64,000 nt of DNA. Source: Candidatus Thiodictyon syntrophicum (GTDB lineage Bacteria > Pseudomonadota > Gammaproteobacteria > Chromatiales > Chromatiaceae). Positions within the stretch are counted from its first letter, which is position 1. Each line of letters begins with the position of its first letter. Location of the stretch: the NCBI RefSeq assembly GCF_002813775.1, contig NZ_CP020370.1:2567501-2631500 (forward strand), written 5' to 3'. Made by a program: the position numbers and the translations under genes. This document shows positions 1-64,000 of the stretch, in pieces. Under the pieces are notes generated by a model, which saw nothing but the letters and a program-made list of their open reading frames with translations, made no database searches and was not told where the DNA came from.

Positions 1-90
1 AAAAACATAAGGATAAGGAAGAACCAAACTGAACCAGTGCCCGAAAACTGCATGAATTTAATTTGCGATATAGGTGAGATATTGAACACC
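1..90. mobile_element. Possible end of a second inserted element (partial, at window edge)
   Basis: The first 90 bases are AT-rich, unlike the GC-rich carboxypeptidase sequence that begins about base 95. The carboxypeptidase reading frame loses protein-like sequence at this point although no stop appears. CTAG at 91-94 would fit the YTAR target duplication of an IS701-type insertion, and the presumed element end reads ggtgttcaat inward on the minus strand. The other end lies outside the window, so this is inference from composition and frame decay only. Confidence 0.35.
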
Positions 91-94
91 CTAG

Positions 95-1122
95 CGCCGG
101 GGTGTAGACCATGACGTCGAGTCCGGCGTTGGTGATCATGGTCTTGACGAACGGCAGATTTTCCAGGAAGAGCGCGCCATAACGGTTGGACTGCGGGGTT
201 ATGTCGTAGTTCATTGCCGTCGCCGAGTTGGTGTAAAAGGCGTTATAGACACCGAGCGGAGGGCAACTGATGAAGTTGAGAATCGGCGGCAGTCCCCATC
301 CGAATTCCTCAAAGAAGAACCTGCCGAACGTCGGGTCGGGGGGGGTCGACGCTTCGTATTGTGCCCATGCGTCGCCGAGCACCTGCGGCATAACCTCCAT
401 CCACGGGCGCTCCGTGCCCGGAAGCGCCCCGGGTTCCGCGTCCCCTTTTGGATAAGGCTCAGTCTTGACGTTGTAAGGGAACCAGGAATGCCCGTCGTAG
501 TCGAACGCGTAGCGGTTGTTGATGTAGAAGCCATCGATCCGCGTCACGTCAAAATCGAGCAGTTCCGTCACCGGCTTGGTCAGAATCAGACGGCCCCAGG
601 TCCACACCGTCACCGCGAGCTCGGAATAGGCACCGTCGGCTCCCTGGTTTATCAGTGTCCGCTTTGTATGGTAGGGTGAGATGTCCAGATTCAACATGAC
701 GAACCTGATCGCGTTTTCGGCCTTATCGCACGGAGGGGCGTCACGTGCGGTGGAGCAGCGCTCGAAAATCGTGCCCTTGCGCGATGCGAGTTGATCGATC
801 GGCGAGTTCGCTTCCTCGTACAGGTCCCCGGTGACTTGGGACTGGTTGGCCCCGGTCAATTGCGGCTGGATCAGGATTTGTCGCCCGAATTGCCTGGCGA
901 TGACGCTCGGGGCATAGACCGAGCCCTTGGGCTTTTGGTGGCGCTGGTCCAGGAAGGCCTGGACCTCCTTGGACAGTTGCGGATCGACATAGATGTCGTC
1001 GCTGCCGTCGCCGTAGCGACGATAATTGAGCAGCAGGTTGAGCATGGTCGTGACGCGGGTGCCGCCATAGCTCTCGCCCACCAGCACGACCGGGTTATTG
1101 CGGATATCCGGGTGTGCGTTAA
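95..1122 (-). pseudogene. Serine carboxypeptidase (S10 family), 3' part, interrupted
   Basis: This is the C-terminal portion of a secreted S10 serine carboxypeptidase, separated from its 5' part by the insertion sequence at 1123-2655. The minus strand encodes VVLVGESYGG at about 1062-1090, the nucleophile-serine motif of S10 peptidases, followed by GC-rich protein-like sequence to about base 95. With the insertion and one TTAA copy removed, the two halves join in frame as FLNAHPDIRNN, so the interruption is recent and the gene is otherwise undamaged here. The family removes C-terminal residues from peptides; with the signal peptide seen on the 5' part, it would act in the periplasm or outside the cell. 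The true C-terminus is not visible because the frame decays into AT-rich sequence at the window edge. The gene is almost certainly not functional as it stands. Confidence 0.75.
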
Positions 1123-2655
1123 TTTTACTTTGTTAAATTGCAATAGGCCATTGAATTTGATATAATTTTAGCAGCGGTAAAAATATATTCGGAGCGTGTA
1201 AGAGAAGCCTGGTGAATAAAACAAACTATGGTCAACCGGACTATGCTTTGAAAAGGATAGTAAAGCATCTATCAAATCATCTTGAAGGCTATCATGAATG
1301 CTTTCTGACCAAAACTTCCGATGGTTATGAGTTATGTCGAGGTTACATCAACGGCCTTCTGAAAACAGAGTCTGGTAAGCGTAACATCGAACGCCTTAAC
1401 GAAGAGATCGAGATGCCGGATAACAGCTATCAGCAGCTTCAACACTTTATCACGGATTCCCCCTGGTCTTCAGAGAGAGTCATGCGCTTAGTTGCCCAAA
1501 ATACATCTGATCTGTATGCCGACCAACACGACTATCGCTCTCGTGACGTCGGTTATATTATTGACGAATCCGCACATCTAAAGAAAGGCAACTATTCGGC
1601 GGGTGTTTCCAGACAATATGCTGGGGTGGTCGGAAAAGTGGATAACTGCCAGGTTGGCGTCTACGCGAGCTTAGTTTGGCAGTGTCACAGCACGTTGGTT
1701 AACTGTCGCCTCTTTCTACCAGAGTCATGGACCAGCAATCCAGAGCGTTGTGAAAGAGCGGGCATACCTCCTGACGCGCGTGCTTTCAAGACCAAGCTGG
1801 AACTGGCGCTCGATATGGTGACAGCAGATATGGCGGCAGGCGTGGAATTTGGCTGGGTCGGTGGAGACGGCGTCTACGGACATGGATGGGAATTAAGTAA
1901 TGCTATAGATAACATGGGCTTAACGTTTGTTTTCGACGTTCATTGCAATCAGCTAATTTATACCGTTGAACCAACGATTTCAGTTCCTGAGAAGAAGCCT
2001 GGGCCGGGTCGCCAACCGACGAAGCCACAAACAGATATAGATCCCATAACGGTGAAGAACTATGGCACTTCTCTAAGTTCTCATGCATGGCGAAACGTTA
2101 CAGTTCGCGATGCGGTTAAGGGGCCGTTGACGCTCTCAATTCATGCGGAAAGAGTGTGGGTCTGGGATGGCAAAGGTGATCGTGCAATAGAGCGAGTCTT
2201 GGTAATAAGCCGAAATCTGGCCGACAATAAGATCAAATACTCGCTAAGCAACGTTGACTACATGGAGACACCGATTGAAAGGCTAGCATACATGCAAGCC
2301 CAACGATATTGGGTGGAGCGTGCCTTTCAGGAGGCTAAATCCGAAATCGGGATGTCTGATTATCAAGTTAGGAAATGGAATGCCTGGCACCATCATATGG
2401 CACTTGTCATGCTCTCACTCTCCTTTATCGTAAAAGAGCGTATTACGCACAAACTTGAATACCCTTTATTAAGCTGCCGGGACGTTCGGCTGATGATTAT
2501 CGCGTTACTAACGCAGGATGAGGCTATGGTTGAAAAGCGTATTGCACAAATGGCGGTCAGGCATGATCAACGGCGTAGCGATATCGAGCGGCGTTACAAG
2601 ATAGCCTAGCCAGGCTAGTTGAAAAGCGGCCAGAATTCAAGTTAACAAAGTAGAA
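1123..2655 (+). mobile_element. IS701-family insertion sequence with TTAA target duplication
   Basis: This is a 1533-bp element. Its ends are inverted repeats: ttttactttgttaaattg on the left and, reverse-complemented, ttctactttgttaacttg on the right, matching at 16 of 18 positions. It is flanked by direct TTAA copies at 1119-1122 and 2656-2659, fitting the four-base YTAR duplication known for IS701 elements. It carries one transposase gene. It is clearly richer in A and T than its host region, and the interrupted gene is restored in frame by its removal, so insertion was probably recent. It sits inside an S10 carboxypeptidase gene, in the opposite orientation. Confidence 0.9.
1212..2609 (+). 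CDS. IS701-family transposase
   Basis: This 465-residue DDE transposase cuts and joins the ends of the surrounding element. Family signatures include SPWSSERVMRLV (about residues 83-94), YIIDESAHLKKG with the first catalytic Asp at about 118, SRQYAGVVGKVDNCQVGV just after it, and GWVGGDGVYGHG with the second Asp at about 219. The region YWVERAFQEAKSEIGM, followed by WNAWHHHMAL, should carry the catalytic Glu. The start is GTG at 1212, preceded by a weak purine-rich stretch (aagagaag), and the stop at 2609 lies 46 bases before the right end. The length is typical of the family, and no frameshift or missing catalytic residue is apparent, so the element may still be mobile. Confidence 0.92.
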   Translation: MNKTNYGQPDYALKRIVKHLSNHLEGYHECFLTKTSDGYELCRGYINGLLKTESGKRNIERLNEEIEMPDNSYQQLQHFITDSPWSSERVMRLVAQNTSDLYADQHDYRSRDVGYIIDESAHLKKGNYSAGVSRQYAGVVGKVDNCQVGVYASLVWQCHSTLVNCRLFLPESWTSNPERCERAGIPPDARAFKTKLELALDMVTADMAAGVEFGWVGGDGVYGHGWELSNAIDNMGLTFVFDVHCNQLIYTVEPTISVPEKKPGPGRQPTKPQTDIDPITVKNYGTSLSSHAWRNVTVRDAVKGPLTLSIHAERVWVWDGKGDRAIERVLVISRNLADNKIKYSLSNVDYMETPIERLAYMQAQRYWVERAFQEAKSEIGMSDYQVRKWNAWHHHMALVMLSLSFIVKERITHKLEYPLLSCRDVRLMIIALLTQDEAMVEKRIAQMAVRHDQRRSDIERRYKIA

Positions 2656-3224
2656 TTAAGGAAGCGCAACAGCACCCGTACCAGCTGGGCCGCATCGATA
2701 TAGGGGTTGAAATTCTGGGCGTCGTAGAACCCGAACGTGTAGTCGAAATCGGTGGGGCTGAGATTGTATGAGTAGCCGGTGGCGGGGGCGTCGATGTAGA
2801 GCAGATGGCCCATGCGCGTCCAGGAATACGCATTGAGCGAGGTGGCTGCTTGCTCGGGCGTGGGACCCCAAGGCTCCGGGTGCATCGAGCGCGGACCCGT
2901 ATTGGTGCTCAAGAGACCCTCGCAGGTCGGACAGCCCGGTCCACCGTTGAAGAAGACGAACAGGGGCCTGGTCGCGGGGTTCTGGTTGGCGTCCGGATCG
3001 GCGGGGTGGAAGTTGTAGAAGATCTCCGCCCGGGAAGAGGTGAAGTCCAAGTGTTCGGTCTCCTTGCGGAGCTTGAACGTGATCTGCTCGACATGGGAGT
3101 AGCCGGCCTCCGGGGTGAGGGGCGCGGCCGACGCACCAGCGGCGCTGACACAGAGAGAGAGTCCGAAGGCGATGGTGGCGAGGGCGGATGACCCTTGCCG
3201 TAACAATCTCAAATAGCTTGCCAT
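2656..3224 (-). pseudogene. Serine carboxypeptidase (S10 family), 5' part, interrupted
   Basis: This is the N-terminal portion of the carboxypeptidase whose remainder lies at 95-1122. ATG at 3224 gives MASYLRLLRQGSS followed by a hydrophobic stretch and a plausible signal-peptidase site near SAAGASAAP, predicting export. A GTG at 3236 would add four residues. The segment FVFFNGGPGCPTCEG (about 2900-2950) is the oxyanion-hole motif of S10 peptidases, normally NGGPGCSS. The second Ser of that motif is replaced here by a Thr-Cys context, a modest deviation. The frame ends at the TTAA duplication flanking the insertion sequence. Bacterial S10 peptidases are uncommon, and the natural substrate cannot be deduced. 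Confidence 0.75.
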
Positions 3225-3454
3225 TATACTGCGCACCTAGCAAATCGTAAAGGGATTGATGCGATAACGCGCGGGCACTGGCTCCGGGTGCAGCGGGATC
3301 GGGTCGCGCACCGCGGCCGATAGCCGCGTTTGCCGGTAAACTGAACCTTGGTCAGCCCGCGACCGCTAGTGTAGACCACTGCCGGTATTGCGTACTGATA
3401 ACTCGCTTGCACTCCTGAGGCCCTGGTGTCGCACCGCGGGCACCGGGATCGCGC

Positions 3455-3820
3455 GTGGCTTCCCTGTCCCGGACTACGACCGGGTCGCCGCGCTGCCGGA
3501 GGATGCGGGGGAGGGCGTCGCAGCGCCCGCGCCCGATCCTGAGTCGGCGTCCGAGTTCGACCCGGTCGCGGTCCAATGGAGAAGGCCATCGACCCGGTGT
3601 TCCACTTTCCCCGCGGGACCCGCGCCGGGCACTCCCTGCACGACCTCTTCGAGCACCTGGATTTTCGTGACGCCGCCTGCCCGGCTATGACTATGACCAG
3701 GCGATCGGCGGGGTGCGTTATCTCTGTCCTGCGCGGGATGCGGCCGGCGGCCGGACCCGGCCGGGGCGGGCCTTGATTGAGGACCTGGATCGCCTTTTTG
3801 GCTGCACCGGGGCATAGTCC
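3455..3820 (+). pseudogene. recB: recB remnant (C-terminal nuclease region of exonuclease V beta subunit)
   Basis: Scattered frames on the plus strand carry recognisable pieces of the RecB C-terminal nuclease domain in the right order. HFPRGTRAGHSLHDLFEHLDF at about 3600-3665 corresponds to E. coli QFPRGASPGTFLHSLFEDLDF. GYDYDQAIGGVRYL at about 3682-3725 corresponds to DYDYEHHFGGVIYL. TRPGRALIEDLDRLFGCTGA ends at a stop near 3818. Between the first and second pieces, about 150 codons of the nuclease core are missing, and the pieces are not all in one frame. This is therefore a deleted, frameshifted relic and not a working recB. The assignment rests on remembered E. coli sequence. Confidence 0.65.
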
Positions 3821-3836
3821 TGGCGGGGCCTGACAG

Positions 3837-3856
3837 GTCCGCGCAGCGGACCCTAC
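3837..3856. repeat. Short palindromic repeat, GTCCGC-CAGCGGACC type
   Basis: The sequence gtccgcgcagcggaccctac forms a small hairpin (GTCCGC / GCGGAC) just before the radical SAM gene. Near-identical copies lie at 19199-19218 and 54107-54126, all intergenic, so this is a dispersed REP-like family. Confidence 0.7.
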
Positions 3857-3949
3857 GAGGACCAGTGCCCCCGCCCTTGACTGCGCCATCAGTAGGGCGT
3901 ATTTTCCCCGGCGTTCGGAAGGCATCACCCAAGCAAGGGGCGGTCAGCG

Positions 3950-5440
3950 ATGAGCTTTGGCGTTTCAAGCCCCACTGGGGGGAGTAGTGGAACGGTGGAA
4001 CAATTCAGAGTCGCCGACCGGCTTGCCCTGCTAGAGCGCGCCGGTGAGCATATCCTGTTCAATCCCGGGCGGGTCAACCCGATCTACTTCCCGCGGGGCG
4101 GTGAAGAGGCGCTGACACTGTTGCAGCGATTGCGTGAGGCCGGACCCCTGACGCGGCAGGCGCCGGACCTTTGCCCGCCCGACCTGTTCGATTTCTTCGT
4201 GGCCCACGGCCTGCTCGTACCCACGGCATCCCCCGTGACCGTCGGCGGCGCCTGCCGGTGCCAACCCGGCGCCGGACTCGCGCCGGCCAGAAGCCTGTAT
4301 CTTCTACTCACGCACGCCTGCAACCAGGCCTGCCTGTATTGCCTCAACGGGCGCAGCACCTATCATGAGGCGCCGGTGCTCGTCATGTCGGCCGCGGTGG
4401 CCCGTGATGCCCTACGCACGGTCTGTGAATCGATTGCCGCCGACGGCCGGATGGAGGTCGTTTTTTTCGGCGGTGAGCCGCTGCTCAACTGGCCCCTGGC
4501 CAAAGAGGCCATCGCCTACTGCGAGGAGGTGCTGAAGCCGGCCCATCCCGGCCAGACCTTCCACTATCACCTCACCACCAATCTCACCCTGTTCCCGGAT
4601 GACCTGGTCGCGCTGGCCCGTCGCCATGCGATCAGCTTCCTGGTGGACATCGACGGACCGGCGGAGCTTCACGACCGGATTCGGCCCCTGAAGGCCAGCG
4701 CCCGGCACGGCAGCAGTTTCCGCAAGAGCGCGGAACACATCGGCCGTTTGCGGGATGCGGGGCTGGAGATATCGTTGCGTGCGACCGTGACCAGCCACAA
4801 CCACGACCGGCTCCCGGAGGTGGCACAGACGCACCGTGCCCTGGGGGGCTCGGGCAGCGCATTTGTGCCCTTGAACGCGGTGGACTCGGACGAATGGATC
4901 ATGCCGCTGGACCTGTGCCCGGACCCGGCGCTCTATGCCCAAGGCCTGCGCGAGGTCTATCGTGAGCGGATCTGGCCGGTTACCTCGCTGTTTCCGTTCA
5001 ATGAATACCTGACGCGGTTACGGCCGAATCACCAGCCGGGCCTGGGCTGCGGCGCACCCTACGGCAACACGCCGGTGATCACGGCCGATGGCCGCATCTT
5101 TTCCTGTATCTATCTGGTCGGCATCGAGCGCTTTGCGCTCGGCGAACTGGCCCGCAACGATTTTCCACGCCCGGCGGTCACGGCGCAGATGCAGGCCATC
5201 GCCGCCAACCCGACCCGGCCGGAATGCGTGGACTGCGACTATCGTCAGTTGTGCGGCGGCGGCTGCCCGGTGGGCAAGTTCATCATCGCCGACAATCCGC
5301 ACGCCACGCCTGCCATCCGCCGCTACACGCAGGACGTGGTGTGCGCGACCAGCAAGACGGTGTTGACTGAATTGTTGTGGGATCAGGCGCAGGGGGACAT
5401 TTCTCAACAGGCCCGAGGCGATTTCAGGGGGCAGCGATGA
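3950..5440 (+). CDS. Radical SAM/SPASM peptide maturase
   Basis: This 496-residue radical SAM enzyme probably modifies the Cys-rich peptide encoded immediately downstream. Residues about 20-95 form a small region of the kind found as a leader-binding (PqqD/RRE-like) module in other maturases. THACNQACLYC supplies the CX3CX2C cluster motif at Cys124, 128 and 131, and FFGGEPLLNW follows as in the family. The C-terminus has a SPASM domain: GCGAPYGNTPVITADGRIFSC fits CX13GX4C, then CVDCDYRQLCGGGC fits CX2CX5CX3C, with a last Cys near QDVVC. It should therefore bind one SAM cluster plus auxiliary Fe-S clusters and could form thioether or other cross-links. Its TGA overlaps the next ATG (ATGA at 5437-5440), indicating translational coupling. 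The start ATG at 3950 follows a purine-rich ggggcgg. The actual reaction is not determinable from sequence. Confidence 0.85.
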   Translation: MSFGVSSPTGGSSGTVEQFRVADRLALLERAGEHILFNPGRVNPIYFPRGGEEALTLLQRLREAGPLTRQAPDLCPPDLFDFFVAHGLLVPTASPVTVGGACRCQPGAGLAPARSLYLLLTHACNQACLYCLNGRSTYHEAPVLVMSAAVARDALRTVCESIAADGRMEVVFFGGEPLLNWPLAKEAIAYCEEVLKPAHPGQTFHYHLTTNLTLFPDDLVALARRHAISFLVDIDGPAELHDRIRPLKASARHGSSFRKSAEHIGRLRDAGLEISLRATVTSHNHDRLPEVAQTHRALGGSGSAFVPLNAVDSDEWIMPLDLCPDPALYAQGLREVYRERIWPVTSLFPFNEYLTRLRPNHQPGLGCGAPYGNTPVITADGRIFSCIYLVGIERFALGELARNDFPRPAVTAQMQAIAANPTRPECVDCDYRQLCGGGCPVGKFIIADNPHATPAIRRYTQDVVCATSKTVLTELLWDQAQGDISQQARGDFRGQR

Positions 5441-6066
5441 AGAACGAGGTTGATGACGCCCGTGACGCGAACCTGACCGCTGGATCGCCATCGGCAGGCG
5501 TAGCGACGGCGGGGCGGGAAACGCGGCCGATGGTGGTGTGGGGGACGATCGCGGCGGTGTCCTTATTCGGTGCAGGTGCGGCCCAGGCCATGGTGGATAG
5601 TCATCGCACCAGGGCCGCCGTTACGCTTGATCAAGTCGGGCGAGGCGGCGCCGGGGAGTTGGCATGGAACTGCACGGGCTGCACGGATTGCGTGCAGAAC
5701 AATGCCCCGCCATGCACGAGTTGCACAAGCTGTACGAGTTGTACAAGCGGTTGTACGAGTGGTTGCACGAGCAGTTGCACGAACTGTACAGACTGCACGA
5801 GCTGTACGAACTGTAAGAGTGGTTGCACGAGCAGCTGCACGAGCAGCTGCACAAGCAGTTGCACGACCAGTTGCACGCAGAGTTGTACCGGTGGTTGCAC
5901 GAGTGGTTGCACGACCAGTTGCACGCAGAGTTGTACCGGTGGTTGCACGAGTGGTTGCACGACCAGTTGCACGCAGAGTTGCACCGGTGGTTGCACAGGT
6001 GGTTGCACGGCTGGTTGCACGGCGGGTCGCACGAGCGGCACGAAAAGCACCATCAACGGGAGCTAG
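5437..6066 (+). CDS. Cys-Thr repeat peptide, likely radical-SAM-modified RiPP precursor
   Basis: This 209-residue protein is coupled to the maturase by an ATGA overlap, with a good ribosome site (aggggg) eight bases upstream. Residues 1-32 are hydrophilic and leader-like. Residues about 33-52 are hydrophobic (VVWGTIAAVSLFGAGAAQAM), a signal sequence or membrane anchor. From residue 79 on there are 31 cysteines, almost all followed by Thr. In the first half many are spaced CX2 (CTSCTSCTSC); in the second half they are strictly CX3 (CTSSCTSSCTTSCTQSCTGG). A 16-residue unit, CTTSCTQSCTGGCTSG, is repeated about three times as a 48-bp DNA repeat starting at 5859, 5907 and 5955. There are no aromatic residues in the repeat region. 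The layout recalls the CXXX-repeat peptides paired with radical SAM maturases in Bacteroidetes, but homology is not established. Product, export route and function are unknown. Confidence 0.8.
   Translation: MKNEVDDARDANLTAGSPSAGVATAGRETRPMVVWGTIAAVSLFGAGAAQAMVDSHRTRAAVTLDQVGRGGAGELAWNCTGCTDCVQNNAPPCTSCTSCTSCTSGCTSGCTSSCTNCTDCTSCTNCKSGCTSSCTSSCTSSCTTSCTQSCTGGCTSGCTTSCTQSCTGGCTSGCTTSCTQSCTGGCTGGCTAGCTAGRTSGTKSTINGS
5859..6002 (+). repeat. Three 48-bp tandem repeats inside the Cys-rich peptide gene
   Basis: Units begin at 5859, 5907 and 5955 with ttgcacgaccagttgcacg and keep an exact 48-base period. The units encode the same 16-residue block, so copy number could change by slippage without breaking the frame. 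Confidence 0.9.
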
Positions 6067-6070
6067 GGTC

Positions 6071-6253
6071 GGCTCTGCGACAGGCACCCCACGGAGGCCG
6101 TGTCGCAAATCCGTCAAGGACCGGTGCTGCGTGCGCTAAGCAACTGATCAGAAAAGTCGAAGGCCGTGGCACGCTGTTTGCTCAGGGCTTTCCAAACGGA
6201 ATCGGAAGCGAACCCACGTCAGCCCCTCGTCCCCCTGTCACCATTAACGACAC
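6071..6253 (+). repeat. Direct repeat copy 1: duplicated nifV promoter and first codons
   Basis: These 183 bases match 6856-7039 at most positions. The copy contains the same stem-loop (tgcgacaggc ... gtgtcgca), the same -24/-12 promoter, and the first dozen codons of nifV. The nifV ATG is changed to ACG at 6216, so nifV translation cannot start here. The match ends abruptly near 6253, where the SPASM-like fragment begins. The pair marks the junctions of an insertion or tandem duplication just upstream of nifV. Confidence 0.85.
6167..6182 (+). promoter_or_regulatory. Sigma-54 (-24/-12) promoter, duplicated copy
   Basis: TGGCAC (6167-6172), five bases, then TTGCT (6178-6182) match the sigma-54 consensus TGGCAC-N5-TTGCA/T with the invariant GG and GC. 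It should drive the SPASM-like fragment downstream. No clear NifA TGT-N10-ACA site was found upstream. Confidence 0.75.
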
Positions 6254-6315
6254 AGCCTTTGCTGCATTTCGGATGCGGCGCGACTATTGAACAGAAAAGA
6301 CTGTCGGAGGAGCAC

Positions 6316-6804
6316 TTGTGCGACCTCTTCCTGCAACTGTGCGACTTGGGTCAACTCTACGGTACACGGGGGCTTTCTTTTTCTCTCACGTTTCGCACCA
6401 AGCGATTCCTGACCGAGCATCCTTGTGCCGCTTACGTCTGCAATGGGGCCCGCTGTCACCGTGGAGTGGCCAAGGAAATCAAGAAGCTCGTGATCCGGGA
6501 GGATGGCACCGTGTTCCCTGAAAGCCCAATGCTGGACCCTCGTTTCGCGCTCGGCAGCCTGTACGAAGACCGGCTTGGGGGGCTGGTCGCCAACTACTTT
6601 GCCGACGGGTATGCGCAGTTCGACCGCCTGTGCCGGTCGGTTTATCAGACCGTGATACCGACCTGGACCTCCCCCCTGATCCCCTGGAACGAGATCCTGT
6701 GCGAGCGCAGTTGGACCTTCGCCGACGCGGGCGCACCGGACGGCACCTGTCAGGTGCTGGATCAGTTGACCAGGACCCGGATTGGGCAGTCGGCATCCGC
6801 TTAG
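6316..6804 (+). CDS. SPASM-like C-terminal fragment of a radical SAM protein, fused to a copied nif promoter
   Basis: The open frame runs from 6166, but its first codons overlap the sigma-54 promoter and cannot all be translated. TTG at 6316, preceded by ggaggag, is the likeliest start and gives 162 residues. The protein has EHPCAAYVCNGARCHRG, then LVIREDGTVFPESP and RFALGSLYEDRLGGL, which resembles the auxiliary-cluster (SPASM/twitch) end of radical SAM peptide maturases: clustered Cys, then an I-DG-V-PE strand and an LG turn. There is no N-terminal CX3CX2C domain. It may be a truncated second maturase, captured downstream of a copied promoter, or a stand-alone accessory factor for the Cys-repeat peptide. 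The conserved frame and intact ribosome site favour expression under nitrogen-fixing conditions. Family assignment is by pattern only. Confidence 0.5.
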   Translation: MCDLFLQLCDLGQLYGTRGLSFSLTFRTKRFLTEHPCAAYVCNGARCHRGVAKEIKKLVIREDGTVFPESPMLDPRFALGSLYEDRLGGLVANYFADGYAQFDRLCRSVYQTVIPTWTSPLIPWNEILCERSWTFADAGAPDGTCQVLDQLTRTRIGQSASA

Positions 6805-6855
6805 GCGGGCCATACCGTCTCCAGCCGGGGCGTTACGCTGCCGGTTTCGGCGGTA

Positions 6856-7039
6856 GGCTCTGCGACAGGCGCCCCCTGTCGGGCTTGTCGCAAATCCGTC
6901 AGGGACCGCTGCTGCGTGCACTAAGCAACTGATCCAAAAAAATCGAAATCTATGGCACGCGGTTTGCTTAGAGCTTTCCAAACGGAACCGGAAGCGAACC
7001 CATGTCAGCCCATCGACCGCTCGTCACCATCAACGACAC
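6856..7039 (+). repeat. Direct repeat copy 2: original nifV promoter region
   Basis: This is the partner of 6071-6253 and includes the functional nifV start at 7002. Its 5' part holds an inverted repeat, tgcgacaggc / ggcttgtcgca, about 45 bases before the promoter. The stem could be a terminator for upstream transcripts or a regulator site. Confidence 0.85.
6953..6968 (+). promoter_or_regulatory. Sigma-54 (-24/-12) promoter of nifV
   Basis: TGGCAC (6953-6958), gcggt, TTGCT (6964-6968) match the sigma-54 consensus. Transcription would begin near 6980, leaving a leader of about 20 bases before the nifV ATG at 7002. Control by NifA is expected for nif genes, but an upstream activator site was not recognised in the preceding 150 bases. 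Confidence 0.8.
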
Positions 7040-8153
7040 GACCCTACGCGACGGCGAGCAATCCGCCGGCGTGGCCTTCTCACTGGCGGAGAAGCTTGCG
7101 ATTGCCCGCGGGCTCGCGGCTATCGGGGTCCCGGAACTCGAAGTCGGCATTCCGGCCATGGGCGAGGAGGAGCGCGACTCCATCCGTGCCCTGGCGACAT
7201 TGGATCTGCCGGTCCGCCTCATGGTATGGGCGCGGATGCTGCCCAAGGACCTGGAGCAGTGCCGGGGGCTGGGGGTGGACCTGGTCGACCTGTCGATCCC
7301 GGTCTCGGATCAGCAGATTCAAGGCAAGCTCGGGCGTGACCGCGACTGGGTACTGCGCCAGATCGCCTACGAGGTGCGGGCCGCCCGCGACCTGGGGTTT
7401 GAGGTCTGTGTCGGCGGCGAGGACGCCTCCCGGGCCGACCCCGGGTTTCTGTGGCTGGCGGCCGAGACCGCCCAGGCGGCGGGGGCGACCCGGTTCCGCT
7501 TCGCCGATACCATGGGGATGCTGGAGCCCTTCGGGGTCTTCGAGCGCATCCGGGCGCTGCGCGAGCGCGTCGACCTGGGGCTTGAGATGCACGCCCACGA
7601 CGACCTGGGTCTGGCCACGGCCAACACCCTGGCGGCGACGCGCGCCGGGGCAACCCACGTCAATACTACGGTCCACGGGCTCGGCGAGCGGGCCGGCAAT
7701 GCCGCCCTGGAGGAGGTCGTGATGGGCCTCAAGCATACCCAGGGCCTGGATACCGGGGTGGACATGTCGCGTTTCGACGTGCTCTCCCGCCTGGTGGCCC
7801 GCGCCTCCGGCAAGCCGGTCGCCTGGCACAAGAGCCTGGTCGGGCAGGGTGCCTTCACGCACGAGGCCGGTATCCATGTCGATGGGCTGCTCAAGGACCC
7901 GCGCAATTACCAGGGTATCGACCCGGCCGAGGTGGGGCGTATGCACGCCCTGGTGCTCGGCAAACACTCGGGGCGCAGTTCCGTCCGCCAGGTCTACGGC
8001 GAGACCCTGCAACTCGATCTGGCGCCGGAGCAGGCCGAGCGCGTGCTGCCCCTGGTGCGGCACTTCGTCACCCGCAACAAGCGCTCGCCGAACACCGCGG
8101 ACCTGCGCGGCTTCCTGGTCGAGATCGGTCATCCAGGCGCGGTGCTGCAGTGA
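7002..8153 (+). CDS. nifV: Homocitrate synthase NifV
   Basis: NifV condenses acetyl-CoA with 2-oxoglutarate to give homocitrate, the organic ligand of the nitrogenase FeMo cofactor; it acts in the cytoplasm. The 383-residue protein has the DRE-TIM barrel signatures [10 protein letters not shown] at the N-terminus, [12 protein letters not shown] (metal-binding His-x-His), and [15 protein letters not shown] conserved block, GKHSGRSSV, lies near residue 320. The length is normal for NifV, and shorter than 2-isopropylmalate synthases, which carry a C-terminal regulatory domain absent here. ATG at 7002 lies 20 bases after the predicted sigma-54 transcription start. It is the first gene of a nifV-cysE-orf-nifW-nifZ-nifM-clpX row; nifU and nifS are not adjacent, unlike in Azotobacter. 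Confidence 0.95.
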
Positions 8154-8190
8154 CGCCCGTACCGGTTATGCAAGCGGGAGAAGATTTTTT

Positions 8191-8333
8191 GCCGCAAATG
8201 AACGCAAATAGACGCAAATTAATCCCTGACGGCCTCGGCAACCTGGTCGCGTCGCCAGTGTGCAGCGGCAGCAAGCTGCGGAAAGGCGCGATAGCGAGTT
8301 CTTCATTTGCGTTCGTTTGCGTTCATTTGCGGC
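8191..8333. repeat. Inverted GCAAATGAACGCAAAT element between nifV and cysE
   Basis: The left arm gccgcaaatgaacgcaaata (from 8191) and the inverted right arm ending ttcatttgcggc (8333) flank about 85 bases. The same design occurs at 34394-34530, and a relative at 35484-35610. This looks like a dispersed palindromic, MITE-like family. Confidence 0.75.
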
Positions 8334-8358
8334 CAAATCCTCTTTCGAGGGTATCGCG

Positions 8359-9141
8359 ATGAGCGACGTCGTACTGGCAGCACCGCCGCCGCCCGGCGTC
8401 TGGTCCATGATCGGCGAGGACGTGGACAGCGTCTTCGCCCGAGACCCGGCGGCGCGCAACCGCTTCGAGGTCTATACGACCTACCCGGGAGTCCATGCCC
8501 TGCTACTGCATCGCCTGGCCCATCCGTTGTGGCGACGGGGCCTGCGCTGGCTGCCGCGCTTCATCAGCTATCTGGCCCGCATCTGGACCTCCATCGACAT
8601 CCATCCGGGGGCCTGCATCGGCCGGCGCTTCTTCATCGACCACGGGGCCGGGGTGGTGATCGGGGAGACCGCGGAGGTCGGCGACGATGTGACCCTCTAC
8701 CACGGGGTCACCCTGGGCGGGACCTCCTGGCGGCGTGGTAAGCGTCACCCGACCCTGGGGGACGGCTGTGTGGTGGGGGCCGGGGCCAAGATCCTGGGGC
8801 CGGTGGTGTTGGGCCGCCGGGTCAAGGTGGGGGCCAACTCGGTCGTTATCGGCCATGTGCCGGACGACAGTACCGTGGTCGGCATTCCCGCCAAGGTGGT
8901 GCGCACGCGCCCCTCGCGTCATCCCAATCCCTTAGGCATCGACCTGGACCACCACCTGATGCCGGACCCGGTCGCCGGGGCCATCACCTGTCTGCTGGAC
9001 CGTATCCGGCACCTGGAGGAACACCTGGGCGTTCACGGCTGCGGGCCGGGCGGTTGCTCCCCGGAAGACGAGTGCAAGGTGTGTGACGCAAAGCAGGTCT
9101 GCGAGCCGCCGGACCAGCACTATCCGACCCTGGGGGTGTGA
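8359..9141 (+). CDS. cysE: Serine O-acetyltransferase (nif-associated CysE)
   Basis: CysE acetylates serine with acetyl-CoA, the first step of cysteine synthesis. In nif clusters this copy is thought to raise cysteine supply for Fe-S cluster assembly. The 260-residue protein has an N-terminal helical part and a left-handed beta-helix with hexapeptide repeats. Typical blocks are [24 protein letters not shown], with the catalytic His-Asp region, [12 protein letters not shown] and [13 protein letters not shown]. The start is ATG at 8359; an in-frame upstream extension would be translated from repeat DNA and is unlikely. The C-terminus carries an unusual tail with six Cys (about residues 225-252: [22 protein letters not shown]), not part of a normal CysE fold. 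The next gene begins at the stop codon. Confidence 0.92.
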
Positions 9142-9143
9142 CG

Positions 9144-9686
9144 ATGGACCTGTTGGACTTCAACGGCGAACCCATGTACTTCGACGAGCCGGTGACCCCG
9201 GAGGTGGGGCGGCTCCTGGCCTACGCCGCCGAGCACTATGGGGACCCCGTCGCGGAGCACAGCCTGCTGCGCGCCTATTTCCTGGAGCCCGAGCACCTGA
9301 CGGTGGTGGTGGCCCTGTATCGCTATTTCTATTACCGGCGCTGCTATCGTGAGGCCCTGGCGACGGCGGAGCGGGCGATCAGGCTTGCCGCCGCCCGCCT
9401 GGACCTGCCGGCGCGCTGGCAGGACCTGTCCGAGTCGGACCTGGGCGCCTCGGTGCTGGTTTCGATGAGCCTGACCCGCTTCCTGCTCCTGGCGCTCAAG
9501 GGTGCGGGCTACCTGTTGCTGCGTCTGGGCGAGCCGGTGGCGGCCCTGGAGCGCTTCGACAAGATCGCCGAGATCGACACCAGCGACCGACTCGGCATCA
9601 AAGAGCTGCGCGCCCTGGCGCAAGGCGCCGTGACCGAGGCCGCGGTGGCGCGGGCCGGCGGGAACCTGAGTTTCATTGGTCGCTAG
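9144..9686 (+). CDS. Nif-cluster TPR-like protein
   Basis: This 180-residue, helix-rich protein sits between cysE and nifW, the position of an uncharacterised open reading frame in the Azotobacter nif cluster. Residues about 15-120 look like tetratricopeptide-type helical pairs (YAAEHYGDPVAEHSLLRAYFLEPEH, YRYFYYRRCYREALATAERAI), and residues 130-160 add another helical pair (LLRLGEPVAALERFDKIAEID). No catalytic motif or signal peptide is seen. ATG at 9144 is three bases past the cysE stop; a GTG at 9138 overlapping that stop is an alternative. It is probably an adaptor used during nitrogenase assembly, judged only from its place and fold. Confidence 0.75.
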   Translation: MDLLDFNGEPMYFDEPVTPEVGRLLAYAAEHYGDPVAEHSLLRAYFLEPEHLTVVVALYRYFYYRRCYREALATAERAIRLAAARLDLPARWQDLSESDLGASVLVSMSLTRFLLLALKGAGYLLLRLGEPVAALERFDKIAEIDTSDRLGIKELRALAQGAVTEAAVARAGGNLSFIGR

Positions 9687-9696
9687 TCAATCCAAC

Positions 9697-9734
9697 CAGC
9701 CACTAGCCATTAGCCACTAGCCACTAGCCACTTC
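9697..9734. repeat. Short CACTAGCCATTAG tandem repeat
   Basis: Degenerate 8-11 base units (cactagccattagccactag) fill the gap before nifW. Similar ccactgaccactgacc units lie at 31660-31695 before trpF. Confidence 0.6.
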
Positions 9735-9747
9735 CCCGGAGGCCATC

Positions 9748-10092
9748 ATGACCATCGACGACTTCGATTCCGACCTGGAGGAACTGTCCAGCGCGGAGGA
9801 CTTTCTGGACTATTTCCGCATCGACTACGATCCCAAGGTGGTGCAGGTGAACCGGCTGCATATCCTGCAGCGCTTCCATGACTACCTGGGGGAGGTGGAC
9901 GAACTGCCGGATGGGCCGGCGGCGCGCTGGACGCTGCACGCGGACCGGCTGGCGGCGGCCTATCACGACTTCGTGGTCTCGGATGCGCGCACGGAGAAGG
10001 TCTTCCGGGTCTTTCACCTGCACGAACCCAAGACCGCCAATATCCCTTTGAGCGACCTGCTCGGGCAGATCCCCCATGCTGCCGGCCTTTGA
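9748..10092 (+). CDS. nifW: Nitrogenase stabilising/protective protein NifW
   Basis: NifW helps to protect or assemble the MoFe protein of nitrogenase. The 114-residue product begins MTIDDFDSDLEELSSAEDFLDYF, matching the family's N-terminal SAEDFL-YF block, and continues with VVQVNRLHILQRFHDYL, also characteristic. The length is normal (about 105-115). An ATG follows a clear ribosome site (ccggagg). It overlaps nifZ by 17 bases, so the two are probably translated together. Confidence 0.92.
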   Translation: MTIDDFDSDLEELSSAEDFLDYFRIDYDPKVVQVNRLHILQRFHDYLGEVDELPDGPAARWTLHADRLAAAYHDFVVSDARTEKVFRVFHLHEPKTANIPLSDLLGQIPHAAGL

Positions 10093-10531
10093 ATATGGGA
10101 CCCAGGTGCGGGTCCTGCGCAATGTGCGCAACGATGGGACCTTTCCCGGGTATCCCACCGGGGCGCTGCTCTTGCGGCGCGGCAGTGTCGGCTTCGTGCG
10201 CGACCTCGGGACCTTTCTCCAGGACCAGATTATCTACTCGGTCCATTTCCTGGAGCAGGACCGCGTAGTCGGCTGCCGGGAGGAGGAACTGCAACTCGCC
10301 GGCGACCCCTGGATACCGAGCCGCTTCGAGTTTCGCGACCGGGTGAGGGCGCGCATCCCGCTGGGCATTCAAGGGCGGGTGGTGGTGCAGCGGGGCACCG
10401 AGGGCGAGGTCCTGAAGGTGGTGCGCGACGCCCCGGGCGGGGTTGCATACCAGGTCTGGTTCAATGGACCGAACGCGCTTCAGGTGCCGGAGTCGGCGCT
10501 GGATGGCGAGGCGATCGATGACGAGGTGTGA
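10076..10531 (+). CDS. nifZ: NifZ family protein
   Basis: NifZ is needed for forming the second P-cluster of the MoFe protein. This 151-residue protein contains the NifZ blocks FEYGTQVRVLRNVRNDGTFPG, LLLRRGSVGFVRDLGTFLQDQ and IYSVHFLEQDRVVGCREEELQ at residues 5-75. A second, related half follows (FRDRVRARI ... GVAYQVWFNG), so the protein looks like an internal duplication of an SH3-like module, as in other NifZ. The start overlaps the end of nifW. After it comes a 227-base gap made largely of repeat DNA. Confidence 0.92.
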   Translation: MLPAFEYGTQVRVLRNVRNDGTFPGYPTGALLLRRGSVGFVRDLGTFLQDQIIYSVHFLEQDRVVGCREEELQLAGDPWIPSRFEFRDRVRARIPLGIQGRVVVQRGTEGEVLKVVRDAPGGVAYQVWFNGPNALQVPESALDGEAIDDEV

Positions 10532-10584
10532 GGCGGTACTCGTGACAGCCCTTCAAGCCTCGGCGAGTATTCGCCGCGATGTCG

Positions 10585-10728
10585 CCGTAGCCCGGATGGA
10601 GCGCAGCGCAATCCGGGGACGACCTCGCAGATACGCGGCGAATCAGCGAGTTGCCGCCGGGACCTGGATTGCGCTGCGCTCCATTCAGGCTACGCGTTGC
10701 GCTCCGTGCCGGATACGAGTAATCCGGA
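10585..10728. repeat. Inverted repeat, GCCCGGATGGAGCGCAGCGCAATCCGGG type
   Basis: The left arm agcccggatggagcgcagcg (from 10588) pairs imperfectly with the inverted ggattgcgctgcgctccatt at about 10668. This pattern is typical of intergenic repeats in proteobacteria. No gene is visible between nifZ and nifM. Confidence 0.65.
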
Positions 10729-10758
10729 AATGACTCACGCTACCTGTTTCCAGGATCA

Positions 10759-11730
10759 ATGCCCATGAGCGCATTCCAGACTGCTTTGCCGCCAACCGCC
10801 GGCGCGACCGACCGGGGCGAGTTCCGCTATCACCTCCTGCGTGCCGCCGGGGAGCGTTTCCAGGCGGGTGTTGCGGACCTCGATGAAGCCCAGTTGGCGG
10901 AGGTTACCCGTCAGGCGCGGCGTACCTTCGAACTGGAGGACCTGGTGCTTGGGTCCGCGGAGGCGCGCGGCCTGGTGATTCCGCTCGACCAGGTCGCGGC
11001 GGCCGTGGCCGCGGTGCGCGGGCGCTACAGCGATACCCAGGAGTTCCGATCGGACCTGGAACGCAACGGCCTGGACCTGGAGGGCCTGCACCTGGCGCTG
11101 CGGCGCGAGCTGACCTTCGACGCGGTGATGCAGCGCGTCGGCAGCCGCCACGCGGGGGTGGACGAGTTGGAGGAACGGCTGTTCTATGACTTTCATCAGG
11201 AGCGTTTCACCGTCGCGGAGCGGCGCACCGCCCGTCACCTGCTGATCACCGTGAACGACGAGGATGCCGAAAGCCGGCGCGACCTCGTGCAGGCGCGCAT
11301 CGAGCGCCTGGCGGAGCAGGTGCGGGGCCCCGCCGGCGGCCGGACCCAGCGCTTCGAGGCCCTGGCACGCCGCCACTCGCAGTGCCCCACGGCCCTGGAG
11401 GGCGGGCGGTTGGGCGAGGTGGTGCCCGGCCAGTTGTACCCGGCGCTCGACGCGGCCCTGTTCGCCCTGGGAGCGGGCGACCTCGGCGGCCCGGTGGAGT
11501 CCGAACTGGGCTTTCACCTGCTGCTATGCGAGCGCATCCAGCCCGGGCGCTCCATTCCCTTCACTCAGGCCAGACCCCAGATCCGGGCACTGTTGGAGGA
11601 GCGCGCGCGGCGCCATTGCCAGAAGGCCTGGATCGGCGGCCTGCGGCAGGGGGCGGCCGGGTCGGTGGCTAAGCCCCCAATCGATGGGATCAGGTTCGAT
11701 GACAGTCCACTAGGAGAGCAGGCGGCATGA
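10759..11730 (+). CDS. nifM: NifM, peptidyl-prolyl isomerase for nitrogenase Fe protein
   Basis: NifM is a parvulin-type peptidyl-prolyl cis-trans isomerase required for maturation of the Fe protein NifH. The protein is 323 residues. Residues about 1-150 form a helical chaperone-like part. From about residue 150, RTARHLLITVNDEDAES starts a PpiC/rotamase domain that continues through RFEALARRHSQCPTALEGGRLGEV and LFALGAGDLGGPVESELGFHLL, the parvulin fold's signature segments. There is no signal peptide, consistent with a cytoplasmic role. The start ATG 10759 has a ribosome site (agga) five bases upstream. It overlaps clpX by four bases (ATGA). Confidence 0.93.
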   Translation: MPMSAFQTALPPTAGATDRGEFRYHLLRAAGERFQAGVADLDEAQLAEVTRQARRTFELEDLVLGSAEARGLVIPLDQVAAAVAAVRGRYSDTQEFRSDLERNGLDLEGLHLALRRELTFDAVMQRVGSRHAGVDELEERLFYDFHQERFTVAERRTARHLLITVNDEDAESRRDLVQARIERLAEQVRGPAGGRTQRFEALARRHSQCPTALEGGRLGEVVPGQLYPALDAALFALGAGDLGGPVESELGFHLLLCERIQPGRSIPFTQARPQIRALLEERARRHCQKAWIGGLRQGAAGSVAKPPIDGIRFDDSPLGEQAA

Positions 11731-13007
11731 ACGACAAACTCCAGACCTGTTCCTTTTGCGGGGCCTCTCAGGGGGTCGAAACCCCGCTGATTGCCGGGAT
11801 CGACGGCCACATCTGCGAGGCCTGCGTCGCGTTGGCCCACCAGGTGGTCACCAGTTGGGGGCGGTGCCGGTCGCTCAACGGCCCGCTCAAGCCCCCGCCC
11901 AAGCCCAAAGAGATCAAGGACCAACTCGACCTCTATGTCATCGGCCAGGAGTCCGCCAAAGAATGCCTGGCGGTGGCCGTGCACAACCATTTCAAGCGCC
12001 TGGCCGTGGAGGCCAGACACCCGCGCCGCGCCCTCGACGACCGTGACCGGGTGGAGATCGACAAGTCCAATATCCTGTTGCTCGGCCCCTCCGGGACCGG
12101 CAAGACGCTGCTCGCCGCCACCCTCGCGCGCATCGTCGGGGTGCCCTTCGTCATCGCCGACGCCACCACCCTGACCCAGGCGGGTTATGTGGGGGACGAC
12201 GTGGAGGGCATCATCGTGCGCCTCCTGGACGCGGCCGGCGGCAACAAGGACGTGGCCGAGTGGGGCATCGTCTACATCGACGAGATCGACAAACTGGCGC
12301 GGGTGGGGGAGAACAGCCACGGCACCCGCGACGTCTCGGGCGAGGGCGTGCAGCAGGCACTGCTGAAGCTGATCGAGGGCACCCAGGTCAAGATCAGCGC
12401 CAAGGGCCGCAAGGAGTCGGCCGAGACCCCGGTAATCGACACCCGCAACATCCTGTTCATGGTCGGCGGCGCCTTCGCCGGGCTGGAGCGCGTCCTGCGC
12501 CGCCGCCTGGAGCCCGGCCCCTCCGCCATCGGCTTCCACTCGGAGATCACCGCCAAGGCCGACCCGCGCGCCGCCGCCCGCATCTATGACGAGACCCAGC
12601 CCGACGACCTGCGCCACTTCGGGCTGATCCCCGAGTTCATCGGCCGCCTGCCGGTGGTGGTCGCCCTGCATGATCTCGATGAGGCCGCGCTGGTGCGCAT
12701 CCTGACCGAGCCCCGCAATGCCCTGGTGCGTCAATACCAGCAGTTGTTCCTTTTTGAGGGGGCCAGCCTGGAGTTCACCCCCGAGGCCCTGGTCGCCATC
12801 GCCCGCAAGGCCATCGCCCGCGGCACCGGCGCACGGGGCCTGCGCAGCGTCCTGGAGGGCCTGTTGCAGCGGCCCATGTTCGACCTGCCGTCCATGACCG
12901 ACGTCGTTGGCTGTCTGGTGGATGAGGCGGCAGTGAACGGGGATGGACCGGTGCAGTGGCGGCATACCGCGGCGGAGCCGGAGTCGGTGGCGGTGGGCGC
13001 CGGGTGA
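11727..13007 (+). CDS. clpX: Nif-associated ClpX paralog (AAA+ unfoldase)
   Basis: ClpX unfolds proteins for the ClpP protease. The 426-residue protein begins with a zinc-binding module (CSFCGAS ... CEAC, residues 8-35). It has Walker A GPSGTGKT near residue 122, Walker B IVYIDEIDK near 180 and the GYVGDDVE pore-region segment near 155. The sequence is more divergent than housekeeping ClpX and lacks an adjacent clpP, so it is a paralog like the clpX2 beside nifM in Azotobacter, reported to promote turnover of FeMo-cofactor assembly proteins. Here it is coupled to nifM by an ATGA overlap and closes the nif row. About 160 bases without a recognisable gene follow. Confidence 0.9.
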   Translation: MNDKLQTCSFCGASQGVETPLIAGIDGHICEACVALAHQVVTSWGRCRSLNGPLKPPPKPKEIKDQLDLYVIGQESAKECLAVAVHNHFKRLAVEARHPRRALDDRDRVEIDKSNILLLGPSGTGKTLLAATLARIVGVPFVIADATTLTQAGYVGDDVEGIIVRLLDAAGGNKDVAEWGIVYIDEIDKLARVGENSHGTRDVSGEGVQQALLKLIEGTQVKISAKGRKESAETPVIDTRNILFMVGGAFAGLERVLRRRLEPGPSAIGFHSEITAKADPRAAARIYDETQPDDLRHFGLIPEFIGRLPVVVALHDLDEAALVRILTEPRNALVRQYQQLFLFEGASLEFTPEALVAIARKAIARGTGARGLRSVLEGLLQRPMFDLPSMTDVVGCLVDEAAVNGDGPVQWRHTAAEPESVAVGAG

Positions 13008-13165
13008 GCCGCAGTCAGGCGGCACCCGGGAGCGCCGACAGCGTGTCGACCAGGGCGCGCAACGCCCTCGGGACTTTTTCTCGTTACACCGCTCCAGCGG
13101 TGTCACGCATGTGTCAGGCGCTCTGCGCCTCGAGCGTCAGTGGCCGAAGCGAAAATCAAGGCCGG

Positions 13166-13921
13166 TCAGGACCCAATCCGCTCATCCCATGCCCGGTTGG
13201 CATCATCCGGCACATGCGCCACCGCCCAGGCTGCGAAATTGAACCCCGTGTCGGCAAAGGTCTGGGCGCTGGCGGGGTAAAGGTAGGCGGTAACCGCAGT
13301 GTGAAAGGCGGCCTGACCGGCGAATTGCCGCCAGTCGCGGTAACCAGGCGAGCGATGATCGAACAGGGACTGGAGGACGATACGCCGCAGGGTCGGGTGC
13401 ATCAGCCCGGAAAATGAATTCCATCGCTCCTGGGACCGCAGCCACTGCCATTCCCAGGCTACTGCGAGCGCCTCCTCGTGCCAACGGTCGAATGAGCCGC
13501 CGAACAAGCGTCGGCAGAAATCGCAAACGTAATGGAAGCGTTCGTGCTGATAAACCGAGTAGACCAGAAGTTGCAGAACCCGCTCGGCGTCCTTCGTGGT
13601 GACGAAGGGAAACTGCTGTTGGGCATGTCGGATATGCGTCTTCCAGTACGTCTCGATATTCCCGCGGTATAGTGTGATCATGCCGGGGCTGGCCATAAAT
13701 CGGTAGGTGCCGAGAACTGAAACCGAAGCTGGACTCTCGGGAAAAGATTTGCCGCTGTCGGGGGCGCGTTCGTGGAAAATCTCAATGTCCGGTGCATCGT
13801 CGAAGATATCGGATGGAAGAAGGCAGTCGTCCGGCGCTTCTTCGACTGGCGAGGAAAGGTTTCGATGCTGGATCGGCGCATCGGCAAGGATTTGCTTGAT
13901 AAGAGTGTCGGTGATGGGCAT
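13166..13921 (-). CDS. Uncharacterised protein with HExxH motif, partner of DUF262 protein
   Basis: I do not recognise this 251-residue protein. Residues 126-130 read HERFH, an HExxH zinc-site pattern, within YSVYQHERFHYVCDFCRRLF, and WHEEALAVAWEW lies 18-32 residues later, offering a third ligand (Glu149 or 150). This spacing resembles gluzincin metallopeptidases. Two Cys (CDFC) follow the motif. There is no signal peptide or membrane segment. It lies 58 bases downstream of the DUF262/DUF1524 gene on the same strand, so the two probably form one transcript. A role as toxin, peptidase or activator in a defence module is possible but unproven. The metal site could also be coincidental. Confidence 0.6.
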   Translation of the reverse strand: MPITDTLIKQILADAPIQHRNLSSPVEEAPDDCLLPSDIFDDAPDIEIFHERAPDSGKSFPESPASVSVLGTYRFMASPGMITLYRGNIETYWKTHIRHAQQQFPFVTTKDAERVLQLLVYSVYQHERFHYVCDFCRRLFGGSFDRWHEEALAVAWEWQWLRSQERWNSFSGLMHPTLRRIVLQSLFDHRSPGYRDWRQFAGQAAFHTAVTAYLYPASAQTFADTGFNFAAWAVAHVPDDANRAWDERIGS

Positions 13922-13979
13922 GATAAAAGTTTGCTCCGAACTACACCCATGACTCGTGTACGGGGTTCACGTGGTCATT

Positions 13980-15980
13980 TCAGAACCGGTTTGTGGCGAA
14001 GGCAGCGAGTCGCAGTTGGCGGAGCATCACGTAAGAACGCAGCAATTGAGGCTGTTGCACGCCTTGAAGGTCTTTAGCTATCTGCAGGGCCGATTGGGTC
14101 ATTGCTGATGCCGCTACTTGTACTGAACCGTAACATCCAGTGCCATATGCCAAGATCTTGAGTGCGCATGGGGTATCCTTGATAGCTTTGTTCAGTGACG
14201 CATCAAGCAGCAATTTGTTTCCAGAACGGTCGACAAATTCTTGATCGTATTCGGGAGCGCCGCTAAACCCGTGACCAGACATCGACGAAATTGCTTGGTA
14301 ATTTCTTGCAAATAAATGTTCGACATCAAACTCCACCGCCCGGCGGTGAGCATTCAAACCATTGGGTAGACAGGATTCAAACGCGCGCAATAGATGCTTC
14401 AACTGGGCAGATTGATTGTCAAGCCTCGGGTTCCGTGCAATCTGCCAAATGATGAAACTCTCGCGCGTGCCATAACTTTCCAGGTAGTCGGATACGCCAT
14501 CGACAAGACGTTGCGGATCGCCATTTCCCTCCTGCGTGCAGCCAAATATATTTTGCCAGAGCAATGTGAAGTTGCCGGGCTTGGCATTGCCAACAATTAA
14601 ACGCAATAGCTCGGCTAGATATAGTGGAGAGACGTCCCGATCACTGTTTTCAGGAATAGCATCAATTTTGCTCCAAATTTCTGATTGCCAGGAGACATCG
14701 TTTGGCAAGCTTCTTGATCTTATCGAAAATTCATTGAGCAACTCATTTCTTATTACACGATTTGACAGGCGCATCTGGCCCAGCGAGTCATGCCAGTCGA
14801 CACCATAGCGAGCGCGCGTAGCTAGCAACAAAGCAAGTTGCTTCGCCTGCAAGCCCAACGAGCCTAGCACCATCTGATAGTCGTCGCTCGCGTCACGCGT
14901 CGGTGCCTTAGTGAAAAGCTTATTGACAAAGCTCGGCTTGTTGATCTGCGTTCCTCGTAATGCGTTCGCAAATCGGCCAACCAAGCTGTTATGCTGTTCG
15001 ACAAGTTCATTGCCTTTTGCCAAGATGTCTACCACAAGTTTACCGTCAGTGCTTGCCTTTACTGAGAGTCCGTCACGATAGCGACCATAAAGAGCCTCAA
15101 GCGGCTCCTCGTGGATTGAAATCCCCAATGACTCCCATAACGCAATACTGATGTGGCGCAAGAAGTCATCTTCATTAAGCAAGCTCCCCATCTGGTCGAT
15201 CGAACGATAGACAGTCCCGAAGCTCGTGTTCAGTTGTGGAGCTAAGCCATAGTTAAAATTGTCGTCAGCTTCCATTGCGAAACCTTTTACTTTTTCTAGT
15301 TTTGTTAAGTCTTTGCCACGATCGTTAAGAGTTAGAAAAGGCGAAAGGCTTGTGCCAGCCGGCAGTTGTACCCAATTCAGGCAGAATCCGTCTCCAATAA
15401 GAAAACGGTACTCGTCGCTCCCTTGTCTCGGTGGGGAACCCCGAAATTGTCTGAACATCTCGATCAAACGTTTCTGACTGCGCGTTTCGATCAAACCAGC
15501 GTCCGGGTCGATTGCTAGAGCGTGACGCCAATGCGCATGATCGGCCGCCGGATTGAGAATGACCTTTGGGATACGCCGCCCGTTTGGAAGATCGATGTAA
15601 CGGTTCGGATCATGCAAAGCGCACTCTAGCAATGACAAGAGTGTAATTAATCGCTGCTGCCCATCGACTACTAGATGCACCTTGAAGCTTGTAGTATTGG
15701 TTTGAAAATCGCAGTTGCGGAGGTCTCGGATGTCATCGTTATTCGCATCGATATAGTTTTTTAACAAAGCATCTCTTGGCTTGACTTGAATCGTATGGAT
15801 GGCGCCGAAATAATGCATGGTGCCGGGTCTATTCGCAAGCATGTTCCGTGCGGTGGCGACGTGAAGGTCACGTAAGAGATCGTCCCATTGCGGCTTCTCC
15901 CACGCATAGGGGCGTTGAAAGGTTGGGATAACAAAAATATCTGTTTGATTAAATAGTTGCGATACGGTGGTAAATGACAT
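13980..15980 (-). CDS. DUF262/DUF1524 protein (GmrSD-like defence nuclease)
   Basis: This 666-residue protein has the two hallmarks of GmrSD/SspE/BrxU-type restriction factors. The N-terminal DUF262 has IPTFQRPYAWEKPQW (residues 18-32) and VVDGQQRLITLLSLL (104-118), the DGQQR nucleotide-handling motif. The C-terminal DUF1524 has EFDVEHLFARN near residue 554 and SGNKLLLDASLNKAI near 590, an HNH-like nuclease motif. Family members use NTP hydrolysis to cut modified or phage DNA. ATG at 15980 (MSFTTVSQLF) fits the usual N-terminus; the frame stays open to 16223, but that extension includes a RelE relic. Base composition is clearly lower in GC than the flanks, suggesting transfer. An HExxH protein follows 58 bases downstream. 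Confidence 0.8.
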   Translation of the reverse strand: MSFTTVSQLFNQTDIFVIPTFQRPYAWEKPQWDDLLRDLHVATARNMLANRPGTMHYFGAIHTIQVKPRDALLKNYIDANNDDIRDLRNCDFQTNTTSFKVHLVVDGQQRLITLLSLLECALHDPNRYIDLPNGRRIPKVILNPAADHAHWRHALAIDPDAGLIETRSQKRLIEMFRQFRGSPPRQGSDEYRFLIGDGFCLNWVQLPAGTSLSPFLTLNDRGKDLTKLEKVKGFAMEADDNFNYGLAPQLNTSFGTVYRSIDQMGSLLNEDDFLRHISIALWESLGISIHEEPLEALYGRYRDGLSVKASTDGKLVVDILAKGNELVEQHNSLVGRFANALRGTQINKPSFVNKLFTKAPTRDASDDYQMVLGSLGLQAKQLALLLATRARYGVDWHDSLGQMRLSNRVIRNELLNEFSIRSRSLPNDVSWQSEIWSKIDAIPENSDRDVSPLYLAELLRLIVGNAKPGNFTLLWQNIFGCTQEGNGDPQRLVDGVSDYLESYGTRESFIIWQIARNPRLDNQSAQLKHLLRAFESCLPNGLNAHRRAVEFDVEHLFARNYQAISSMSGHGFSGAPEYDQEFVDRSGNKLLLDASLNKAIKDTPCALKILAYGTGCYGSVQVAASAMTQSALQIAKDLQGVQQPQLLRSYVMLRQLRLAAFATNRF

Positions 15981-16019
15981 CGTAAGGTTCTCTTTGAATT
16001 GTTCTGTGGTCAACGGTGA

Positions 16020-16150
16020 CGTGGGAGCGCCCCGCTGCCGCTTCCCGGCCGTCCATACCGCGACGACCATATGGTAGCCCAAGACTTGATATGCGAGGCT
16101 GTACCCGGTCGACCATAGCTTGATTTTGTCGACGTGGTCGAATCCGTGCA
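16020..16150 (-). pseudogene. RelE/ParE toxin remnant (C-terminal part)
   Basis: The minus strand encodes HVDKIKLWSTGYSLAYQVLG followed by YHMVVAVWTAGKRQRG, closely resembling the end of RelE-type toxins (KIKL-S-GYRLVYEV ... VVAVGKRER). The N-terminal half is missing, and no RelB-like antitoxin is adjacent. The remnant reads into the DUF262 frame without a stop, which explains the long open frame upstream of that gene. It is a decayed toxin gene or an insertion scar. Confidence 0.55.
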
Positions 16151-16219
16151 GCCGCGCCGCAGGGACCCGCGGCCCGCTCATGCACCAGCGCCGCAGCCCA
16201 ACGGGGATAAAGGTGCGTC

Positions 16220-16573
16220 TCACGCCTGCCGAAGTTGTTGCGCTGCGCGAATCTTGGACTTACGAACCAAATGTTCGATGTACTGATAGTTGCGCCATTG
16301 CTGCTCCTCCTCATCCGTCAGCCCGCCCTCGCGGCTGCGTTCAAGGAGGTGGTCAATTTGGGTTTGAAGGGGTTGGCTCGGACGTAGCGCCATGATCTGC
16401 TCCGGCGTGGGCAGGCTGGCGAGGAGTTCCAGTACGTCCGCCAGTCCCGAGAATCCGGCAGCCCCTTGGGCGTCGAGTTCGCGCAGACCGAGGCTCAGGA
16501 TATGCGGCAGGCGCTGTCGGCGGGGTCGCAACTGCGCTGCGAGGTCGTCGGGAATTTGCAGGGTGAATTGCAT
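16220..16573 (-). CDS. Small hypothetical protein, antitoxin-like
   Basis: This is a 117-residue protein with start ATG at 16573, MQFTLQIPDDLAAQL. The N-terminal strand and helix, QFTLQIPDDLAAQLRP, resemble proteins found beside PIN, RelE or HNH toxins in cyanobacteria and purple bacteria. The middle (FSGLADVLELLASLPTPEQIMALRPS) is a helical linker. The C-terminus (GLTDEEEQQWRNYQYIEHLVRKSKIRAAQ) is strongly helical and charged. The relic of a RelE toxin lies directly downstream on the same strand, so this may be an orphan antitoxin-like gene. No DNA-binding motif is evident. Confidence 0.6.
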   Translation of the reverse strand: MQFTLQIPDDLAAQLRPRRQRLPHILSLGLRELDAQGAAGFSGLADVLELLASLPTPEQIMALRPSQPLQTQIDHLLERSREGGLTDEEEQQWRNYQYIEHLVRKSKIRAAQQLRQA

Positions 16574-16980
16574 CACGCTCGGCTCGGTCGAAAACAGTTG
16601 TCGTTCCAGATACCTTGGCTCCAGTATTCCCCCCATCCCTGAGCGCGTCAAGCCGGGGCTGCTGTCGACCGGATTGCTGTTGCAGACCGTGGCGGCTTGG
16701 CGGTGGGACTTGCGGGCGAGTGCGGGGTGCTGGTCGGACCTAAATCCGACCGGTAGCTGGTTTGGGGCGGGATCGCGGCAGCGTCCCGTCGCCCAAAACG
16801 ACGACCGGCCCCGCGGCGATGGGGATCGGCTCGACGGCCTTGATCGTCGGTGCGGCCAAGGAACGCGTAGGGTGCGCCGCGCGCACCTGTAACCCCAGTG
16901 CAGTTCGGAGGTTACCGGGTGCGCGCGGCGCACCCTACGGGCGTTGTCTCGGTTCCGACCGGAACTATGATCAAGGCCGG
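16574..16980. other. Gene-free stretch with a long GTAGGGTGCGCC hairpin
   Basis: No convincing coding sequence was found. At 16866-16937 the arms cgtagggtgcgccgcgcgca and the inverted tgcgcgcggcgcaccctacg form a hairpin around a loop of about 30 bases. A related single arm recurs at 57487-57510. The upstream part has short palindromes (ggtcggac / gtccgacc near 16730) but no gene that I can name. Confidence 0.6.
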
Positions 16981-17688
16981 CTAATGCCGCCGGTGGTGGT
17001 GCCCGTGCCCGGAATAGCCCAATTCGCAGGGACCGGCATCGCGCCCGATCTCGCGCGACAGCATCCCGGTGACGCCTTGATAGTTTGCGAGTTCTTCAGT
17101 GGTGTTGCGCGGGTTCAGGAAGGCGATGCGATAGGCCCGTGTGTAGTCCTCATAGTGGATGCTCACCGCGCGACTTCCCGGGCAGTCGGAATAATGGCCG
17201 TGCTCCCAGAATTTCTCTTTGCGGCAGTTCCCCTTGTCATCGCAGATCTTCTCCTCCTTCTCCTTCGCACAGTATCCGTACGTGCTGCATGACTCGGTCG
17301 TGAAGCCGTCGTGCAGGCCTTGGTGGAGGTCCTGCCAGGTGCCGAGGATGTTCGCGGACAGGCCGTGGGTCACGCCGACGATGCGGATTCCGGTGGGGGT
17401 CAGTTCGCCCTGATGAAGATCGATGACCAACTTGCCCTTGGCGTTCTCGATGACGAGTCTTGGCGAATTGAAAAGCCCGTCTTCGACCGGCGTGATGGTC
17501 AGGGTGCCGGGTGCGATCAGGAGTTTCTGATTCGCGCTGGACAGGTAGAAGGGCTGCCGGTCCTTGGTCGTGATTTCCCCGGCACTGCGCCAGTGCTCGG
17601 AGGTGGCACAGCCCGACAGCGCCGCGACCGAGCAGAGAAGGACGAAACCCCGCAAGAGGGTGGTTCGCGGTACCAATAGCGGGCGCAT
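16981..17688 (-). CDS. Cys- and His-rich lipoprotein
   Basis: This 235-residue protein is of unknown function. Its N-terminus, LLRGFVLLCSVAALSGC, is a lipoprotein signal with the lipobox LSGC, so it should be anchored to the outer or inner membrane. Residues about 40-110 are strand-rich (LLIAPGTLTITPV, PRLVIENAKGKLVIDL). Residues 135-175 hold several Cys (CSTYGYCAKEKEEKICDDKGNC), as does the segment near 190. The C-terminus is His-rich (GHGHHHRRH), which may bind metal. No family was recognised. It is divergently placed with respect to nothing obvious; ychJ lies 51 bases upstream on the same strand. Confidence 0.75.
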   Translation of the reverse strand: MRPLLVPRTTLLRGFVLLCSVAALSGCATSEHWRSAGEITTKDRQPFYLSSANQKLLIAPGTLTITPVEDGLFNSPRLVIENAKGKLVIDLHQGELTPTGIRIVGVTHGLSANILGTWQDLHQGLHDGFTTESCSTYGYCAKEKEEKICDDKGNCRKEKFWEHGHYSDCPGSRAVSIHYEDYTRAYRIAFLNPRNTTEELANYQGVTGMLSREIGRDAGPCELGYSGHGHHHRRH

Positions 17689-17739
17689 GATCGATTCTCC
17701 GCTGTTGACGACAGGTGTTGCGCCGTCTTTAGGATCGGG

Positions 17740-18150
17740 TCAAGGGTCCGCCGTCAGTTCGGCGTCCACGTAGAACCACCGCCCCTGGAAGCGCTTGAAG
17801 CGGCTGCGTTCGTGCAGCCGGTGGGCCCGTCCGCCGATCTTGTAGCGGGCGACGAACTCCACCAAACCGCGGTGGTCGTCCGCTCCGCCCGCCTCGGTGG
17901 CGATGATCTTGAGTCCGAGCCAGCGGACCCGCGGGTCCGCACCCAGGTCCTGGCGCCGCGTGGTGGGGTGCCAGGTGGCGCTCAGGTAAGCGGCGTCGCC
18001 GCGCGTGTAGGCGGTGTAGCGCGAGCGCATGAGTTGCTGCGCCGTCTGCGGCAGCTCAGTCCCGGCGATGAAGGGGCCGCAGCAGGCCGGGTAGGTGAGT
18101 CCGGAGCCGCAGGGGCAGGGGTCTTGAGTGTTAGTGCCTTTTTCGCTCAT
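17740..18150 (-). CDS. ychJ: YchJ family SEC-C motif protein
   Basis: This 136-residue protein of the UPF0225/YchJ family opens with the SEC-C zinc-binding motif CPCGSGLTYPACCGPF (residues 12-27). It then has MRSRYTAYTRGDAAYLSATWHPTTR and LVEFVARYKIGGRAHRLHERSRF, which are diagnostic for the family and form an NTF2-like fold. The family binds zinc and is of uncertain role. The length is slightly shorter than in E. coli. It lies 15 bases before the methyltransferase stop on the same strand, so these may share a transcript. Confidence 0.92.
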   Translation of the reverse strand: MSEKGTNTQDPCPCGSGLTYPACCGPFIAGTELPQTAQQLMRSRYTAYTRGDAAYLSATWHPTTRRQDLGADPRVRWLGLKIIATEAGGADDHRGLVEFVARYKIGGRAHRLHERSRFKRFQGRWFYVDAELTADP

Positions 18151-18164
18151 TCCTTATTCATCCG

Positions 18165-19172
18165 TTATAAGTCACCGACCTTGAGGGCAGAGAGCGGACC
18201 GAAGGCGGCGCGGGCCAAGGCGTGATAGCTTTCGTCGCGATCGGTGCCGATCGCGAGGTAGCCGACGGCGGCAGCGGCGGCCAGGGTCGATCCGCTTCCG
18301 GCAAACGGATCGTAAATAATGCCGACGCCTAACGGGAGCGCGGCACGAACCACTTGGCGCATGAAGCGCTGCGGCTTCAGCGAGGGGTGCGGTGCGATCT
18401 CCCGCTCGCGCCCGCGGGTGGGCGAGCAGACGATCACGTCTTTGAAGGGCTCGTCATTGGTGATCCGGCGTAATCCACCGGTGCCCCAACGCCGAAGGTT
18501 TTGGGCGGCCGTACCCGGAAACGGCTTGCGAAAGATGCCCCAGGGCTCCCAACAGGAGCGGGCCATCATACAGACCTCTGGGAATTCATCCTCGGCGCCT
18601 TTGGGTCGATCCCCACCCCGCAGCGTCTGTACCAACCGGATGAGTTCACCGCGCTTCTCGAAGCCGGAACGCTGCAGCGCATGGAATGTCAGGGTCGAAA
18701 GCAGCGGATTGGACGCGATGAACAGATGGCTGCCCGGAACCAGCACCCGCAGTAAGGCATCGCCCAGGTCGCTGAAAAAGCTGTCGAGTTCGGCGATTTC
18801 GTCTGGCGAGAGAACGGTAAATCTGGGCAGGGGTCTGCGCTTGGCGCCATCGTATGCCGGCGGAATACGCCAGACCCCGCCGCGACCGCTCTTCAATTTG
18901 TCGTGATCCTTGCGGTTGTACTCGATCAGGCCATAGGGGGGATCGGTCACGACGGCATGTAGGGAATGCGCCGGAAGCCCGGCGAGCCAGTCCATGATGT
19001 CGGCGACGACATAGGTGGCCCGGAGCGAAAGATGGGTGCGCGGTTGTCCGCCCATTTGCCTTAGCGACGTCCACAGGGTGTCTTGTCGCGCGGTCAAGAC
19101 ATGCCGCAAGCTGGCCGCGTGATCCCCGTCGAGCAGATCGGGGGTGTTACCGGAATGCGACGGGCTGGTCAT
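18165..19172 (-). CDS. DNA methyltransferase, N4-cytosine/N6-adenine type (beta class)
   Basis: This 335-residue SAM-dependent DNA methyltransferase has catalytic motif IV DPPY at residues 77-80 (VVTDPPYGLIEYNR), which comes before the SAM-binding motif I DPFAGSGST at about residue 288. The order IV ... I is that of the beta class. HPSLKPQRFMRQVVRAALP just before motif I is a usual segment in this class. No restriction enzyme gene is adjacent, so it may be a solitary regulatory or protective enzyme. The target sequence cannot be told. The DUF262 protein 2 kb away could act with it, but there is no operon link. Confidence 0.88.
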   Translation of the reverse strand: MTSPSHSGNTPDLLDGDHAASLRHVLTARQDTLWTSLRQMGGQPRTHLSLRATYVVADIMDWLAGLPAHSLHAVVTDPPYGLIEYNRKDHDKLKSGRGGVWRIPPAYDGAKRRPLPRFTVLSPDEIAELDSFFSDLGDALLRVLVPGSHLFIASNPLLSTLTFHALQRSGFEKRGELIRLVQTLRGGDRPKGAEDEFPEVCMMARSCWEPWGIFRKPFPGTAAQNLRRWGTGGLRRITNDEPFKDVIVCSPTRGREREIAPHPSLKPQRFMRQVVRAALPLGVGIIYDPFAGSGSTLAAAAAVGYLAIGTDRDESYHALARAAFGPLSALKVGDL

Positions 19173-19198
19173 TGCGGCTGGCCTTGGTCGGTCGGTCG

Positions 19199-19218
19199 GT
19201 CCGCACAGCGGACCCTAC
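19199..19218. repeat. Short palindromic repeat, GTCCGC-CAGCGGACC type
   Basis: The sequence gtccgcacagcggaccctac is a second copy of the hairpin family at 3837-3856, located between the methyltransferase and srkA. Confidence 0.7.
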
Positions 19219-19236
19219 ACGGTTTCATTGGCGCGG

Positions 19237-20226
19237 TCAGGCCGACCACAGCGGCCCCTCTTCCATGGCGGCGATCTGTTCGCGCAGGGCCAGGATGTGG
19301 TCCTGCCAGTAGTGCTGGGTGTTGAACCAGGGGAAGGCGGCGGGGAAGGCGGGGTCCTCCCAGCGGCCGGCGAGCCAGGCGGCGTAGTGGATTTGGCGTA
19401 GCGTCCGCAGGGCCTCAATCAGGTGCAGTTCCCGGTGGTCGAAGTCGCAGAAGTCCTCGTAGCCGGCGAGTACGTCGGCCAATTGGCGGGTCTGATCGGG
19501 GCGCTCGCCGGAGAGCAGCATCCACAGGTCCTGCACGGCGGGTCCCATGCGGGCGTCGTCGAAGTCGACGAAGTGGGGGCCGCGGTCGGTCCACAGCAGA
19601 TTGCCGCGGTGGCAGTCGCCGTGCAGGCGGATAGCCGTGTAGTCTCCGGCCCGTTCAAAGCAGGCGTGCACCCCCTCGAGTGCCTGATCCACGACCGAGC
19701 TGTAGGCCGGCAACAGGTCTTTGGGGACCCAGCCCCCGGCGAGCAGCAGGTCGCGCGGGCGGGTGCCGAATGCCTCGATGTCGAGTGTGGGGCGATGCTG
19801 GAAGGGGGTGACGGCGCCGATGGCATGGATGCGCCCCAAGAGCCGCCCGAGCCACTCCAGCACCGCGGCGTCCTCCAGTTCCGGCGTGCGCCCGCCGTGC
19901 CGGGGGCTCAGGGAGAAGCGGTGGCCGCGGTGTTCGTGCAGGGTCCGCCCCAGGGTCGCGTAGGGCGGGACCGCCGGGATCTCGGCGTCCGCCAACTCCT
20001 GGCTGAAGGCGTGTTCCTCCAGGATGGCGGCGTCGTCCCAGCGGCCGGGGCGGTAGAACTTGGCGATGACCGGTTCGGCCTCGTCGATGCCGACCTGGTA
20101 GACGCGGTTCTCGTAGCTGTTGAGCGCCAGCAGGTGGCCGTCGGTGGGGAGCCCGATGGAGTCCACCGCATCGAGCACGCGATCCGGGCTCAGGTCGGCA
20201 TAGGGGGTGGGGCTTGAGGTTTTCAT
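19237..20226 (-). CDS. srkA: Stress response kinase SrkA (YihE/RdoA)
   Basis: SrkA is a Ser/Thr protein kinase with an aminoglycoside-phosphotransferase-like fold that counters stress-induced death in E. coli. The 329-residue protein matches in length and motifs: SYENRVYQVGIDEAEPVIAKFYRPGRW (residues 37-63) for the N-lobe, LHGDCHRGNLLW (Brenner-type catalytic loop, about residue 200), and HFVDFDDARMGPAVQDLWML for the metal-binding Asp. The C-terminus, AAWLAGRWEDPAFPAAFPWF, is typical of YihE. Start ATG at 20226. It is a single gene with intergenic repeats on both sides. dsbA, its partner in enteric bacteria, is not present here. Confidence 0.93.
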   Translation of the reverse strand: MKTSSPTPYADLSPDRVLDAVDSIGLPTDGHLLALNSYENRVYQVGIDEAEPVIAKFYRPGRWDDAAILEEHAFSQELADAEIPAVPPYATLGRTLHEHRGHRFSLSPRHGGRTPELEDAAVLEWLGRLLGRIHAIGAVTPFQHRPTLDIEAFGTRPRDLLLAGGWVPKDLLPAYSSVVDQALEGVHACFERAGDYTAIRLHGDCHRGNLLWTDRGPHFVDFDDARMGPAVQDLWMLLSGERPDQTRQLADVLAGYEDFCDFDHRELHLIEALRTLRQIHYAAWLAGRWEDPAFPAAFPWFNTQHYWQDHILALREQIAAMEEGPLWSA

Positions 20227-20296
20227 GATGTGATTCTATCCGGGATCAGGGCTCGCCCGCCTGCCGATCGGCGCCCGGGTGCGGTGGACCATCTAC

Positions 20297-20336
20297 CGAA
20301 CCCCGAACCCCGAACCCCGAACTCCTAACCCCGACA
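20297..20336. repeat. GAACCCC tandem repeat
   Basis: Units of the type cgaaccccgaaccccgaac are repeated about five times in the 200-base gap between the divergent srkA and phosphoesterase genes. Nothing else was seen in that gap apart from possible promoters. Confidence 0.75.
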
Positions 20337-20428
20337 TCGGGAGTTGATCCCGGCCGCAGGCACAGGCATGATCCTCAATTGACTTTCGCCGCGGCGCGCC
20401 GGCGGCCTTACCCATCAGGCAGAACCCT

Positions 20429-21457
20429 ATGTGCCGGCGATCCAACCGCGCCCGGCTGGCGCCCCACGCTCGCAACAGGACCTTGGCCCGCGCGCTTCTC
20501 TGTGCGGCGGCCTTGATGGTCCGTCCCGTGGCGGCCCAACTGGAGGCCCCGCCCCCGGGGGGCGCCGGTGCGCCCGCGACGGCGCCCCTGCGCTTCTTTG
20601 CGGTCGGCGATCTGCCCTATGGCGAGTCCGAGGTGGCTCCGCTGCAGGCGCTGCTCGCCGCTGCCGCCGTCCAGGCGCCGCCGTTCATCGTGCATGTGGG
20701 CGACATCAAGTCCGGCAGTTCCCCCTGTACCGATGAGCAGTTGCAGACCATTGCCGGGCTCTTTCGGGCGGTGGCGGTGCCGGTGGTCTACACCCCCGGA
20801 GACAACGAGTGGACCGACTGCAAGCGCTGGGCCGCTGGTGGGTTGGACCCGCGGCTGCGCTTGGCGCGGGTGCGGGAGATTTTCTACGGTGATCCGGGTG
20901 TCCTGCGGCTCGCCGCCCTGGGGGTGACCCAGGCCGGTGAGCGCTTCCCCGAGATCTACGGCTTTGTGATGGACGAGGTGCTGTTTGTGGCCCTGCACAT
21001 CGTCGGCAGCGACAACGGGTACGACGCCGACGACGCGGCGGCCATGGCCGAGTTCAGGGCGCGCGAGGCCGCCAACCGGGACTTCCTGACCCGGGTCCTG
21101 GCCTCGCCCCCGGGCCGCGACGCCCGCGCCCTGGTCATCATGATCCAGGCGGACCCGCTGTTCGATGGGGGGCGGGGACCGCGGGGTTTCCGCGGCTTCA
21201 AGGCGCAACTGGTCGACCTGATGAGTCACTTCCCAGGCCCGGTGTTGCTGCTCCACGGGGATACCCATCGGTACCGGCACGACCACCCGCTGCTCGATCC
21301 GGCGCGCGGCGCGCCCTTTGAGCGCTTCACGCGCGTCGAGGTGCCGGGTTCCCCCTTCATGGGTGGGGTCTGGATCAGCGTCGATCCGCAGGCCGCAGAG
21401 CCCTTCGCCGCGGACCCCGTGTATGCCGTCTCACTGGATTCGGTGGGGTCGGAATGA
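20429..21457 (+). CDS. Exported calcineurin-like phosphoesterase
   Basis: This 342-residue metallophosphoesterase has the dimetal signatures in order: FFAVGDLPYG (about residue 55), FIVHVGDIKSG (about 90), YTPGDNEWTDC (about 125) and LLHGDTHRYRHD (about 275). The N-terminus, LARALLCAAALMVRPVAAQ, is a signal peptide, so it acts in the periplasm or outside. Start ATG 20429 precedes an Arg-rich n-region. The substrate is unknown. The gene stands alone; a 200-base repeat region follows. Confidence 0.85.
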   Translation: MCRRSNRARLAPHARNRTLARALLCAAALMVRPVAAQLEAPPPGGAGAPATAPLRFFAVGDLPYGESEVAPLQALLAAAAVQAPPFIVHVGDIKSGSSPCTDEQLQTIAGLFRAVAVPVVYTPGDNEWTDCKRWAAGGLDPRLRLARVREIFYGDPGVLRLAALGVTQAGERFPEIYGFVMDEVLFVALHIVGSDNGYDADDAAAMAEFRAREAANRDFLTRVLASPPGRDARALVIMIQADPLFDGGRGPRGFRGFKAQLVDLMSHFPGPVLLLHGDTHRYRHDHPLLDPARGAPFERFTRVEVPGSPFMGGVWISVDPQAAEPFAADPVYAVSLDSVGSE

Positions 21458-21509
21458 CTTGCAGCGTGCCGAAGGCTGTGCCGATCGGGTAAAAATAGGT
21501 AGTATCAAC

Positions 21510-21600
21510 AGGATTTTGCAGGATTAACAGGATTAATTCGGGTGCGACTTGCAGCGCTAACACATCCTGTAAATCCTGAGAAATCCTGTTAATCCTGTCC
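21510..21600. repeat. Inverted CAGGATTAACAGGATTAAT repeat
   Basis: The left arm gcaggattaacaggattaat (about 21515) and the inverted cctgttaatcctgtcc (about 21585) lie in the 199-base gap between convergent genes. With AT-rich arms and loop it could form a long hairpin serving as a two-way terminator. Confidence 0.65.
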
Positions 21601-21656
21601 GTTTCTTCAATGAGTTCCGGTTCTCGAATGGTATCGGGGGCTGCCCTTCGCGTTGC

Positions 21657-22796
21657 TTAAGGCCGCTGTCCGTCCGGGTAGCCCACGTGGGGGCTTCCTT
21701 CCAGCCCGTCCCCAGTCTCCGCCGGGGCGCCGTCCGAGGGTTCTGGGCGTCTTAGTACCAGATTGAGGCCGGACTCGCCGATCCGCGCCGGCTCGGTGAG
21801 GCTCTGATAACCGGGGGCCATGACGACGACCTCGACCGCGGCGCCGGCCGCTTCCTGGAATCGGAGGCTGAAGTGGCCGAAGCGGTCGGTTTCGGCGGCC
21901 ACTCCCCGCGCCGGGACCAGCACGCGCACCCCGGGGATGGGCTTGCCGGTCGGCTCCCAGACAAAACCGCTGATGAGGCTCGTCGCCGCGACGCTTGGCG
22001 CTTGTTCAAGGGCGGGCTGGGTGTCCGGTTCCAGCCACCAGACCAGTCCCAGACCGGCGAAGGCCAGGCCGGCGAACAGGCGCAGGAGCAGATTGCCCCG
22101 GCGCGTGTCCAAGCCAGCCACCCACCCCAGCAGGCGCGCGCCGGTCCCCCGGTCGGCGCGCACCGGCGCGTCGGGCCAGACGGCGAGCAGGCAATGGGCG
22201 GGGATCAGCAGGGCCAGCGCGCTCGGGAACTCGTCCGCCACCACCAGCCCCAGGACCGACTCGCGGATCGGGTCCCAGGCCCCGGTTCCGGTAAAGCTCC
22301 GCTCGATGGTGCCGTGGTCGGTCTCAAGGCCGGTGATGGTCTCGGCGTCCGCATTGGCGCAATCGGCGTGGACGCGCCGACCCGCGGGACTGTCGGGCGG
22401 GAACCCCAGGCAGAAGACCGCCCGGTTGCGATAGTGCGACGGTGCGATCGGCTCCAGTCGGGCCGGAATCGCCGTCGCCGGGGCCGGCTCACCGAGTTGC
22501 AGCACCGCGAGCCCGGGCGGCCGCGCCCCGGGAGGGTTCCAGCGCGGGTCCCATCCGGCCTCCGGCACCCAGGCGACCAGGGTGCCTGAGCCCCGGTAGG
22601 GGATCGGCAGCAGCGGCAGTTCCAGCGCCACCTCACCCCCGGGGGGCTCGGGGCCGACCGCGACCCCCAAGGCGGCGCCGACCACACTCGCACAGGTGAT
22701 GACGTGCCGTGGGCCGATCAGCACGCCGCTGCCGACGCTCTCGTGGGGGTGGGCGGGCGCACTGATGCGTACCTGCCAAGGATGACCGTCGTGCAT
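21657..22796 (-). CDS. Trypsin-fold pseudoprotease with membrane segment and carboxypeptidase-regulatory-like domain
   Basis: The first 210 residues have a trypsin-like layout (VGSGVLIGPRHVITCASVV near residue 25), but the usual TAAHC is TCASV, the DLALL strand is GLAVLQL, and GDSGGP is replaced by GTGAWDP. All three catalytic residues therefore appear lost. A transmembrane segment (LLLRLFAGLAFAGLGLVWWL) follows near residue 240. A C-terminal beta-sandwich (SGFVWEPTGKPIPGVRVLV ... GYQSLTEPARI) is of the carboxypeptidase regulatory/CNA-B type. This architecture recalls trypsin-domain proteins of bacterial conflict systems, but here it looks like a sensor or scaffold. ATG 22796 is chosen; a GTG at 22832 is possible. 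It is divergent from leuC. Confidence 0.65.
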   Translation of the reverse strand: MHDGHPWQVRISAPAHPHESVGSGVLIGPRHVITCASVVGAALGVAVGPEPPGGEVALELPLLPIPYRGSGTLVAWVPEAGWDPRWNPPGARPPGLAVLQLGEPAPATAIPARLEPIAPSHYRNRAVFCLGFPPDSPAGRRVHADCANADAETITGLETDHGTIERSFTGTGAWDPIRESVLGLVVADEFPSALALLIPAHCLLAVWPDAPVRADRGTGARLLGWVAGLDTRRGNLLLRLFAGLAFAGLGLVWWLEPDTQPALEQAPSVAATSLISGFVWEPTGKPIPGVRVLVPARGVAAETDRFGHFSLRFQEAAGAAVEVVVMAPGYQSLTEPARIGESGLNLVLRRPEPSDGAPAETGDGLEGSPHVGYPDGQRP

Positions 22797-22861
22797 GGTG
22801 GCTGGGGGCGGCTGCGTTGACCTGTCGACCACTATAGCGGGTCCGCCGGCTCGCGTCGGAA

Positions 22862-22890
22862 TTGAGTTTGCGGACCGCGCCGTCTATTCT
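22862..22890 (+). promoter_or_regulatory. Predicted sigma-70 promoter of leuCDB
   Basis: TTGAGT (22862-22867), 17 bases, TATTCT (22885-22890) match -35/-10 hexamers with ideal spacing, in an otherwise GC-rich region. This leaves a leader of about 45 bases before leuC. No leucine attenuator peptide was recognised. Confidence 0.6.
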
Positions 22891-22940
22891 TATGCGTTGC
22901 GCTCCGCTGAGCGCCCGATTCTAGGCAACGAGGTGGCGTC

Positions 22941-24344
22941 ATGGGTGCCCGAACCCTCTACGACAAACTCTGGGACGATCATCTGGTGCGGGTCGATGAG
23001 GACGGCACGGCGCTCCTCTACATCGACCGGCAACTGGTGCACGAGGTGACCTCCCCGCAGGCCTTCGAGGGTCTGCGGCTGGCCGGGCGCACCCCCTGGC
23101 GGGCGGCGGCGAACCTGGCGGTGCCGGATCACAATGTCCCCACCGCCAACCTGGCCGCGGGCATCACGGACCCGGTCGCACGGCTCCAGGTGGAGACCCT
23201 GGGCGCGAACTGCCGCACCTTCGGCATCACCGAGTTCGCGATGGGCGATCCGCGGCAGGGGATCTGCCACGTCATCGGCCCGGAGCAGGGCTTCACCCTG
23301 CCGGGCAGCACGCTGGTGTGCGGCGACTCCCATACCGCGACCCACGGGGCCTTCGGGGCCCTCGCCTTCGGCGTCGGGACCTCGGAGGTGGAGCATGTGC
23401 TCGCCACCCAGTGCCTGCTCCAACGCAAGTCCAAGGCCATGCTGATCAGTGTCGAGGGCGCGGTCGGCCCCGGGGTGACCGCCAAGGACATCGTGCTCGC
23501 CATCATCGGGGAGATCGGCACCGCGGGCGGCACGGGCTTCGTGGTCGAGTTCGGCGGTGAGGCGATCCGGGCCCTGTCCATGGAAGGGCGCATGACCGTC
23601 TGCAACATGGCCATCGAGGCCGGCGCCCGCGCCGGGCTGGTCGCCGTGGACGAGCAGACGATCACCTACCTGCGTGGTCGCCACTTCGCCCCCAAGGGCG
23701 ACCTCTTCGAGCGCGCCGCTGACCACTGGCGCACCATGGTGAGCGATCCGGGTGCCGCGTTCGACCAGGTGGTCCGGCTCGACGCGGCCGACATCAAGCC
23801 GCAGGTAACCTGGGGGACCTCCCCTGAGATGGTGCTGCCGGTGGATGGGCGGGTGCCGGACCCGGCCTTGGAGCCGGACCCGACCAAGGCCGCCGGCATG
23901 CGCCGCGCCCTGGCCTACATGGGACTGGAGGCCGGCACCCCGATCACCGCGATCCGCCCGGACAAGGTCTTCATCGGCTCCTGTACCAACTCGCGTATCG
24001 AAGACCTGCGGGCCGCGGCGGCCGTGGTAGAGGGCCGCCGGGTCGCCCCGGGGATCCGGCTCGCGCTGGTGGTCCCTGGCTCGGGCCCGGTCAAGGTGCA
24101 GGCCGAGGCCGAGGGGCTGGACCGCATCTTCACCGCGGCCGGTTTCGAGTGGCGTGAGCCCGGTTGTTCCATGTGTCTGGCCATGAACGCGGATCGCCTG
24201 GAGCCCCAGGAGCGTTGCGCCTCGACCTCCAACCGCAACTTCGAGGGCCGGCAGGGGCCGGGCGGGCGTACCCACCTGGTGAGCCCGGCCATGGCCGCCG
24301 CCGCCGCGGTGACCGGTCATTTCGTCGATGTGAGGACGCTCTAG
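22941..24344 (+). CDS. leuC: 3-isopropylmalate dehydratase large subunit LeuC
   Basis: LeuC, with LeuD, isomerises 2-isopropylmalate to 3-isopropylmalate in leucine synthesis. It is an aconitase-family protein of 467 residues (E. coli: 466). The three Fe-S ligand Cys are in [13 protein letters not shown] (about residue 347) and [11 protein letters not shown] (about 407 and 410). N-terminal blocks [20 protein letters not shown] and [15 protein letters not shown] are typical. ATG 22941 fits the family start ([11 protein letters not shown]). It is followed without a gap by leuD. No 2-isopropylmalate synthase gene is in the window. Confidence 0.97.
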
Positions 24345-24977
24345 ATGGACCCGTTCCAGAACTTCACCGGGGTCGTGCTGCCGCTCGATCGGGCCAACGT
24401 CGACACCGATGCGATCATCCCCAAGCAATTCCTCAAAAGCATCAAGCGCAGCGGCTTCGGGCCCTATCTCTTCGACGAGTGGCGCTACCTGGACCACGGT
24501 GAGCCCGAGATGGACTGCACCGCCCGGCCGCGCAACCCGGACTTCGTCCTCAACGACCCGCGTTACGCGGGCGCCGAGGTCCTGCTGGCGCGGGAGAACT
24601 TCGGCTGCGGCTCGTCCCGGGAGCACGCCCCCTGGGCCCTGGCGAACTTCGGTATCCGGGTGATCCTGGCGCCGAGCTACGCCGATATCTTTTTCAACAA
24701 CTGCTTCAAGAACGGTATCCTGCCCATCGTTCTCGATGCCGCGACCGTCGCGCGGCTCTTCGCCCTTGCCGGCGGGGAGCAGGCGTTGCGGATCGCCGTC
24801 GACCTGCCGGGTCAGACCCTGGATCTGGCGGGTGAGACCATCGCCTTCAGCGTGGATGCCTTCCGCAAGCAGTGCCTGCTCGAGGGTCTGGACGACATCG
24901 GTCTGACCTTGAAGCACGTGGACGCCATCCGCGCCTACGAGGCCCGCCGTCAGCTCGTGGCGCCCTGGCAGTTCTGA
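24345..24977 (+). CDS. leuD: 3-isopropylmalate dehydratase small subunit LeuD
   Basis: This swivelling domain partner of LeuC has 210 residues, within the normal range. Family blocks are [20 protein letters not shown] (substrate-binding loop), [15 protein letters not shown] and [15 protein letters not shown]. The ATG follows the leuC stop directly, so translation is coupled. About 100 bases separate it from leuB, with no terminator apparent. Confidence 0.97.
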
Positions 24978-25076
24978 CTGTTAATCCTGTCTAATTGCAA
25001 GCCGACCAGTGTAGCCTTCGGTTCTTGCTGCCTGGTCGGCCTGAGGCATCGCCTCATTCGTCGTGGAGATAACGAA

Positions 25077-26156
25077 TTGTCGAAGAAGGTTTTGGTACTC
25101 CCGGGTGACGGCATCGGCCCGGAGATCATCGGGGAGGCCGTCAAGCTCCTCGAGGCCTTGAACGCCACCGGTGAGGTGGCGATCGAGCTCTCGCACGCCC
25201 TGGTGGGCGGGGCGGCCTATGACGAGACCGGTGACCCCCTGCCGTCGGCGACCCTGGCCGCCGCCCGGGCCGCCGACGCGGTCCTGTTGGGCGCCGTGGG
25301 CGGGCCCAAGTGGGAGCCCCTGCACATCTCCAAGCGGCCGGAACGGGGCCTGTTGGGCCTGCGCGCGGGACTCGGACTCTTCGCCAACCTGCGCCCGGCG
25401 ATCCTCTACCCCCAGTTGGCCGGGGCTTCGACCCTCAAGCCGGAGGTGGTCTCCGGGCTCGATATCCTGATCGTGCGTGAGTTGACGGGGGACATCTATT
25501 TCGGGCAGCCTCGGGGGGTCGAGACGCTGGCCTCCGGCGAGCGCCGGGGGATCAATACCATGGTCTATACCGAGTCCGAGGTGGAGCGGATCTGCCGCGT
25601 TGCCTTCGATCTGGCCATGCAGCGCCAACGGCGGGTGTGCTCGGTGGACAAGGCGAACGTCCTGGAGTGCACCGAGCTGTGGCGCGAGGTGGCGACCCGG
25701 GTCGCCGCCGACTATCCGGACCTCACCCTGACGCACATGTATGTGGACAATGCGGCCATGCAACTGGTGCGGGCGCCCAAGCAGTTCGACGTGATGGTGA
25801 CCGGCAACCTGTTCGGTGACATCCTCTCTGACTGCGCCTCCCAGCTCACCGGCTCCATCGGCATGTTGCCCTCGGCCTCGCTCAATGCCGCCGGTCAGGG
25901 CATGTACGAACCGATCCACGGCTCGGCCCCGGACATTGCCGGCCAGGGCGTGGCCAACCCGCTCGCCACCCTGCTCTCGGTGGCCATGATGTTGCGCTAC
26001 TCGCTGGAGGCGCCGGCCGTGGCCGACCGGATCGAGGCGGCGGTGTCGCGCGTGCTGGATGCGGGTCTGCGGACCGCGGACATCATGTCCGCCGGGATGC
26101 GCCGGGTGAGCACGATCGAGATGGGCGAGGCGGTCGTCGCGGCCCTGAGGCAGTGA
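25077..26156 (+). CDS. leuB: 3-isopropylmalate dehydrogenase LeuB
   Basis: LeuB oxidatively decarboxylates 3-isopropylmalate with NAD to 2-oxoisocaproate, completing the committed part of leucine synthesis. The 359-residue protein has [33 protein letters not shown] (substrate Arg), DKANVLE with the catalytic Lys, and [39 protein letters not shown] marks the NAD site. The start codon is TTG at 25077, supported by ggag seven bases upstream; no ATG is available near the family start. asd begins 27 bases downstream. Confidence 0.96.
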
Positions 26157-26183
26157 TCGGTTATCCTAAGCGGATGTGACTAA

Positions 26184-27299
26184 ATGAATCGTGTCGGGTT
26201 TGTCGGCTGGCGGGGGATGGTGGGTTCGGTCCTCCTGGAGCGCATGTGCGCGGAAGACGATTTCGCGCACATCGCGATGCCGGTCTTTTTCACCACCTCC
26301 CAGGTCGGTCAACCAGGGCCCGAGGTCGGGCGGGGCCGCCGGCCCCTGAGCGACGCCGGGTCTATCGACGCCCTGGGTGAGATGGACATCATCGTCACCT
26401 GCCAGGGCGGCGACTATACCAAGGAGGTCTACCCGCGGCTGCGGGCTGCGGGCTGGGACGGTTACTGGATCGATGCCGCCTCGGCCCGGCGCATGGAACC
26501 CGAGGCCACGATCATCCTGGACCCGGTCAACCGCGACCTGATCGACGCGGCCCTGGCGGCCGGGCGGCGCGAGTTCATCGGCGGCAATTGCACCGTGAGC
26601 CTGATGCTGATGGCCATCGGCGGGCTGTTCCGGGCGGGGGTGGTCGAGTGGGTCAGTGCCATGACCTATCAGGCCGCCTCCGGGGCCGGCGCCAAACACA
26701 TGCGCGAGCTGCTGGTGCAGATGGGGGCACTCCACGCGGCGGTCGGACCCCTGCTCGCGGACCCGGCCGCGGCCATCCTGGAGATCGACCGGGTGGTCAC
26801 GCAGACCCTGCGGGGAAGCGATTTCCCCAGCACCCGGTTCGAGGTGCCGCTGGCGGGGAGTCTGATCCCCTGGATCGACGCCCAGTTGGACAACGGCCAG
26901 AGCCGGGAGGAGTGGAAGAGCGGGGTGGAGACCAACAAGATCCTGGGGCTGACCGCGCACCCTATCCCGGTCGACGGCCTGTGCGTGCGGGTAGGCGCAA
27001 TGCGTTGCCATAGTCAAGGCCTGACGATCAAGCTCAACCAGGACCTGTCAGTCGAGGAGGCGGCGCACCTGATCGCCGGTGCCAACGACTGGGTACGGGT
27101 GGTACCGAATGAGCGCGCGCGCACCATCGCCGAGCTGTCACCGGCCGCGGTGACCGGGCGCCTCCAGGTCCCGGTGGGGCGCCTGCGCAAGCTGACGCTG
27201 GGGGAGCGCTACCTGGCCGCCTTCACGGTTGGAGATCAGTTGTTGTGGGGGGCCGCCGAACCGTTGCGGCGCATGCTGCGGATCCTGCTTGAGCGCTGA
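26184..27299 (+). CDS. asd: Aspartate-semialdehyde dehydrogenase
   Basis: Asd reduces aspartyl phosphate to aspartate semialdehyde, the branch precursor for Lys, Met, Thr and diaminopimelate. The 371-residue, gamma-type enzyme begins [18 protein letters not shown] (NADP-binding glycine loop). The active-site Cys lies in [19 protein letters not shown] (about residue 135), and VETNKILG and [11 protein letters not shown] are substrate-binding segments. ATG 26184 ([15 protein letters not shown]) is the family start. leuB-asd-fimV-truA is a conserved gammaproteobacterial order. Confidence 0.96.
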
Positions 27300-27396
27300 G
27301 CCCGGTCGCCGCGGGGCGCGTGCGGTCGCCGCCTTGGTGACCGAGCGCGGATTCAGATATAGTTCCGAGCCCTTGATGGGTAAACGAGGCAGGCGG

Positions 27397-30300
27397 ATGT
27401 CGCGCAAGCTGTACCTCGCGTTCGCGCTGTTGTCGGCCCTGGCCGGCACGCACGCTCACGCCTTGGGTTTGGGTGGGCTTCGCCTGCAATCGGCCCTCGA
27501 CCAACCGTTTCTCGGTGAGATCGAGCTCATCGATGCGAAGCCCGACGAGTTGGACGCCGTCAAGGCGCAGATCGCACCCCAGACGGAGTTCAGCCGGACC
27601 GGCACCGAGCGCTATCATCACCTGACCAAACTGCGCTTCAGTCCGCAGCTCTCCCCGCGCGGTAACCCGGTGATTCGGGTCTCCAGCCGCGAGCCGATGC
27701 GCGAGCCGTACATGGACTTTCTGGTGGAGGTGGTGTGGCCGAAGGGACGCCTGGTGAAGCAATACACCGTCCTCTTGGATCCCCCGGTGACGGCCTCCCG
27801 CACGGCCCCGCGTGTCGATCCGCCGGTGATCGATGCGCGACCCCCGCGGGAGCCGTCAGCGCCGAACGTCCCGGCACCCACAAGGTCCCCACCCGCCGTG
27901 ACGCCGGCATCGGCCCCCGCCCCCGCGGTCAGACCCGGGAAGACTGCCCTGCCGCCGTCCACGCTGCCGGCGCAGGTGCCGCGCACCGCGCCCGTCGCCG
28001 CCGCCGGCGGGGGCTTCCCAAGACGCATTGGTCCGATCCGCCCGGGAACCGGGCTCTGGCGTCTGGCGCGCGCCAACGCCCCGGCGGGTGCCACGGTGTC
28101 GCAGACCGCCATGGCGCTTTACCGCAACAATCCGGACGCGTTTATCAACGGTGACATCAACCGTTTGATCGCCGGCCGTACCCTGACCCTGCCGCACGCC
28201 GACGCGCTGTTTGCCATGAGCCCCGCGGCGGCTAATCAGGAGTTCCAGGCGGCGATCAGAGGGGAGAAGGTGCGGCGCGGTCCGATCACTGAGCCGGCCA
28301 CCCCGCTCGCCGCGCCCGGTGAAGGGGAGTCGCGGCTAAGGATTGCCGGGGCCGCCGCGGACACCGGCAGGCGTGGGGCCACGCCGGGGACTGAGGCTGG
28401 TGCGGCGGGCCTGGAGCGGGACGTCCTACTGGCGCGCGAGACGAGTGAGAGCGCCCGCCAGGAGACGGTCGAGATGCGTGGCCGCATCCACGATCTGGAG
28501 TCGCAACTCGCGGAGATTCAGCAACTGCTCAAGCTCCGCAACGAAGAACTGGCCCGGGTGCAGGGCGGGGCAGGACCCGCCGCGGTCGTCCCGGCGGCGT
28601 CGCGGGCCCCGGGTCCGGAGGCGCCGGCCACGGTGGCGGCACAGTCGCAGCAGAGCCTGCCCCCGGACCTGAAGGGCCCGCTGGGCGTCCTTGGCGGTCA
28701 ACCCCCGGACGACGGCGCGAGCGGGTCCGTGGGGCCTGCCGATGCCTCCCGGGGGCAGCCGGCGGCGGTGGCGGTGGACGCCCCTGGCGAGGCACCAGGG
28801 TCGACGGGTGCGGCCCGAGTGGGGGCTGCGTCGCCGGACGCGGGCGCGCTCTCCCCCGCGATCCCCCCCGGTTCCGCGCCGCAGCCACGGCCGGACACTG
28901 GGCCCGTGGCCGCGGTGCCGCCGGGCCAGCCGCCTTCGACGCGGCCCGGGACACCGGGCGGCGTTCCGGTTGGCGCCGCCGCCAAGGTTCCGGTTGGCGG
29001 GCCTGCCGAGACCCCCGTGGCGGCGGCGTCAGACGGCGATTCCACATGGCGCTCCCTGTTGTTTCCGCTGGCCGCCGTCGCGGGTGTGACCGCTCTGGGC
29101 ATCGCGGCCCTGAGCTGGCTGCGGTCGCGGCGGCGGGTCGGACGCGATTCCAGTGTCGAATTCGATTCCGGTGATCTGTCCGAAAGCCTGAGCGACCGAC
29201 TCGATCAGGATCGGTCGGCGGCGCCGGGGGCTTCCCGCGCCGGGACCGTGGCGGCGCCACCACCGACGTTGACGTCGCCGCACTCGCAGGAGCCCGGCCT
29301 CCAGGAGACGCCGTCTTCGGCGTTCGCCGCCTTCGGCCGCGCAGACCCGGAGACGGACGACGCCGATGCCCTCTCGGAGGCGGACATCTATATCGCCTAC
29401 GGCCGCTACCGCGAGGCGGAAGACCTGCTGCGAGAGGAAATTCGGCGTACCCCGGCGCGGTTGGACCTCAAGTTCAAACTGGCGGAGGCTTACTATGGCG
29501 CCAAGAACACCGACGCGCTGCGGGCCCTGATGCAGGAGGTGCAGGCGCTCGGCGGGGATCAGGTGAGCCCGGATCAGTGGCAGCGCCTGGTCGGCATGGC
29601 CGCCGGCACGCAAACGGAAGTTGCTCAGGGCGGCGTCGTGTTGCCGTCGCTGCCGTCGCTGCCGTCGCTGCCGTCGCTGCAACCGCCCGCGTCCGGCGTC
29701 GTCGCGGCGACCTTGGCGCGTCCCCCCGCGCAGGCCTTCGGCGGGCGCGTGGGGCGGGCGACCGACCTCCTGGAGGAGTCGCTCGATCCCGGTTCAGCAG
29801 AGGTCTACACGCTCGACATCAGTGACGCCCAGAAGCCGTCGGCGGACCTGGCGTTGCGGGGTACCGCCGAGGCGGCGCTGGCCGGCGCCGGCCGCGCCAA
29901 GGTGACGGATATCCCGCTCAGTACTCCGATCAGCACGCCGATCAGTATCGATGCCCCGTCCCATGACCTGGAACCGGCGTTCTTGGACGATCGTCTGTTC
30001 GGTCCCGGGCTGAATCCGGAGAAGGTGCGAGAGGTCCCGCGGCGCGCCGCTGCCGCCCCCGGGGGTGCCGACGCGGGGTTCGCGGGCGGGGTCTCGGATC
30101 TCGAACTGAACATCGGGGAACCGCGGCCCGCCGACGATCTGCAACTGTACTCAGTCCTGGACTCGACCCCGACGACGCAGGTCGGCCAACCGAGCGATGA
30201 GCCCGGCCGGGCCGGGCTTGAGATCTCGGAGGTGGCCTCGGCATCCGTGTATCCGCGCGGTCAGGCCGAGGGTGCCAAGACGACGGGCGGGGCGACCGGG

Positions 30301-30534
30301 TTACCCGGGCTCCTGGGCACCGCGGAGGACAGCGCATCGAGTGATTTGCTGTCGTCCCAGTGGCAGATGGACTCGGGTCTGTGGGACGAGACCGCGACCA
30401 AACTGGACTTGGCCCGCGCCTATATCGAAATGGGTGATAAGGACGCGGCCAAGGGCATCTTGGAAGAGGTTGGCGGCGAGGGCAACGAGGAACAGCGCGC
30501 GGAGGCACAGGACTTGCTGCGGCGGGTCGGTTGA
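27397..30534 (+). CDS. fimV: FimV/HubP-type polar organiser protein
   Basis: FimV organises the cell pole and type IV pilus/chemosensory systems. The protein of about 1045 residues has an N-terminal signal (KLYLAFALLSALAGTHAHA), the FimV periplasmic block GLGGLRLQSALDQPFLGEIEL with PMREPYMDFLVEVVWPKGRL, and a LysM-like peptidoglycan module (RPGTGLWRLARAN ... AGRTLTLP) near residue 220. A coiled coil (ESARQETVEMRGRIHDLESQLAEIQ) is at about 350-385. A Pro/Ala/Gly-rich stretch leads to one membrane span (LLFPLAAVAGVTALGIAALSWL) near 555. Acidic cytoplasmic repeats follow, with the C-terminal FimV TPR motif LDLARAYIEMGDKDAAKGILEEV. A 9-bp tandem repeat encoding SLPSLPSLP lies at 29641-29680. ATG 27397 is preferred; ATG 27376 is an alternative. 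Confidence 0.92.
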   Translation: MSRKLYLAFALLSALAGTHAHALGLGGLRLQSALDQPFLGEIELIDAKPDELDAVKAQIAPQTEFSRTGTERYHHLTKLRFSPQLSPRGNPVIRVSSREPMREPYMDFLVEVVWPKGRLVKQYTVLLDPPVTASRTAPRVDPPVIDARPPREPSAPNVPAPTRSPPAVTPASAPAPAVRPGKTALPPSTLPAQVPRTAPVAAAGGGFPRRIGPIRPGTGLWRLARANAPAGATVSQTAMALYRNNPDAFINGDINRLIAGRTLTLPHADALFAMSPAAANQEFQAAIRGEKVRRGPITEPATPLAAPGEGESRLRIAGAAADTGRRGATPGTEAGAAGLERDVLLARETSESARQETVEMRGRIHDLESQLAEIQQLLKLRNEELARVQGGAGPAAVVPAASRAPGPEAPATVAAQSQQSLPPDLKGPLGVLGGQPPDDGASGSVGPADASRGQPAAVAVDAPGEAPGSTGAARVGAASPDAGALSPAIPPGSAPQPRPDTGPVAAVPPGQPPSTRPGTPGGVPVGAAAKVPVGGPAETPVAAASDGDSTWRSLLFPLAAVAGVTALGIAALSWLRSRRRVGRDSSVEFDSGDLSESLSDRLDQDRSAAPGASRAGTVAAPPPTLTSPHSQEPGLQETPSSAFAAFGRADPETDDADALSEADIYIAYGRYREAEDLLREEIRRTPARLDLKFKLAEAYYGAKNTDALRALMQEVQALGGDQVSPDQWQRLVGMAAGTQTEVAQGGVVLPSLPSLPSLPSLQPPASGVVAATLARPPAQAFGGRVGRATDLLEESLDPGSAEVYTLDISDAQKPSADLALRGTAEAALAGAGRAKVTDIPLSTPISTPISIDAPSHDLEPAFLDDRLFGPGLNPEKVREVPRRAAAAPGGADAGFAGGVSDLELNIGEPRPADDLQLYSVLDSTPTTQVGQPSDEPGRAGLEISEVASASVYPRGQAEGAKTTGGATGLPGLLGTAEDSASSDLLSSQWQMDSGLWDETATKLDLARAYIEMGDKDAAKGILEEVGGEGNEEQRAEAQDLLRRVG

Positions 30535-30603
30535 ACGGGCGCTGCTTTCGATCGCTCGTGACCTCTGTCGTGACGGCGACGACGCGCCCTCTGGGTGGCC
30601 GTG

Positions 30604-31386
30604 ATGTCCAGTGAACGGATCGCCCTCGGTGTCGAGTACGATGGTACCGCCTATTGCGGTTGGCAGACCCAACCGCGGGTGCGCACCGTCCAGGAGACCC
30701 TGGAGGCGGCCCTGTCGCGGGTGGCCGACCATCCGGTCCGGGTCCAGTGTGCCGGACGCACGGATGCGGGGGTCCACGCCCTGGAGCAGGTGGTCCATTT
30801 CGACAGCACGGCCAGCCGCACGGAGCGTGCCTGGGTACTGGGGAGCAATGTCAACCTGCCGCCCGATTGCGCGGTGAGTTGGGCGCAGCCGGTCGCCGGG
30901 GCCTTTCATGCCCGCTTCTCGGCCCGCGCCCGTCACTATCGCTACCGCATCCTGACCCGTCGCACCCGCTCGGCCCTGGAGCCCGACCGCGCCCTCTGGG
31001 TCCATCGGCCGCTGGACCTTGGGCGTATGCAGGCCGCCGCCGCGGCGCTGGTGGGCGAGCACGACTTCAGCAGCTTTCGCGCCCTGGGCTGCCAGGCCAA
31101 GAGCCCAGTGCGCCAGGTTCACTATCTGGACCTGAGCGCGGCGGCCGGGGTGGTCGAACTGCGCGTCGGCGCCAATGGCTTCCTGCACCACATGGTGCGC
31201 AACATCGTCGGGGTGCTGCTCAGCATCGGTCGCGGCGAGGCGCCGGTGCAGTGGACGCAGGAACTGCTGATGCTGCGCGACCGCACCCGCGGCGGGGTGA
31301 CCGCGCCGCCCCAGGGGCTTTATTTCGTGCGGGCCGACTATCCCGCGGAGTTTGACTTGCCGCAGGCGCTGGTTCTCAGTGATTAG
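30604..31386 (+). CDS. truA: tRNA pseudouridine(38-40) synthase TruA
   Basis: TruA converts uridines 38-40 of the tRNA anticodon stem to pseudouridine. The protein is 260 residues. It has the N-terminal GVEYDGTAYCGWQTQP and the catalytic CAGRTDAGVHALEQVVHF, whose Asp is the nucleophile. It continues with FHARFSARARHYRYRI and GEHDFSSFRALGCQAKSPVR, and ends with FLHHMVRNIVGVLL. ATG 30604 is chosen; in-frame GTGs lie just upstream (30595, 30601). It follows fimV by 69 bases. After it comes a 318-base repeat region before trpF. Confidence 0.95.
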   Translation: MSSERIALGVEYDGTAYCGWQTQPRVRTVQETLEAALSRVADHPVRVQCAGRTDAGVHALEQVVHFDSTASRTERAWVLGSNVNLPPDCAVSWAQPVAGAFHARFSARARHYRYRILTRRTRSALEPDRALWVHRPLDLGRMQAAAAALVGEHDFSSFRALGCQAKSPVRQVHYLDLSAAAGVVELRVGANGFLHHMVRNIVGVLLSIGRGEAPVQWTQELLMLRDRTRGGVTAPPQGLYFVRADYPAEFDLPQALVLSD

Positions 31387-31704
31387 TGGTCAGTACCCCG
31401 TTCCAGCTATATCTTGCGCCTGCTCAAGCCCTGAAGGGGCGTAATATACCAGCCCAGGGCAACGCCCTGGGATAGCGTTGTTTATTCGGCCCAGCCCTGA
31501 AAGGGCGTGACATAAGGGGCCACACCGTTATGTCACGCCCTTTCAGGGCTAAGCGCTGCGCTAACCCATACCCAGGGCGTTGCCCTGGGCTGGTATGTTC
31601 GACCCCGTTGGGGTCGATACGCAAGATAAGCTGAAACCGGGTATTAGTGGTTAGACTAGCCACTGACCACTGACCACTGACCACTGACCGATGACCGAGG
31701 AGCA
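31387..31704. repeat. Nested perfect inverted repeats between truA and trpF
   Basis: The outer arms at 31446-31471 and 31571-31596 are perfect 26-base inverted copies, each itself containing the cccagggc-gccctggg palindrome. The inner arms at 31493-31515 and 31528-31550 are perfect 23-base inverted copies (agccctgaaagggcgtgaca and its complement). Further gccctgaaggggcg and gaccccgttggggtcga palindromes flank them. A ccactgacc tandem repeat (31660-31695) leads to trpF. No coding sequence was seen. Confidence 0.85.
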
Positions 31705-32346
31705 ATGACCAGGACCCGGGTTAAAATCTGCGGCTTGACCCGCCCGCAGGACGTCGCGGCGGCCGTGGCGGCGGGGGCCGACGCGATCGGGCTGGTGTTT
31801 TATCCGCCGAGTCCGCGCGCCGTGACCCCGGCGCTTGCCCGTGAACTCTGTGGCCTGCTCCCGCCCTTCGTGAGCGCCGTGGGGCTGTTCGTGGACGAAT
31901 CGGCGGCGCAGATCCGGCGTATCCTGGAGCAGGTGCAGCTGGATCTCGTGCAGTTTCACGGGGAGGAGCCGCCCGCACTGTGCGAGAGTGTCGGTCGGCG
32001 CTGGCTCAAGGCAATCCGGATGCGTCCAGGGGTCGATCTTCCTGCACTGGCAGAACACTACCAGGGGGCCGCCGGGCTCCTGCTCGACGCCTACGACCCG
32101 GCACTCCCGGGCGGCACCGGGGCGGCCTTCGACTGGGGGCGCATCCCCCCGGGGTTGGCCTCCAGGATCGTCCTCGCCGGGGGGCTCGATCCAACCAACG
32201 TGGCCGGGGCCATCGCCCGCGTGCGGCCCTACGCCGTCGATGTGAGCGGTGGGGTGGAGGCCGCCCGGGGCCAGAAAGACCCGGCCAAGATTTACGCATT
32301 CATGCAAGGGGTACGAGATGGCGACAGCGCCCGCAATTCTTTCTGA
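31705..32346 (+). CDS. trpF: Phosphoribosylanthranilate isomerase TrpF
   Basis: TrpF performs the Amadori rearrangement of phosphoribosylanthranilate in tryptophan synthesis. The 213-residue TIM barrel has [12 protein letters not shown] with the catalytic Cys (residue about 7), [22 protein letters not shown] with phosphate-binding residues, and [13 protein letters not shown] 31705 follows a strong gagga site. It overlaps trpB by 29 bases, so the two are coupled. Confidence 0.96.
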
Positions 32347-33568
32347 CCCGCCGCTCCCGGCGGGACCCGGGCAAGACTATCACTGGCCCGATACACACGG
32401 ACATTTCGGTCCCTACGGCGGCCTGTTCGTGCCTGAGACCCTCATGCACCCCCTGGCGCAGCTCCGGGAGGCCTATGAGCACTACCTGGGGGACCCGGAA
32501 TTTCAGGCCGAACTGGACGCGGACCTGCAGGACTATGTGGGGCGGCCCTCGCCGATCTATCACGCGCAGCGCTGGAGCCGCGATCTCAACGGCGCCCAGG
32601 TTTATCTCAAGCGCGAGGACCTGAACCACACCGGCGCCCACAAGATCAACAACACCATCGGCCAGGCCCTGTTGGCCCGCCGCATGGGCAAGACCCGGAT
32701 CATCGCCGAGACCGGCGCCGGTCAGCACGGGGTGGCCAGCGCGACGGTGGCGGCGCGCCTGGGGCTCGAATGCGTCGTCTATATGGGCGAGGTGGACGTG
32801 GCACGCCAGGAGGCCAACGTCTACCGCATGCGCCTGCTCGGGGCCCGGGTGGTGTCGGTCAAGTCGGGCTCCCGCACCCTGAAGGACGCGCTCAACGAGG
32901 CCATGCGCGACTGGGTCACCAATGTCGACGACACCTTCTACATCATCGGCACGGTGGCGGGTCCCCACCCGTACCCGGCCATGGTGCGGGACTTCCAGGC
33001 GGTGATCGGGCGCGAGTCGCGCGCCCAGATGCTGGCGCGCACCGGGCGCCTGCCCGACGCCCTGGTCGCCTGCGTGGGCGGTGGCTCCAACGCCATCGGG
33101 CTCTTCTACCCGTTCATCGAGGACGCCGGGGTCGCGATGTACGGGATCGAGGCGGCCGGTGAGGGACTGGCGAGCGGCCGTCACGCCGCGCCGCTCAATG
33201 CCGGTCGGCCCGGGGTACTGCATGGCAACCGGACCTACCTGATGGAAGACGTCAACGGCCAGATCATCGAGACCCATTCGATCTCCGCCGGCCTGGACTA
33301 CCCGGGGGTCGGCCCCGAGCACGCCTGGCTCAAGGACAGCGGGCGCGCCCACTATGACGCCATCACCGACGCCGAGGCCCTGGCCGCCTTCCACACCCTG
33401 ACCCGTACCGAGGGCATCATCCCGGCCCTGGAGTCGAGCCACGCCCTGGCCTACGCGGCCAAGCTGGCCCCCACCATGCGCCGGGATCAGAGCATCCTGG
33501 TCAATCTCTCCGGCCGCGGGGACAAGGACATGCACACGGTCGCCACCCTGGAGGGCCTCGTCCTGTGA
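32318..33568 (+). CDS. trpB: Tryptophan synthase beta subunit
   Basis: TrpB joins indole and serine to tryptophan using pyridoxal phosphate. The 416-residue protein has the Lys-containing [19 protein letters not shown] near residue 100, [34 protein letters not shown] (phosphate-binding glycine loop) and [21 protein letters not shown] 32318 lies within the end of trpF with a good ribosome site (aagggg). It overlaps trpA by four bases. Confidence 0.97.
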
Positions 33569-34380
33569 GCCGCATCGCCGAGCGTTTCGCCTCCCTTCGG
33601 GGCCGTGGTCGTACCGCCCTGATCCCCTTCGTCACGGCCGGTGATCCACACCCGTCCACCACGGTCCCGCTGATGCACGCCATGGTCGCCGCCGGGGCGG
33701 ACCTGATCGAGCTGGGCGTCCCCTTCTCGGACCCCATCGCCGACGGCCCCGTGATCCAGCGTGCCACCGAGCGCGCCCTGGCCCGCGGCGTCTCGCTGGC
33801 CCATGTGCTCAGTATGGTGCGCGCCTTCCGTGCCCAGGACCCGGACACCCCGGTGGTGCTGATGGGCTACCTGAACCCCATCGAGGTCATGGGGTACGAG
33901 CGCTTTGCCGTCGCCGCCCAGGCGGCCGGCGTGGACGGCGCCCTGGTGGTGGACGTACCGCCGGAGGAGGGCGCCGAACTGGTCGCCGCGCTGCGCGGGC
34001 GGGGCCTGGACCTGGTCTATCTGCTCGCGCCCACCTCCACGCCGGAGCGTATCCGGCGCATCGGGGAGGTCGCCTCCGGCTTCGTCTATTACGTGGCGCT
34101 CAAGGGCGTGACCGGCGCCGGACACCTGGACCTGGACGCGGTGGCGGCCCGGGTCGCGGCCATCAAGTCGCTGATCCCCCTGCCGGTCGGCGTGGGGTTC
34201 GGCATCAAGGACGCGGCCACCGCCGCCCAGGTCGCCGCGGTGGCCGACGCGGTCATCGTCGGCAGCGCCATCGTCAGCCGCATCGAGGCCCTGGAGCAGA
34301 GCCCCGAGGCGATCCCGGGGGCCATTGCCGAGTTCCTGGCCGACCTGCGCGTGGCCATCGACGCCGTGGATGGCGCTTGA
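33565..34380 (+). CDS. trpA: Tryptophan synthase alpha subunit
   Basis: TrpA cleaves indole-3-glycerol phosphate and channels indole to TrpB. The 271-residue TIM barrel has [21 protein letters not shown] with the catalytic Glu, [14 protein letters not shown] with the Asp, and [16 protein letters not shown] for phosphate. The start is GTG (33565), within the GTGA overlap with the trpB stop. A palindromic repeat separates it from accD. Confidence 0.97.
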
Positions 34381-34393
34381 ATGGATTTTTTTA

Positions 34394-34530
34394 GCCGCAA
34401 ATGAACGCAAATGAACGCAAATAAATCGGAATAATCCCGGCATTGACGCGTTGTCAGTGATTGTCCTTCGGGTGCGTCCCTGATCCTCGCCAATGGCATC
34501 ATTTGCGTTTATTTGCGTTTATTTGCGGCT
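34394..34530. repeat. Inverted GCAAATGAACGCAAAT element between trpA and accD
   Basis: The left arm gccgcaaatgaacgcaaatg (from 34394) and right arm atttgcgtttatttgcggct (to 34530) are inverted relatives of the element at 8191-8333. The pair encloses about 75 bases without a gene. Confidence 0.75.
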
Positions 34531-34602
34531 AAATTGTCTTTCTTTGGTTGAATAGTTCTTAAGGGCGGGGGCGCGACGGTGGCGATCAATAGAGAAACGA
34601 CC

Positions 34603-35463
34603 ATGAGTTGGTTCGAGAAGCTGATGCCGAGCCGCATCCGCACCGAGGCCAGCCACAAGCGTGCCGTGCCGGAGGGGATCTGGGCCAAGTGCCCCGGCTG
34701 CAATGCCATCCTCTACCGGGCCGAACTGGAGCGCAATCTCGAGGTCTGCCCCAAGTGCAGCCACCACAACCGCATCCGCGCCCGGCGCCGGCTGGACGGC
34801 TTCCTCGATCCGGAGCCGCGCGAGGAACTGGGCGCGGAGATCGAGTCGACCGACCCGCTCAGGTTCAAGGATCTCAAGCGCTACAAGGACCGTCTGACCG
34901 CCGCCCAGAAGGCGACCGGCGAGAAGGAGGCGATGGTGGTCCTGCGCGGCCGACTCAAGGGTGAGCCGATCGTCGCCGCCGCCTTCGAGTTCGAGTTCAT
35001 GGGCGGCTCCATGGGATCGGTGGTCGGCGAGCGCTTCGTGCGCGGGGTGGATGGCGCCCTGGAGCAGGGCGCGCCCTTGGTGTGTTTCTCCGCGAGCGGC
35101 GGGGCGCGCATGCAGGAGAGCCTGTTTTCGCTGTTCCAGATGGTCAAGACCAGCGCCGCCCTGGCGCAGTTGCGCGAGCGCGGCCTGCCCTTCATCTCGG
35201 TGATGACGGACCCGACCATGGGCGGCGTCTCGGCCAGCCTCGCGATGCTCGGTGACATCAATATCGCCGAGCCCGGCGCCCTGATCGGCTTCGCCGGCCC
35301 CCGGGTGATCGAACAGACGGTGCGCGAGAAGCTCCCCGAGGGCTTCCAGCGCGCCGAGTTCCTGATGGAAAAGGGGGCGCTCGACATGATCGTCGACCGC
35401 CGCGACCTGCGCGACCGAGTGAGCGATCTGCTCGCGATCCTGATGCGGCGGGGGCGGCATTGA
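34603..35463 (+). CDS. accD: Acetyl-CoA carboxylase carboxyltransferase subunit beta
   Basis: AccD, with AccA, transfers carboxyl from biotin to acetyl-CoA to give malonyl-CoA for fatty-acid synthesis. The 286-residue protein starts [12 protein letters not shown], the usual N-terminus. It has the zinc ribbon [23 protein letters not shown] (residues 32-54), [16 protein letters not shown], and [34 protein letters not shown], the carboxyltransferase core. ATG 34603 is chosen over GTG 34579. In many gammaproteobacteria accD is followed by folC; here about 12 kb of other genes lies between them. Confidence 0.96.
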
Positions 35464-35483
35464 CCCTGGAAGAAGAATTTGTT

Positions 35484-35610
35484 TCACGCAAAGACGCAAA
35501 GACGCAAAGTTCTGTGATGAGATATCTCGGTCGCGCGGTTCACCTGCCGGGTGATGGGGTCACCGCTCGCAAAGTTTATTCTTCTTTGCGTTCTTGGCGT
35601 CTTTGCGTGA
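35484..35610. repeat. Inverted CACGCAAAGACGCAAAG element
   Basis: tcacgcaaagacgcaaagac (from 35484) and the inverted cttggcgtctttgcgtgagg end (35610) flank about 70 bases. It is built like the GCAAATGAACGC family but with a different unit. The rest of the 249-base gap before the antitoxin gene shows a possible -10 (taaact at 35671-35676) and nothing else. Confidence 0.7.
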
Positions 35611-35712
35611 GGAATTACCGATTTTGGGTTGGGCCGCCGGGATTTTCTTGTGCCCCAGTCGGCGCCTGCGCGTGGTAAACTAAGCCGCATTAGTCCACAA
35701 CGAAGCATCGTC

Positions 35713-35961
35713 ATGCTGACCGTCAACATTCACGAAGCCAAGACCCATCTCTCCCGTCTGGTCGAGCGCGCGGCCAAGGGCGAGCCATTCATTATCGCCA
35801 AGGCGGGCAACCCCTTGGTCAAGGTGATACCGCTGCAGGCGCAGGAGGCGGGAACGACGCACCGGCTCGGATTCCTTGCGGGGGAGATTCGGGTCCCGGA
35901 CGATTTCGATCAAATGGGACAGGAGGAGATCGAGGCCCGATTCACGGTCGGTGGGCCTTGA
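35713..35961 (+). CDS. Phd/YefM-type antitoxin
   Basis: This 82-residue antitoxin begins MLTVNIHEAKTHLSRLVERAAKGEPFIIAKAGNP, the standard Phd/YefM N-terminal DNA-binding fold. The C-terminal half (LAGEIRVPDDFDQMGQEEIEARF) would wrap the toxin. It should neutralise the PIN-domain toxin encoded next and repress the operon. Its end overlaps the toxin start by four bases (35958-35961), typical of such pairs. Confidence 0.92.
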   Translation: MLTVNIHEAKTHLSRLVERAAKGEPFIIAKAGNPLVKVIPLQAQEAGTTHRLGFLAGEIRVPDDFDQMGQEEIEARFTVGGP

Positions 35962-36344
35962 ACCTGCTGCTCGATACCCACCTGCTGCTGTGGGCCGCGG
36001 GTCATCCGGAACGACTCTCCGCGGCGGCGACTACGCTGCTGCTGGACCCCTCCCACGAACTCCTGTTCAGTGCCGCCAGTATTTGGGAGGTCACGATCAA
36101 GCGGGGCCTGGGCCGCGATGATTTCCAGGTCGACCCGCGGCGCTTTTGGCGTACGCTCCTCACCCACGGCTACCGCGAGCTGGCGGTGACGAGCGAACAG
36201 ACGATCGCCGTCGGTCAACTGCCCCCGCTGCACAAGGACCCCTTCGATCGGTTGTTGATCGCCCAGGCCCGCACGGAAGGGTTGACCCTGCTCACCACGG
36301 ACACGCTGGTGACGCAATACGGTGAGCCGACGCGCCTGGTGTAA
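35958..36344 (+). CDS. PIN-domain toxin (VapC-like)
   Basis: This 128-residue ribonuclease toxin of a type II toxin-antitoxin system has the PIN-domain acidic residues: the N-terminal LLLDTHLLLWAAG (Asp6), SAASIWEVTIKRGLG (Glu), and DPFDRLLIAQARTEGLTLLTTD (two Asp near residues 94 and 112). The start codon is TTG or an overlapping GTG-like codon at 35958. The WEV-IK and PFDR-LIAQA blocks are those of the group paired with Phd-type antitoxins. All catalytic residues appear intact, so the pair is probably active. Confidence 0.9.
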   Translation: MNLLLDTHLLLWAAGHPERLSAAATTLLLDPSHELLFSAASIWEVTIKRGLGRDDFQVDPRRFWRTLLTHGYRELAVTSEQTIAVGQLPPLHKDPFDRLLIAQARTEGLTLLTTDTLVTQYGEPTRLV

Positions 36345-36399
36345 AGACGAGGTCAACTCTCGTGCCCGGCCGATTTCCTGGGGCGTCGATGTTCTCGGT

Positions 36400-36637
36400 C
36401 GGGGTTGATTGCCCGCGGGCGCTCTATGAACGCGCCGGGGTCCGCGAATATCTGGTCGTCGACCCGCTGGAACAGTACGCCATCCGTTTTCTCCTGGGCG
36501 CCGACGGGTACGACAAGGGCACTGTCTTCGCCGCCGATGAGGTCCTGAGATCGGCCACGCTGGAGGCGGTCGAGGTCCCGCTGTGGGAGGTGTTCGAGGT
36601 GCCGGGGCCAACGGAGGCGGCGCCTGCCGACGGCTGA
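36400..36637 (+). pseudogene. Uma2 family endonuclease remnant 1
   Basis: The plus strand reads ALYERAGVREYLVVDPLEQYAIRFL and ends VEVPLWEVFEVP, the C-terminal half of Uma2 (DUF820) proteins. The N-terminal half with the catalytic PD-(D/E)xK start is missing. The segment gcgctctatgaacgcgccgg recurs at about 37557 in remnant 2. Uma2 genes are very abundant in phototrophs and often degenerate. Confidence 0.65.
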
Positions 36638-36734
36638 TCCCAGGCCCTTGGGACCCGGCAAGACGGTCCAGTAACGGCTGCAACGCTCGGACCTCTCCCG
36701 AATCCCTGGATCGCGCCTTCCACGCCCGTAGCCC

Positions 36735-36766
36735 GTAGGATGGGCAGAGCGCAGCGAAACCCATCG
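36735..36766. repeat. GTAGGATGGGCAGAGCGCAGC repeat
   Basis: gtaggatgggcagagcgcag followed by cgaaacccatcg forms a hairpin (gatggg / cccatc). A relative lies at 53130-53163 (gtaggatgggcagagcgaga). It is intergenic in both cases. Confidence 0.65.
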
Positions 36767-36832
36767 TTTGCTGGGCGAGCATTCCCGTAAGATGGCTAGG
36801 ACACTGGCCGGCGAGACCAAGACTGAGCCGGT

Positions 36833-37330
36833 TCAGGCATGTAGCGCGGCATATTCCCGTGCCGTGGGGATGTTCCGGGGTAGGCTGTCGTTCATGGGGC
36901 GCACGGCCTCCCAGCCGAGGCAGGCCAGCCAGATCGCACGCGGGATCGGCTTCTCTCCGTCGCGGTAATAGATCAGCATCCGCCGCGAGATGCCGAGTGC
37001 GCGGGCGGCCTGGTCCGGGGTCATGCCCGTATCGTGCAGCCAGTTCCAGATGCGTTCATGGCCGATCCCGCCCGCTTGTTCAACCGCGAGGTTGCGCAAG
37101 TTGTCGGCGCCGAGATCAAGCGCGTCCTCGATCCACTCCACCGTCCTTCCGGCAAAGCCGACCTTGGCCTGGGCGAAGAGCGCGGCGTCTTGCAGGGGCC
37201 GCAGCGGGACCGTGGTCGCGATCCACCCACGCAGATCGACCTCGAAGGAGTGTCCATCGGCATAGCTCAGACCCAGGCGGTAGTCCGGCAGCGCGGCAAC
37301 CCTGGTGAGCTGGAAATGATCTTTGCTCAT
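36833..37330 (-). CDS. DUF2442 domain protein with C-terminal helix-turn-helix
   Basis: This 165-residue protein starts at ATG 37330. The N-terminal half, ALPDYRLGLSYADGHSFEVDLRGW, is a DUF2442 domain, found in many small toxin-antitoxin-linked proteins. The C-terminal half has a helix-turn-helix, MTPDQAARALGISRRMLIYYRDGEKPIP (about residues 105-132), indicating DNA binding. It probably acts as an antitoxin or regulator. It lies between two Uma2 remnants, opposite to their strand, in a region of repeated breakage. Confidence 0.8.
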   Translation of the reverse strand: MSKDHFQLTRVAALPDYRLGLSYADGHSFEVDLRGWIATTVPLRPLQDAALFAQAKVGFAGRTVEWIEDALDLGADNLRNLAVEQAGGIGHERIWNWLHDTGMTPDQAARALGISRRMLIYYRDGEKPIPRAIWLACLGWEAVRPMNDSLPRNIPTAREYAALHA

Positions 37331-37484
37331 TGCGCAAGCTCCTCGAATCGGGATGACGGGCATGTGGGAGGAGGTTAGTGCAATGGTTGCATAGAAGCAA
37401 GCCTGCCGGCTGCCCGATAGCCCCTGCGCGGGCCAGCGATGCCATCTCGCGGACTGGTTCCACGCTGGCGTGGGAACGAGAAAG

Positions 37485-37605
37485 CCGACGCCCCGGACCT
37501 GATCGCCGAGGTCCTGTCCCCCGGCACCTCGGCCAAGGACCTGCGCGATAAGAAGGCGCTCTATGAACGCGCCGGGGTCCGCGGATATCTGGTCGTCGGC
37601 CCGCC
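37485..37605 (+). pseudogene. Uma2 family endonuclease remnant 2
   Basis: APDLIAEVLSPGTSAKDLRDKKALYERAGVRGYLVV is the core of a Uma2 protein including the PDL-IEVLSP strand. Nothing complete precedes or follows it. The part from gcgctctatgaacgcgccgg on is almost identical to remnant 1, so the two are products of one duplicated or split gene with the HTH gene inserted between them. Confidence 0.7.
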
Positions 37606-37661
37606 GGCGATGGAGCGTCGGGGCCATCTCGGCACTCATTCCGAGTGCCGACCCCGCTCTG

Positions 37662-40600
37662 TCACGGCGCCATGCCGAAGAGTTGGACCTGATAGCCCAA
37701 GCGCAGGTTCGAGGGATACACGAAGGTTGCGGGGAAGGTTATCGTCTCTCCCGGCTTCAGCGATCCGCCCGGAGCCAGACCCGCAAGGTCGAAGACGAAG
37801 CTCCCGTCAGCCCGCGTCCGGGTCGCCGTTGGCATAGCGATGCCGCTCGTGCTTGCCAGGACCCGTGCTTCAAGGGGCGCCCCGATGATCGTGCTCGACC
37901 GGTTCGTGAGGCTGATATCGACCGCGGTCGTCATGCGTCCCGTGCGGCGGTCCAGACTGCTGCGGGCCGCCGACCGGCCGATCTGCACCATCCCCGTCAC
38001 ATCTTGGAACCTCAGCGCCGGCGTGACCGTCACCATCAGGTTGTCGCTGGTCTGGTCGCGGCCGTCGTCGACCCTGAGCTGGAGTACGTACTGGCCGACG
38101 AGGTCCGGCACGAAGCTCGGCGTGGGCGTATCGGCATCGGCGATGTCCCCGCTCGTGAGCCCGCTCGTCGGTGGTACTGAGACGAAGACCCAGGCAAAGC
38201 GGAGCGGTTGAGGTCCATTGTCCGGATCCTGACTGTTCGATCCGGATGGCCGGACCTCCTGCCCAAGCGCCGTCGTCGTATCCGCACCCGCGTCGGCGAC
38301 CGGCGGGATGTTGCCGATGGTTGCTCTGATCGCCGTATCGTCGCTGCCGCTGTCCGCGCCGTCGAAGACGGTCAGGCGCAGTTGATAGGTGCCTTCCAGG
38401 TCTGGGATGAAGGTCGCCCCTGGCTGATCCGGGTCCGCGATATCGCCGTCCCTGAGCAGGCTGGCCGTCGGCTTGTTCGCAAAAGTCCACCGGTAGGTCA
38501 GGGCCTGTGCCGGTCCATGGTCCGGATCGTTGCCGCCGCCCAGCAGGTTCACGGTGTTACCCACGAACACGTCCTGATCAGGGCCGGCCTCGGCGTTCGG
38601 TGGCACATTGGTGGTGTGGGCACTGAGCGTCACGTCGTCCGGCTCACTGTCGGCCCAGGGATCGCTGACGATGAGCCGCAGCACATAGTCGCCATCCACA
38701 TCGGGGGTCAGGGTCGGATTCGGCTCGGTGCGGTTCAGAATTCCCGCATCCGTCAGTTGGCTCGCGAGCGGCTTGGCGTCGAGCGCCCACTCGATGCGCC
38801 AGTCGAAGGTGATCAGATCCTGGTCCGGATCATAGGAGCCGCTGCCGTCCAGGGTCACCGGCTGCCCGGTCTCGACGTTGCGATCGGCGCCCGCATTAGC
38901 CACCGGCGGATTGTTCAGCACCTCGATGCGCACCTCGTCCGACGCGCTGTCCTGGCCATCGTTCACCCTGAGCCCGAAGCGAAACAGGCCGCGCGCGTCC
39001 GGCGTGAAGCCGGCTATAACCTGATCTGCATCGGCAACCTCGGCATCGGTCAGATTGCTCGCCGCCGGCTTCTCAAGCAGCGACCAGCGGTAGGTCAGCG
39101 GCGCGGGCCTCCCGTCGGGGTCATCGCTTGCGCTGCCGTCGAGCGTGATCGCCAACCCGAATGGCACGCGACGGTCAACGCCCGCATCGGCAACCGGCGG
39201 CACATTGACCGTATCCAATTCGGCAGTGTCCGCCGCCTGGAGCGCCGCGTCGTCGAGAGAAATGACCTGCACCGTCGCCGTGCCGCTCCCACGCCGGGCA
39301 AGCTCGGCATTGAGAACGATCGCCCCCGTGGTCAGCCCCGGCAGACGGAAGCTCCCGATGCTTTGCGTCGACTGGCCATCGAGCCCGGTCAGACTCCCGC
39401 TCAACGGACCGGTCGTACCGGCGATGACCGCCTGGAAGGCACCCTCAGTATTGCCAGTGTTGTGGACCATGAGCCGGAAGCTCGCCCCACCCGGCTCCGG
39501 CAGTGTTTGCTGCCGCGGGTCGAAGGCCACATCGAGGCCCCGGGTGGCCGGAATGGTCACCTGGGCCGTCGCCTCGTCATGCACGTTGGTGTCGCCCCGC
39601 GAGGTCGCGATCACGGTGACGCGGAGCACCCCGGCCGCCGCGAAACCTACCGGGCCGAGGGTCAGGCTCAGGGTCTGCGATGCCCCGGCGGCAAGGGTGA
39701 GGCGCTGTTGAGAGAGTGTGGCCACCGGCGCCAGGGGTCCGCCCAGCGTCAGGTCGAAGCTGTCCTGCGCCTCGCCGGTGTTGGTCACAGTCACTTGAAA
39801 GGTGTCGGTAGGGCTGCCCGAGGTCGGATTCAGATCCACGACCACGCCCGAGTCCGACACGCTGATCACACCCGAAGTCGTTGCGGAAACACCCGCGTCA
39901 TCCGCCGCCACAGCGCGCAGCGTGAACGGGTAATCCATGGCATCCGTTCCCACCGGCGGTGTCACCGTGAGCGCCAGGTTTCTGTAGTTCGAGAGTCCCG
40001 GGGGCACGGTCAACTGCCGCGCCGAAAGCTCGCCGGTAAACCCCGGCGGGAAAGCGCCCGATAGATCGAAGGTGCCCGTCCTGTCCCCAAGGTTTGTTAG
40101 GCGCAGGTTGTAACTGGCCGGTGTGCCCTGGCCTGCGGTGGCGGCTTCCGGCGTCAGCGTCAGGCCGACAGAAAGGGTTTGCGGATCCTGGGACGGTGGT
40201 GGGACATCGAGCACCTCGATCTGTCCAGTCACTTGGTCCGCCCAACCCGGCGCGGATCTGGCCACGACGCTGAACCTGCGCATACCCGGCGGTTCGTAGC
40301 GCGATACCCCGATCCGCAGCGTCTCGCTGGTCTTGGTCCGGGCCGGCACGGTCACCGAATCCACGAGCGCAACCGACGCGGCATCCAGCCCAATGACCGA
40401 CAAATCGAATGTCGCCGCCTCGTCCAACGGATTGTCGACCGAGACCGTCAGCTCGACAAACCCCCCAGGCGCGACCGTGGCCGTGGGCGGACTCAGGCCC
40501 AGGAGATGGTTGGCGACGACGACCACCGGCGGCAAGTCCACCTGTGCCGCGATATCGTCCCCATCCGAGATCGCCATCGTCACATCGAGATTGGTGCCGA

Positions 40601-43600
40601 GACTGATCTCCCTGACCTCTCCCGGCAGCAGCCCCGGCACGGTCCCCGCGACGCGGAACGAGGGCGCGCTCGGGTCATCCGCCTCCCGGTGATCGGTCCA
40701 CCGGATGCCGGTGGGGCTGCCCGAATCGAACGCCGGATCGGCGGACTCCAGCAGGACTGAATAGTTGCTTACCGCAATACCATGCTCGACCGTCACATCC
40801 AGCGTGGTCGGGAAGCTGGCCGTCACCCGCCCGAGCAGCTCAGCGTGTGCGCCGGCGTTCTCGTACACATGGAACTGGTCGATCGTCGTGACGAATCCAT
40901 TGTTGTCGAGTGCCCCGAAGCCGAGAAACTCAAGGGTGTACTGAGTCCCGTTCACCGTGAACGTCACGCCCGCGAATGAATCGGGTAGATAAACGTAGTC
41001 CGCACTCGCCTCGGGATCATCCGTGTTCGCCGTGTTGATCAACGAAAGCTCGTAGGTGAACACCTTCTTGACGAACACGGGCTCCGTCAGGGTAACGACA
41101 AGCTCCAGGGTGACCTTGTCCGCGGGATTGGAAATCGTGCCGTTGTAGTAGTCGAGCGTTCCGAACGACACGATCTGCTCAAACTCTCCCGAGAATGGCA
41201 ACGCCTGGAAAACGAAACCGCTCGGTGGGCTCCCCGCACCCCAGGTAAAGCTCCTGGTCCCAACGCCCGTCACGGTCGCGCCCGTCGGCGTGAATTCGGT
41301 GAAGGTCGCCTGGATCTCACCGGTGAAGGCCACGCCTGTCGATCCTTTCGCGATCCCCGGCCGCGAGACGGTGATCAAGGTATCCACGTTGGACGAGCCC
41401 GGGGGTACAAATTCAGGATCAGCGACAGCTTGCGCCCGGACCGGCACCCCGACGTATAACACCGAGTACGCGGACCGGCCTGGCACCGCCCCGCCGTCCT
41501 GATCGAACACCTCGACGGCGACCCGGTAGAGACCCCGGGACAACGCGCCAAGCGACGACAAAGTGGTCTGGACAACGGTGGGTTGCGAACCGGTCGCGAG
41601 GTCGACCGGCACCTCGACCGGGGGCAATGCGGCTTGCCCGCTCCCATCCAGCACGGTGAACCGTGCCGTCACCCTGCGCGCCAGATTCGCCGCGTTGTTC
41701 AATCGTGCGCTCACCTGCACCTGCTCCGCGGCCGTGATCGGGAAAAGTCCCAGGACCTCGAGCTCGGAGAATCCGGAGTGGGTATTCTCGTCGTCCGTCG
41801 CCGTGAAACGGATTCTCCGCACCCCGGACGTGTCCCCGATGGGGAGTGTCAGGTCGCGTTCGGGAGCGGGAAGCAACACCACGCCGCTGCTCCAGAGCGT
41901 TCTGCCGCCCGCGTCGATGAGATCGAAGATACCGGCCTTGAAGTCATACCCGTTGGCATATTGCCGGTTACCGGACATTCGCAGTTCCCGAACGACCGCG
42001 CTCTCCGGCAGCTCAATCTCATAGAACGGCGTTCTGCCCTTGTTGGCCGCATCACCGACTGCCGTGAACCACGAAGTATTCTTGCTGCCATCGATAGCCC
42101 GAGTCGTCGGATACCCGCCATACGCGCTGCTCGCGGTCGCCCGCACACCGTTCAGCGTTCGCGCCAGGTTGACCAGTTCCGCCTCGTTGACGATGTTCGG
42201 CGTGATCGCGACATCCACCACATCGCACACCGCCGTGCGGACCGCCACATGCACGGTGTCGGTTTGCGGAAAGGCCGCCGCGTCGTCGGACCTCGCCGCC
42301 ACCGTCACGGCAAAGATGTCCGTGGCGCTGTTTACCCCCGTATCAGTGAGATTCAGCGTCACCGCGTCCGGGCTGCCGGCGTCGAGTATCTCGCCGGGCG
42401 CCATCGTCACCTGGTCGCGGCTGAAGCCCGCCTGAATCTGTGCCGGCAGCCCCTGGGCCGCCAAGTGGATGGTCGTGGGCTTGCTGCCCTTGTTCTCGAG
42501 CCGCAGGGCAAAAGCGCCGGTCCCGCCCGGCGACAGTTCGACGCTGCGCGGCATCACCGCCAGCTTGAAGCTGTGCTCGGCGATCTGGGTCAGATCGGAC
42601 CTGAGATGCCCCATGAAGGCCGCGATGGAGCCGAGCAGCGCATCGCCGTCCCGGCTCGCTGCGGCGGCGATCAAAGACCCCAACTCGGCCCCCGTTTGCC
42701 CGCTGAGGACCGCCGGGGGCAACTGCACCTGGAGCCTATTGAGCTGAAACTTCAGGCGCTCGAAAAGGCGCGGGTCGCTCGTATCGGTCTCGATCTGGGA
42801 CAGGGTCTGGGCGATGTCGGAGACGAGTTGAGGCAGGCCCTCGGCGACCCCCTCCCGGCCTGCAAGCCCCGATATCGCAGAGGCCGCATCGTCTACCGCC
42901 TTTATCGCCTGCGACCTGAAAACAACCGTAATGTTGCTTCTCGCCACATACGGATCACCATTGAGATTTTGTCCGAACGTTGCACTAATGCCGATGGTGA
43001 GAGGAACATTTCGCTCCACTTCTTCTGTCGCTTCTATGGTGAGCGGAAATATGACCGTTGCGCCGGCGTCAACCGTAACCGCTTCCGGCAATCCAGACAC
43101 CAATACCCCCCGCGGCGCATCGATTGCCATGGGAATATCGGTTACCTTGGTGTTGCCCACTGCCCTGACACTGAACGGAACCGTCAGTGCAGAACCAAGG
43201 ACAGCCGAGATAATACCCGTGTTCGCATTCTCCTGCGTTTGCAGCGAGATTGCTTTGACCTCGGGAACAATGAACTCCGATGTTACCACCTCGGACAATC
43301 CAGACTCGCCTTCTACTGTGACGCTCAATGGGATTTTAGTGCCTGCGGATGGGACCTCTCCAACCGGATTCAACATAATGCCGACAACCCCGGTCTCCCC
43401 GGCAGGAATAGTGATTGCATCGAGACTTGATACAACGTCAAATCCCCCGCCATCGATATGTGCCCCGACGGTAAACGCCTGTCCGCTTTCACCTTCGTTG
43501 CGGATGTAGAGTCGATATAGGGAAGGAAGGTATCCAGAGTCTTCACGTTGAGTTAGCAATGTCTCCGGTAGCAGACTCACTGCGGCGGAAGCTTCCAAAG

Positions 43601-45932
43601 GCGTTTCCGACAGGTCGCCAATGAGCATTGGCGGGACGGGCGGATCCCAAGCAGCAAGAAGCCCACTTAGACTGAGAAAAACTCCTGTTATAGCGCCTCC
43701 GAGCACCGCACTCAATTCCGCGTCAAGAAGAAGTGTTAAAGTACCTCCGGCTCCCAAAAGGCCCATGCCGAAACCAGCATCAGGGGTCGACCACGCTTGG
43801 CAGAGATCTTGCCGTGCTTGAAAATAGCACTGATTAAACTCTTCAGCGCTTTCAAAGTGGCACTTGGAAGAAAGCCCAGTATTGACTAGGGATTGCAATT
43901 CAAGCGTGCCCGACCAGAAAGCGAATCCATAAAGAAAACCAACCGTAAAACCCAATATACCATACTCTATCATGGCTGTATGCCCGCCATCCTCCATCGT
44001 ATCGATGATTACTCCGGTTTGCGGATCATAATCATACCACCCGACCGTCATTTCTCCCGTCGGCATTTCGATCATTCGGCTTGGGACAATAATGTGCCTG
44101 CCGGCATCAATTGCCGCTGACATATGGCGCTTCGCTTGCTCAGAGAAATTTCCACCATCGATCAAGTGACGTTCAGCATTCGTAATAGACAGAAAACCCA
44201 CGTTATTGGCTTTCGCTTGCGCGAAAACTCGCCCGACGCTCATGCGGCTATCGTTGGCAAGCCCAAGGGCAATCTCCTCGATTGATGTATCGTAAGAACT
44301 ATTCAAAAGGGCGAAGCCCTTGACAGCGTAAGTAGCCTGTTGCGGGAAGGCGAGGGAGTGGATGCTGTTATTGAGATAATCGAGGCGCAAACCGAGGCGC
44401 CCTCCATTAAGAACATCCGCCGCCTGCGATATCAATAATGCTCGCGGACCATCCAAATAGGCTTTAACCAGCGTCAAGCGAGATTGCAGGTCGGCATAAT
44501 GACTCCTTAGGTCGGAAACCTCCAGCGCCAGCTTATGTGCATTGGTGGCCAACATGGCAGCGGTTTGTCGTTCAAGTTCGGAGGCGGTAAGCCGTTCTTC
44601 TTGCGTCAAATCGGATAGTTCACGTCCAGCCAGTGACGTTTTTAATGTGTCTACTGAGTCAGACAATGTTGCCAATCGTTCTTGAGCATCACGTAGAGCC
44701 GGAGCGGCATCGTTGATGAACGCCGATTCCACATCAAGGGTGAACACGTCGCTGCGAAGAAGAAATGGCTGTTCCGCGGGCTTGGCGTTACGCCCCGCCA
44801 GAACCCTGGATATCGTCTCTTGGCCTCCATTGGGGCGAGCGAGAGTGAGGTCGAGAACCAAATGGTCAACAAATGCGCTTCCAAACCCCAGTACCCCGGA
44901 GTGCTCTTGATAACTATCGCCGGTAATGACGGTGTCGTCTGCGGCATTTTGGAAGACGTCACCGATGGTTACGTAAGGCGTGTAGGTATGAGAAATGATG
45001 GTGCCGAAAAGACTCGCGGAACCGGAGCTGTTGATGAAATGGGATATTGATAACGGATGACCAACCAATTCGGCGGACGAGAAGTTTTTTTCAAACACAG
45101 GAATACGTTCATTCCCAGCAGCGGCCGTGAGCAAACCTTGCGTACGTTCTGCAAGGATCCGAACGGTGACCTTGTGTTGCAGATCCGTCGGTACTTTGTC
45201 AAACGAGCCGCCATGGTTGGCATAACTCTTTCCCAGGATACTGTCCCGGAACGAAGGATCGGCGGTTAAGAATGCAGAGTTGTCCTCCAACTCAACCCAG
45301 AAATGCGCTTGAGCCTCGTGGATGAGGCTGGGATCATTGACGGGGTCGGCCACCTCCGCGCTTTCGGGAACAAAGCCCAGAACACGGTATGGAGATGGTT
45401 GGAACATTGACGCGATCAACTGTCTTGCCGACGTAGGGTCGAGCACGCCACGCACATAGCGCGCCGAAACCCCTGAGATCCGCAGCAGGGCGATCAACAG
45501 GCTCGACTTGTCGAGTGCGTTCCCGGCCTTGCTCCAGAGCGTCCCCCGCGCCCCGCGGAGTGACCCCGTGTAGGACTCGAAGCCGATTTCGTCGCGGACG
45601 AAGGCGAAGATCCGCTGCGGATCGCGCCCCAGCGCGTCGGCCTTCTGGACCAGGTAGGGGTCGGCCAGGTCGAACTCCGGGCTTGCGGCCAGGAGCGGGT
45701 CCGGCTCGGGATTCGGCTCGTCCGCCCGCGCCGCCGGCACCACGACGTCGCTGAGCCGTTGAGCAACCGAGCGCACCGCGTGCCCGGATTGCGTGATCCA
45801 TCCCCCGTGACCTTGAACCGGCACCTGTGGCGGGGGATACCCCAAAAACGCCGGATTCACCAGCTCCGCGTAGAACACGACGACCACCAACCAGACGACC
45901 GCCCGATACCATCTGCTGTGCGCGTAGATCAT
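37662..45932 (-). CDS. Giant envelope protein with transglutaminase-like, discoidin-like and PKD-like domains
   Basis: This is a protein of about 2756 residues. The N-terminus (RAVVWLVVVVFYAELVNPAFL) is a signal or anchor. Residues about 100-250 form a transglutaminase-like fold (FAFVRDEIGFESYTGSLRGA ... LLRISGVSARYVRG ... AHFWVELE), but the usual catalytic Cys position reads GNALDKSS, so it may be inactive. A coiled-coil region and hydrophobic segments follow (IEYGILGFTVGFLYGFAFW). The middle has several Ig/NEW3-like modules and one F5/8-type discoidin domain (ATASSAYGGYPTTRAIDGSKNTSWF). The C-terminal third has about five PKD-like repeats, each starting like PPVADAGADTTTALGQ. ATG 45932 is chosen; the frame is open to 46037. 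The part encoded at about 43.0-45.4 kb is less GC-rich than the rest, suggesting a mosaic. Adhesin or matrix roles are likely. Confidence 0.75.
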   Translation of the reverse strand: MIYAHSRWYRAVVWLVVVVFYAELVNPAFLGYPPPQVPVQGHGGWITQSGHAVRSVAQRLSDVVVPAARADEPNPEPDPLLAASPEFDLADPYLVQKADALGRDPQRIFAFVRDEIGFESYTGSLRGARGTLWSKAGNALDKSSLLIALLRISGVSARYVRGVLDPTSARQLIASMFQPSPYRVLGFVPESAEVADPVNDPSLIHEAQAHFWVELEDNSAFLTADPSFRDSILGKSYANHGGSFDKVPTDLQHKVTVRILAERTQGLLTAAAGNERIPVFEKNFSSAELVGHPLSISHFINSSGSASLFGTIISHTYTPYVTIGDVFQNAADDTVITGDSYQEHSGVLGFGSAFVDHLVLDLTLARPNGGQETISRVLAGRNAKPAEQPFLLRSDVFTLDVESAFINDAAPALRDAQERLATLSDSVDTLKTSLAGRELSDLTQEERLTASELERQTAAMLATNAHKLALEVSDLRSHYADLQSRLTLVKAYLDGPRALLISQAADVLNGGRLGLRLDYLNNSIHSLAFPQQATYAVKGFALLNSSYDTSIEEIALGLANDSRMSVGRVFAQAKANNVGFLSITNAERHLIDGGNFSEQAKRHMSAAIDAGRHIIVPSRMIEMPTGEMTVGWYDYDPQTGVIIDTMEDGGHTAMIEYGILGFTVGFLYGFAFWSGTLELQSLVNTGLSSKCHFESAEEFNQCYFQARQDLCQAWSTPDAGFGMGLLGAGGTLTLLLDAELSAVLGGAITGVFLSLSGLLAAWDPPVPPMLIGDLSETPLEASAAVSLLPETLLTQREDSGYLPSLYRLYIRNEGESGQAFTVGAHIDGGGFDVVSSLDAITIPAGETGVVGIMLNPVGEVPSAGTKIPLSVTVEGESGLSEVVTSEFIVPEVKAISLQTQENANTGIISAVLGSALTVPFSVRAVGNTKVTDIPMAIDAPRGVLVSGLPEAVTVDAGATVIFPLTIEATEEVERNVPLTIGISATFGQNLNGDPYVARSNITVVFRSQAIKAVDDAASAISGLAGREGVAEGLPQLVSDIAQTLSQIETDTSDPRLFERLKFQLNRLQVQLPPAVLSGQTGAELGSLIAAAASRDGDALLGSIAAFMGHLRSDLTQIAEHSFKLAVMPRSVELSPGGTGAFALRLENKGSKPTTIHLAAQGLPAQIQAGFSRDQVTMAPGEILDAGSPDAVTLNLTDTGVNSATDIFAVTVAARSDDAAAFPQTDTVHVAVRTAVCDVVDVAITPNIVNEAELVNLARTLNGVRATASSAYGGYPTTRAIDGSKNTSWFTAVGDAANKGRTPFYEIELPESAVVRELRMSGNRQYANGYDFKAGIFDLIDAGGRTLWSSGVVLLPAPERDLTLPIGDTSGVRRIRFTATDDENTHSGFSELEVLGLFPITAAEQVQVSARLNNAANLARRVTARFTVLDGSGQAALPPVEVPVDLATGSQPTVVQTTLSSLGALSRGLYRVAVEVFDQDGGAVPGRSAYSVLYVGVPVRAQAVADPEFVPPGSSNVDTLITVSRPGIAKGSTGVAFTGEIQATFTEFTPTGATVTGVGTRSFTWGAGSPPSGFVFQALPFSGEFEQIVSFGTLDYYNGTISNPADKVTLELVVTLTEPVFVKKVFTYELSLINTANTDDPEASADYVYLPDSFAGVTFTVNGTQYTLEFLGFGALDNNGFVTTIDQFHVYENAGAHAELLGRVTASFPTTLDVTVEHGIAVSNYSVLLESADPAFDSGSPTGIRWTDHREADDPSAPSFRVAGTVPGLLPGEVREISLGTNLDVTMAISDGDDIAAQVDLPPVVVVANHLLGLSPPTATVAPGGFVELTVSVDNPLDEAATFDLSVIGLDAASVALVDSVTVPARTKTSETLRIGVSRYEPPGMRRFSVVARSAPGWADQVTGQIEVLDVPPPSQDPQTLSVGLTLTPEAATAGQGTPASYNLRLTNLGDRTGTFDLSGAFPPGFTGELSARQLTVPPGLSNYRNLALTVTPPVGTDAMDYPFTLRAVAADDAGVSATTSGVISVSDSGVVVDLNPTSGSPTDTFQVTVTNTGEAQDSFDLTLGGPLAPVATLSQQRLTLAAGASQTLSLTLGPVGFAAAGVLRVTVIATSRGDTNVHDEATAQVTIPATRGLDVAFDPRQQTLPEPGGASFRLMVHNTGNTEGAFQAVIAGTTGPLSGSLTGLDGQSTQSIGSFRLPGLTTGAIVLNAELARRGSGTATVQVISLDDAALQAADTAELDTVNVPPVADAGVDRRVPFGLAITLDGSASDDPDGRPAPLTYRWSLLEKPAASNLTDAEVADADQVIAGFTPDARGLFRFGLRVNDGQDSASDEVRIEVLNNPPVANAGADRNVETGQPVTLDGSGSYDPDQDLITFDWRIEWALDAKPLASQLTDAGILNRTEPNPTLTPDVDGDYVLRLIVSDPWADSEPDDVTLSAHTTNVPPNAEAGPDQDVFVGNTVNLLGGGNDPDHGPAQALTYRWTFANKPTASLLRDGDIADPDQPGATFIPDLEGTYQLRLTVFDGADSGSDDTAIRATIGNIPPVADAGADTTTALGQEVRPSGSNSQDPDNGPQPLRFAWVFVSVPPTSGLTSGDIADADTPTPSFVPDLVGQYVLQLRVDDGRDQTSDNLMVTVTPALRFQDVTGMVQIGRSAARSSLDRRTGRMTTAVDISLTNRSSTIIGAPLEARVLASTSGIAMPTATRTRADGSFVFDLAGLAPGGSLKPGETITFPATFVYPSNLRLGYQVQLFGMAP

Positions 45933-46136
45933 GACCGGATCCCTATTGCAACGTTGGATACAACCGGGCCGAGCGGATCGCCCGCCCCCTTGAGGTCGGC
46001 GCATACCGATCCCGGCAATGTCTCGGATCGGGCGCATTGTCGCCGGCCCGATTGCGACGAATTTGGCGGCGCCGGCGTCGTCGGGCGGCAGCCGGTCAGT
46101 TGACCTGGGGCTGGTTCGTCCCCGCGGCCGGATCGG

Positions 46137-46835
46137 TCACGCGCGCTGTCGGTTGCGCGCGCGGCTCGCCCCGGCACCGGCGAGCCCGAATGCCAGCAGC
46201 ATCCAGGTGCCCGGCGCGGGCGCGGCGGCGGCATCGATGCGCACGTTGTCGATCAGCGCGGTGGAGTAGAGCCCGTCGTCGAGTTCGTTCAAGTCGAAAT
46301 AGAGTGTGCCGGTCCTGCCGGCGAGGTCGGCGATGCCGGTGGCGAAACGGGAGAGCCCGTTGCCGAGATCCGGGAGGATCAGCGGGACAAAGGTATTCGG
46401 ATTGTAGAATCCGTTGATGTCGACCGCGACGAACCGGTGGTCGTAGGCAGAATCGAGGTCATCGACGTAGGAGACCTGCAAGAAGTCGGGAACGCCCGTG
46501 CCGCTGCCCCCCGCATCGCCGGTCCCCGGCGCGAGCCCGAGGTCAAAGGTCAAGGTCGTCGCCGTCGGGCCGATCGCGATTGCCTGATAAAGGGTCACCA
46601 TGACGACACCGGAGGCAAACCCGGGAGTCTGGAGGTCCGCTACCCCGCCGGCTGCCGACACGTATCCGCTTGGCGCAAGCACGGTGAAATCGACAAGCGT
46701 ATCGACGGTCTGCCAATTGGCGAGGCCGCCAGGGCCGGCGGAGAAATCACCGTTCACGATGTCGATCGCCCAGGCCTGACCAGTGCCGGCGGAAGCGACC
46801 AGGAAGGCGGCAAACAAGCGCGTGCATCGGCTCAT
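46137..46835 (-). CDS. PEP-CTERM-like exported protein
   Basis: This 232-residue protein has an N-terminal signal peptide (LFAAFLVASAGTGQAWA), a beta-rich body of carbohydrate-binding type (VNGDFSAGPGGLANWQ opening; TGTLYFDLNELDDG), and a C-terminal sorting signal: PAPGTWMLLAFGLAG followed by an Arg-rich tail. This is the PEP-CTERM pattern (Pro-x-Pro, hydrophobic helix, basic end), with APGTW in place of PEPS. Such proteins are processed by an exosortase and are linked to extracellular polymer production; no exosortase is in the window. Start ATG 46835 has aagga upstream. It lies upstream of the giant envelope protein on the same strand. Confidence 0.8.
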   Translation of the reverse strand: MSRCTRLFAAFLVASAGTGQAWAIDIVNGDFSAGPGGLANWQTVDTLVDFTVLAPSGYVSAAGGVADLQTPGFASGVVMVTLYQAIAIGPTATTLTFDLGLAPGTGDAGGSGTGVPDFLQVSYVDDLDSAYDHRFVAVDINGFYNPNTFVPLILPDLGNGLSRFATGIADLAGRTGTLYFDLNELDDGLYSTALIDNVRIDAAAAPAPGTWMLLAFGLAGAGASRARNRQRA

Positions 46836-46845
46836 GTGGACATCC

Positions 46846-47189
46846 TTAACTTGGGAGCAGGCATACGGCCACAAGGTCCGGCGGCCGAACGGCCACGGGC
46901 GCGGCGACAGTCGCCAGTCGTTTCTTCTTGCCTCCGAGGGGGCGTCGCGGGGGCGTCTCTGCGCCCGATCGTCAGAACGCCTGACAGCCCCCTGTCCGCG
47001 CCGCAGACGCGGCACACTTGACTCCCGCGCTTGTGTTACAGAGAACGGATACGGGTCCGGGCAGGAAATTCACCCACCCGCGACCGGATATGGCCGGAAT
47101 TCTAGACATGGTAAGGACGGAAGGCAAGGCTCGATGCTGAGTAAGGCAGGCTGGTGGTTGGTGGAGCAGCGCGGCGGTGGCCTTGCGTT
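46846..47189. other. Gene-free stretch upstream of the PEP-CTERM-like gene
   Basis: Open frames here have no recognisable homology or ribosome sites and look like chance frames in GC-rich DNA. A possible decayed end of the truD relic extends into it from 47190. Confidence 0.4.
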
Positions 47190-47402
47190 CGGCCCCGCAG
47201 GTCGCGAGCTGACGCGGCAAACCGTCGAGCAGAGCCACGTCGCCTTGGCTGGGCGGGTCGCCGCGGCCCCAGAGGGGGCCGGTGGGGTGCAGGTCCAGGC
47301 GGGCGGTGCGCCCGCGCAGGGTGTCATCGATGGTGTCGGCGGGAAACCAGGAGTGGCTGCCGTCCAGATTGAGGCAGTCGCCGGGGAGCGGCCGGTCCCT
47401 TC
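47190..47402 (-). pseudogene. truD: truD remnant (tRNA pseudouridine-13 synthase, C-terminal part)
   Basis: One minus-strand frame reads LPGDCLNLDGSHSWFPAD, then TIDDTLRGRTARLDLHPTGP and LWGRGDPPSQGDVALL. DLHPTGPLWGRG is a hallmark of the end of TruD, and GD-L-LDGSHS-F-AD is the preceding strand. No N-terminal domain or start codon is present, and the sequence decays after about 70 residues. It is a relic, like recB at 3.5 kb. Assignment is from remembered family motifs. Confidence 0.7.
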
Positions 47403-47635
47403 AGCCTTGGCCTGCCGATCCAAGGCTGAAGCCTTGGACTCCACACGCTTGCGCTGCGACGCTTAACTTAACGGCAGCGGGCGAATGCCCCGTCCGGCAT
47501 TGTGCGGTGTCTTCCAGCGCGAGGCCCCAGGACCACGCGCGGCCTCGGTCCGCAACCCCGCCTTTGGCGCAACCCCCGACCCGTGGCACAATCCCCACCC
47601 CCAAGGCGAGGCGAGGCCCGATTTCACCCGTGACC

Positions 47636-48916
47636 ATGTACCCGACTGACCTGTGGACCCTGGACCAGTGGCTCGCCTGGCAGGGCACGCTGACCCCGAA
47701 CCGGATGGAGTTCGGCCTGACGCGTGTGCGCGAGGTCTGGTCGCGGCTGGGCCCCGCCCGGCTCGACTGCCCGGTCATCACGGTCGGGGGCACCAACGGC
47801 AAGGGCTCCTGCGTCGCCTTGATCGAGGCCATGGCCCAGGCGGCCGGCTACAACACCGGCTGCTACAGCTCCCCGCACCTGCTGCGCTACAACGAGCGGG
47901 TGCGCATCGCTGGTGCCGAGGTGAGCGATGCGCTGCTGTGCGCGGCCTTCGCCCGCGTGGATCAGGCCCGCGGGGCCGTGCCGCTGACCTATTTCGAGTT
48001 CGGCACCCTGGCCGCGTTGGACCTCTTCGTGCGCGCCGCGCCGGACCTGGTGGTCCTGGAGGTGGGGCTGGGCGGGCGGCTCGATGCGGTGAATCTGATC
48101 GATGCGGATTGTTCGGTGGTGACCTCCATCGGCCACGACCATACCGCCTGGCTCGGCGAGACACTGGAACTCATCGCCGGCGAGAAGGCCGGGATCTTCC
48201 GCGCCGACCGCCCGGCGGTGATCGGCCAGCCGGACGCCCCCGCGGCCCTGCGCGCGGCGGCCCTGGCGCTCGGTGCCCGGGTGCTGCAGGTGGGCGCGGA
48301 ACTGGGCTGCGCGGCGGCCCCGGAGGGCGGCGGCTGGGTCTGGTCGGGGCCGGACGGGGAGCGCCTGTCGCTGCCGGCCCCGGCGATGCGCGGGAGCTTT
48401 CAGCACCACAATGCCGCCGCGGCCATCGCGGCCCTGCGCGGTCTGCGCGCACGGCTCCCGGTGCCGATCAGCGCCATCCGTGTCGGTCTCGGGCGCGCCC
48501 GCCTGGCGGGCCGCTTCCAGGTCTTCCCCGGGGAGGTCAACTGGATCCTCGACGTGGCGCACAACCAGGAGGCGGCCCTGGCCCTGGCGGAGAATCTGCG
48601 CGCCTTCAAGTGCCCCGGCAAGGTGCGGGCGGTGTTCGGCGTGCTGGCCGACAAGGCGCCCGAGGCGATGGCCGGGCCCCTGTGCCCATTGGTGGACGCC
48701 TGGTACCTGACGGCGAGCGGGGACGCCCGCGCCATGCCGACGGCGCTGCTGGCGCAGCGGCTGCAGGGTGTCCTGCCGGACGCCGGTACGACGGTGCTCC
48801 CGACGGTTGAGGCGGCGCTGGCGGCGGCCTTGGCGGCGTCGGTCGCGGGGGACGCGGTCCTGGTCTTCGGTTCATTCACCACGGTGGGCGAGGCGCTGCG
48901 CGTCAGGGGCGGGTGA
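47636..48916 (+). CDS. folC: Bifunctional dihydrofolate/folylpolyglutamate synthase FolC
   Basis: FolC makes dihydrofolate from dihydropteroate and glutamate and adds further glutamates to folates. The 426-residue Mur-ligase-type enzyme has the P-loop TVGGTNGKGSCVALIE near residue 50, EVGLGGRLDAVNLID near 145, TSIGHDHTAWLGETLELIAGEKAGIFR with metal ligands, and ILDVAHNQEAALALAENL near 305. The start is ATG 47636, with GTG 47630 as an alternative. It leads the folC-dedD-cvpA-purF-metZ row. Confidence 0.95.
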   Translation: MYPTDLWTLDQWLAWQGTLTPNRMEFGLTRVREVWSRLGPARLDCPVITVGGTNGKGSCVALIEAMAQAAGYNTGCYSSPHLLRYNERVRIAGAEVSDALLCAAFARVDQARGAVPLTYFEFGTLAALDLFVRAAPDLVVLEVGLGGRLDAVNLIDADCSVVTSIGHDHTAWLGETLELIAGEKAGIFRADRPAVIGQPDAPAALRAAALALGARVLQVGAELGCAAAPEGGGWVWSGPDGERLSLPAPAMRGSFQHHNAAAAIAALRGLRARLPVPISAIRVGLGRARLAGRFQVFPGEVNWILDVAHNQEAALALAENLRAFKCPGKVRAVFGVLADKAPEAMAGPLCPLVDAWYLTASGDARAMPTALLAQRLQGVLPDAGTTVLPTVEAALAAALAASVAGDAVLVFGSFTTVGEALRVRGG

Positions 48917-49104
48917 GTTTTCCTCATGCTGGTATACTTAGGCGCCGGGCGCTGGGGCGCCGGTGGTTCCCTGCGATCGACCGCGGCGCGAACACCCGGC
49001 AGGCGGTGATGGTGCCCCGCGGCGAGCGGTTTTTGCGTCCCTTTACGGACTAACACCCTTTTTCGGTTCGTGCCGTGCGGCGCGGCCCGCGGAGTCGAGG
49101 CGTG

Positions 49105-49722
49105 ATGCGAGAAGGTGCCAAACAACGGTTGATCGGGGCGGTGGTGATCGTCGCCCTGGCGGTGATCTTCGTCCCCATGCTGTTCGAGCCGCAGTCGCTG
49201 GAGGGTCTGCCGCCGATTCAACAGTCCATCCCGCGCCCGCCGCCCTTCGACCCGGCGGTGAAGACCGAGATCTTTCTGGGGCCGCAGGACTCGGGTGTGG
49301 GGGGGCTCCCGGAGTCGGGGGCGACCGTCTCCCAGCCCTTGGCGCTGCCGCCGCCGGGGGAACCGGTGCGTCCCGCCGCCGGTGCAGCCGAGCCTGCGGC
49401 GGGCGCCGCCGCGAAGACCCCGGCCGCCGTCGCCCCGGCGGCGGGCAAGCCCGGCAAGGCGCCGGCCCCGGGCGCCAACGCCGGGATGCCCTCCTGGGTG
49501 ATCCAGGTCGCGAGCAGCCCGAACCAGGCGGGTGCGGCGGAACTGGAGGGCAAACTGCGTGCGGACGGTTTTGCCGCCTTCACCGAGAAGGCCGAGGTGA
49601 ACGGCCGGGCCTTCTATCGGGTCCAGGTGGGGCCGCAGTTGGAGCGCGCCCAGGCCGAGCAGACGGTCGCCCGGCTGCGTGAGAAACACAAGGTCGATCC
49701 GATGATCAAGAGCTATCCATAA
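49105..49722 (+). CDS. dedD: DedD-like SPOR domain protein
   Basis: This 205-residue protein is a bitopic inner-membrane protein. The N-terminus, QRLIGAVVIVALAVIFVPMLF, is one membrane helix. A Pro/Ala/Gly-rich linker follows. The C-terminus (WVIQVASSPNQAGAAELEGKLRADGFAAF ... YRVQVGPQLERAQAEQTVARL) is a SPOR domain, which binds septal peptidoglycan. It is recruited to the division site. The length is close to E. coli DedD (220). The order folC-dedD-cvpA-purF is conserved in gammaproteobacteria. Confidence 0.92.
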   Translation: MREGAKQRLIGAVVIVALAVIFVPMLFEPQSLEGLPPIQQSIPRPPPFDPAVKTEIFLGPQDSGVGGLPESGATVSQPLALPPPGEPVRPAAGAAEPAAGAAAKTPAAVAPAAGKPGKAPAPGANAGMPSWVIQVASSPNQAGAAELEGKLRADGFAAFTEKAEVNGRAFYRVQVGPQLERAQAEQTVARLREKHKVDPMIKSYP

Positions 49723-49770
49723 GCGCTATCCACAAGGGCCGCACAGGCGCGCCCGTGCCGGGGAACTGAA

Positions 49771-50262
49771 ATGAACTGGATCGATGCGGCCGTGATTGCG
49801 GTCATTTTCCTGTCCGCCCTGGTCGGACTGGCGCGGGGGCTGATCCGCGAGGTCATGTCGCTGGCCGTGTGGCTGGCGGCGATCGGGGTCGGCTATCTCT
49901 ATTACAAGCCGTTCGCCGAGACCCTGACGCCCTTTATCGCCCAGCCGGGCGTGCGCCTGGGGGTCGCCTTCGTCCTGCTGGTGCTGGTGGTGTTGATCCT
50001 GGGGGCCATCCTGGGTGCGCTGCTGAGCGCCCTGGTCGACAAGACCGGTCTCTCCGGGGTCGATCGCGTCCTGGGGCTGCTCTTCGGCGCGGCGCGCGGC
50101 GGCGTGCTGGTGGCCATGGCGGTCTTCCTGGCGAGCCTTACCCCCCTGGCCGACGAGACCTGGTGGCAGGAGTCACCGGTGATCGCGCAGTGCCAACAGG
50201 CCGCCGATTGGCTCCTGAGTCTGGTCCCTCCCGCGCTGCAGGATCAACTGAAGAAGGTCTGA
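49771..50262 (+). CDS. cvpA: CvpA family membrane protein
   Basis: This 163-residue inner-membrane protein has four predicted helices, at about residues 5-22, 30-48, 63-88 and 103-122, as in Cvp[31 protein letters not shown] is the family N-terminus, and [22 protein letters not shown] is the conserved loop. It was named for colicin V production in E. coli; its basic role is still debated. It precedes purF as in E. coli. Confidence 0.94.
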
Positions 50263-50353
50263 GCGGGGTTGCAACGCGGCCTGTTCTCGGGTAGCGTGGC
50301 CGGTTCCCCGTCCTTCCGTGTCCGTTGTTCGCGGACGCGCGAGTGAGGTCCCC

Positions 50354-51845
<1,492 letters not shown>

Positions 51846-51871
<26 letters not shown>

Positions 51872-53090
51872 CCTTGAACCCGGCGCCGACTCCCGGCGCG
51901 ATCCCGCCGGCGAACCCGGCTTCGCCACCCGTGCGGTGCGCACCGGCCACCGCCGCACCGGCGAGGGGGAGCACGGCGAGCCGATCTTCACCACCTCCAG
52001 TTTCGTCTTCGAGAGCGCCGCACAGGCCGCCGCGCGCTTCAGCGGCGACAGCCCGGGGAACATCTATTCCCGTTTCACCAACCCCACGGTGCGCGCGTTC
52101 GAGGAGCGGCTGGCGTCCCTGGAGGGCGGGGAGGCCTGTGTCGCCACCGCCTCCGGTATGGCCGCCATCCTGGCCGTCTGCATGGGGCTGCTCCAGTCCG
52201 GGGACCATATCGTTGCCTCGCGCAGCCTCTTCGGCAGCACCACGATGCTGTTCAACAAGTACCTGAGCCGCTTCGGCATCGCCACCAGCTATTGCACCCT
52301 GAGCGAACTCGCTGCCTGGGACGCGGCCATCCGCCCGCAGACTCGCCTGCTGTTCTGCGAGACCCCGTCCAACCCCCTGACCGAGATGGTGGATCTGCGC
52401 GCCCTGGCGGAACTGGCCCGGCGCCGCAACTGCCTGCTGGCGGTGGACAACTGCTTCTGTACCCCGGCCCTGCAGCGCCCGCTGGAACTGGGCGCGGATC
52501 TGGTTATCCACTCCGCCACCAAGTACCTGGACGGGCAGGGCCGGTGTGTCGGCGGCGCCGTGGTGGGCGACCGCAAACGGGTCGGCGAGGAGGTCTACGG
52601 GGTACTGCGCACCGCCGGGCCGACCTTGAGCCCGTTCAACGCCTGGGTCTTCCTCAAGGGACTGGAGACCCTGGAACTGCGCATGGAGGCCCACTCCCGC
52701 GGCGCCGCCCGGCTCGCGGACTGGCTGGCCGTCCAACCCGGGGTGGAGCGCGTCTACTATCCGGGGCGCCCGGAGCACCCCCAGCACCACCTGGTCGGTG
52801 CGCAGCAGCGCGGCGGCGGCGGCATCGTCGCCTTCGACGTGCGCGGCGCGCGCCCCGGTGCCTGGGGCCTGATCGACGCCACGCGGCTCCTCTCCATCAC
52901 CGCCAATTTAGGCGACACCAAGAGCACCATCACCCACCCCGCCAGCACCACCCACGGCCGCCTGAGCCCGCAGGAGCGCGCTGCCTCGGGCATCGGTGAG
53001 GGGCTGGTCCGGGTCGCCGTGGGGCTCGAATCCATGGCCGATATCGAGGCCGACTTGGCGCGGGGGCTCGCGCTGGTCCCGGTCGCTTAG
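51846..53090 (+). CDS. metZ: O-succinylhomoserine sulfhydrylase MetZ
   Basis: MetZ is a pyridoxal-phosphate enzyme that makes homocysteine from O-succinylhomoserine and sulfide, bypassing cystathionine. [31 protein letters not shown] is the family start region. The PLP Lys lies in [16 protein letters not shown], and [22 protein letters not shown] ends the substrate site. No ATG exists in the right place. TTG 51846, inside the purF end, is the best start and gives about 414 residues. The start site is thus uncertain by some 20 codons. Confidence 0.92.
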
Positions 53091-53129
53091 TCTGCACCCG
53101 CGCCACACCGCGATCGGGTGAGTATCCCC

Positions 53130-53163
53130 GTAGGATGGGCAGAGCGAGAGCGATGCCCATCGT
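53130..53163. repeat. GTAGGATGGGCAGAGCG repeat, copy 2
   Basis: gtaggatgggcagagcgaga followed by gcgatgcccatcg is a relative of 36735-36766, with the same hairpin (gatgggc / gcccatc). It fills the gap between the convergent metZ and Uma2 genes. Confidence 0.65.
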
Positions 53164-53191
53164 CTGCACGCAACTCAGGCGTCGCCGTCAT

Positions 53192-54007
53192 TCACCCCTC
53201 GGTAAGGTCGTCGAAGATTCGCTCGGCCTGATCGACGCTGGCCGCGGCCAGCAGCCAGCGATCGAGTTGGGCGCTGTCCCGGCAGGCCGCGACACGGGCG
53301 CGGGTCTGCGCGTCCACGGCGATGCGGCGTCCCGCGAGCAGGTTCAGGACCGCCGCGGCGAGGCCCTCGTCGCGGCCCTCGTCGCGCCCTTCGTCGCGCC
53401 CTTCGGCGCGTACTGCCTCCAGGTCCGCATAGCCGAAGCGCTGCAAGAGGTTGCGCAGCGTCGCGCGGTGGCTGGCCGTGCGGTCGAAGAGTGCGTCGAC
53501 CGGCACCGGGTTGCGCAGGATGCCGGGCGCGCTCAGGTCTTCCCCGGGGTGCGCGACCCGCATCGGTTGCCCGGACTCATAGACCTCCACGCGGCGCGGG
53601 CCGGTCAGGCGTGCCACCCAGACCAGGCGGGTGCCGTGGCCGATCAGTTCGGCGATTTTGGCCTGGAGGTCCTTCTCGTCCTGGCCGCGGGCGGCATATT
53701 CGAGTGCCAGGGGCGGCACCGCGCGAATCCAGCCGCGCTCCGCGCCGGGGGCGGCGATGGCGACATCCGGGGCGCGCAGCATCCCGGGTTCGGGTGAAAA
53801 GCCCGCATCGACCCCCGCCCATTCCACGTCCGGGTCGCTGCCCAGCACGGCGGCGCCGGTGAGATTGCCGGCGGCGTGCTCGGGTCCGGCGGGGGCGCAG
53901 TAGAGCGGGTGGCCCTGGGAGAGTTCATAGCGGTCCCCGTCGCGCAGTTGATCCGCGTGAAAGGGGCCTTGCTCCGGTTTGGGCGCGCGGGCGGGGATGT
54001 TGCTCAT
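53192..54007 (-). CDS. Uma2 family endonuclease-like protein
   Basis: This 271-residue protein contains the Uma2/DUF820 core: MLRAPDVAIAAPG, PPLALEYAARGQDEKDLQAKIAEL and TRLVWVARLTGPRRVEVYESG, a PD-(D/E)xK-type fold (residues about 75-165). A C-terminal part has GRDEGRDEGRDEG (13 residues of tandem DEGR units, encoded by an exact 12-base repeat) and a helical end. The role of these very abundant proteins is unclear. This copy appears intact, unlike the two remnants at 36.4 and 37.5 kb. Confidence 0.82.
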   Translation of the reverse strand: MSNIPARAPKPEQGPFHADQLRDGDRYELSQGHPLYCAPAGPEHAAGNLTGAAVLGSDPDVEWAGVDAGFSPEPGMLRAPDVAIAAPGAERGWIRAVPPLALEYAARGQDEKDLQAKIAELIGHGTRLVWVARLTGPRRVEVYESGQPMRVAHPGEDLSAPGILRNPVPVDALFDRTASHRATLRNLLQRFGYADLEAVRAEGRDEGRDEGRDEGLAAAVLNLLAGRRIAVDAQTRARVAACRDSAQLDRWLLAAASVDQAERIFDDLTEG

Positions 54008-54106
54008 GGCTCAAGGGTCCTCAGTCGTCGAGGGCTTCAGTTTGCACGCGGGGCCTGCGTTTGCAAGCGGGAAGATCCGGACCGCCGGTTGACGCGCGGT
54101 GGCTGG

Positions 54107-54126
54107 TCCGCGCAGCGGACCCTACG
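54107..54126. repeat. Short palindromic repeat, GTCCGC-CAGCGGACC type
   Basis: Third copy of gtccgcgcagcggaccctac, identical to that at 3837-3856. It lies in the 286-base gap upstream of gltI, where no further gene was seen. Confidence 0.7.
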
Positions 54127-54293
54127 GGGGCTCCGGGCGGAGCGGGCGCATTCCCCGACCGCGAAAAGCCCTGGCGTACCGTCGCTCAGTCGGTCAAAAT
54201 CCCCCGGCAGAGCAAGCCGCCAAGCTCCGGCCTCGGCGCCGGTGGTCAGCGCTGTTCGTTCGCGCCCCATCCCACCCCCCCCGGAGCTACCCT

Positions 54294-55190
54294 ATGAAAC
54301 TGCCCCGTCTCGCCACCGCGGTGCTCGGCTGCGCGCTGCTCGCCGGTTTCGTCCAGGCCGAAGAGCAGACTGGAACGCTCTCGAAGATCAAGGACTCCGG
54401 TTCCATCACCCTGGGTCACCGGGAATCCTCGATCCCCTTCTCCTATTACGACGACAAGCAGCAGGTCATCGGCTATTCGCAGGAGATCGCGCTCAAGGTC
54501 GTGGATGCGATCAAGCGCGAGTTGCAGCTCCCGAAACTCAAGGTCAGACTCAATCCGGTGACCTCCCAGAATCGGATTACGCTGATCCAGAACGGTACCG
54601 TCGACCTCGAATGCGGTTCGACCACCAACAACGCCGAGCGTCAGAAGCAGGTCGCCTTTTCCGACAGCATCTTTGTCGTCGGCACCCGGCTGCTGACCAG
54701 GAAGGATTCCGGCATCAAGGACTTTCCCGACCTCGCCGGCAAGACCGTGGTGACCACGGCCGGCACCACCTCCGAGCGGCTGATCCGCAAGCTCAACGAA
54801 GACAAGAACATGAAGATGCAGATCGTCTCCGCCAAGGATCACGGCGAGTCCTTCCTGATGCTGGAGACCGGCCGCGCGGTCGCCTTCATGATGGACGATG
54901 CACTGCTCTATGGTGAGCTGGCCAAGGCCAAGCGCCCGGGCGACTGGGTCGTGGTGGGTACGCCGCAATCCCTGGAGGCCTACGGCTGCGTCATGCGCAA
55001 GGATGATCCCGAATTCAAACAACTGGTGGACGCGACCATTGCGGGGTTACAGAAGAGCGGCGAGGCGAAGGCACTCTATACCAAGTGGTTCGAGACGCCG
55101 ATCCCGCCCAAGGGGCTGAACCTGAATTTCCCGCTCTCCGCGGAAATGCAGAAGCTCTATGCCAATCCCAATGACCAGGCCTATCCATGA
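54294..55190 (+). CDS. gltI: Glutamate/aspartate ABC transporter substrate-binding protein
   Basis: This is the periplasmic binding protein of a polar-amino-acid uptake system. The 298-residue protein has a signal peptide (KLPRLATAVLGCALLAGFVQA) and the family segments ITLGHRESSIPFSYYDDKQQVIGYSQEI, LDLECGSTTNNAERQKQVAFS and TTSERLIRKLN. The closest known family is GltI/DEBP for glutamate and aspartate. The stop overlaps gltJ by four bases (ATGA at 55187-55190). No promoter was identified in the preceding GC-rich gap. Confidence 0.92.
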   Translation: MKLPRLATAVLGCALLAGFVQAEEQTGTLSKIKDSGSITLGHRESSIPFSYYDDKQQVIGYSQEIALKVVDAIKRELQLPKLKVRLNPVTSQNRITLIQNGTVDLECGSTTNNAERQKQVAFSDSIFVVGTRLLTRKDSGIKDFPDLAGKTVVTTAGTTSERLIRKLNEDKNMKMQIVSAKDHGESFLMLETGRAVAFMMDDALLYGELAKAKRPGDWVVVGTPQSLEAYGCVMRKDDPEFKQLVDATIAGLQKSGEAKALYTKWFETPIPPKGLNLNFPLSAEMQKLYANPNDQAYP

Positions 55191-55924
55191 GCTACAGTTG
55201 GAATTGGGCCGTCTTCCTGAGCCCGACCCCGTCGGGCGATGCGACCTATCTCGACTGGCTGCTGCAAGGTCTCCAATGGACGCTGATGCTGTCCTTGGGC
55301 GCCTGGGTCATCGCCTTCCTCCTGGGGACCCTGCTCGGGGTATTGCGCACGGTGCCGAACCGCTGGTTGTCGCGGCTGGCCGCGGCCTATGTCGAGGCCT
55401 TCCGCAACGTGCCGCTGCTGGTCCAGTTGTTCACCTGGTATTTCGTCATCCCGGAATTGCTGCCGAGACCCTGGGGGGATGCCATCAAGCAGACTGACCC
55501 GCTGACGCAGCAATTCCTCGCGGCCCTGCTGTGCCTGGGCTGTTTCACCGCGGCGCGGGTCTGCGAGCAGGTGCGGGCCGGCCTCGGCTCGCTCCCGCGC
55601 GGGCAGCGGGCGGCCGGGCTGGCCCTGGGTCTGACCCTGCCCCAGACCTATCGCTATGTCCTGCTGCCGGGCGCGCTGCGTCTCATATTGCCGCCGCTGA
55701 CGTCTGAGTTTCTCAATATCTTCAAGAACTCGGCGGTTGCCTCGACGATCGGGCTGATCGAGTTGTCGCGTCAGAGTCAGCAACTCGTCGATTACACCGC
55801 CCAAGCCTATGAGGCCTTCATCGCCGTCACCCTGATGTATGTGCTCATCAATGTCGCGGTGATGTTCGGTATGCGCTGGCTGGAGCACCGGACCCGGATA
55901 CCCGGCACCATCGGGGGCAAGTGA
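55187..55924 (+). CDS. gltJ: Glutamate/aspartate ABC transporter permease GltJ
   Basis: This inner-membrane permease has 245 residues and about five membrane helices. It has the amino-acid permease loop [24 protein letters not shown] and the EAA-like segment [31 protein letters not shown] that contacts the ATPase. [10 protein letters not shown] is the family N-terminus. It overlaps gltI and gltK, so the four genes form one operon. Confidence 0.94.
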
Positions 55925-56601
55925 TGTACGAATTCGACTTCAGTTCGATCCTCGGTGCCCTGCCGATCCTGGGCCACGGGATGCTGGTGACGCTCGAGAT
56001 CACCCTGACCGCCATCGTTGTCGGCATCGTCTGGGGGACCCTGCTCGCCCTGGCCCGGCTGTCGGCGATTCGCCCGCTGGCCTGGCTCGCCGCCGGCTAT
56101 GTCAACCTGTTCCGCGCCGTGCCGCTGGTGATGGTGATCCTGTGGTTCTATCTGATCGTGCCGGCCTTGCTCTCGGACGTGCTCGGCGTCGCTGCGGGGA
56201 GCGACATCCGTATGGTCTCGGCCCTGGTCGCCTTTGCGCTGTTCGAGTCCGCCTATTATGCGGAGATCATCCGCGCCGGGGTGCAGAGTGTACCCAAGGG
56301 CCAGGTCAACGCCGCCTATGCGCTGGGTATGCCATACTCCCTGACGATGCGCCTGGTGGTGCTGCCGCAGGCCTTCCGCAACATGCTGCCGCTGCTGCTG
56401 ACGCAGGCGATCATCCTGTTCCAGGATACCTCGCTCGTCTATGTCATCGGCCTGGCGGATTTCTTCGGCGCGGCCTACAAGGTCGGTGATCGCGACGGAC
56501 GCCTGGTGGAACTGGTGCTCTTTGCCGGCGCCGTCTATTTCGTCCTGTGCTTCGGCGCATCGCTCCTGGTGCGGCAACTGCAGAAGAGGTTTGCCACATG
56601 A
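55924..56601 (+). CDS. gltK: Glutamate/aspartate ABC transporter permease GltK
   Basis: This second permease has 225 residues. It begins [27 protein letters not shown] and has [20 protein letters not shown] and the EAA-like loop [36 protein letters not shown] 55924 shares its A with the gltJ stop (TGATG). The stop overlaps gltL (ATGA at 56598-56601). Confidence 0.94.
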
Positions 56602-57332
56602 GCATGATTAAGATCGAGCAGGTCTCCAAGTGGTACGGCGCCTTTCAGGTGCTGGCCGACTGCACCACCCATGTGAACAAGGGCGAGGTGGTGGTGGTTT
56701 GCGGCCCCTCGGGCTCCGGCAAGAGCACCCTGATCCGCTGCGTGAATGGCCTGGAGGCCATCCAGCAGGGCAACATCATCGTCAACGGGACTGCGCTCGC
56801 CGATCCCAAGACCAATCTGTCGAAACTGCGCTCCCACGTTGGCATGGTCTTCCAGAATTTCGAGCTGTTCCCGCACATGAGTGTCACCGACAACCTGACC
56901 ATCGGGCAGATCAGGGTGCTCGGGCGCTCTAAAGACGAGGCCCAGGCCCGCGGTCTCAAGATGCTCGATCGGGTCGGCCTCAAGGCCCAGGCCGCCAAGT
57001 ACCCCGGCGCCCTGTCCGGCGGTCAGCAGCAGCGCGTCGCCATCGCCCGGGCGCTCGCGATGGACCCGATCTGTATGTTGTTCGACGAGCCGACCTCCGC
57101 GCTCGACCCCGAAATGGTCAATGAGGTGCTGGATGTCATGGTCGAGCTGGCGACCGAGGGCATGACCATGATGTGCGTGACCCACGAAATGGGCTTCGCG
57201 CGCAAGGTCGCCGACCGGGTGATCTTCATGGACCATGGGCGCATCGTCGAGGACGCGGCCAAGAGCGACTTCTTCGGCACCCCGCGCTCGGAGCGGGCGC
57301 AGTTGTTCCTGTCCAAGATACTCCAGCACTGA
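56598..57332 (+). CDS. gltL: Glutamate/aspartate ABC transporter ATP-binding protein GltL
   Basis: This 244-residue ATPase powers the gltIJK system. It has Walker [10 protein letters not shown] near residue 35, the Q loop [14 protein letters not shown], signature [15 protein letters not shown], Walker [13 protein letters not shown] and the H loop THEMGF. The length is that of amino-acid transporter ATPases (about 241). ATG 56598 overlaps the gltK stop. Confidence 0.96.
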
Positions 57333-57904
57333 TCCTGGTCGACGCCCATGACCCAAGCCGCCATCGCCGAACCGCGTCGGACGCGTCCGGGTCCCGGCCC
57401 CGGCACCTCTGCCGACGGCCGGAACACGCGGGCCTGCGCGATGATCCGGTAGCGGTTCTCACGCCAAGTGAGATTTCTTCGCGCCCGTAGGGTGCGCCGT
57501 GCGCACCTTCGACGCCGTGGGCAAGGTCACTTGAGTGAAGCCGCAACGGCTACTGGGAGCGCCGCACCCCAGTGCGGCGCGGCCGCTGGTCAACCCGCAT
57601 CGCCGGGGTTATCTGCGGGATCGCGCCGCACTGGGGTGCGGCGCTCCCAGGCCGGGCCGGACTGGAAGTGAGGCTTGACCTGATGGCAGTGGTGGGCTAC
57701 CAGGCGCGGCAGGACTATCTGCTGGCGGACCAATCCGCGCCGTCCGGCCCCGGGACGCAGTAGCGATTCCGTGCGGGACGGGGTTTCCAACCCCGTCCCG
57801 AACGTTTAGGGATCACCCGCCGGCGCCGTGCCCGCGGAAAGGTCCCGAAACCTTCCGGACGGGGCGCATGCCCCGTCCGGCATCGGGCCCGCGCGGCCGG
57901 GCGG
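57333..57904. repeat. Gene-free region with a perfect 27-base inverted repeat and others
   Basis: The arms at 57554-57580 (tgggagcgccgcaccccagt start) and 57623-57649 are perfect inverted 27-base copies with a 42-base loop. At 57487-57510 is the gtagggtgcgcc motif seen at 16866. Near 57778-57805 and 57858-57880 are gacggggtt-aaccccgtc and gacgggg-ccccgtc palindromes. No coding sequence could be supported. Confidence 0.8.
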
Positions 57905-58471
57905 TCAGCCGACGGCGCGGCGCCGGCGCAGCCCCAGGAGCCCGAGGGCAACCAGGGCCAAGCTTGGGGGGACGGGGATGGCCGTGACGGAAGCGTTGGC
58001 AGTCACGATACCACCGTCGCCGGTCGGTTCTCCCACATCGTTGGGATCGCCGTCCCAGAAATCGTAGGTCAACTCAATGGTCCCCCAGGTCGTCGACCCG
58101 ACGGGAATCAGGTCGCCGATCTGATAGCTGCCAAGCCCGGTCCCCGGTGTCGGACTGTAATAGGACAGGAAGAAGCCGCCGTTCGGGGCGATGCCCGCCG
58201 CGGCGTTGGGGCCATAAATGTCGGTATAGCTGCCGATGTTCGGGGCGCCGCCGCCGCGGGCGTAGTCGGTGCTGTTGACCAGCAGCCAATAGAGGTTACT
58301 GTTGTTCACGAGCCTGAAACCCCAGCCGACGGTCTGCCCCGGTTGCCCCAGGAGGGCGCCGCCGGGGTCGGTGCCGTCGTAGAGGGTCAACTCCACCACG
58401 GCGGCGCGGGCGTCGAGGGCGGCCGCGCACAGCAGCGAGAAGGTCAGGGTCGCGAGTCGTTTCCGGGTCAT
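57905..58471 (-). CDS. Exported protein with PEP-CTERM-like end
   Basis: This 188-residue protein starts at ATG 58471 (MTRKRLATLTFSLLCAAALDARA, a signal peptide). The body is beta-rich and Gly/Asn-rich (NNSNLYWLLVNSTDYARGGG, GGFFLSYYSPTPGTG). The C-terminus is IPVPPSLALVALGLLGLRRRRA, matching the PEP-CTERM/VPLPA-type sorting signal: Pro-x-Pro, hydrophobic helix, basic tail. It should be processed by an exosortase and retained at or beyond the outer membrane. A frameshifted subtilase lies upstream on the same strand. Confidence 0.8.
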   Translation of the reverse strand: MTRKRLATLTFSLLCAAALDARAAVVELTLYDGTDPGGALLGQPGQTVGWGFRLVNNSNLYWLLVNSTDYARGGGAPNIGSYTDIYGPNAAAGIAPNGGFFLSYYSPTPGTGLGSYQIGDLIPVGSTTWGTIELTYDFWDGDPNDVGEPTGDGGIVTANASVTAIPVPPSLALVALGLLGLRRRRAVG

Positions 58472-60419
58472 GGCGGCGTCCTCCAAGGGTGAATGGCGAG
58501 GGTCCCCGGCGCCGGGTGCGGCGCCGGGGGGGCGGTTACTGGGGTTGGTTGTTCAGCGTACTGAGGCCGGCGGCACGACCGCCGTCGGAGTAGCGCAGCG
58601 TCGCCTGGAACCGGGCGCCGGCGGTGCAGCCGGTGAAGTCGATCCCGACGGTTCCGCTCAGGGTCGCGCCGACGGCCAGGGGGCCGGTGAGTGTGGGCAG
58701 GGTCCCGACGGCCGGGGTGCAGGTGGGGCCGCCGGCGGGGTAGGTCTGGGTCAGGGTCAGACTGTCGAAGCGCGGGCTCGGCGCCGGACCGGTGCCGGTC
58801 GTGCGGTTGGTGAGGGTCAGGGTCCAGGTCCGGATCGGCTTGGTGCCGGTGCGGGCACTGCTCACGCCGGCCGTGAGCTCGGGTTGGGCGCCGGCCAGGG
58901 TGGCGGTGACGCTCATGGGTTCGGACATGAGGACCGGCTGGGTGTTGACCGCGGTCTCGGTGGTGGTGCCGTTCACCGTCCAGGAGGCGACGGCATATCC
59001 CACAACCGGGTAGATCGTCACCGGCGCCGTGGTCCCGGCGGCGAACCAGCCGCCGGTGGCGGGGGCGATGAGCCCGGCGCTCGCGGGCGCGGCCGCCGTG
59101 GTCAGTTGGTACTGGGTGGCGAAGGCGGCGGTGAAGGTGGCGGCCGCGGACGGGGCGGTGACGGTGTGGCTGAGCGCCCCGCCGTCGGACCAGGCGCCGA
59201 AGGCCGCGCGGGTCCCGTCGGCCCCGCCCTGGTACTGGGGCACTGCCAGTTGGTGGCTGGCGCCCGGGGTCCAGGCGGTGCTATAGGGGGCCGGGTGGCC
59301 GGTGCCATCGACGGTGACGGTGAGGCCCGCCGGGTTGGTGGCGATGGTGACGGGCACCTGCACCACCTGGGTCAGGGCCGGCGAGGTGGCGCCCTGGTAA
59401 TTGTCGTCGCCCGCATAGACCGCGCTGAGGCTATGACTGCCGGCGGTGAGAACGCTGGTGCTCAGGGTGGCGGTCCCGCCGCTGAGGGGACCGTTGCCGA
59501 GGGTCGCGGCGCCGTCCATGAAGGTCACGGTACCGGTACCGCCGGCCGCGGTGACGGTGGCGGTCAGTTGCACCGACTGCCCGAGGGTCGCGGGATTGGG
59601 ATCGGCGACCAGGAGCGCGGTGCTGCCGGCCTTGTCCACGGTCACGCTGACCGTGCCGGCCGCGGTGTTGTAGTGGGCGGTGTCGGTGGGCGTGAAGGTC
59701 ACGCCCTGGCTGGCGGTGCCGACGGGCGGGGCGGTGCCCGGGGCGGTGAAGGCGAAGCCGCCTGCCGGGGTGGCGGTGCCGCCGCTGAGGGTCGAATCGG
59801 CCAGGGTCTGGCCGTAGTGGATGGTGTCGGCGGTCGGCCAGGTGGTCACGCTCGGGTTGGCCTTGGCGACCGTGAAGGTCTGCGTCACCTGGGGCGCGGC
59901 GTTGAAGTTGGCGTCGCCGCCCTGGTCGGCATTGATGGTGCAACTGTCGACGCCGGTGAAGGTCAGGACCCCGCCGGTGGTGATGGTGCAGACCGTGGGG
60001 GTGGTCGAGGTGAAGGTCACCGCCAGCGTGGAGGTCGCGGTGGCGCTCAGGGTCGGGCTGGTGCCGTAGACCTGGGACCCGGGGTTGGCGAAGCTGATGG
60101 TCTGGTCGGCCTTGCCGATGGTCAGCGTGTAGGCGGCGGAGGTGGAGCCGCTATAGTCCGTGTCCCCGGCATAGACCGAGGTGATGTCGTGGCTGCCCAC
60201 CGTCAGTGCGCTGGTGACATAGGTGGCGGAGCCGCCCGCGAGGGTGCCGGTGCCGAGCGTGGTGGTGCCGTCCTTGAAGGTGACGCTGCCGGTGGCGGTG
60301 GTCGGGGACAGGGTGGCGGTGAGGGTGACGGCGGCACCGTACGCGGCGGGGTTGGGGGTGGCCGCGACCGTGGTGGTGGTGACGAGCGAGGGCTGGAACT
60401 TGGCCAGCATGGGGCGGGG

Positions 60420-61290
60420 GATCCCGCCGACGGTGCTGAAGTACCCACCGGCATAAAGCGCGGGGCCATTCACCGCCAGGGCGTTAACGGTGCCGCCGGC
60501 ATTGGGGTTCCAGGTGGTGGCCGTGCCGCTGGTGGCATCGATGGCCGCGAGGCGGATGCGGGGCGTCGTGCCGCCGATGGTGGTGAACGCACCCCCGGCG
60601 TAGACGGTCGTGCCGCTCACCGCGAGGGCGGAGACCTCGCCACTGGCTTTCGGGTCCCAGGCGGTGAGGGCGCCGGTGCTGGTCTCAAAGGCGGCAAGGT
60701 GGTTGCGTGTCGTGTCGCCGATGCTGGTGAACTGGCCCCCGGCGTAGAGGGTCGTTCCGCTCACCGCCAGGGAGGAAACGTTCCAGTTGGTATTGGGGTC
60801 CCAGGTGGTGAGGGTGCCGTCGGCAGCGACGGCCGCCAGATGGCTGCGCATCGTGCCGCTGACGCTGGTGAAATTACCCCCGGCATAGACGGTCGTCCCG
60901 CTCACCGCCAGGGCGCTGACGGTGTTGTTGGCATTGGGGTTCCAGGCGGTGAGGGTGCCGTCGGCAGCGATGGCCGCCAGACGGTTGCGGGTGGTGCCGC
61001 CGATGGTGCTGAAATAGCCCCCGGCAACGACGCTCGTCCCGTTCATCGCCAGGGCACTGACGGTGCTGTTGGCATTGGGGTTCCAGCCGGCGAGGGTGCC
61101 GTCGGTACCGATGGCGGCGAGTCGATTGCGCGTGGTGCCGCCGACGCTGGTGAAATAACCCCCGGCGTAGACGGTCGTCCCGCTCACCACCAGGGCCATG
61201 ACGTTGCCGTTGGCATTGGGGTTCCAGTCGGTGAGGGTGCCGTCGGCAGCGATGGCCGCCAGATGGTTGCGCGGCGTGCCATTTGATGGT
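60420..61290 (-). repeat. Tandem propeller-type coding repeats
   Basis: Units of about 135-140 bases encode GTTVYAGG-FTSIGGTTRN-LAA-DGTLT-WNPNANN-VSALAVS. At least six are present. The propeller-like unit resembles delta-60/DUF5122-type repeats. Confidence 0.75.
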
Positions 61291-63063
61291 GAGGAAATCC
61301 CCCCCGGCGTAGACGATCTGCCCGCTCACCGCCAGGGCGCGAACGATGTAGCTGGCACTGGGGGCCCAGGCGGCGTCAAGTGTGCCGTCCGACTTGATGT
61401 GGGCGACGTGATCGCGGGCGACACCATTGATGCTGGTGAAGGCACCGCCGATGTACCAGCCCCCGTCCCCGTCGGCGGCTGCCGAATAGATGGTGCCGCT
61501 GATCGTGGGGAAGGTCGCGCTGACCTGGCCGGTCGCGGTGTCGATGGGTGTGCCGTGGCCGGTGTAGGGACCGACCATGCCGAATTCGCCGCCGATATAG
61601 GTGATGCCGGTCGCGCTGTCCACGGCCGCGGCGTTCACCTGACCGTCGGTCACCGGAAAGTTATCGACCGGGGCGTCCGGCAGCACCGGGTCGCTGCTCG
61701 CGGCGGTGTAATCCGCCGACTGGGCCGCGGCCCTGGTGTCGGTGGGGGTGTCGGCCGGGGCCAGGGGCGCGGGGCCGCCCGCCGGGTCCGTCGCCCCCGC
61801 GGCGGCCGGCGCCGCCGCCTCCTCGGCCGCCGCGAGGGCGGCGGGCGTGGGCCAGCCGTAGACCCCAGCCAGGGCCTCCAGCGGTGCCAGTTCATCGGTC
61901 CCGGTGTCGGCCAGGGCCGCCGCCAGGTCGACCCGGCCGAAGCCCGCGTCGGGCGCCTCTTGCGGGTCGGCGACCGGGGCCGCGCCGCGCGCCAGGCGGC
62001 CCAGGACCTGGCCGTTGGTCAGGGTCGGCTCGGCCGCCTTGAGCAGGGCCGCCGCCCCGGCGACGAGGGCCGCGGCGGGGGAGGTGCCGCTGACCGTGCA
62101 ATAGCCGCCTTGGCGGTCGGTGGTCGCGAGCTCGGTGCCGGGGGCGGCGAGGAAGATGGCGCCGCCGCGGCTGCTGAAATCGGCCAGGCGGTCGGCCTGG
62201 TCGCTGGCCGCGATACCGATCACGGCGCGGTTGGCGGCCGGGTAGCTCGGGGTCGTCGCCCCGGCGTTGCCGGCCACGGCCACCAGCACCGCGCCCTTGG
62301 ACCAGGCGTAGTCGATGGCGTCCTGCAGGTGCGCGCTGTCGTCCGGGTTGCCGAAGCCCATCAGGATGACATCGGCCCCGTGGTCGGCGGCCCACACGAT
62401 GCCGGCGATGATGGCACTGTCCTGGCCAACCCCGGCGGCGTCGAGCACCGTGACCGGCAGGACCGTGACACCACTGAAGGCGACCCCGGCGATGCCCTGC
62501 TGATTGTCGGCGACCGCGGCGAGGAGGCCCGCCAGTTGGGTGCCGTGACCGGCGGGGTCGGTGAGGCCGTCGCCGCCGTCAAGCAAGGACGTGCCGGGGC
62601 GCAGGTGCCCCTCCAGATCCGGGTGGGTGTCCTCGACCCCGGTATCGAGCAGGGCGACCGTCGCGGTCCCGGTCGGGGTCAGGGTGCTGTAGACCGCGGG
62701 CCAGCCGATGCGCGCGAGCGACCACTGGTCAGCGACGCAGGCGTCATTGGAGAGCCACTCGGCGCGGCGGGTCTTGACCGCCTCGACGCTCTCCACCTGG
62801 GGATCGGCGCCGAACGCCTGCAGGGCCTGGGACAGGTCGGCGGCCGGGACCTCCACTACATGCAGGCGCAGCGGAGCGACCGCCGACTGCTCGGCCGCGC
62901 CGTGGCGGGCGATGACCGCCGCCTGCGCGGCGGGGCTGAGCCCGTCCACCAGTTTCACCGACAGGGCCGCGGTGTCGGTCCCGCCGCGGGCGAGCGAGAT
63001 GAGGCCGACGGCGAGCAGCAGGAGTGCCGCGAGGGCGGTCAGGAGTCTACCGATGCGGGTGCC

Positions 63064-63075
63064 GGGGGGGGGGGG
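63064..63075. promoter_or_regulatory. Poly-G(12) tract at the start of the subtilase gene
   Basis: Twelve consecutive G (C on the coding strand) lie five codons inside the likely ATG. With 11 or 14 bases the ATG would be in frame with the protease; with 12 it is not. Slipped-strand phase variation works on such tracts, but long homopolymers are also prone to miscounting. Confidence 0.55.
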
Positions 63076-63084
63076 CGGTGTTCA

Positions 63085-63454
63085 TCATTGATCCCAGTGT
63101 TGTTTCGGTGCGCGGCGCGTCGCGGATGCGCGGCCGGGTCCCCGTGCGCGGGGTGGGCGGTCGGGCATCGACCGTCGCCTCCGGCGGCGCGCGCGGACCG
63201 ACACCCGGCGACGGGGCGGCAACAGGGGGCGACTGGGGACGGTTTCCGGGGGGGCAGCGGCGCGGGGGCGGCTGGGGATACCGGGCCGGCCGCGGCCTGA
63301 GGCCGTCTGGGGGCGGGCGCGGCCGAGGTCCGATGGGGGACGCGCGGCGGCTTGGGAAGCGACCGTCAAAGCTTAGTCGAAACCCAGCAATTTTTCCAAG
63401 TTTGCAGTTGAAATTGTGACCTGGTTCCCGGCGCGGCGCGGGCCCTGGCGTGGG
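63085..63454. other. Gene-free stretch upstream of the subtilase
   Basis: Very GC-rich DNA with short chance frames only; no ribosome site or recognisable protein. The AT-rich patch near 63367-63417 (gcttagtcgaaacccagcaa) could hold a promoter for the leftward subtilase or nothing at all. Confidence 0.4.
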
Positions 63455-63690
63455 CGTGGGAGCGGCTTTACCGTGAAAGTGCGTAGTCAGGCCATCCTGG
63501 CCTGACGGTGTCGGGGCTGGAACGGTCGGGGCTGGAAGCCCTGACTACGCCGCCCTGCACGCTGGCCATCGAGCTAGCGGTCGAGCGGACTTTCATGTTC
63601 CGGGGTGGCGCGGGTGCCATGACCGTTAGCCGCGACGCGACCTGGCGAGTTGCCGTGGTCTCGTCGCGGCTGAAGCCGCTCCCACAGCGT
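63455..63690. repeat. Inverted GGGAGCGGCTT repeat around gene-free DNA
   Basis: gtgggagcggctttaccgtg (about 63455) and the inverted aagccgctcccacag (about 63675) bound roughly 200 bases. A second nested pair, gtagtcaggc / gccctgactac, lies near 63482-63550. GC-rich arms are typical of intergenic palindromes in this genome. No gene was found between 63085 and 63924. Confidence 0.65.
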
Positions 63691-63924
63691 CGCTGCGCGA
63701 TGTTCACGGCAAAAGCCCTGCTCCGGCCCCCGATGCGACCCCCGGTTGCCGCCCGGCGCCGCCCCGGTTAGGGCACCGACCGCCGCAGACGCGGCGAGCC
63801 GGGCTTGACGCCAGGGTCGGCACATGGCGTCATGCGCCCTATGTCAGCAACACCCATCCTTAGCGACAAACGGGCATTCGGACGCGGAGTCGTCCAAGTT
63901 CTGGAACGATGTGGAGGCGAACCG

Positions 63925-64000
63925 ATGAAGGTGCTGCATGTGAAGGTGGCCGAGTCGATGGCCGACCTGCTTGGCCGTGCACGCGGCGTCATGGAGTCCC
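63925..64000 (+). CDS. Partial gene at window end, small regulator-like protein
   Basis: ATG 63925 is preceded by gtggaggcg, a strong ribosome site. The 25 visible codons read MKVLHVKVAESMADLLGRAR and continue off the end. The opening strand (KVLHVKVAES) and helix resemble small DNA-binding regulators or antitoxins that begin MKTLHVKV or similar. Too little is present to name it. Confidence 0.55.
   Translation, partial: MKVLHVKVAESMADLLGRARGVMES

Follow-up and report, generated by a model that had tools for sequence, protein, structure and literature searches.

The Maturase and the Cys-Thr Repeat Peptide

This locus raises the question of whether a radical SAM maturase acts on the Cys-rich peptide encoded directly beside it and, if so, which bond it forms. 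The two genes lie in a 64,000-nucleotide stretch of Candidatus Thiodictyon syntrophicum (contig NZ_CP020370.1), hereafter the window, and the two genes, their parts and the recB-like remnant described below are on its + strand. The maturase (496 aa, 3950..5440) belongs to the radical SAM superfamily, with a PF04055 score of 54.1 bits (cutoff 29.5) and a CX3CX2C motif, CNQACLYC, at residues 124-131 (4319..4342). SPASM domains are characterized by a seven-Cys pattern, CX9-15GX4C ... CX2CX5CX3C ... C, which is present in all three members of the maturase clade: the window enzyme, an 81% identical copy in a second Thiodictyon genome (the sister), and the enzyme of genome G734. In the window maturase the pattern consists of CX13GX4C at residues 367-386 (5048..5107), CX2CX5CX3C at residues 426-439 (5225..5266), and C465 (5342..5344), the last of which is invariant across the clade. 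By E-value, the NCBIfam SPASM model TIGR04085 picks up each of the three enzymes (best E 7.5e-12); Pfam SPASM PF13186 has no listing for the window maturase at E up to 1, and the sister scores 13.7 bits, below the cutoff of 21.5. Purifying selection acts on the maturase, with a dN/dS of 0.196 against the sister copy over 491 codons.

The closest sequence match of the maturase in the PDB is CteB (5wgg, E 2.8e-19). The structure prediction is poor (mean pLDDT 53), with strands at residues 26-30, 33-37 and 45-47 and then helices at 51-63 and 77-85; a Foldseek search with this weak model also returned CteB as the best solved relative, with 467 columns aligned at 24 Å rmsd, a TM-score of 0.40, and 17-18% identity. 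No family of the RiPP recognition element (RRE) type is among the Pfam matches of the maturase at E up to 1.

The maturase gene overlaps by ATGA (5437-5440) with the gene for a 209-aa putative precursor peptide (5437..6066). A longer start at GTG 5377, giving 229 aa, is available, but ATG 5437 is favoured because the sister peptide likewise begins with MKN. Residues 1-78 (5437..5670) form a leader and spacer that is conserved in the sister peptide, and within this conserved leader lies a hydrophobic segment at residues 31-51 (5527..5589) that ends in AAQA and is signal-peptide- or membrane-like (best 19-residue Kyte-Doolittle mean 1.55 in the window, 1.53 in the sister). The Cys-Thr array follows at residues 79-195 (5671..6021). 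All 31 Cys of the peptide fall within residues 79-194, and the next residue is Thr in 29 cases, Val in one, and Lys in one. The 30 intervals between them comprise 20 CX3C, nine CX2C and one longer interval, and the final 17, spanning 18 Cys, are CX3C without exception. Part of the array is built from 48-nt (16-residue) tandem units at 5858..6021 (3.4 copies, 94% matches). The initial annotation had described the CX3CX2C and SPASM motifs, the gene overlap, the Cys-Thr pairs, the strict CX3 spacing of the second half, the 16-residue unit, and a leader and hydrophobic segment ahead of the repeats, and all of these were recovered, the hydrophobic segment being placed inside the leader.

When the residues of the window array were shuffled 20,000 times, CT came up 8.5 times on average and never more than 17 times, as against 29 in the real array; for the sister array the shuffled average was 10.3 and the highest count 21, as against 31. 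Pairing so far above chance suggests that both residues of the CT pairs matter. The ORF could also be in decay, or have been called wrongly across a simple repeat: the array is a 12/48-nt repeat at the DNA level, and a transposase gene and gene remnants lie nearby. Against this, the frame and the CT pattern are kept in the sister despite a rearranged array, synonymous codons are mixed (TGC/TGT 23/8 for Cys; ACG/ACA/ACC 21/5/3 for Thr after Cys), the leader is conserved and the enzyme is under purifying selection, which leaves this explanation with hardly any weight. Synonymous changes in the core are saturated between the window and sister peptides. Only marginally less improbable is a Cys-Thr beta-solenoid with the maturase incidental to it. 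Beetle antifreeze proteins are described as having repeats rich in Cys and Thr with Thr in ranks (PMC8038014), but the consensus TCTxSxNCxxAx wants a Thr before Cys, which is found at 0/31 Cys in the window and 4/39 in the sister, and the period of the array is 4 rather than 12 residues. The AlphaFold model of the peptide lacks a solenoid, but its mean pLDDT of 39 makes it unusable as a model and weak as an argument.

Recurrence of the Pair and Distribution of Homologues

The sister genome carries both genes. Its peptide has the same leader and a rearranged array with 39 Cys, the two genes are separated by an 18-nt gap, so that the overlap is not conserved, and the neighbours are a VWA protein on one side and a dicarboxylate symporter on the other, away from nif. 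The enzyme-substrate pairing that the initial annotation had proposed from gene coupling and composition is supported because the same pair recurs in a second genome in a different genomic setting, and judging from the sequences the array peptide is very probably the substrate of the maturase.

The maturase matched 6/8 genomes of the genus at E 0.001, with only the window and sister copies being close, and 7/210 of the family at E 1e-20, five of them besides the window and sister at 27-32% identity; an order-level search over the same number of genomes added nothing further. The class search returned 2/369 at 1e-28 (the query and G293, 35% identical) and the phylum search 2/398 at 1e-40 (the query and G734). 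The G734 enzyme, 45% identical, is the only clade member found besides window and sister, and within its own class it is matched in 1/48. A genome scan returned two loci, the sister and a 24% identical homologue in an Omnitrophota MAG. The 118 plasmid records matched by the maturase are all below 60% identity, the G734 enzyme as query found no plasmid match at 1e-30, and viral contigs gave no maturase homologue.

The expectation that maturase homologues adjoin a Cys-Thr array is borne out in two of the three clade members and fails in G734, where no Cys array lies beside the enzyme and the small ORF immediately upstream contains a single Cys. This ORF was considered as a leader homologue on the likeness of its AITAVSLLG to IAAVSLxG and was rejected as not significant (hhalign probability <1%, E 0.088). 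Outside the clade, a 30% identical homologue in G009, of the same family, adjoins a 13-Cys peptide; G293 has two adjacent radical SAM frames, and a look through its listed frames showed no small Cys-rich gene nearby.

The peptide matched 3/204 family genomes at E 0.001, the third being G014, which lacks the leader and whose matching frame, 62 residues long, is a 12-nt DNA repeat read as CASE. G014 has no maturase match at E 1e-20; its 3.1-kb stretch contains one CX3CX2C string, in a 228-residue frame. In the phylum sample only the query itself was found (1/398), and plasmids and phages yielded no peptide homologue. Three viral contigs have nothing but CTN-type arrays in common with the window peptide.

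These viral arrays bear on an alternative in which the peptide has a structural role, binding metal or held by disulfides, while the maturase has another target or touches just the leader or a few positions. Over the 5.6-7.8 kb examined, the viral contigs with Cys-Thr arrays show no CX3CX2C within any ORF of at least 200 residues, G734 retains the enzyme without an array, the window array offers 31 thiols in 117 residues, and the AAQA-ended segment could direct the peptide to an oxidising place. However, the pair and its conserved leader are kept in different places in two genomes, and the viral arrays differ from the window array in being CX2C almost throughout, with Thr after Cys in 41/74, 32/44 and 19/35 cases against 29/31. 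A purely structural role is accordingly improbable, and the array is retained as the likely substrate.

Placement Among Known Maturase Families

Membership of the radical SAM superfamily holds, but among the NCBIfam models listed (the best 25 of 70 families) the maturase reaches no equivalog cutoff. The best are the PapB type (NF047865, 138.1 bits, cutoff 340), nif11-like (TIGR04064, 124.4, cutoff 518.7), SCIFF (TIGR03974, 113.2, cutoff 425), HxsB (103.5) and QhpD (TIGR03906, 102.1, cutoff 453). On a 13-row tree, the window, sister and G734 enzymes form a separate clade with a stem of 1.61 changes per column. The three add a radical SAM clade for which no NCBIfam cutoff is reached among the models listed.

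Each of the nearest systems resembles the pair in part. PapB is the best-scoring model, and several Cys links per PapA peptide have been described, six in PMC9413430; the window peptide has 31 Cys, and the CX3D/E motifs of PapA are absent from its array, which contains 2 Asp and 0 Glu, none at +4 from a Cys. SCIFF systems (CteB-CteA, Tte1186) offer the Cys-to-Thr thioether precedent together with the best solved relative, but their peptides have six Cys in about 45 residues and one identified link, unlike the 31-39 Cys of the window and sister arrays. QhpD, the maturase of quinohemoprotein amine dehydrogenase, is a related enzyme that makes side-chain thioethers (PMC8172795), but the putative substrate in the window is no subunit of an enzyme. 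In G091, of the same bacterial family as the window genome, a true QhpD (705 bits, cutoff 453) occurs beside a gamma subunit. The nif11-like model is second best, but the window precursor matches none of the NCBIfam leader families.

The CX3 spacing had led the initial annotation to a parallel with CXXX-repeat peptides of Bacteroidetes, which found no support, the corresponding maturase family TIGR04115 (cutoff 350 bits) lying outside the best 25 of 70, where the lowest listed family scores 45.6 bits. The Cys-every-fifth system CefA/CefB (NF038108/NF038107) shares a long Cys-periodic array but has a different period, and CefB scores 72 bits against a cutoff of 600. A CefA peptide is present elsewhere in the window's own genome. 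The poly-cyclopropylglycine system TvgB/TvgA is alike in that one radical SAM modification is repeated along a repetitive precursor (PMC9062424), but it acts on TVGG repeats and forms a C-C bond at Val. No Cys-Thr array with a radical SAM maturase is described in the titles and abstract openings covered by a literature search.

Proposed Chemistry

The reading favoured here, with a probability of roughly 0.5, is that the pair constitutes a stand-alone, accessory two-gene ranthipeptide-like RiPP system that forms many Cys-Thr thioethers. The maturase would recognise the conserved leader, MKN...TRxMVxWGxIAAVSLxGxGAAQA, and would couple the sulfur of Cys to a Thr side-chain carbon by means of a 5'-deoxyadenosyl radical and its SPASM clusters, repeating this along the array to give a chain of ranthipeptide-type (non-alpha-carbon) thioethers. 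The product would then probably leave the cytoplasm, or be anchored, via the hydrophobic AxA-ended segment, although export, read from this segment, is put forward tentatively.

Thioether cross-links are plausible because they fit several of the nearest families of the maturase, and by this analogy thioether chemistry is somewhat favoured. Thr as the acceptor falls slightly short of an even chance. According to two reports (PMC8172795, PMC8326336), the SCIFF peptide has a Cys-Thr Cgamma thioether, first reported with C-X4-T spacing (Cys32-Thr37). Thr lies at +5 for 21/31 Cys in the window and 22/39 in the sister, at +1 for 29/31 and 31/39, and in the CX3 half a Thr stands five residues after every Cys for as long as another CT unit follows. 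Against the Thr reading, the linked Thr of CteA is disputed between Thr37 and Thr34 (PMC8326336), and the C-X1-T spacing of the later report is rare here (3/31 Cys in the window, 7/39 in the sister). Links of varied geometry have precedent in PapB, which is described as forming in-line and nested links and as accepting Cys-Xn-Asp with n of 0-6 (PMC9413430), contrary to an older review in which Cys-X4-Asp was not accepted (PMC8172795).

The maturase could instead act on the array through a different bond: an alpha-carbon thioether (sactionine), a Cys-to-Asn/Ser link, or a non-thioether change of Thr that leaves Cys for disulfides or metal. With no curated family fitting the maturase, its chemistry is not readable from family, the clade of three stands apart, and sactipeptides count Thr among their acceptors (PMC8172795). 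However, the sactipeptide maturase model RumMC scores 61.6 bits (cutoff 720) against 138 for PapB, and the excess of CT pairs suggests that both residues matter. Such a bond is considered unlikely, and Cys-Thr thioethers remain the preferred product.

In a speculative extension, rather less likely again, a single maturase might run along the disordered 117-residue array and install up to about 30 Cys-Thr thioethers; the result would be an exported rod or lattice element that is proof against proteases and reductants, and its length would change over evolution as repeats are gained or lost, with the enzyme remaining constant. To our knowledge, some 30 links would exceed any thioether peptide. 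Should the array be the substrate, a radical SAM maturase would here install a single kind of cross-link tens of times over, an extreme case, with Thr a likely acceptor and in a cultured purple sulfur bacterium that is distant from the Clostridia in which Cys-Thr links have been described. The two arrays found in nature differ in their mix of CX2 and CX3 and share one enzyme clade, which would make them a ready test of the spacing read by the enzyme, and the pair may be a tool for stapling repeat peptides.

Genomic Setting

The pair sits in a segment (3799..6851, right edge judged by eye from the G004 sequence) that also contains an orphan ORF and is missing from the close relative G004. Its left edge is the 3' end remnant of a recB-like gene (3469..3798), aligned in three blastn pieces at 82-94% identity to the end of the G004 frame, which is uninterrupted there (1279 residues, with UvrD-helicase and PDDEXK_1 domains). 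Between the RecB-like gene and nifV of G004 the pair is missing, and 3950-6066 has no match near nifV in G002, G003, G005, G006 or G007 (about 7-9 kb upstream covered; 1.4 kb in G005); nifV itself had no match in G001 at E 1e-60. The initial annotation had found the position beside nif genes unusual; a meaning of this neighbourhood finds no support. A role in nitrogen fixation was rejected, given the sister copy elsewhere, G004 without the segment and the five other Thiodictyon genomes with no match in the stretches covered near nifV, and the nif neighbourhood looks incidental to the pair. The handful of annotated neighbours includes no recognised leader protease or peptide exporter; its sole peptidase-like gene encodes a truncated serine carboxypeptidase (2637-3236). 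The neighbourhood also includes the transposase gene and gene remnants mentioned above.

Maturase and repeat peptide in Thiodictyon

The radical SAM maturase (496 residues; 3950-5440, + strand) and the Cys-Thr repeat peptide (209 residues; 5437-6066, + strand) were called as ORFs joined by an ATGA overlap. Maturase residues 124-131 form CX3CX2C, and a motif search found seven cysteines in a SPASM-domain pattern, which we take to be the signature of that domain. All 31 cysteines of the peptide lie within residues 79-194, 29 of them directly followed by Thr, and the final 18 are CX3-spaced without exception; a 48-nt unit is present in 3.4 copies within the gene. The overlap, the motifs and the 31-Cys array are therefore as the initial annotation had observed them. 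The frequency of CT dipeptides in the array is far beyond chance, with 29 observed and at most 17 in 20,000 shuffles of the array's residues. A repeat resembling that of beetle antifreeze proteins is unlikely, because the TCT consensus of the latter, according to excerpts of PMC8038014, requires Thr before Cys, and Thr precedes 0/31 cysteines in the window peptide.

Scanning a single genome from each species with patterns suited to close relatives returned two maturase loci: a close one in an uncultured Thiodictyon MAG (L005, the sister locus) and another at 24% identity. The sister maturase is 81% identical to that of the window over 471 residues, and an 18-nt gap separates its gene from that of a 259-residue peptide with 39 cysteines, 31 of which directly precede Thr. 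The leaders of the two peptides are alignable (MKN...TRxMVxWGxIAAVSLxGxGAAQA), and the arrays are of unequal length with an unlike mix of CX2 and CX3 spacing. Between window and sister, dN/dS is 0.196 for the maturase (491 codons) and 0.507 for the leader (75 codons), and the array has reached saturation at synonymous sites; the enzyme is thus under purifying selection and accompanies a fast-changing Cys-Thr array. The neighbours of the sister pair are a gene for a VWA-domain protein and one for a dicarboxylate symporter, not nif genes. The enzyme-substrate pairing, previously proposed from coupling and composition, is well supported by this second genome with both genes, a conserved leader and another setting.

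Enzyme family and proposed chemistry

The window maturase scores below the cutoff of each of its best NCBIfam models: PapB, the best of the matched families (138 bits, cutoff 340), the nif11-like maturase (124, cutoff 518.7), the SCIFF maturase (113, cutoff 425), HxsB (103.5, cutoff 370) and QhpD (102, cutoff 453). TIGR04115 is outside its best 25 of 70 families, and the suggested parallel with CXXX-repeat peptides is accordingly not supported. The best solved relative by sequence is CteB (E 2.8e-19; 2.7e-26 with a three-row profile), which is also the best Foldseek match of a weak maturase model with a mean pLDDT of 53 (E 5.9e-12, TM 0.40, rmsd 24 Å). Only the strand-helix order of this low-confidence model suggests an N-terminal RRE, and a Pfam search of the maturase at E up to 1 did not find one.

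PapB, CteB and QhpD are thioether-forming relatives, linking Cys to Asp/Glu or Thr side chains (portions of PMC8172795, PMC8326336 and PMC9413430). In the same portions of PMC8172795 and PMC8326336, the link first reported for Tte1186 and CteB is Cys32-Thr37, and later work on CteA assigns the link to the Cgamma of Thr34. For PapB, excerpts of PMC9413430 describe both in-line and nested links and activity on Cys-Xn-Asp for any n between 0 and 6, whereas an older review has it rejecting Cys-X4-Asp (PMC8172795, in part). In TvgA, a precursor built of repeats, a radical SAM enzyme introduces the same modification again and again (PMC9062424, in part). In the window peptide Thr lies at +5 from 21/31 cysteines and at +1 from 29/31, and at +2, the CteA Thr34 spacing, from only 3/31; the sister counts are 22/39, 31/39 and 7/39, respectively. 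Given these counts and the Tte1186, CteB and PapB precedents, an informed guess is that the maturase would make repeated Cys-Thr side-chain thioethers along the array, with C-X4-T as the first guess at link spacing.

Since the maturase fits no family, it could well form a different bond at this array. An unmodified thiol-rich peptide, binding metal or disulfide-bonded, is also conceivable: three viral contigs (L031, L032 and L033) carry long, CX2C-spaced Cys-Thr arrays rich in CTN/CTD, and CX3CX2C is absent from their ORFs of at least 200 residues. Export of the product is a guess; the leader segment PMVVWGTIAAVSLFGAGAAQA, of only borderline hydrophobicity (1.55), has an end that resembles a signal-peptidase site. 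Apart from a truncated gene for a serine carboxypeptidase that lies upstream, neither a leader protease nor a peptide exporter was recognised among the annotated neighbours.

Distribution of the maturase and peptide

Among 210 genomes of the family, close maturase relatives are present in two, with five further homologs at 27-32% identity. A class sample (n=369, E 1e-28) yielded the window maturase plus one 35% homolog, and a phylum sample (n=398) yielded the window genome and G734, whose maturase is 45% identical and, among 48 genomes of its class, is found in G734 alone. On a 13-row tree, the window, sister and G734 maturases cluster at 100/100 on a stem of 1.61; the tree leaves five of its ten inner branches open and contains three long rows. 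The peptide was found in two Thiodictyon genomes only, among 204 family genomes, the phylum sample, plasmids and phages. A match in G014 (L029:1501-1617) was rejected as a 12-nt DNA repeat reading CASE in one frame, with CX3-spaced Cys and no leader.

No Cys array was found beside the G734 maturase gene. Just upstream, a 126-residue ORF with one Cys (L034:8015-8395, + strand) overlaps the likely GTG start of the maturase by GTGA, and judged from sequence it is a candidate precursor of another kind. It starts MAITAVSLLG, resembling IAAVSLxG of the Thiodictyon leader, a likeness that is not significant (E 0.088). Should it be the substrate, the enzyme clade would not depend on a Cys-Thr array, and one Cys may suffice for the chemistry. 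The expectation that maturase homologs adjoin Cys-Thr arrays thus held for window and sister and failed for G734, a pairing of two in three either way.

Distant homologs in the same family have similar gene company. In G009, the neighbour of a SCIFF-like maturase (326.6 bits against a cutoff of 425) is a 93-residue, 13-Cys peptide (L017:7069-7350, - strand), a possible new ranthipeptide. QhpD above cutoff adjoins the gamma subunit in G091, and G090 is alike by eye; in G182, the ORF next to the enzyme scores as an NHLP leader, and by eye there is another like it. In another Thiodictyon genome, a QhpD-like maturase (L018:7014-8414, - strand; 324 bits, cutoff 453) marks a possible quinone-cofactor system; it adjoins ORFs of 805, 546 and 543 residues that are LodA/LodB-type and ferritin-like by eye. 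Elsewhere in the window's own genome (G000:C1, ~3.474 Mb), the best models of a radical SAM frame are AhbD-like and mycofactocin-like, below cutoff, with CefB outside the best 25; its end is overlapped by a Cys-every-fifth (CefA) frame (L024:8172-9149; NF038108, 46.5 bits over 30).

Genomic setting

In the close relative G004 the RecB-like frame, with UvrD helicase and PDDEXK_1 domains, is uninterrupted and is directly followed by nifV, which is 98% identical to that of the window. Between blastn matches at window positions 3798 (RecB side) and 6964 (nifV side), G004 has 224 bases and the window 3,165. By eye, these 224 bases take in the beginning of the nifV upstream region, so the extra segment of the window spans ~3799-6851. 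The window keeps only a 3'-end remnant of the RecB-like frame (3469-3798, blastn against G004). Because G004 lacks the segment, sequence comparison makes the nif neighbourhood look incidental; with the sister pair also away from nif, a meaning of this setting is not supported.

A stretch of ~187 bases that takes in the nifV upstream region and the first codons of the gene occurs twice, at 6067-6253 and 6852-7039 (84-85% identity), and both copies match a single place in G007, another Thiodictyon genome. Between them lies an orphan ORF of 212 residues (6166-6804, + strand), for which neither Pfam nor NCBIfam gives a match at E values of up to 1; its stretch 6256-6801 matches only its own genome among 136 genomes of the family, and by eye parts of it resemble the C-terminal end of a radical SAM protein. 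Pfam places a DDE_5 transposase gene (1212-2609) and the truncated serine carboxypeptidase (2637-3236, - strand) upstream of the pair, and an inverted repeat with 36-nt arms, 86% complementary, lies downstream of nifV (8187-8337).
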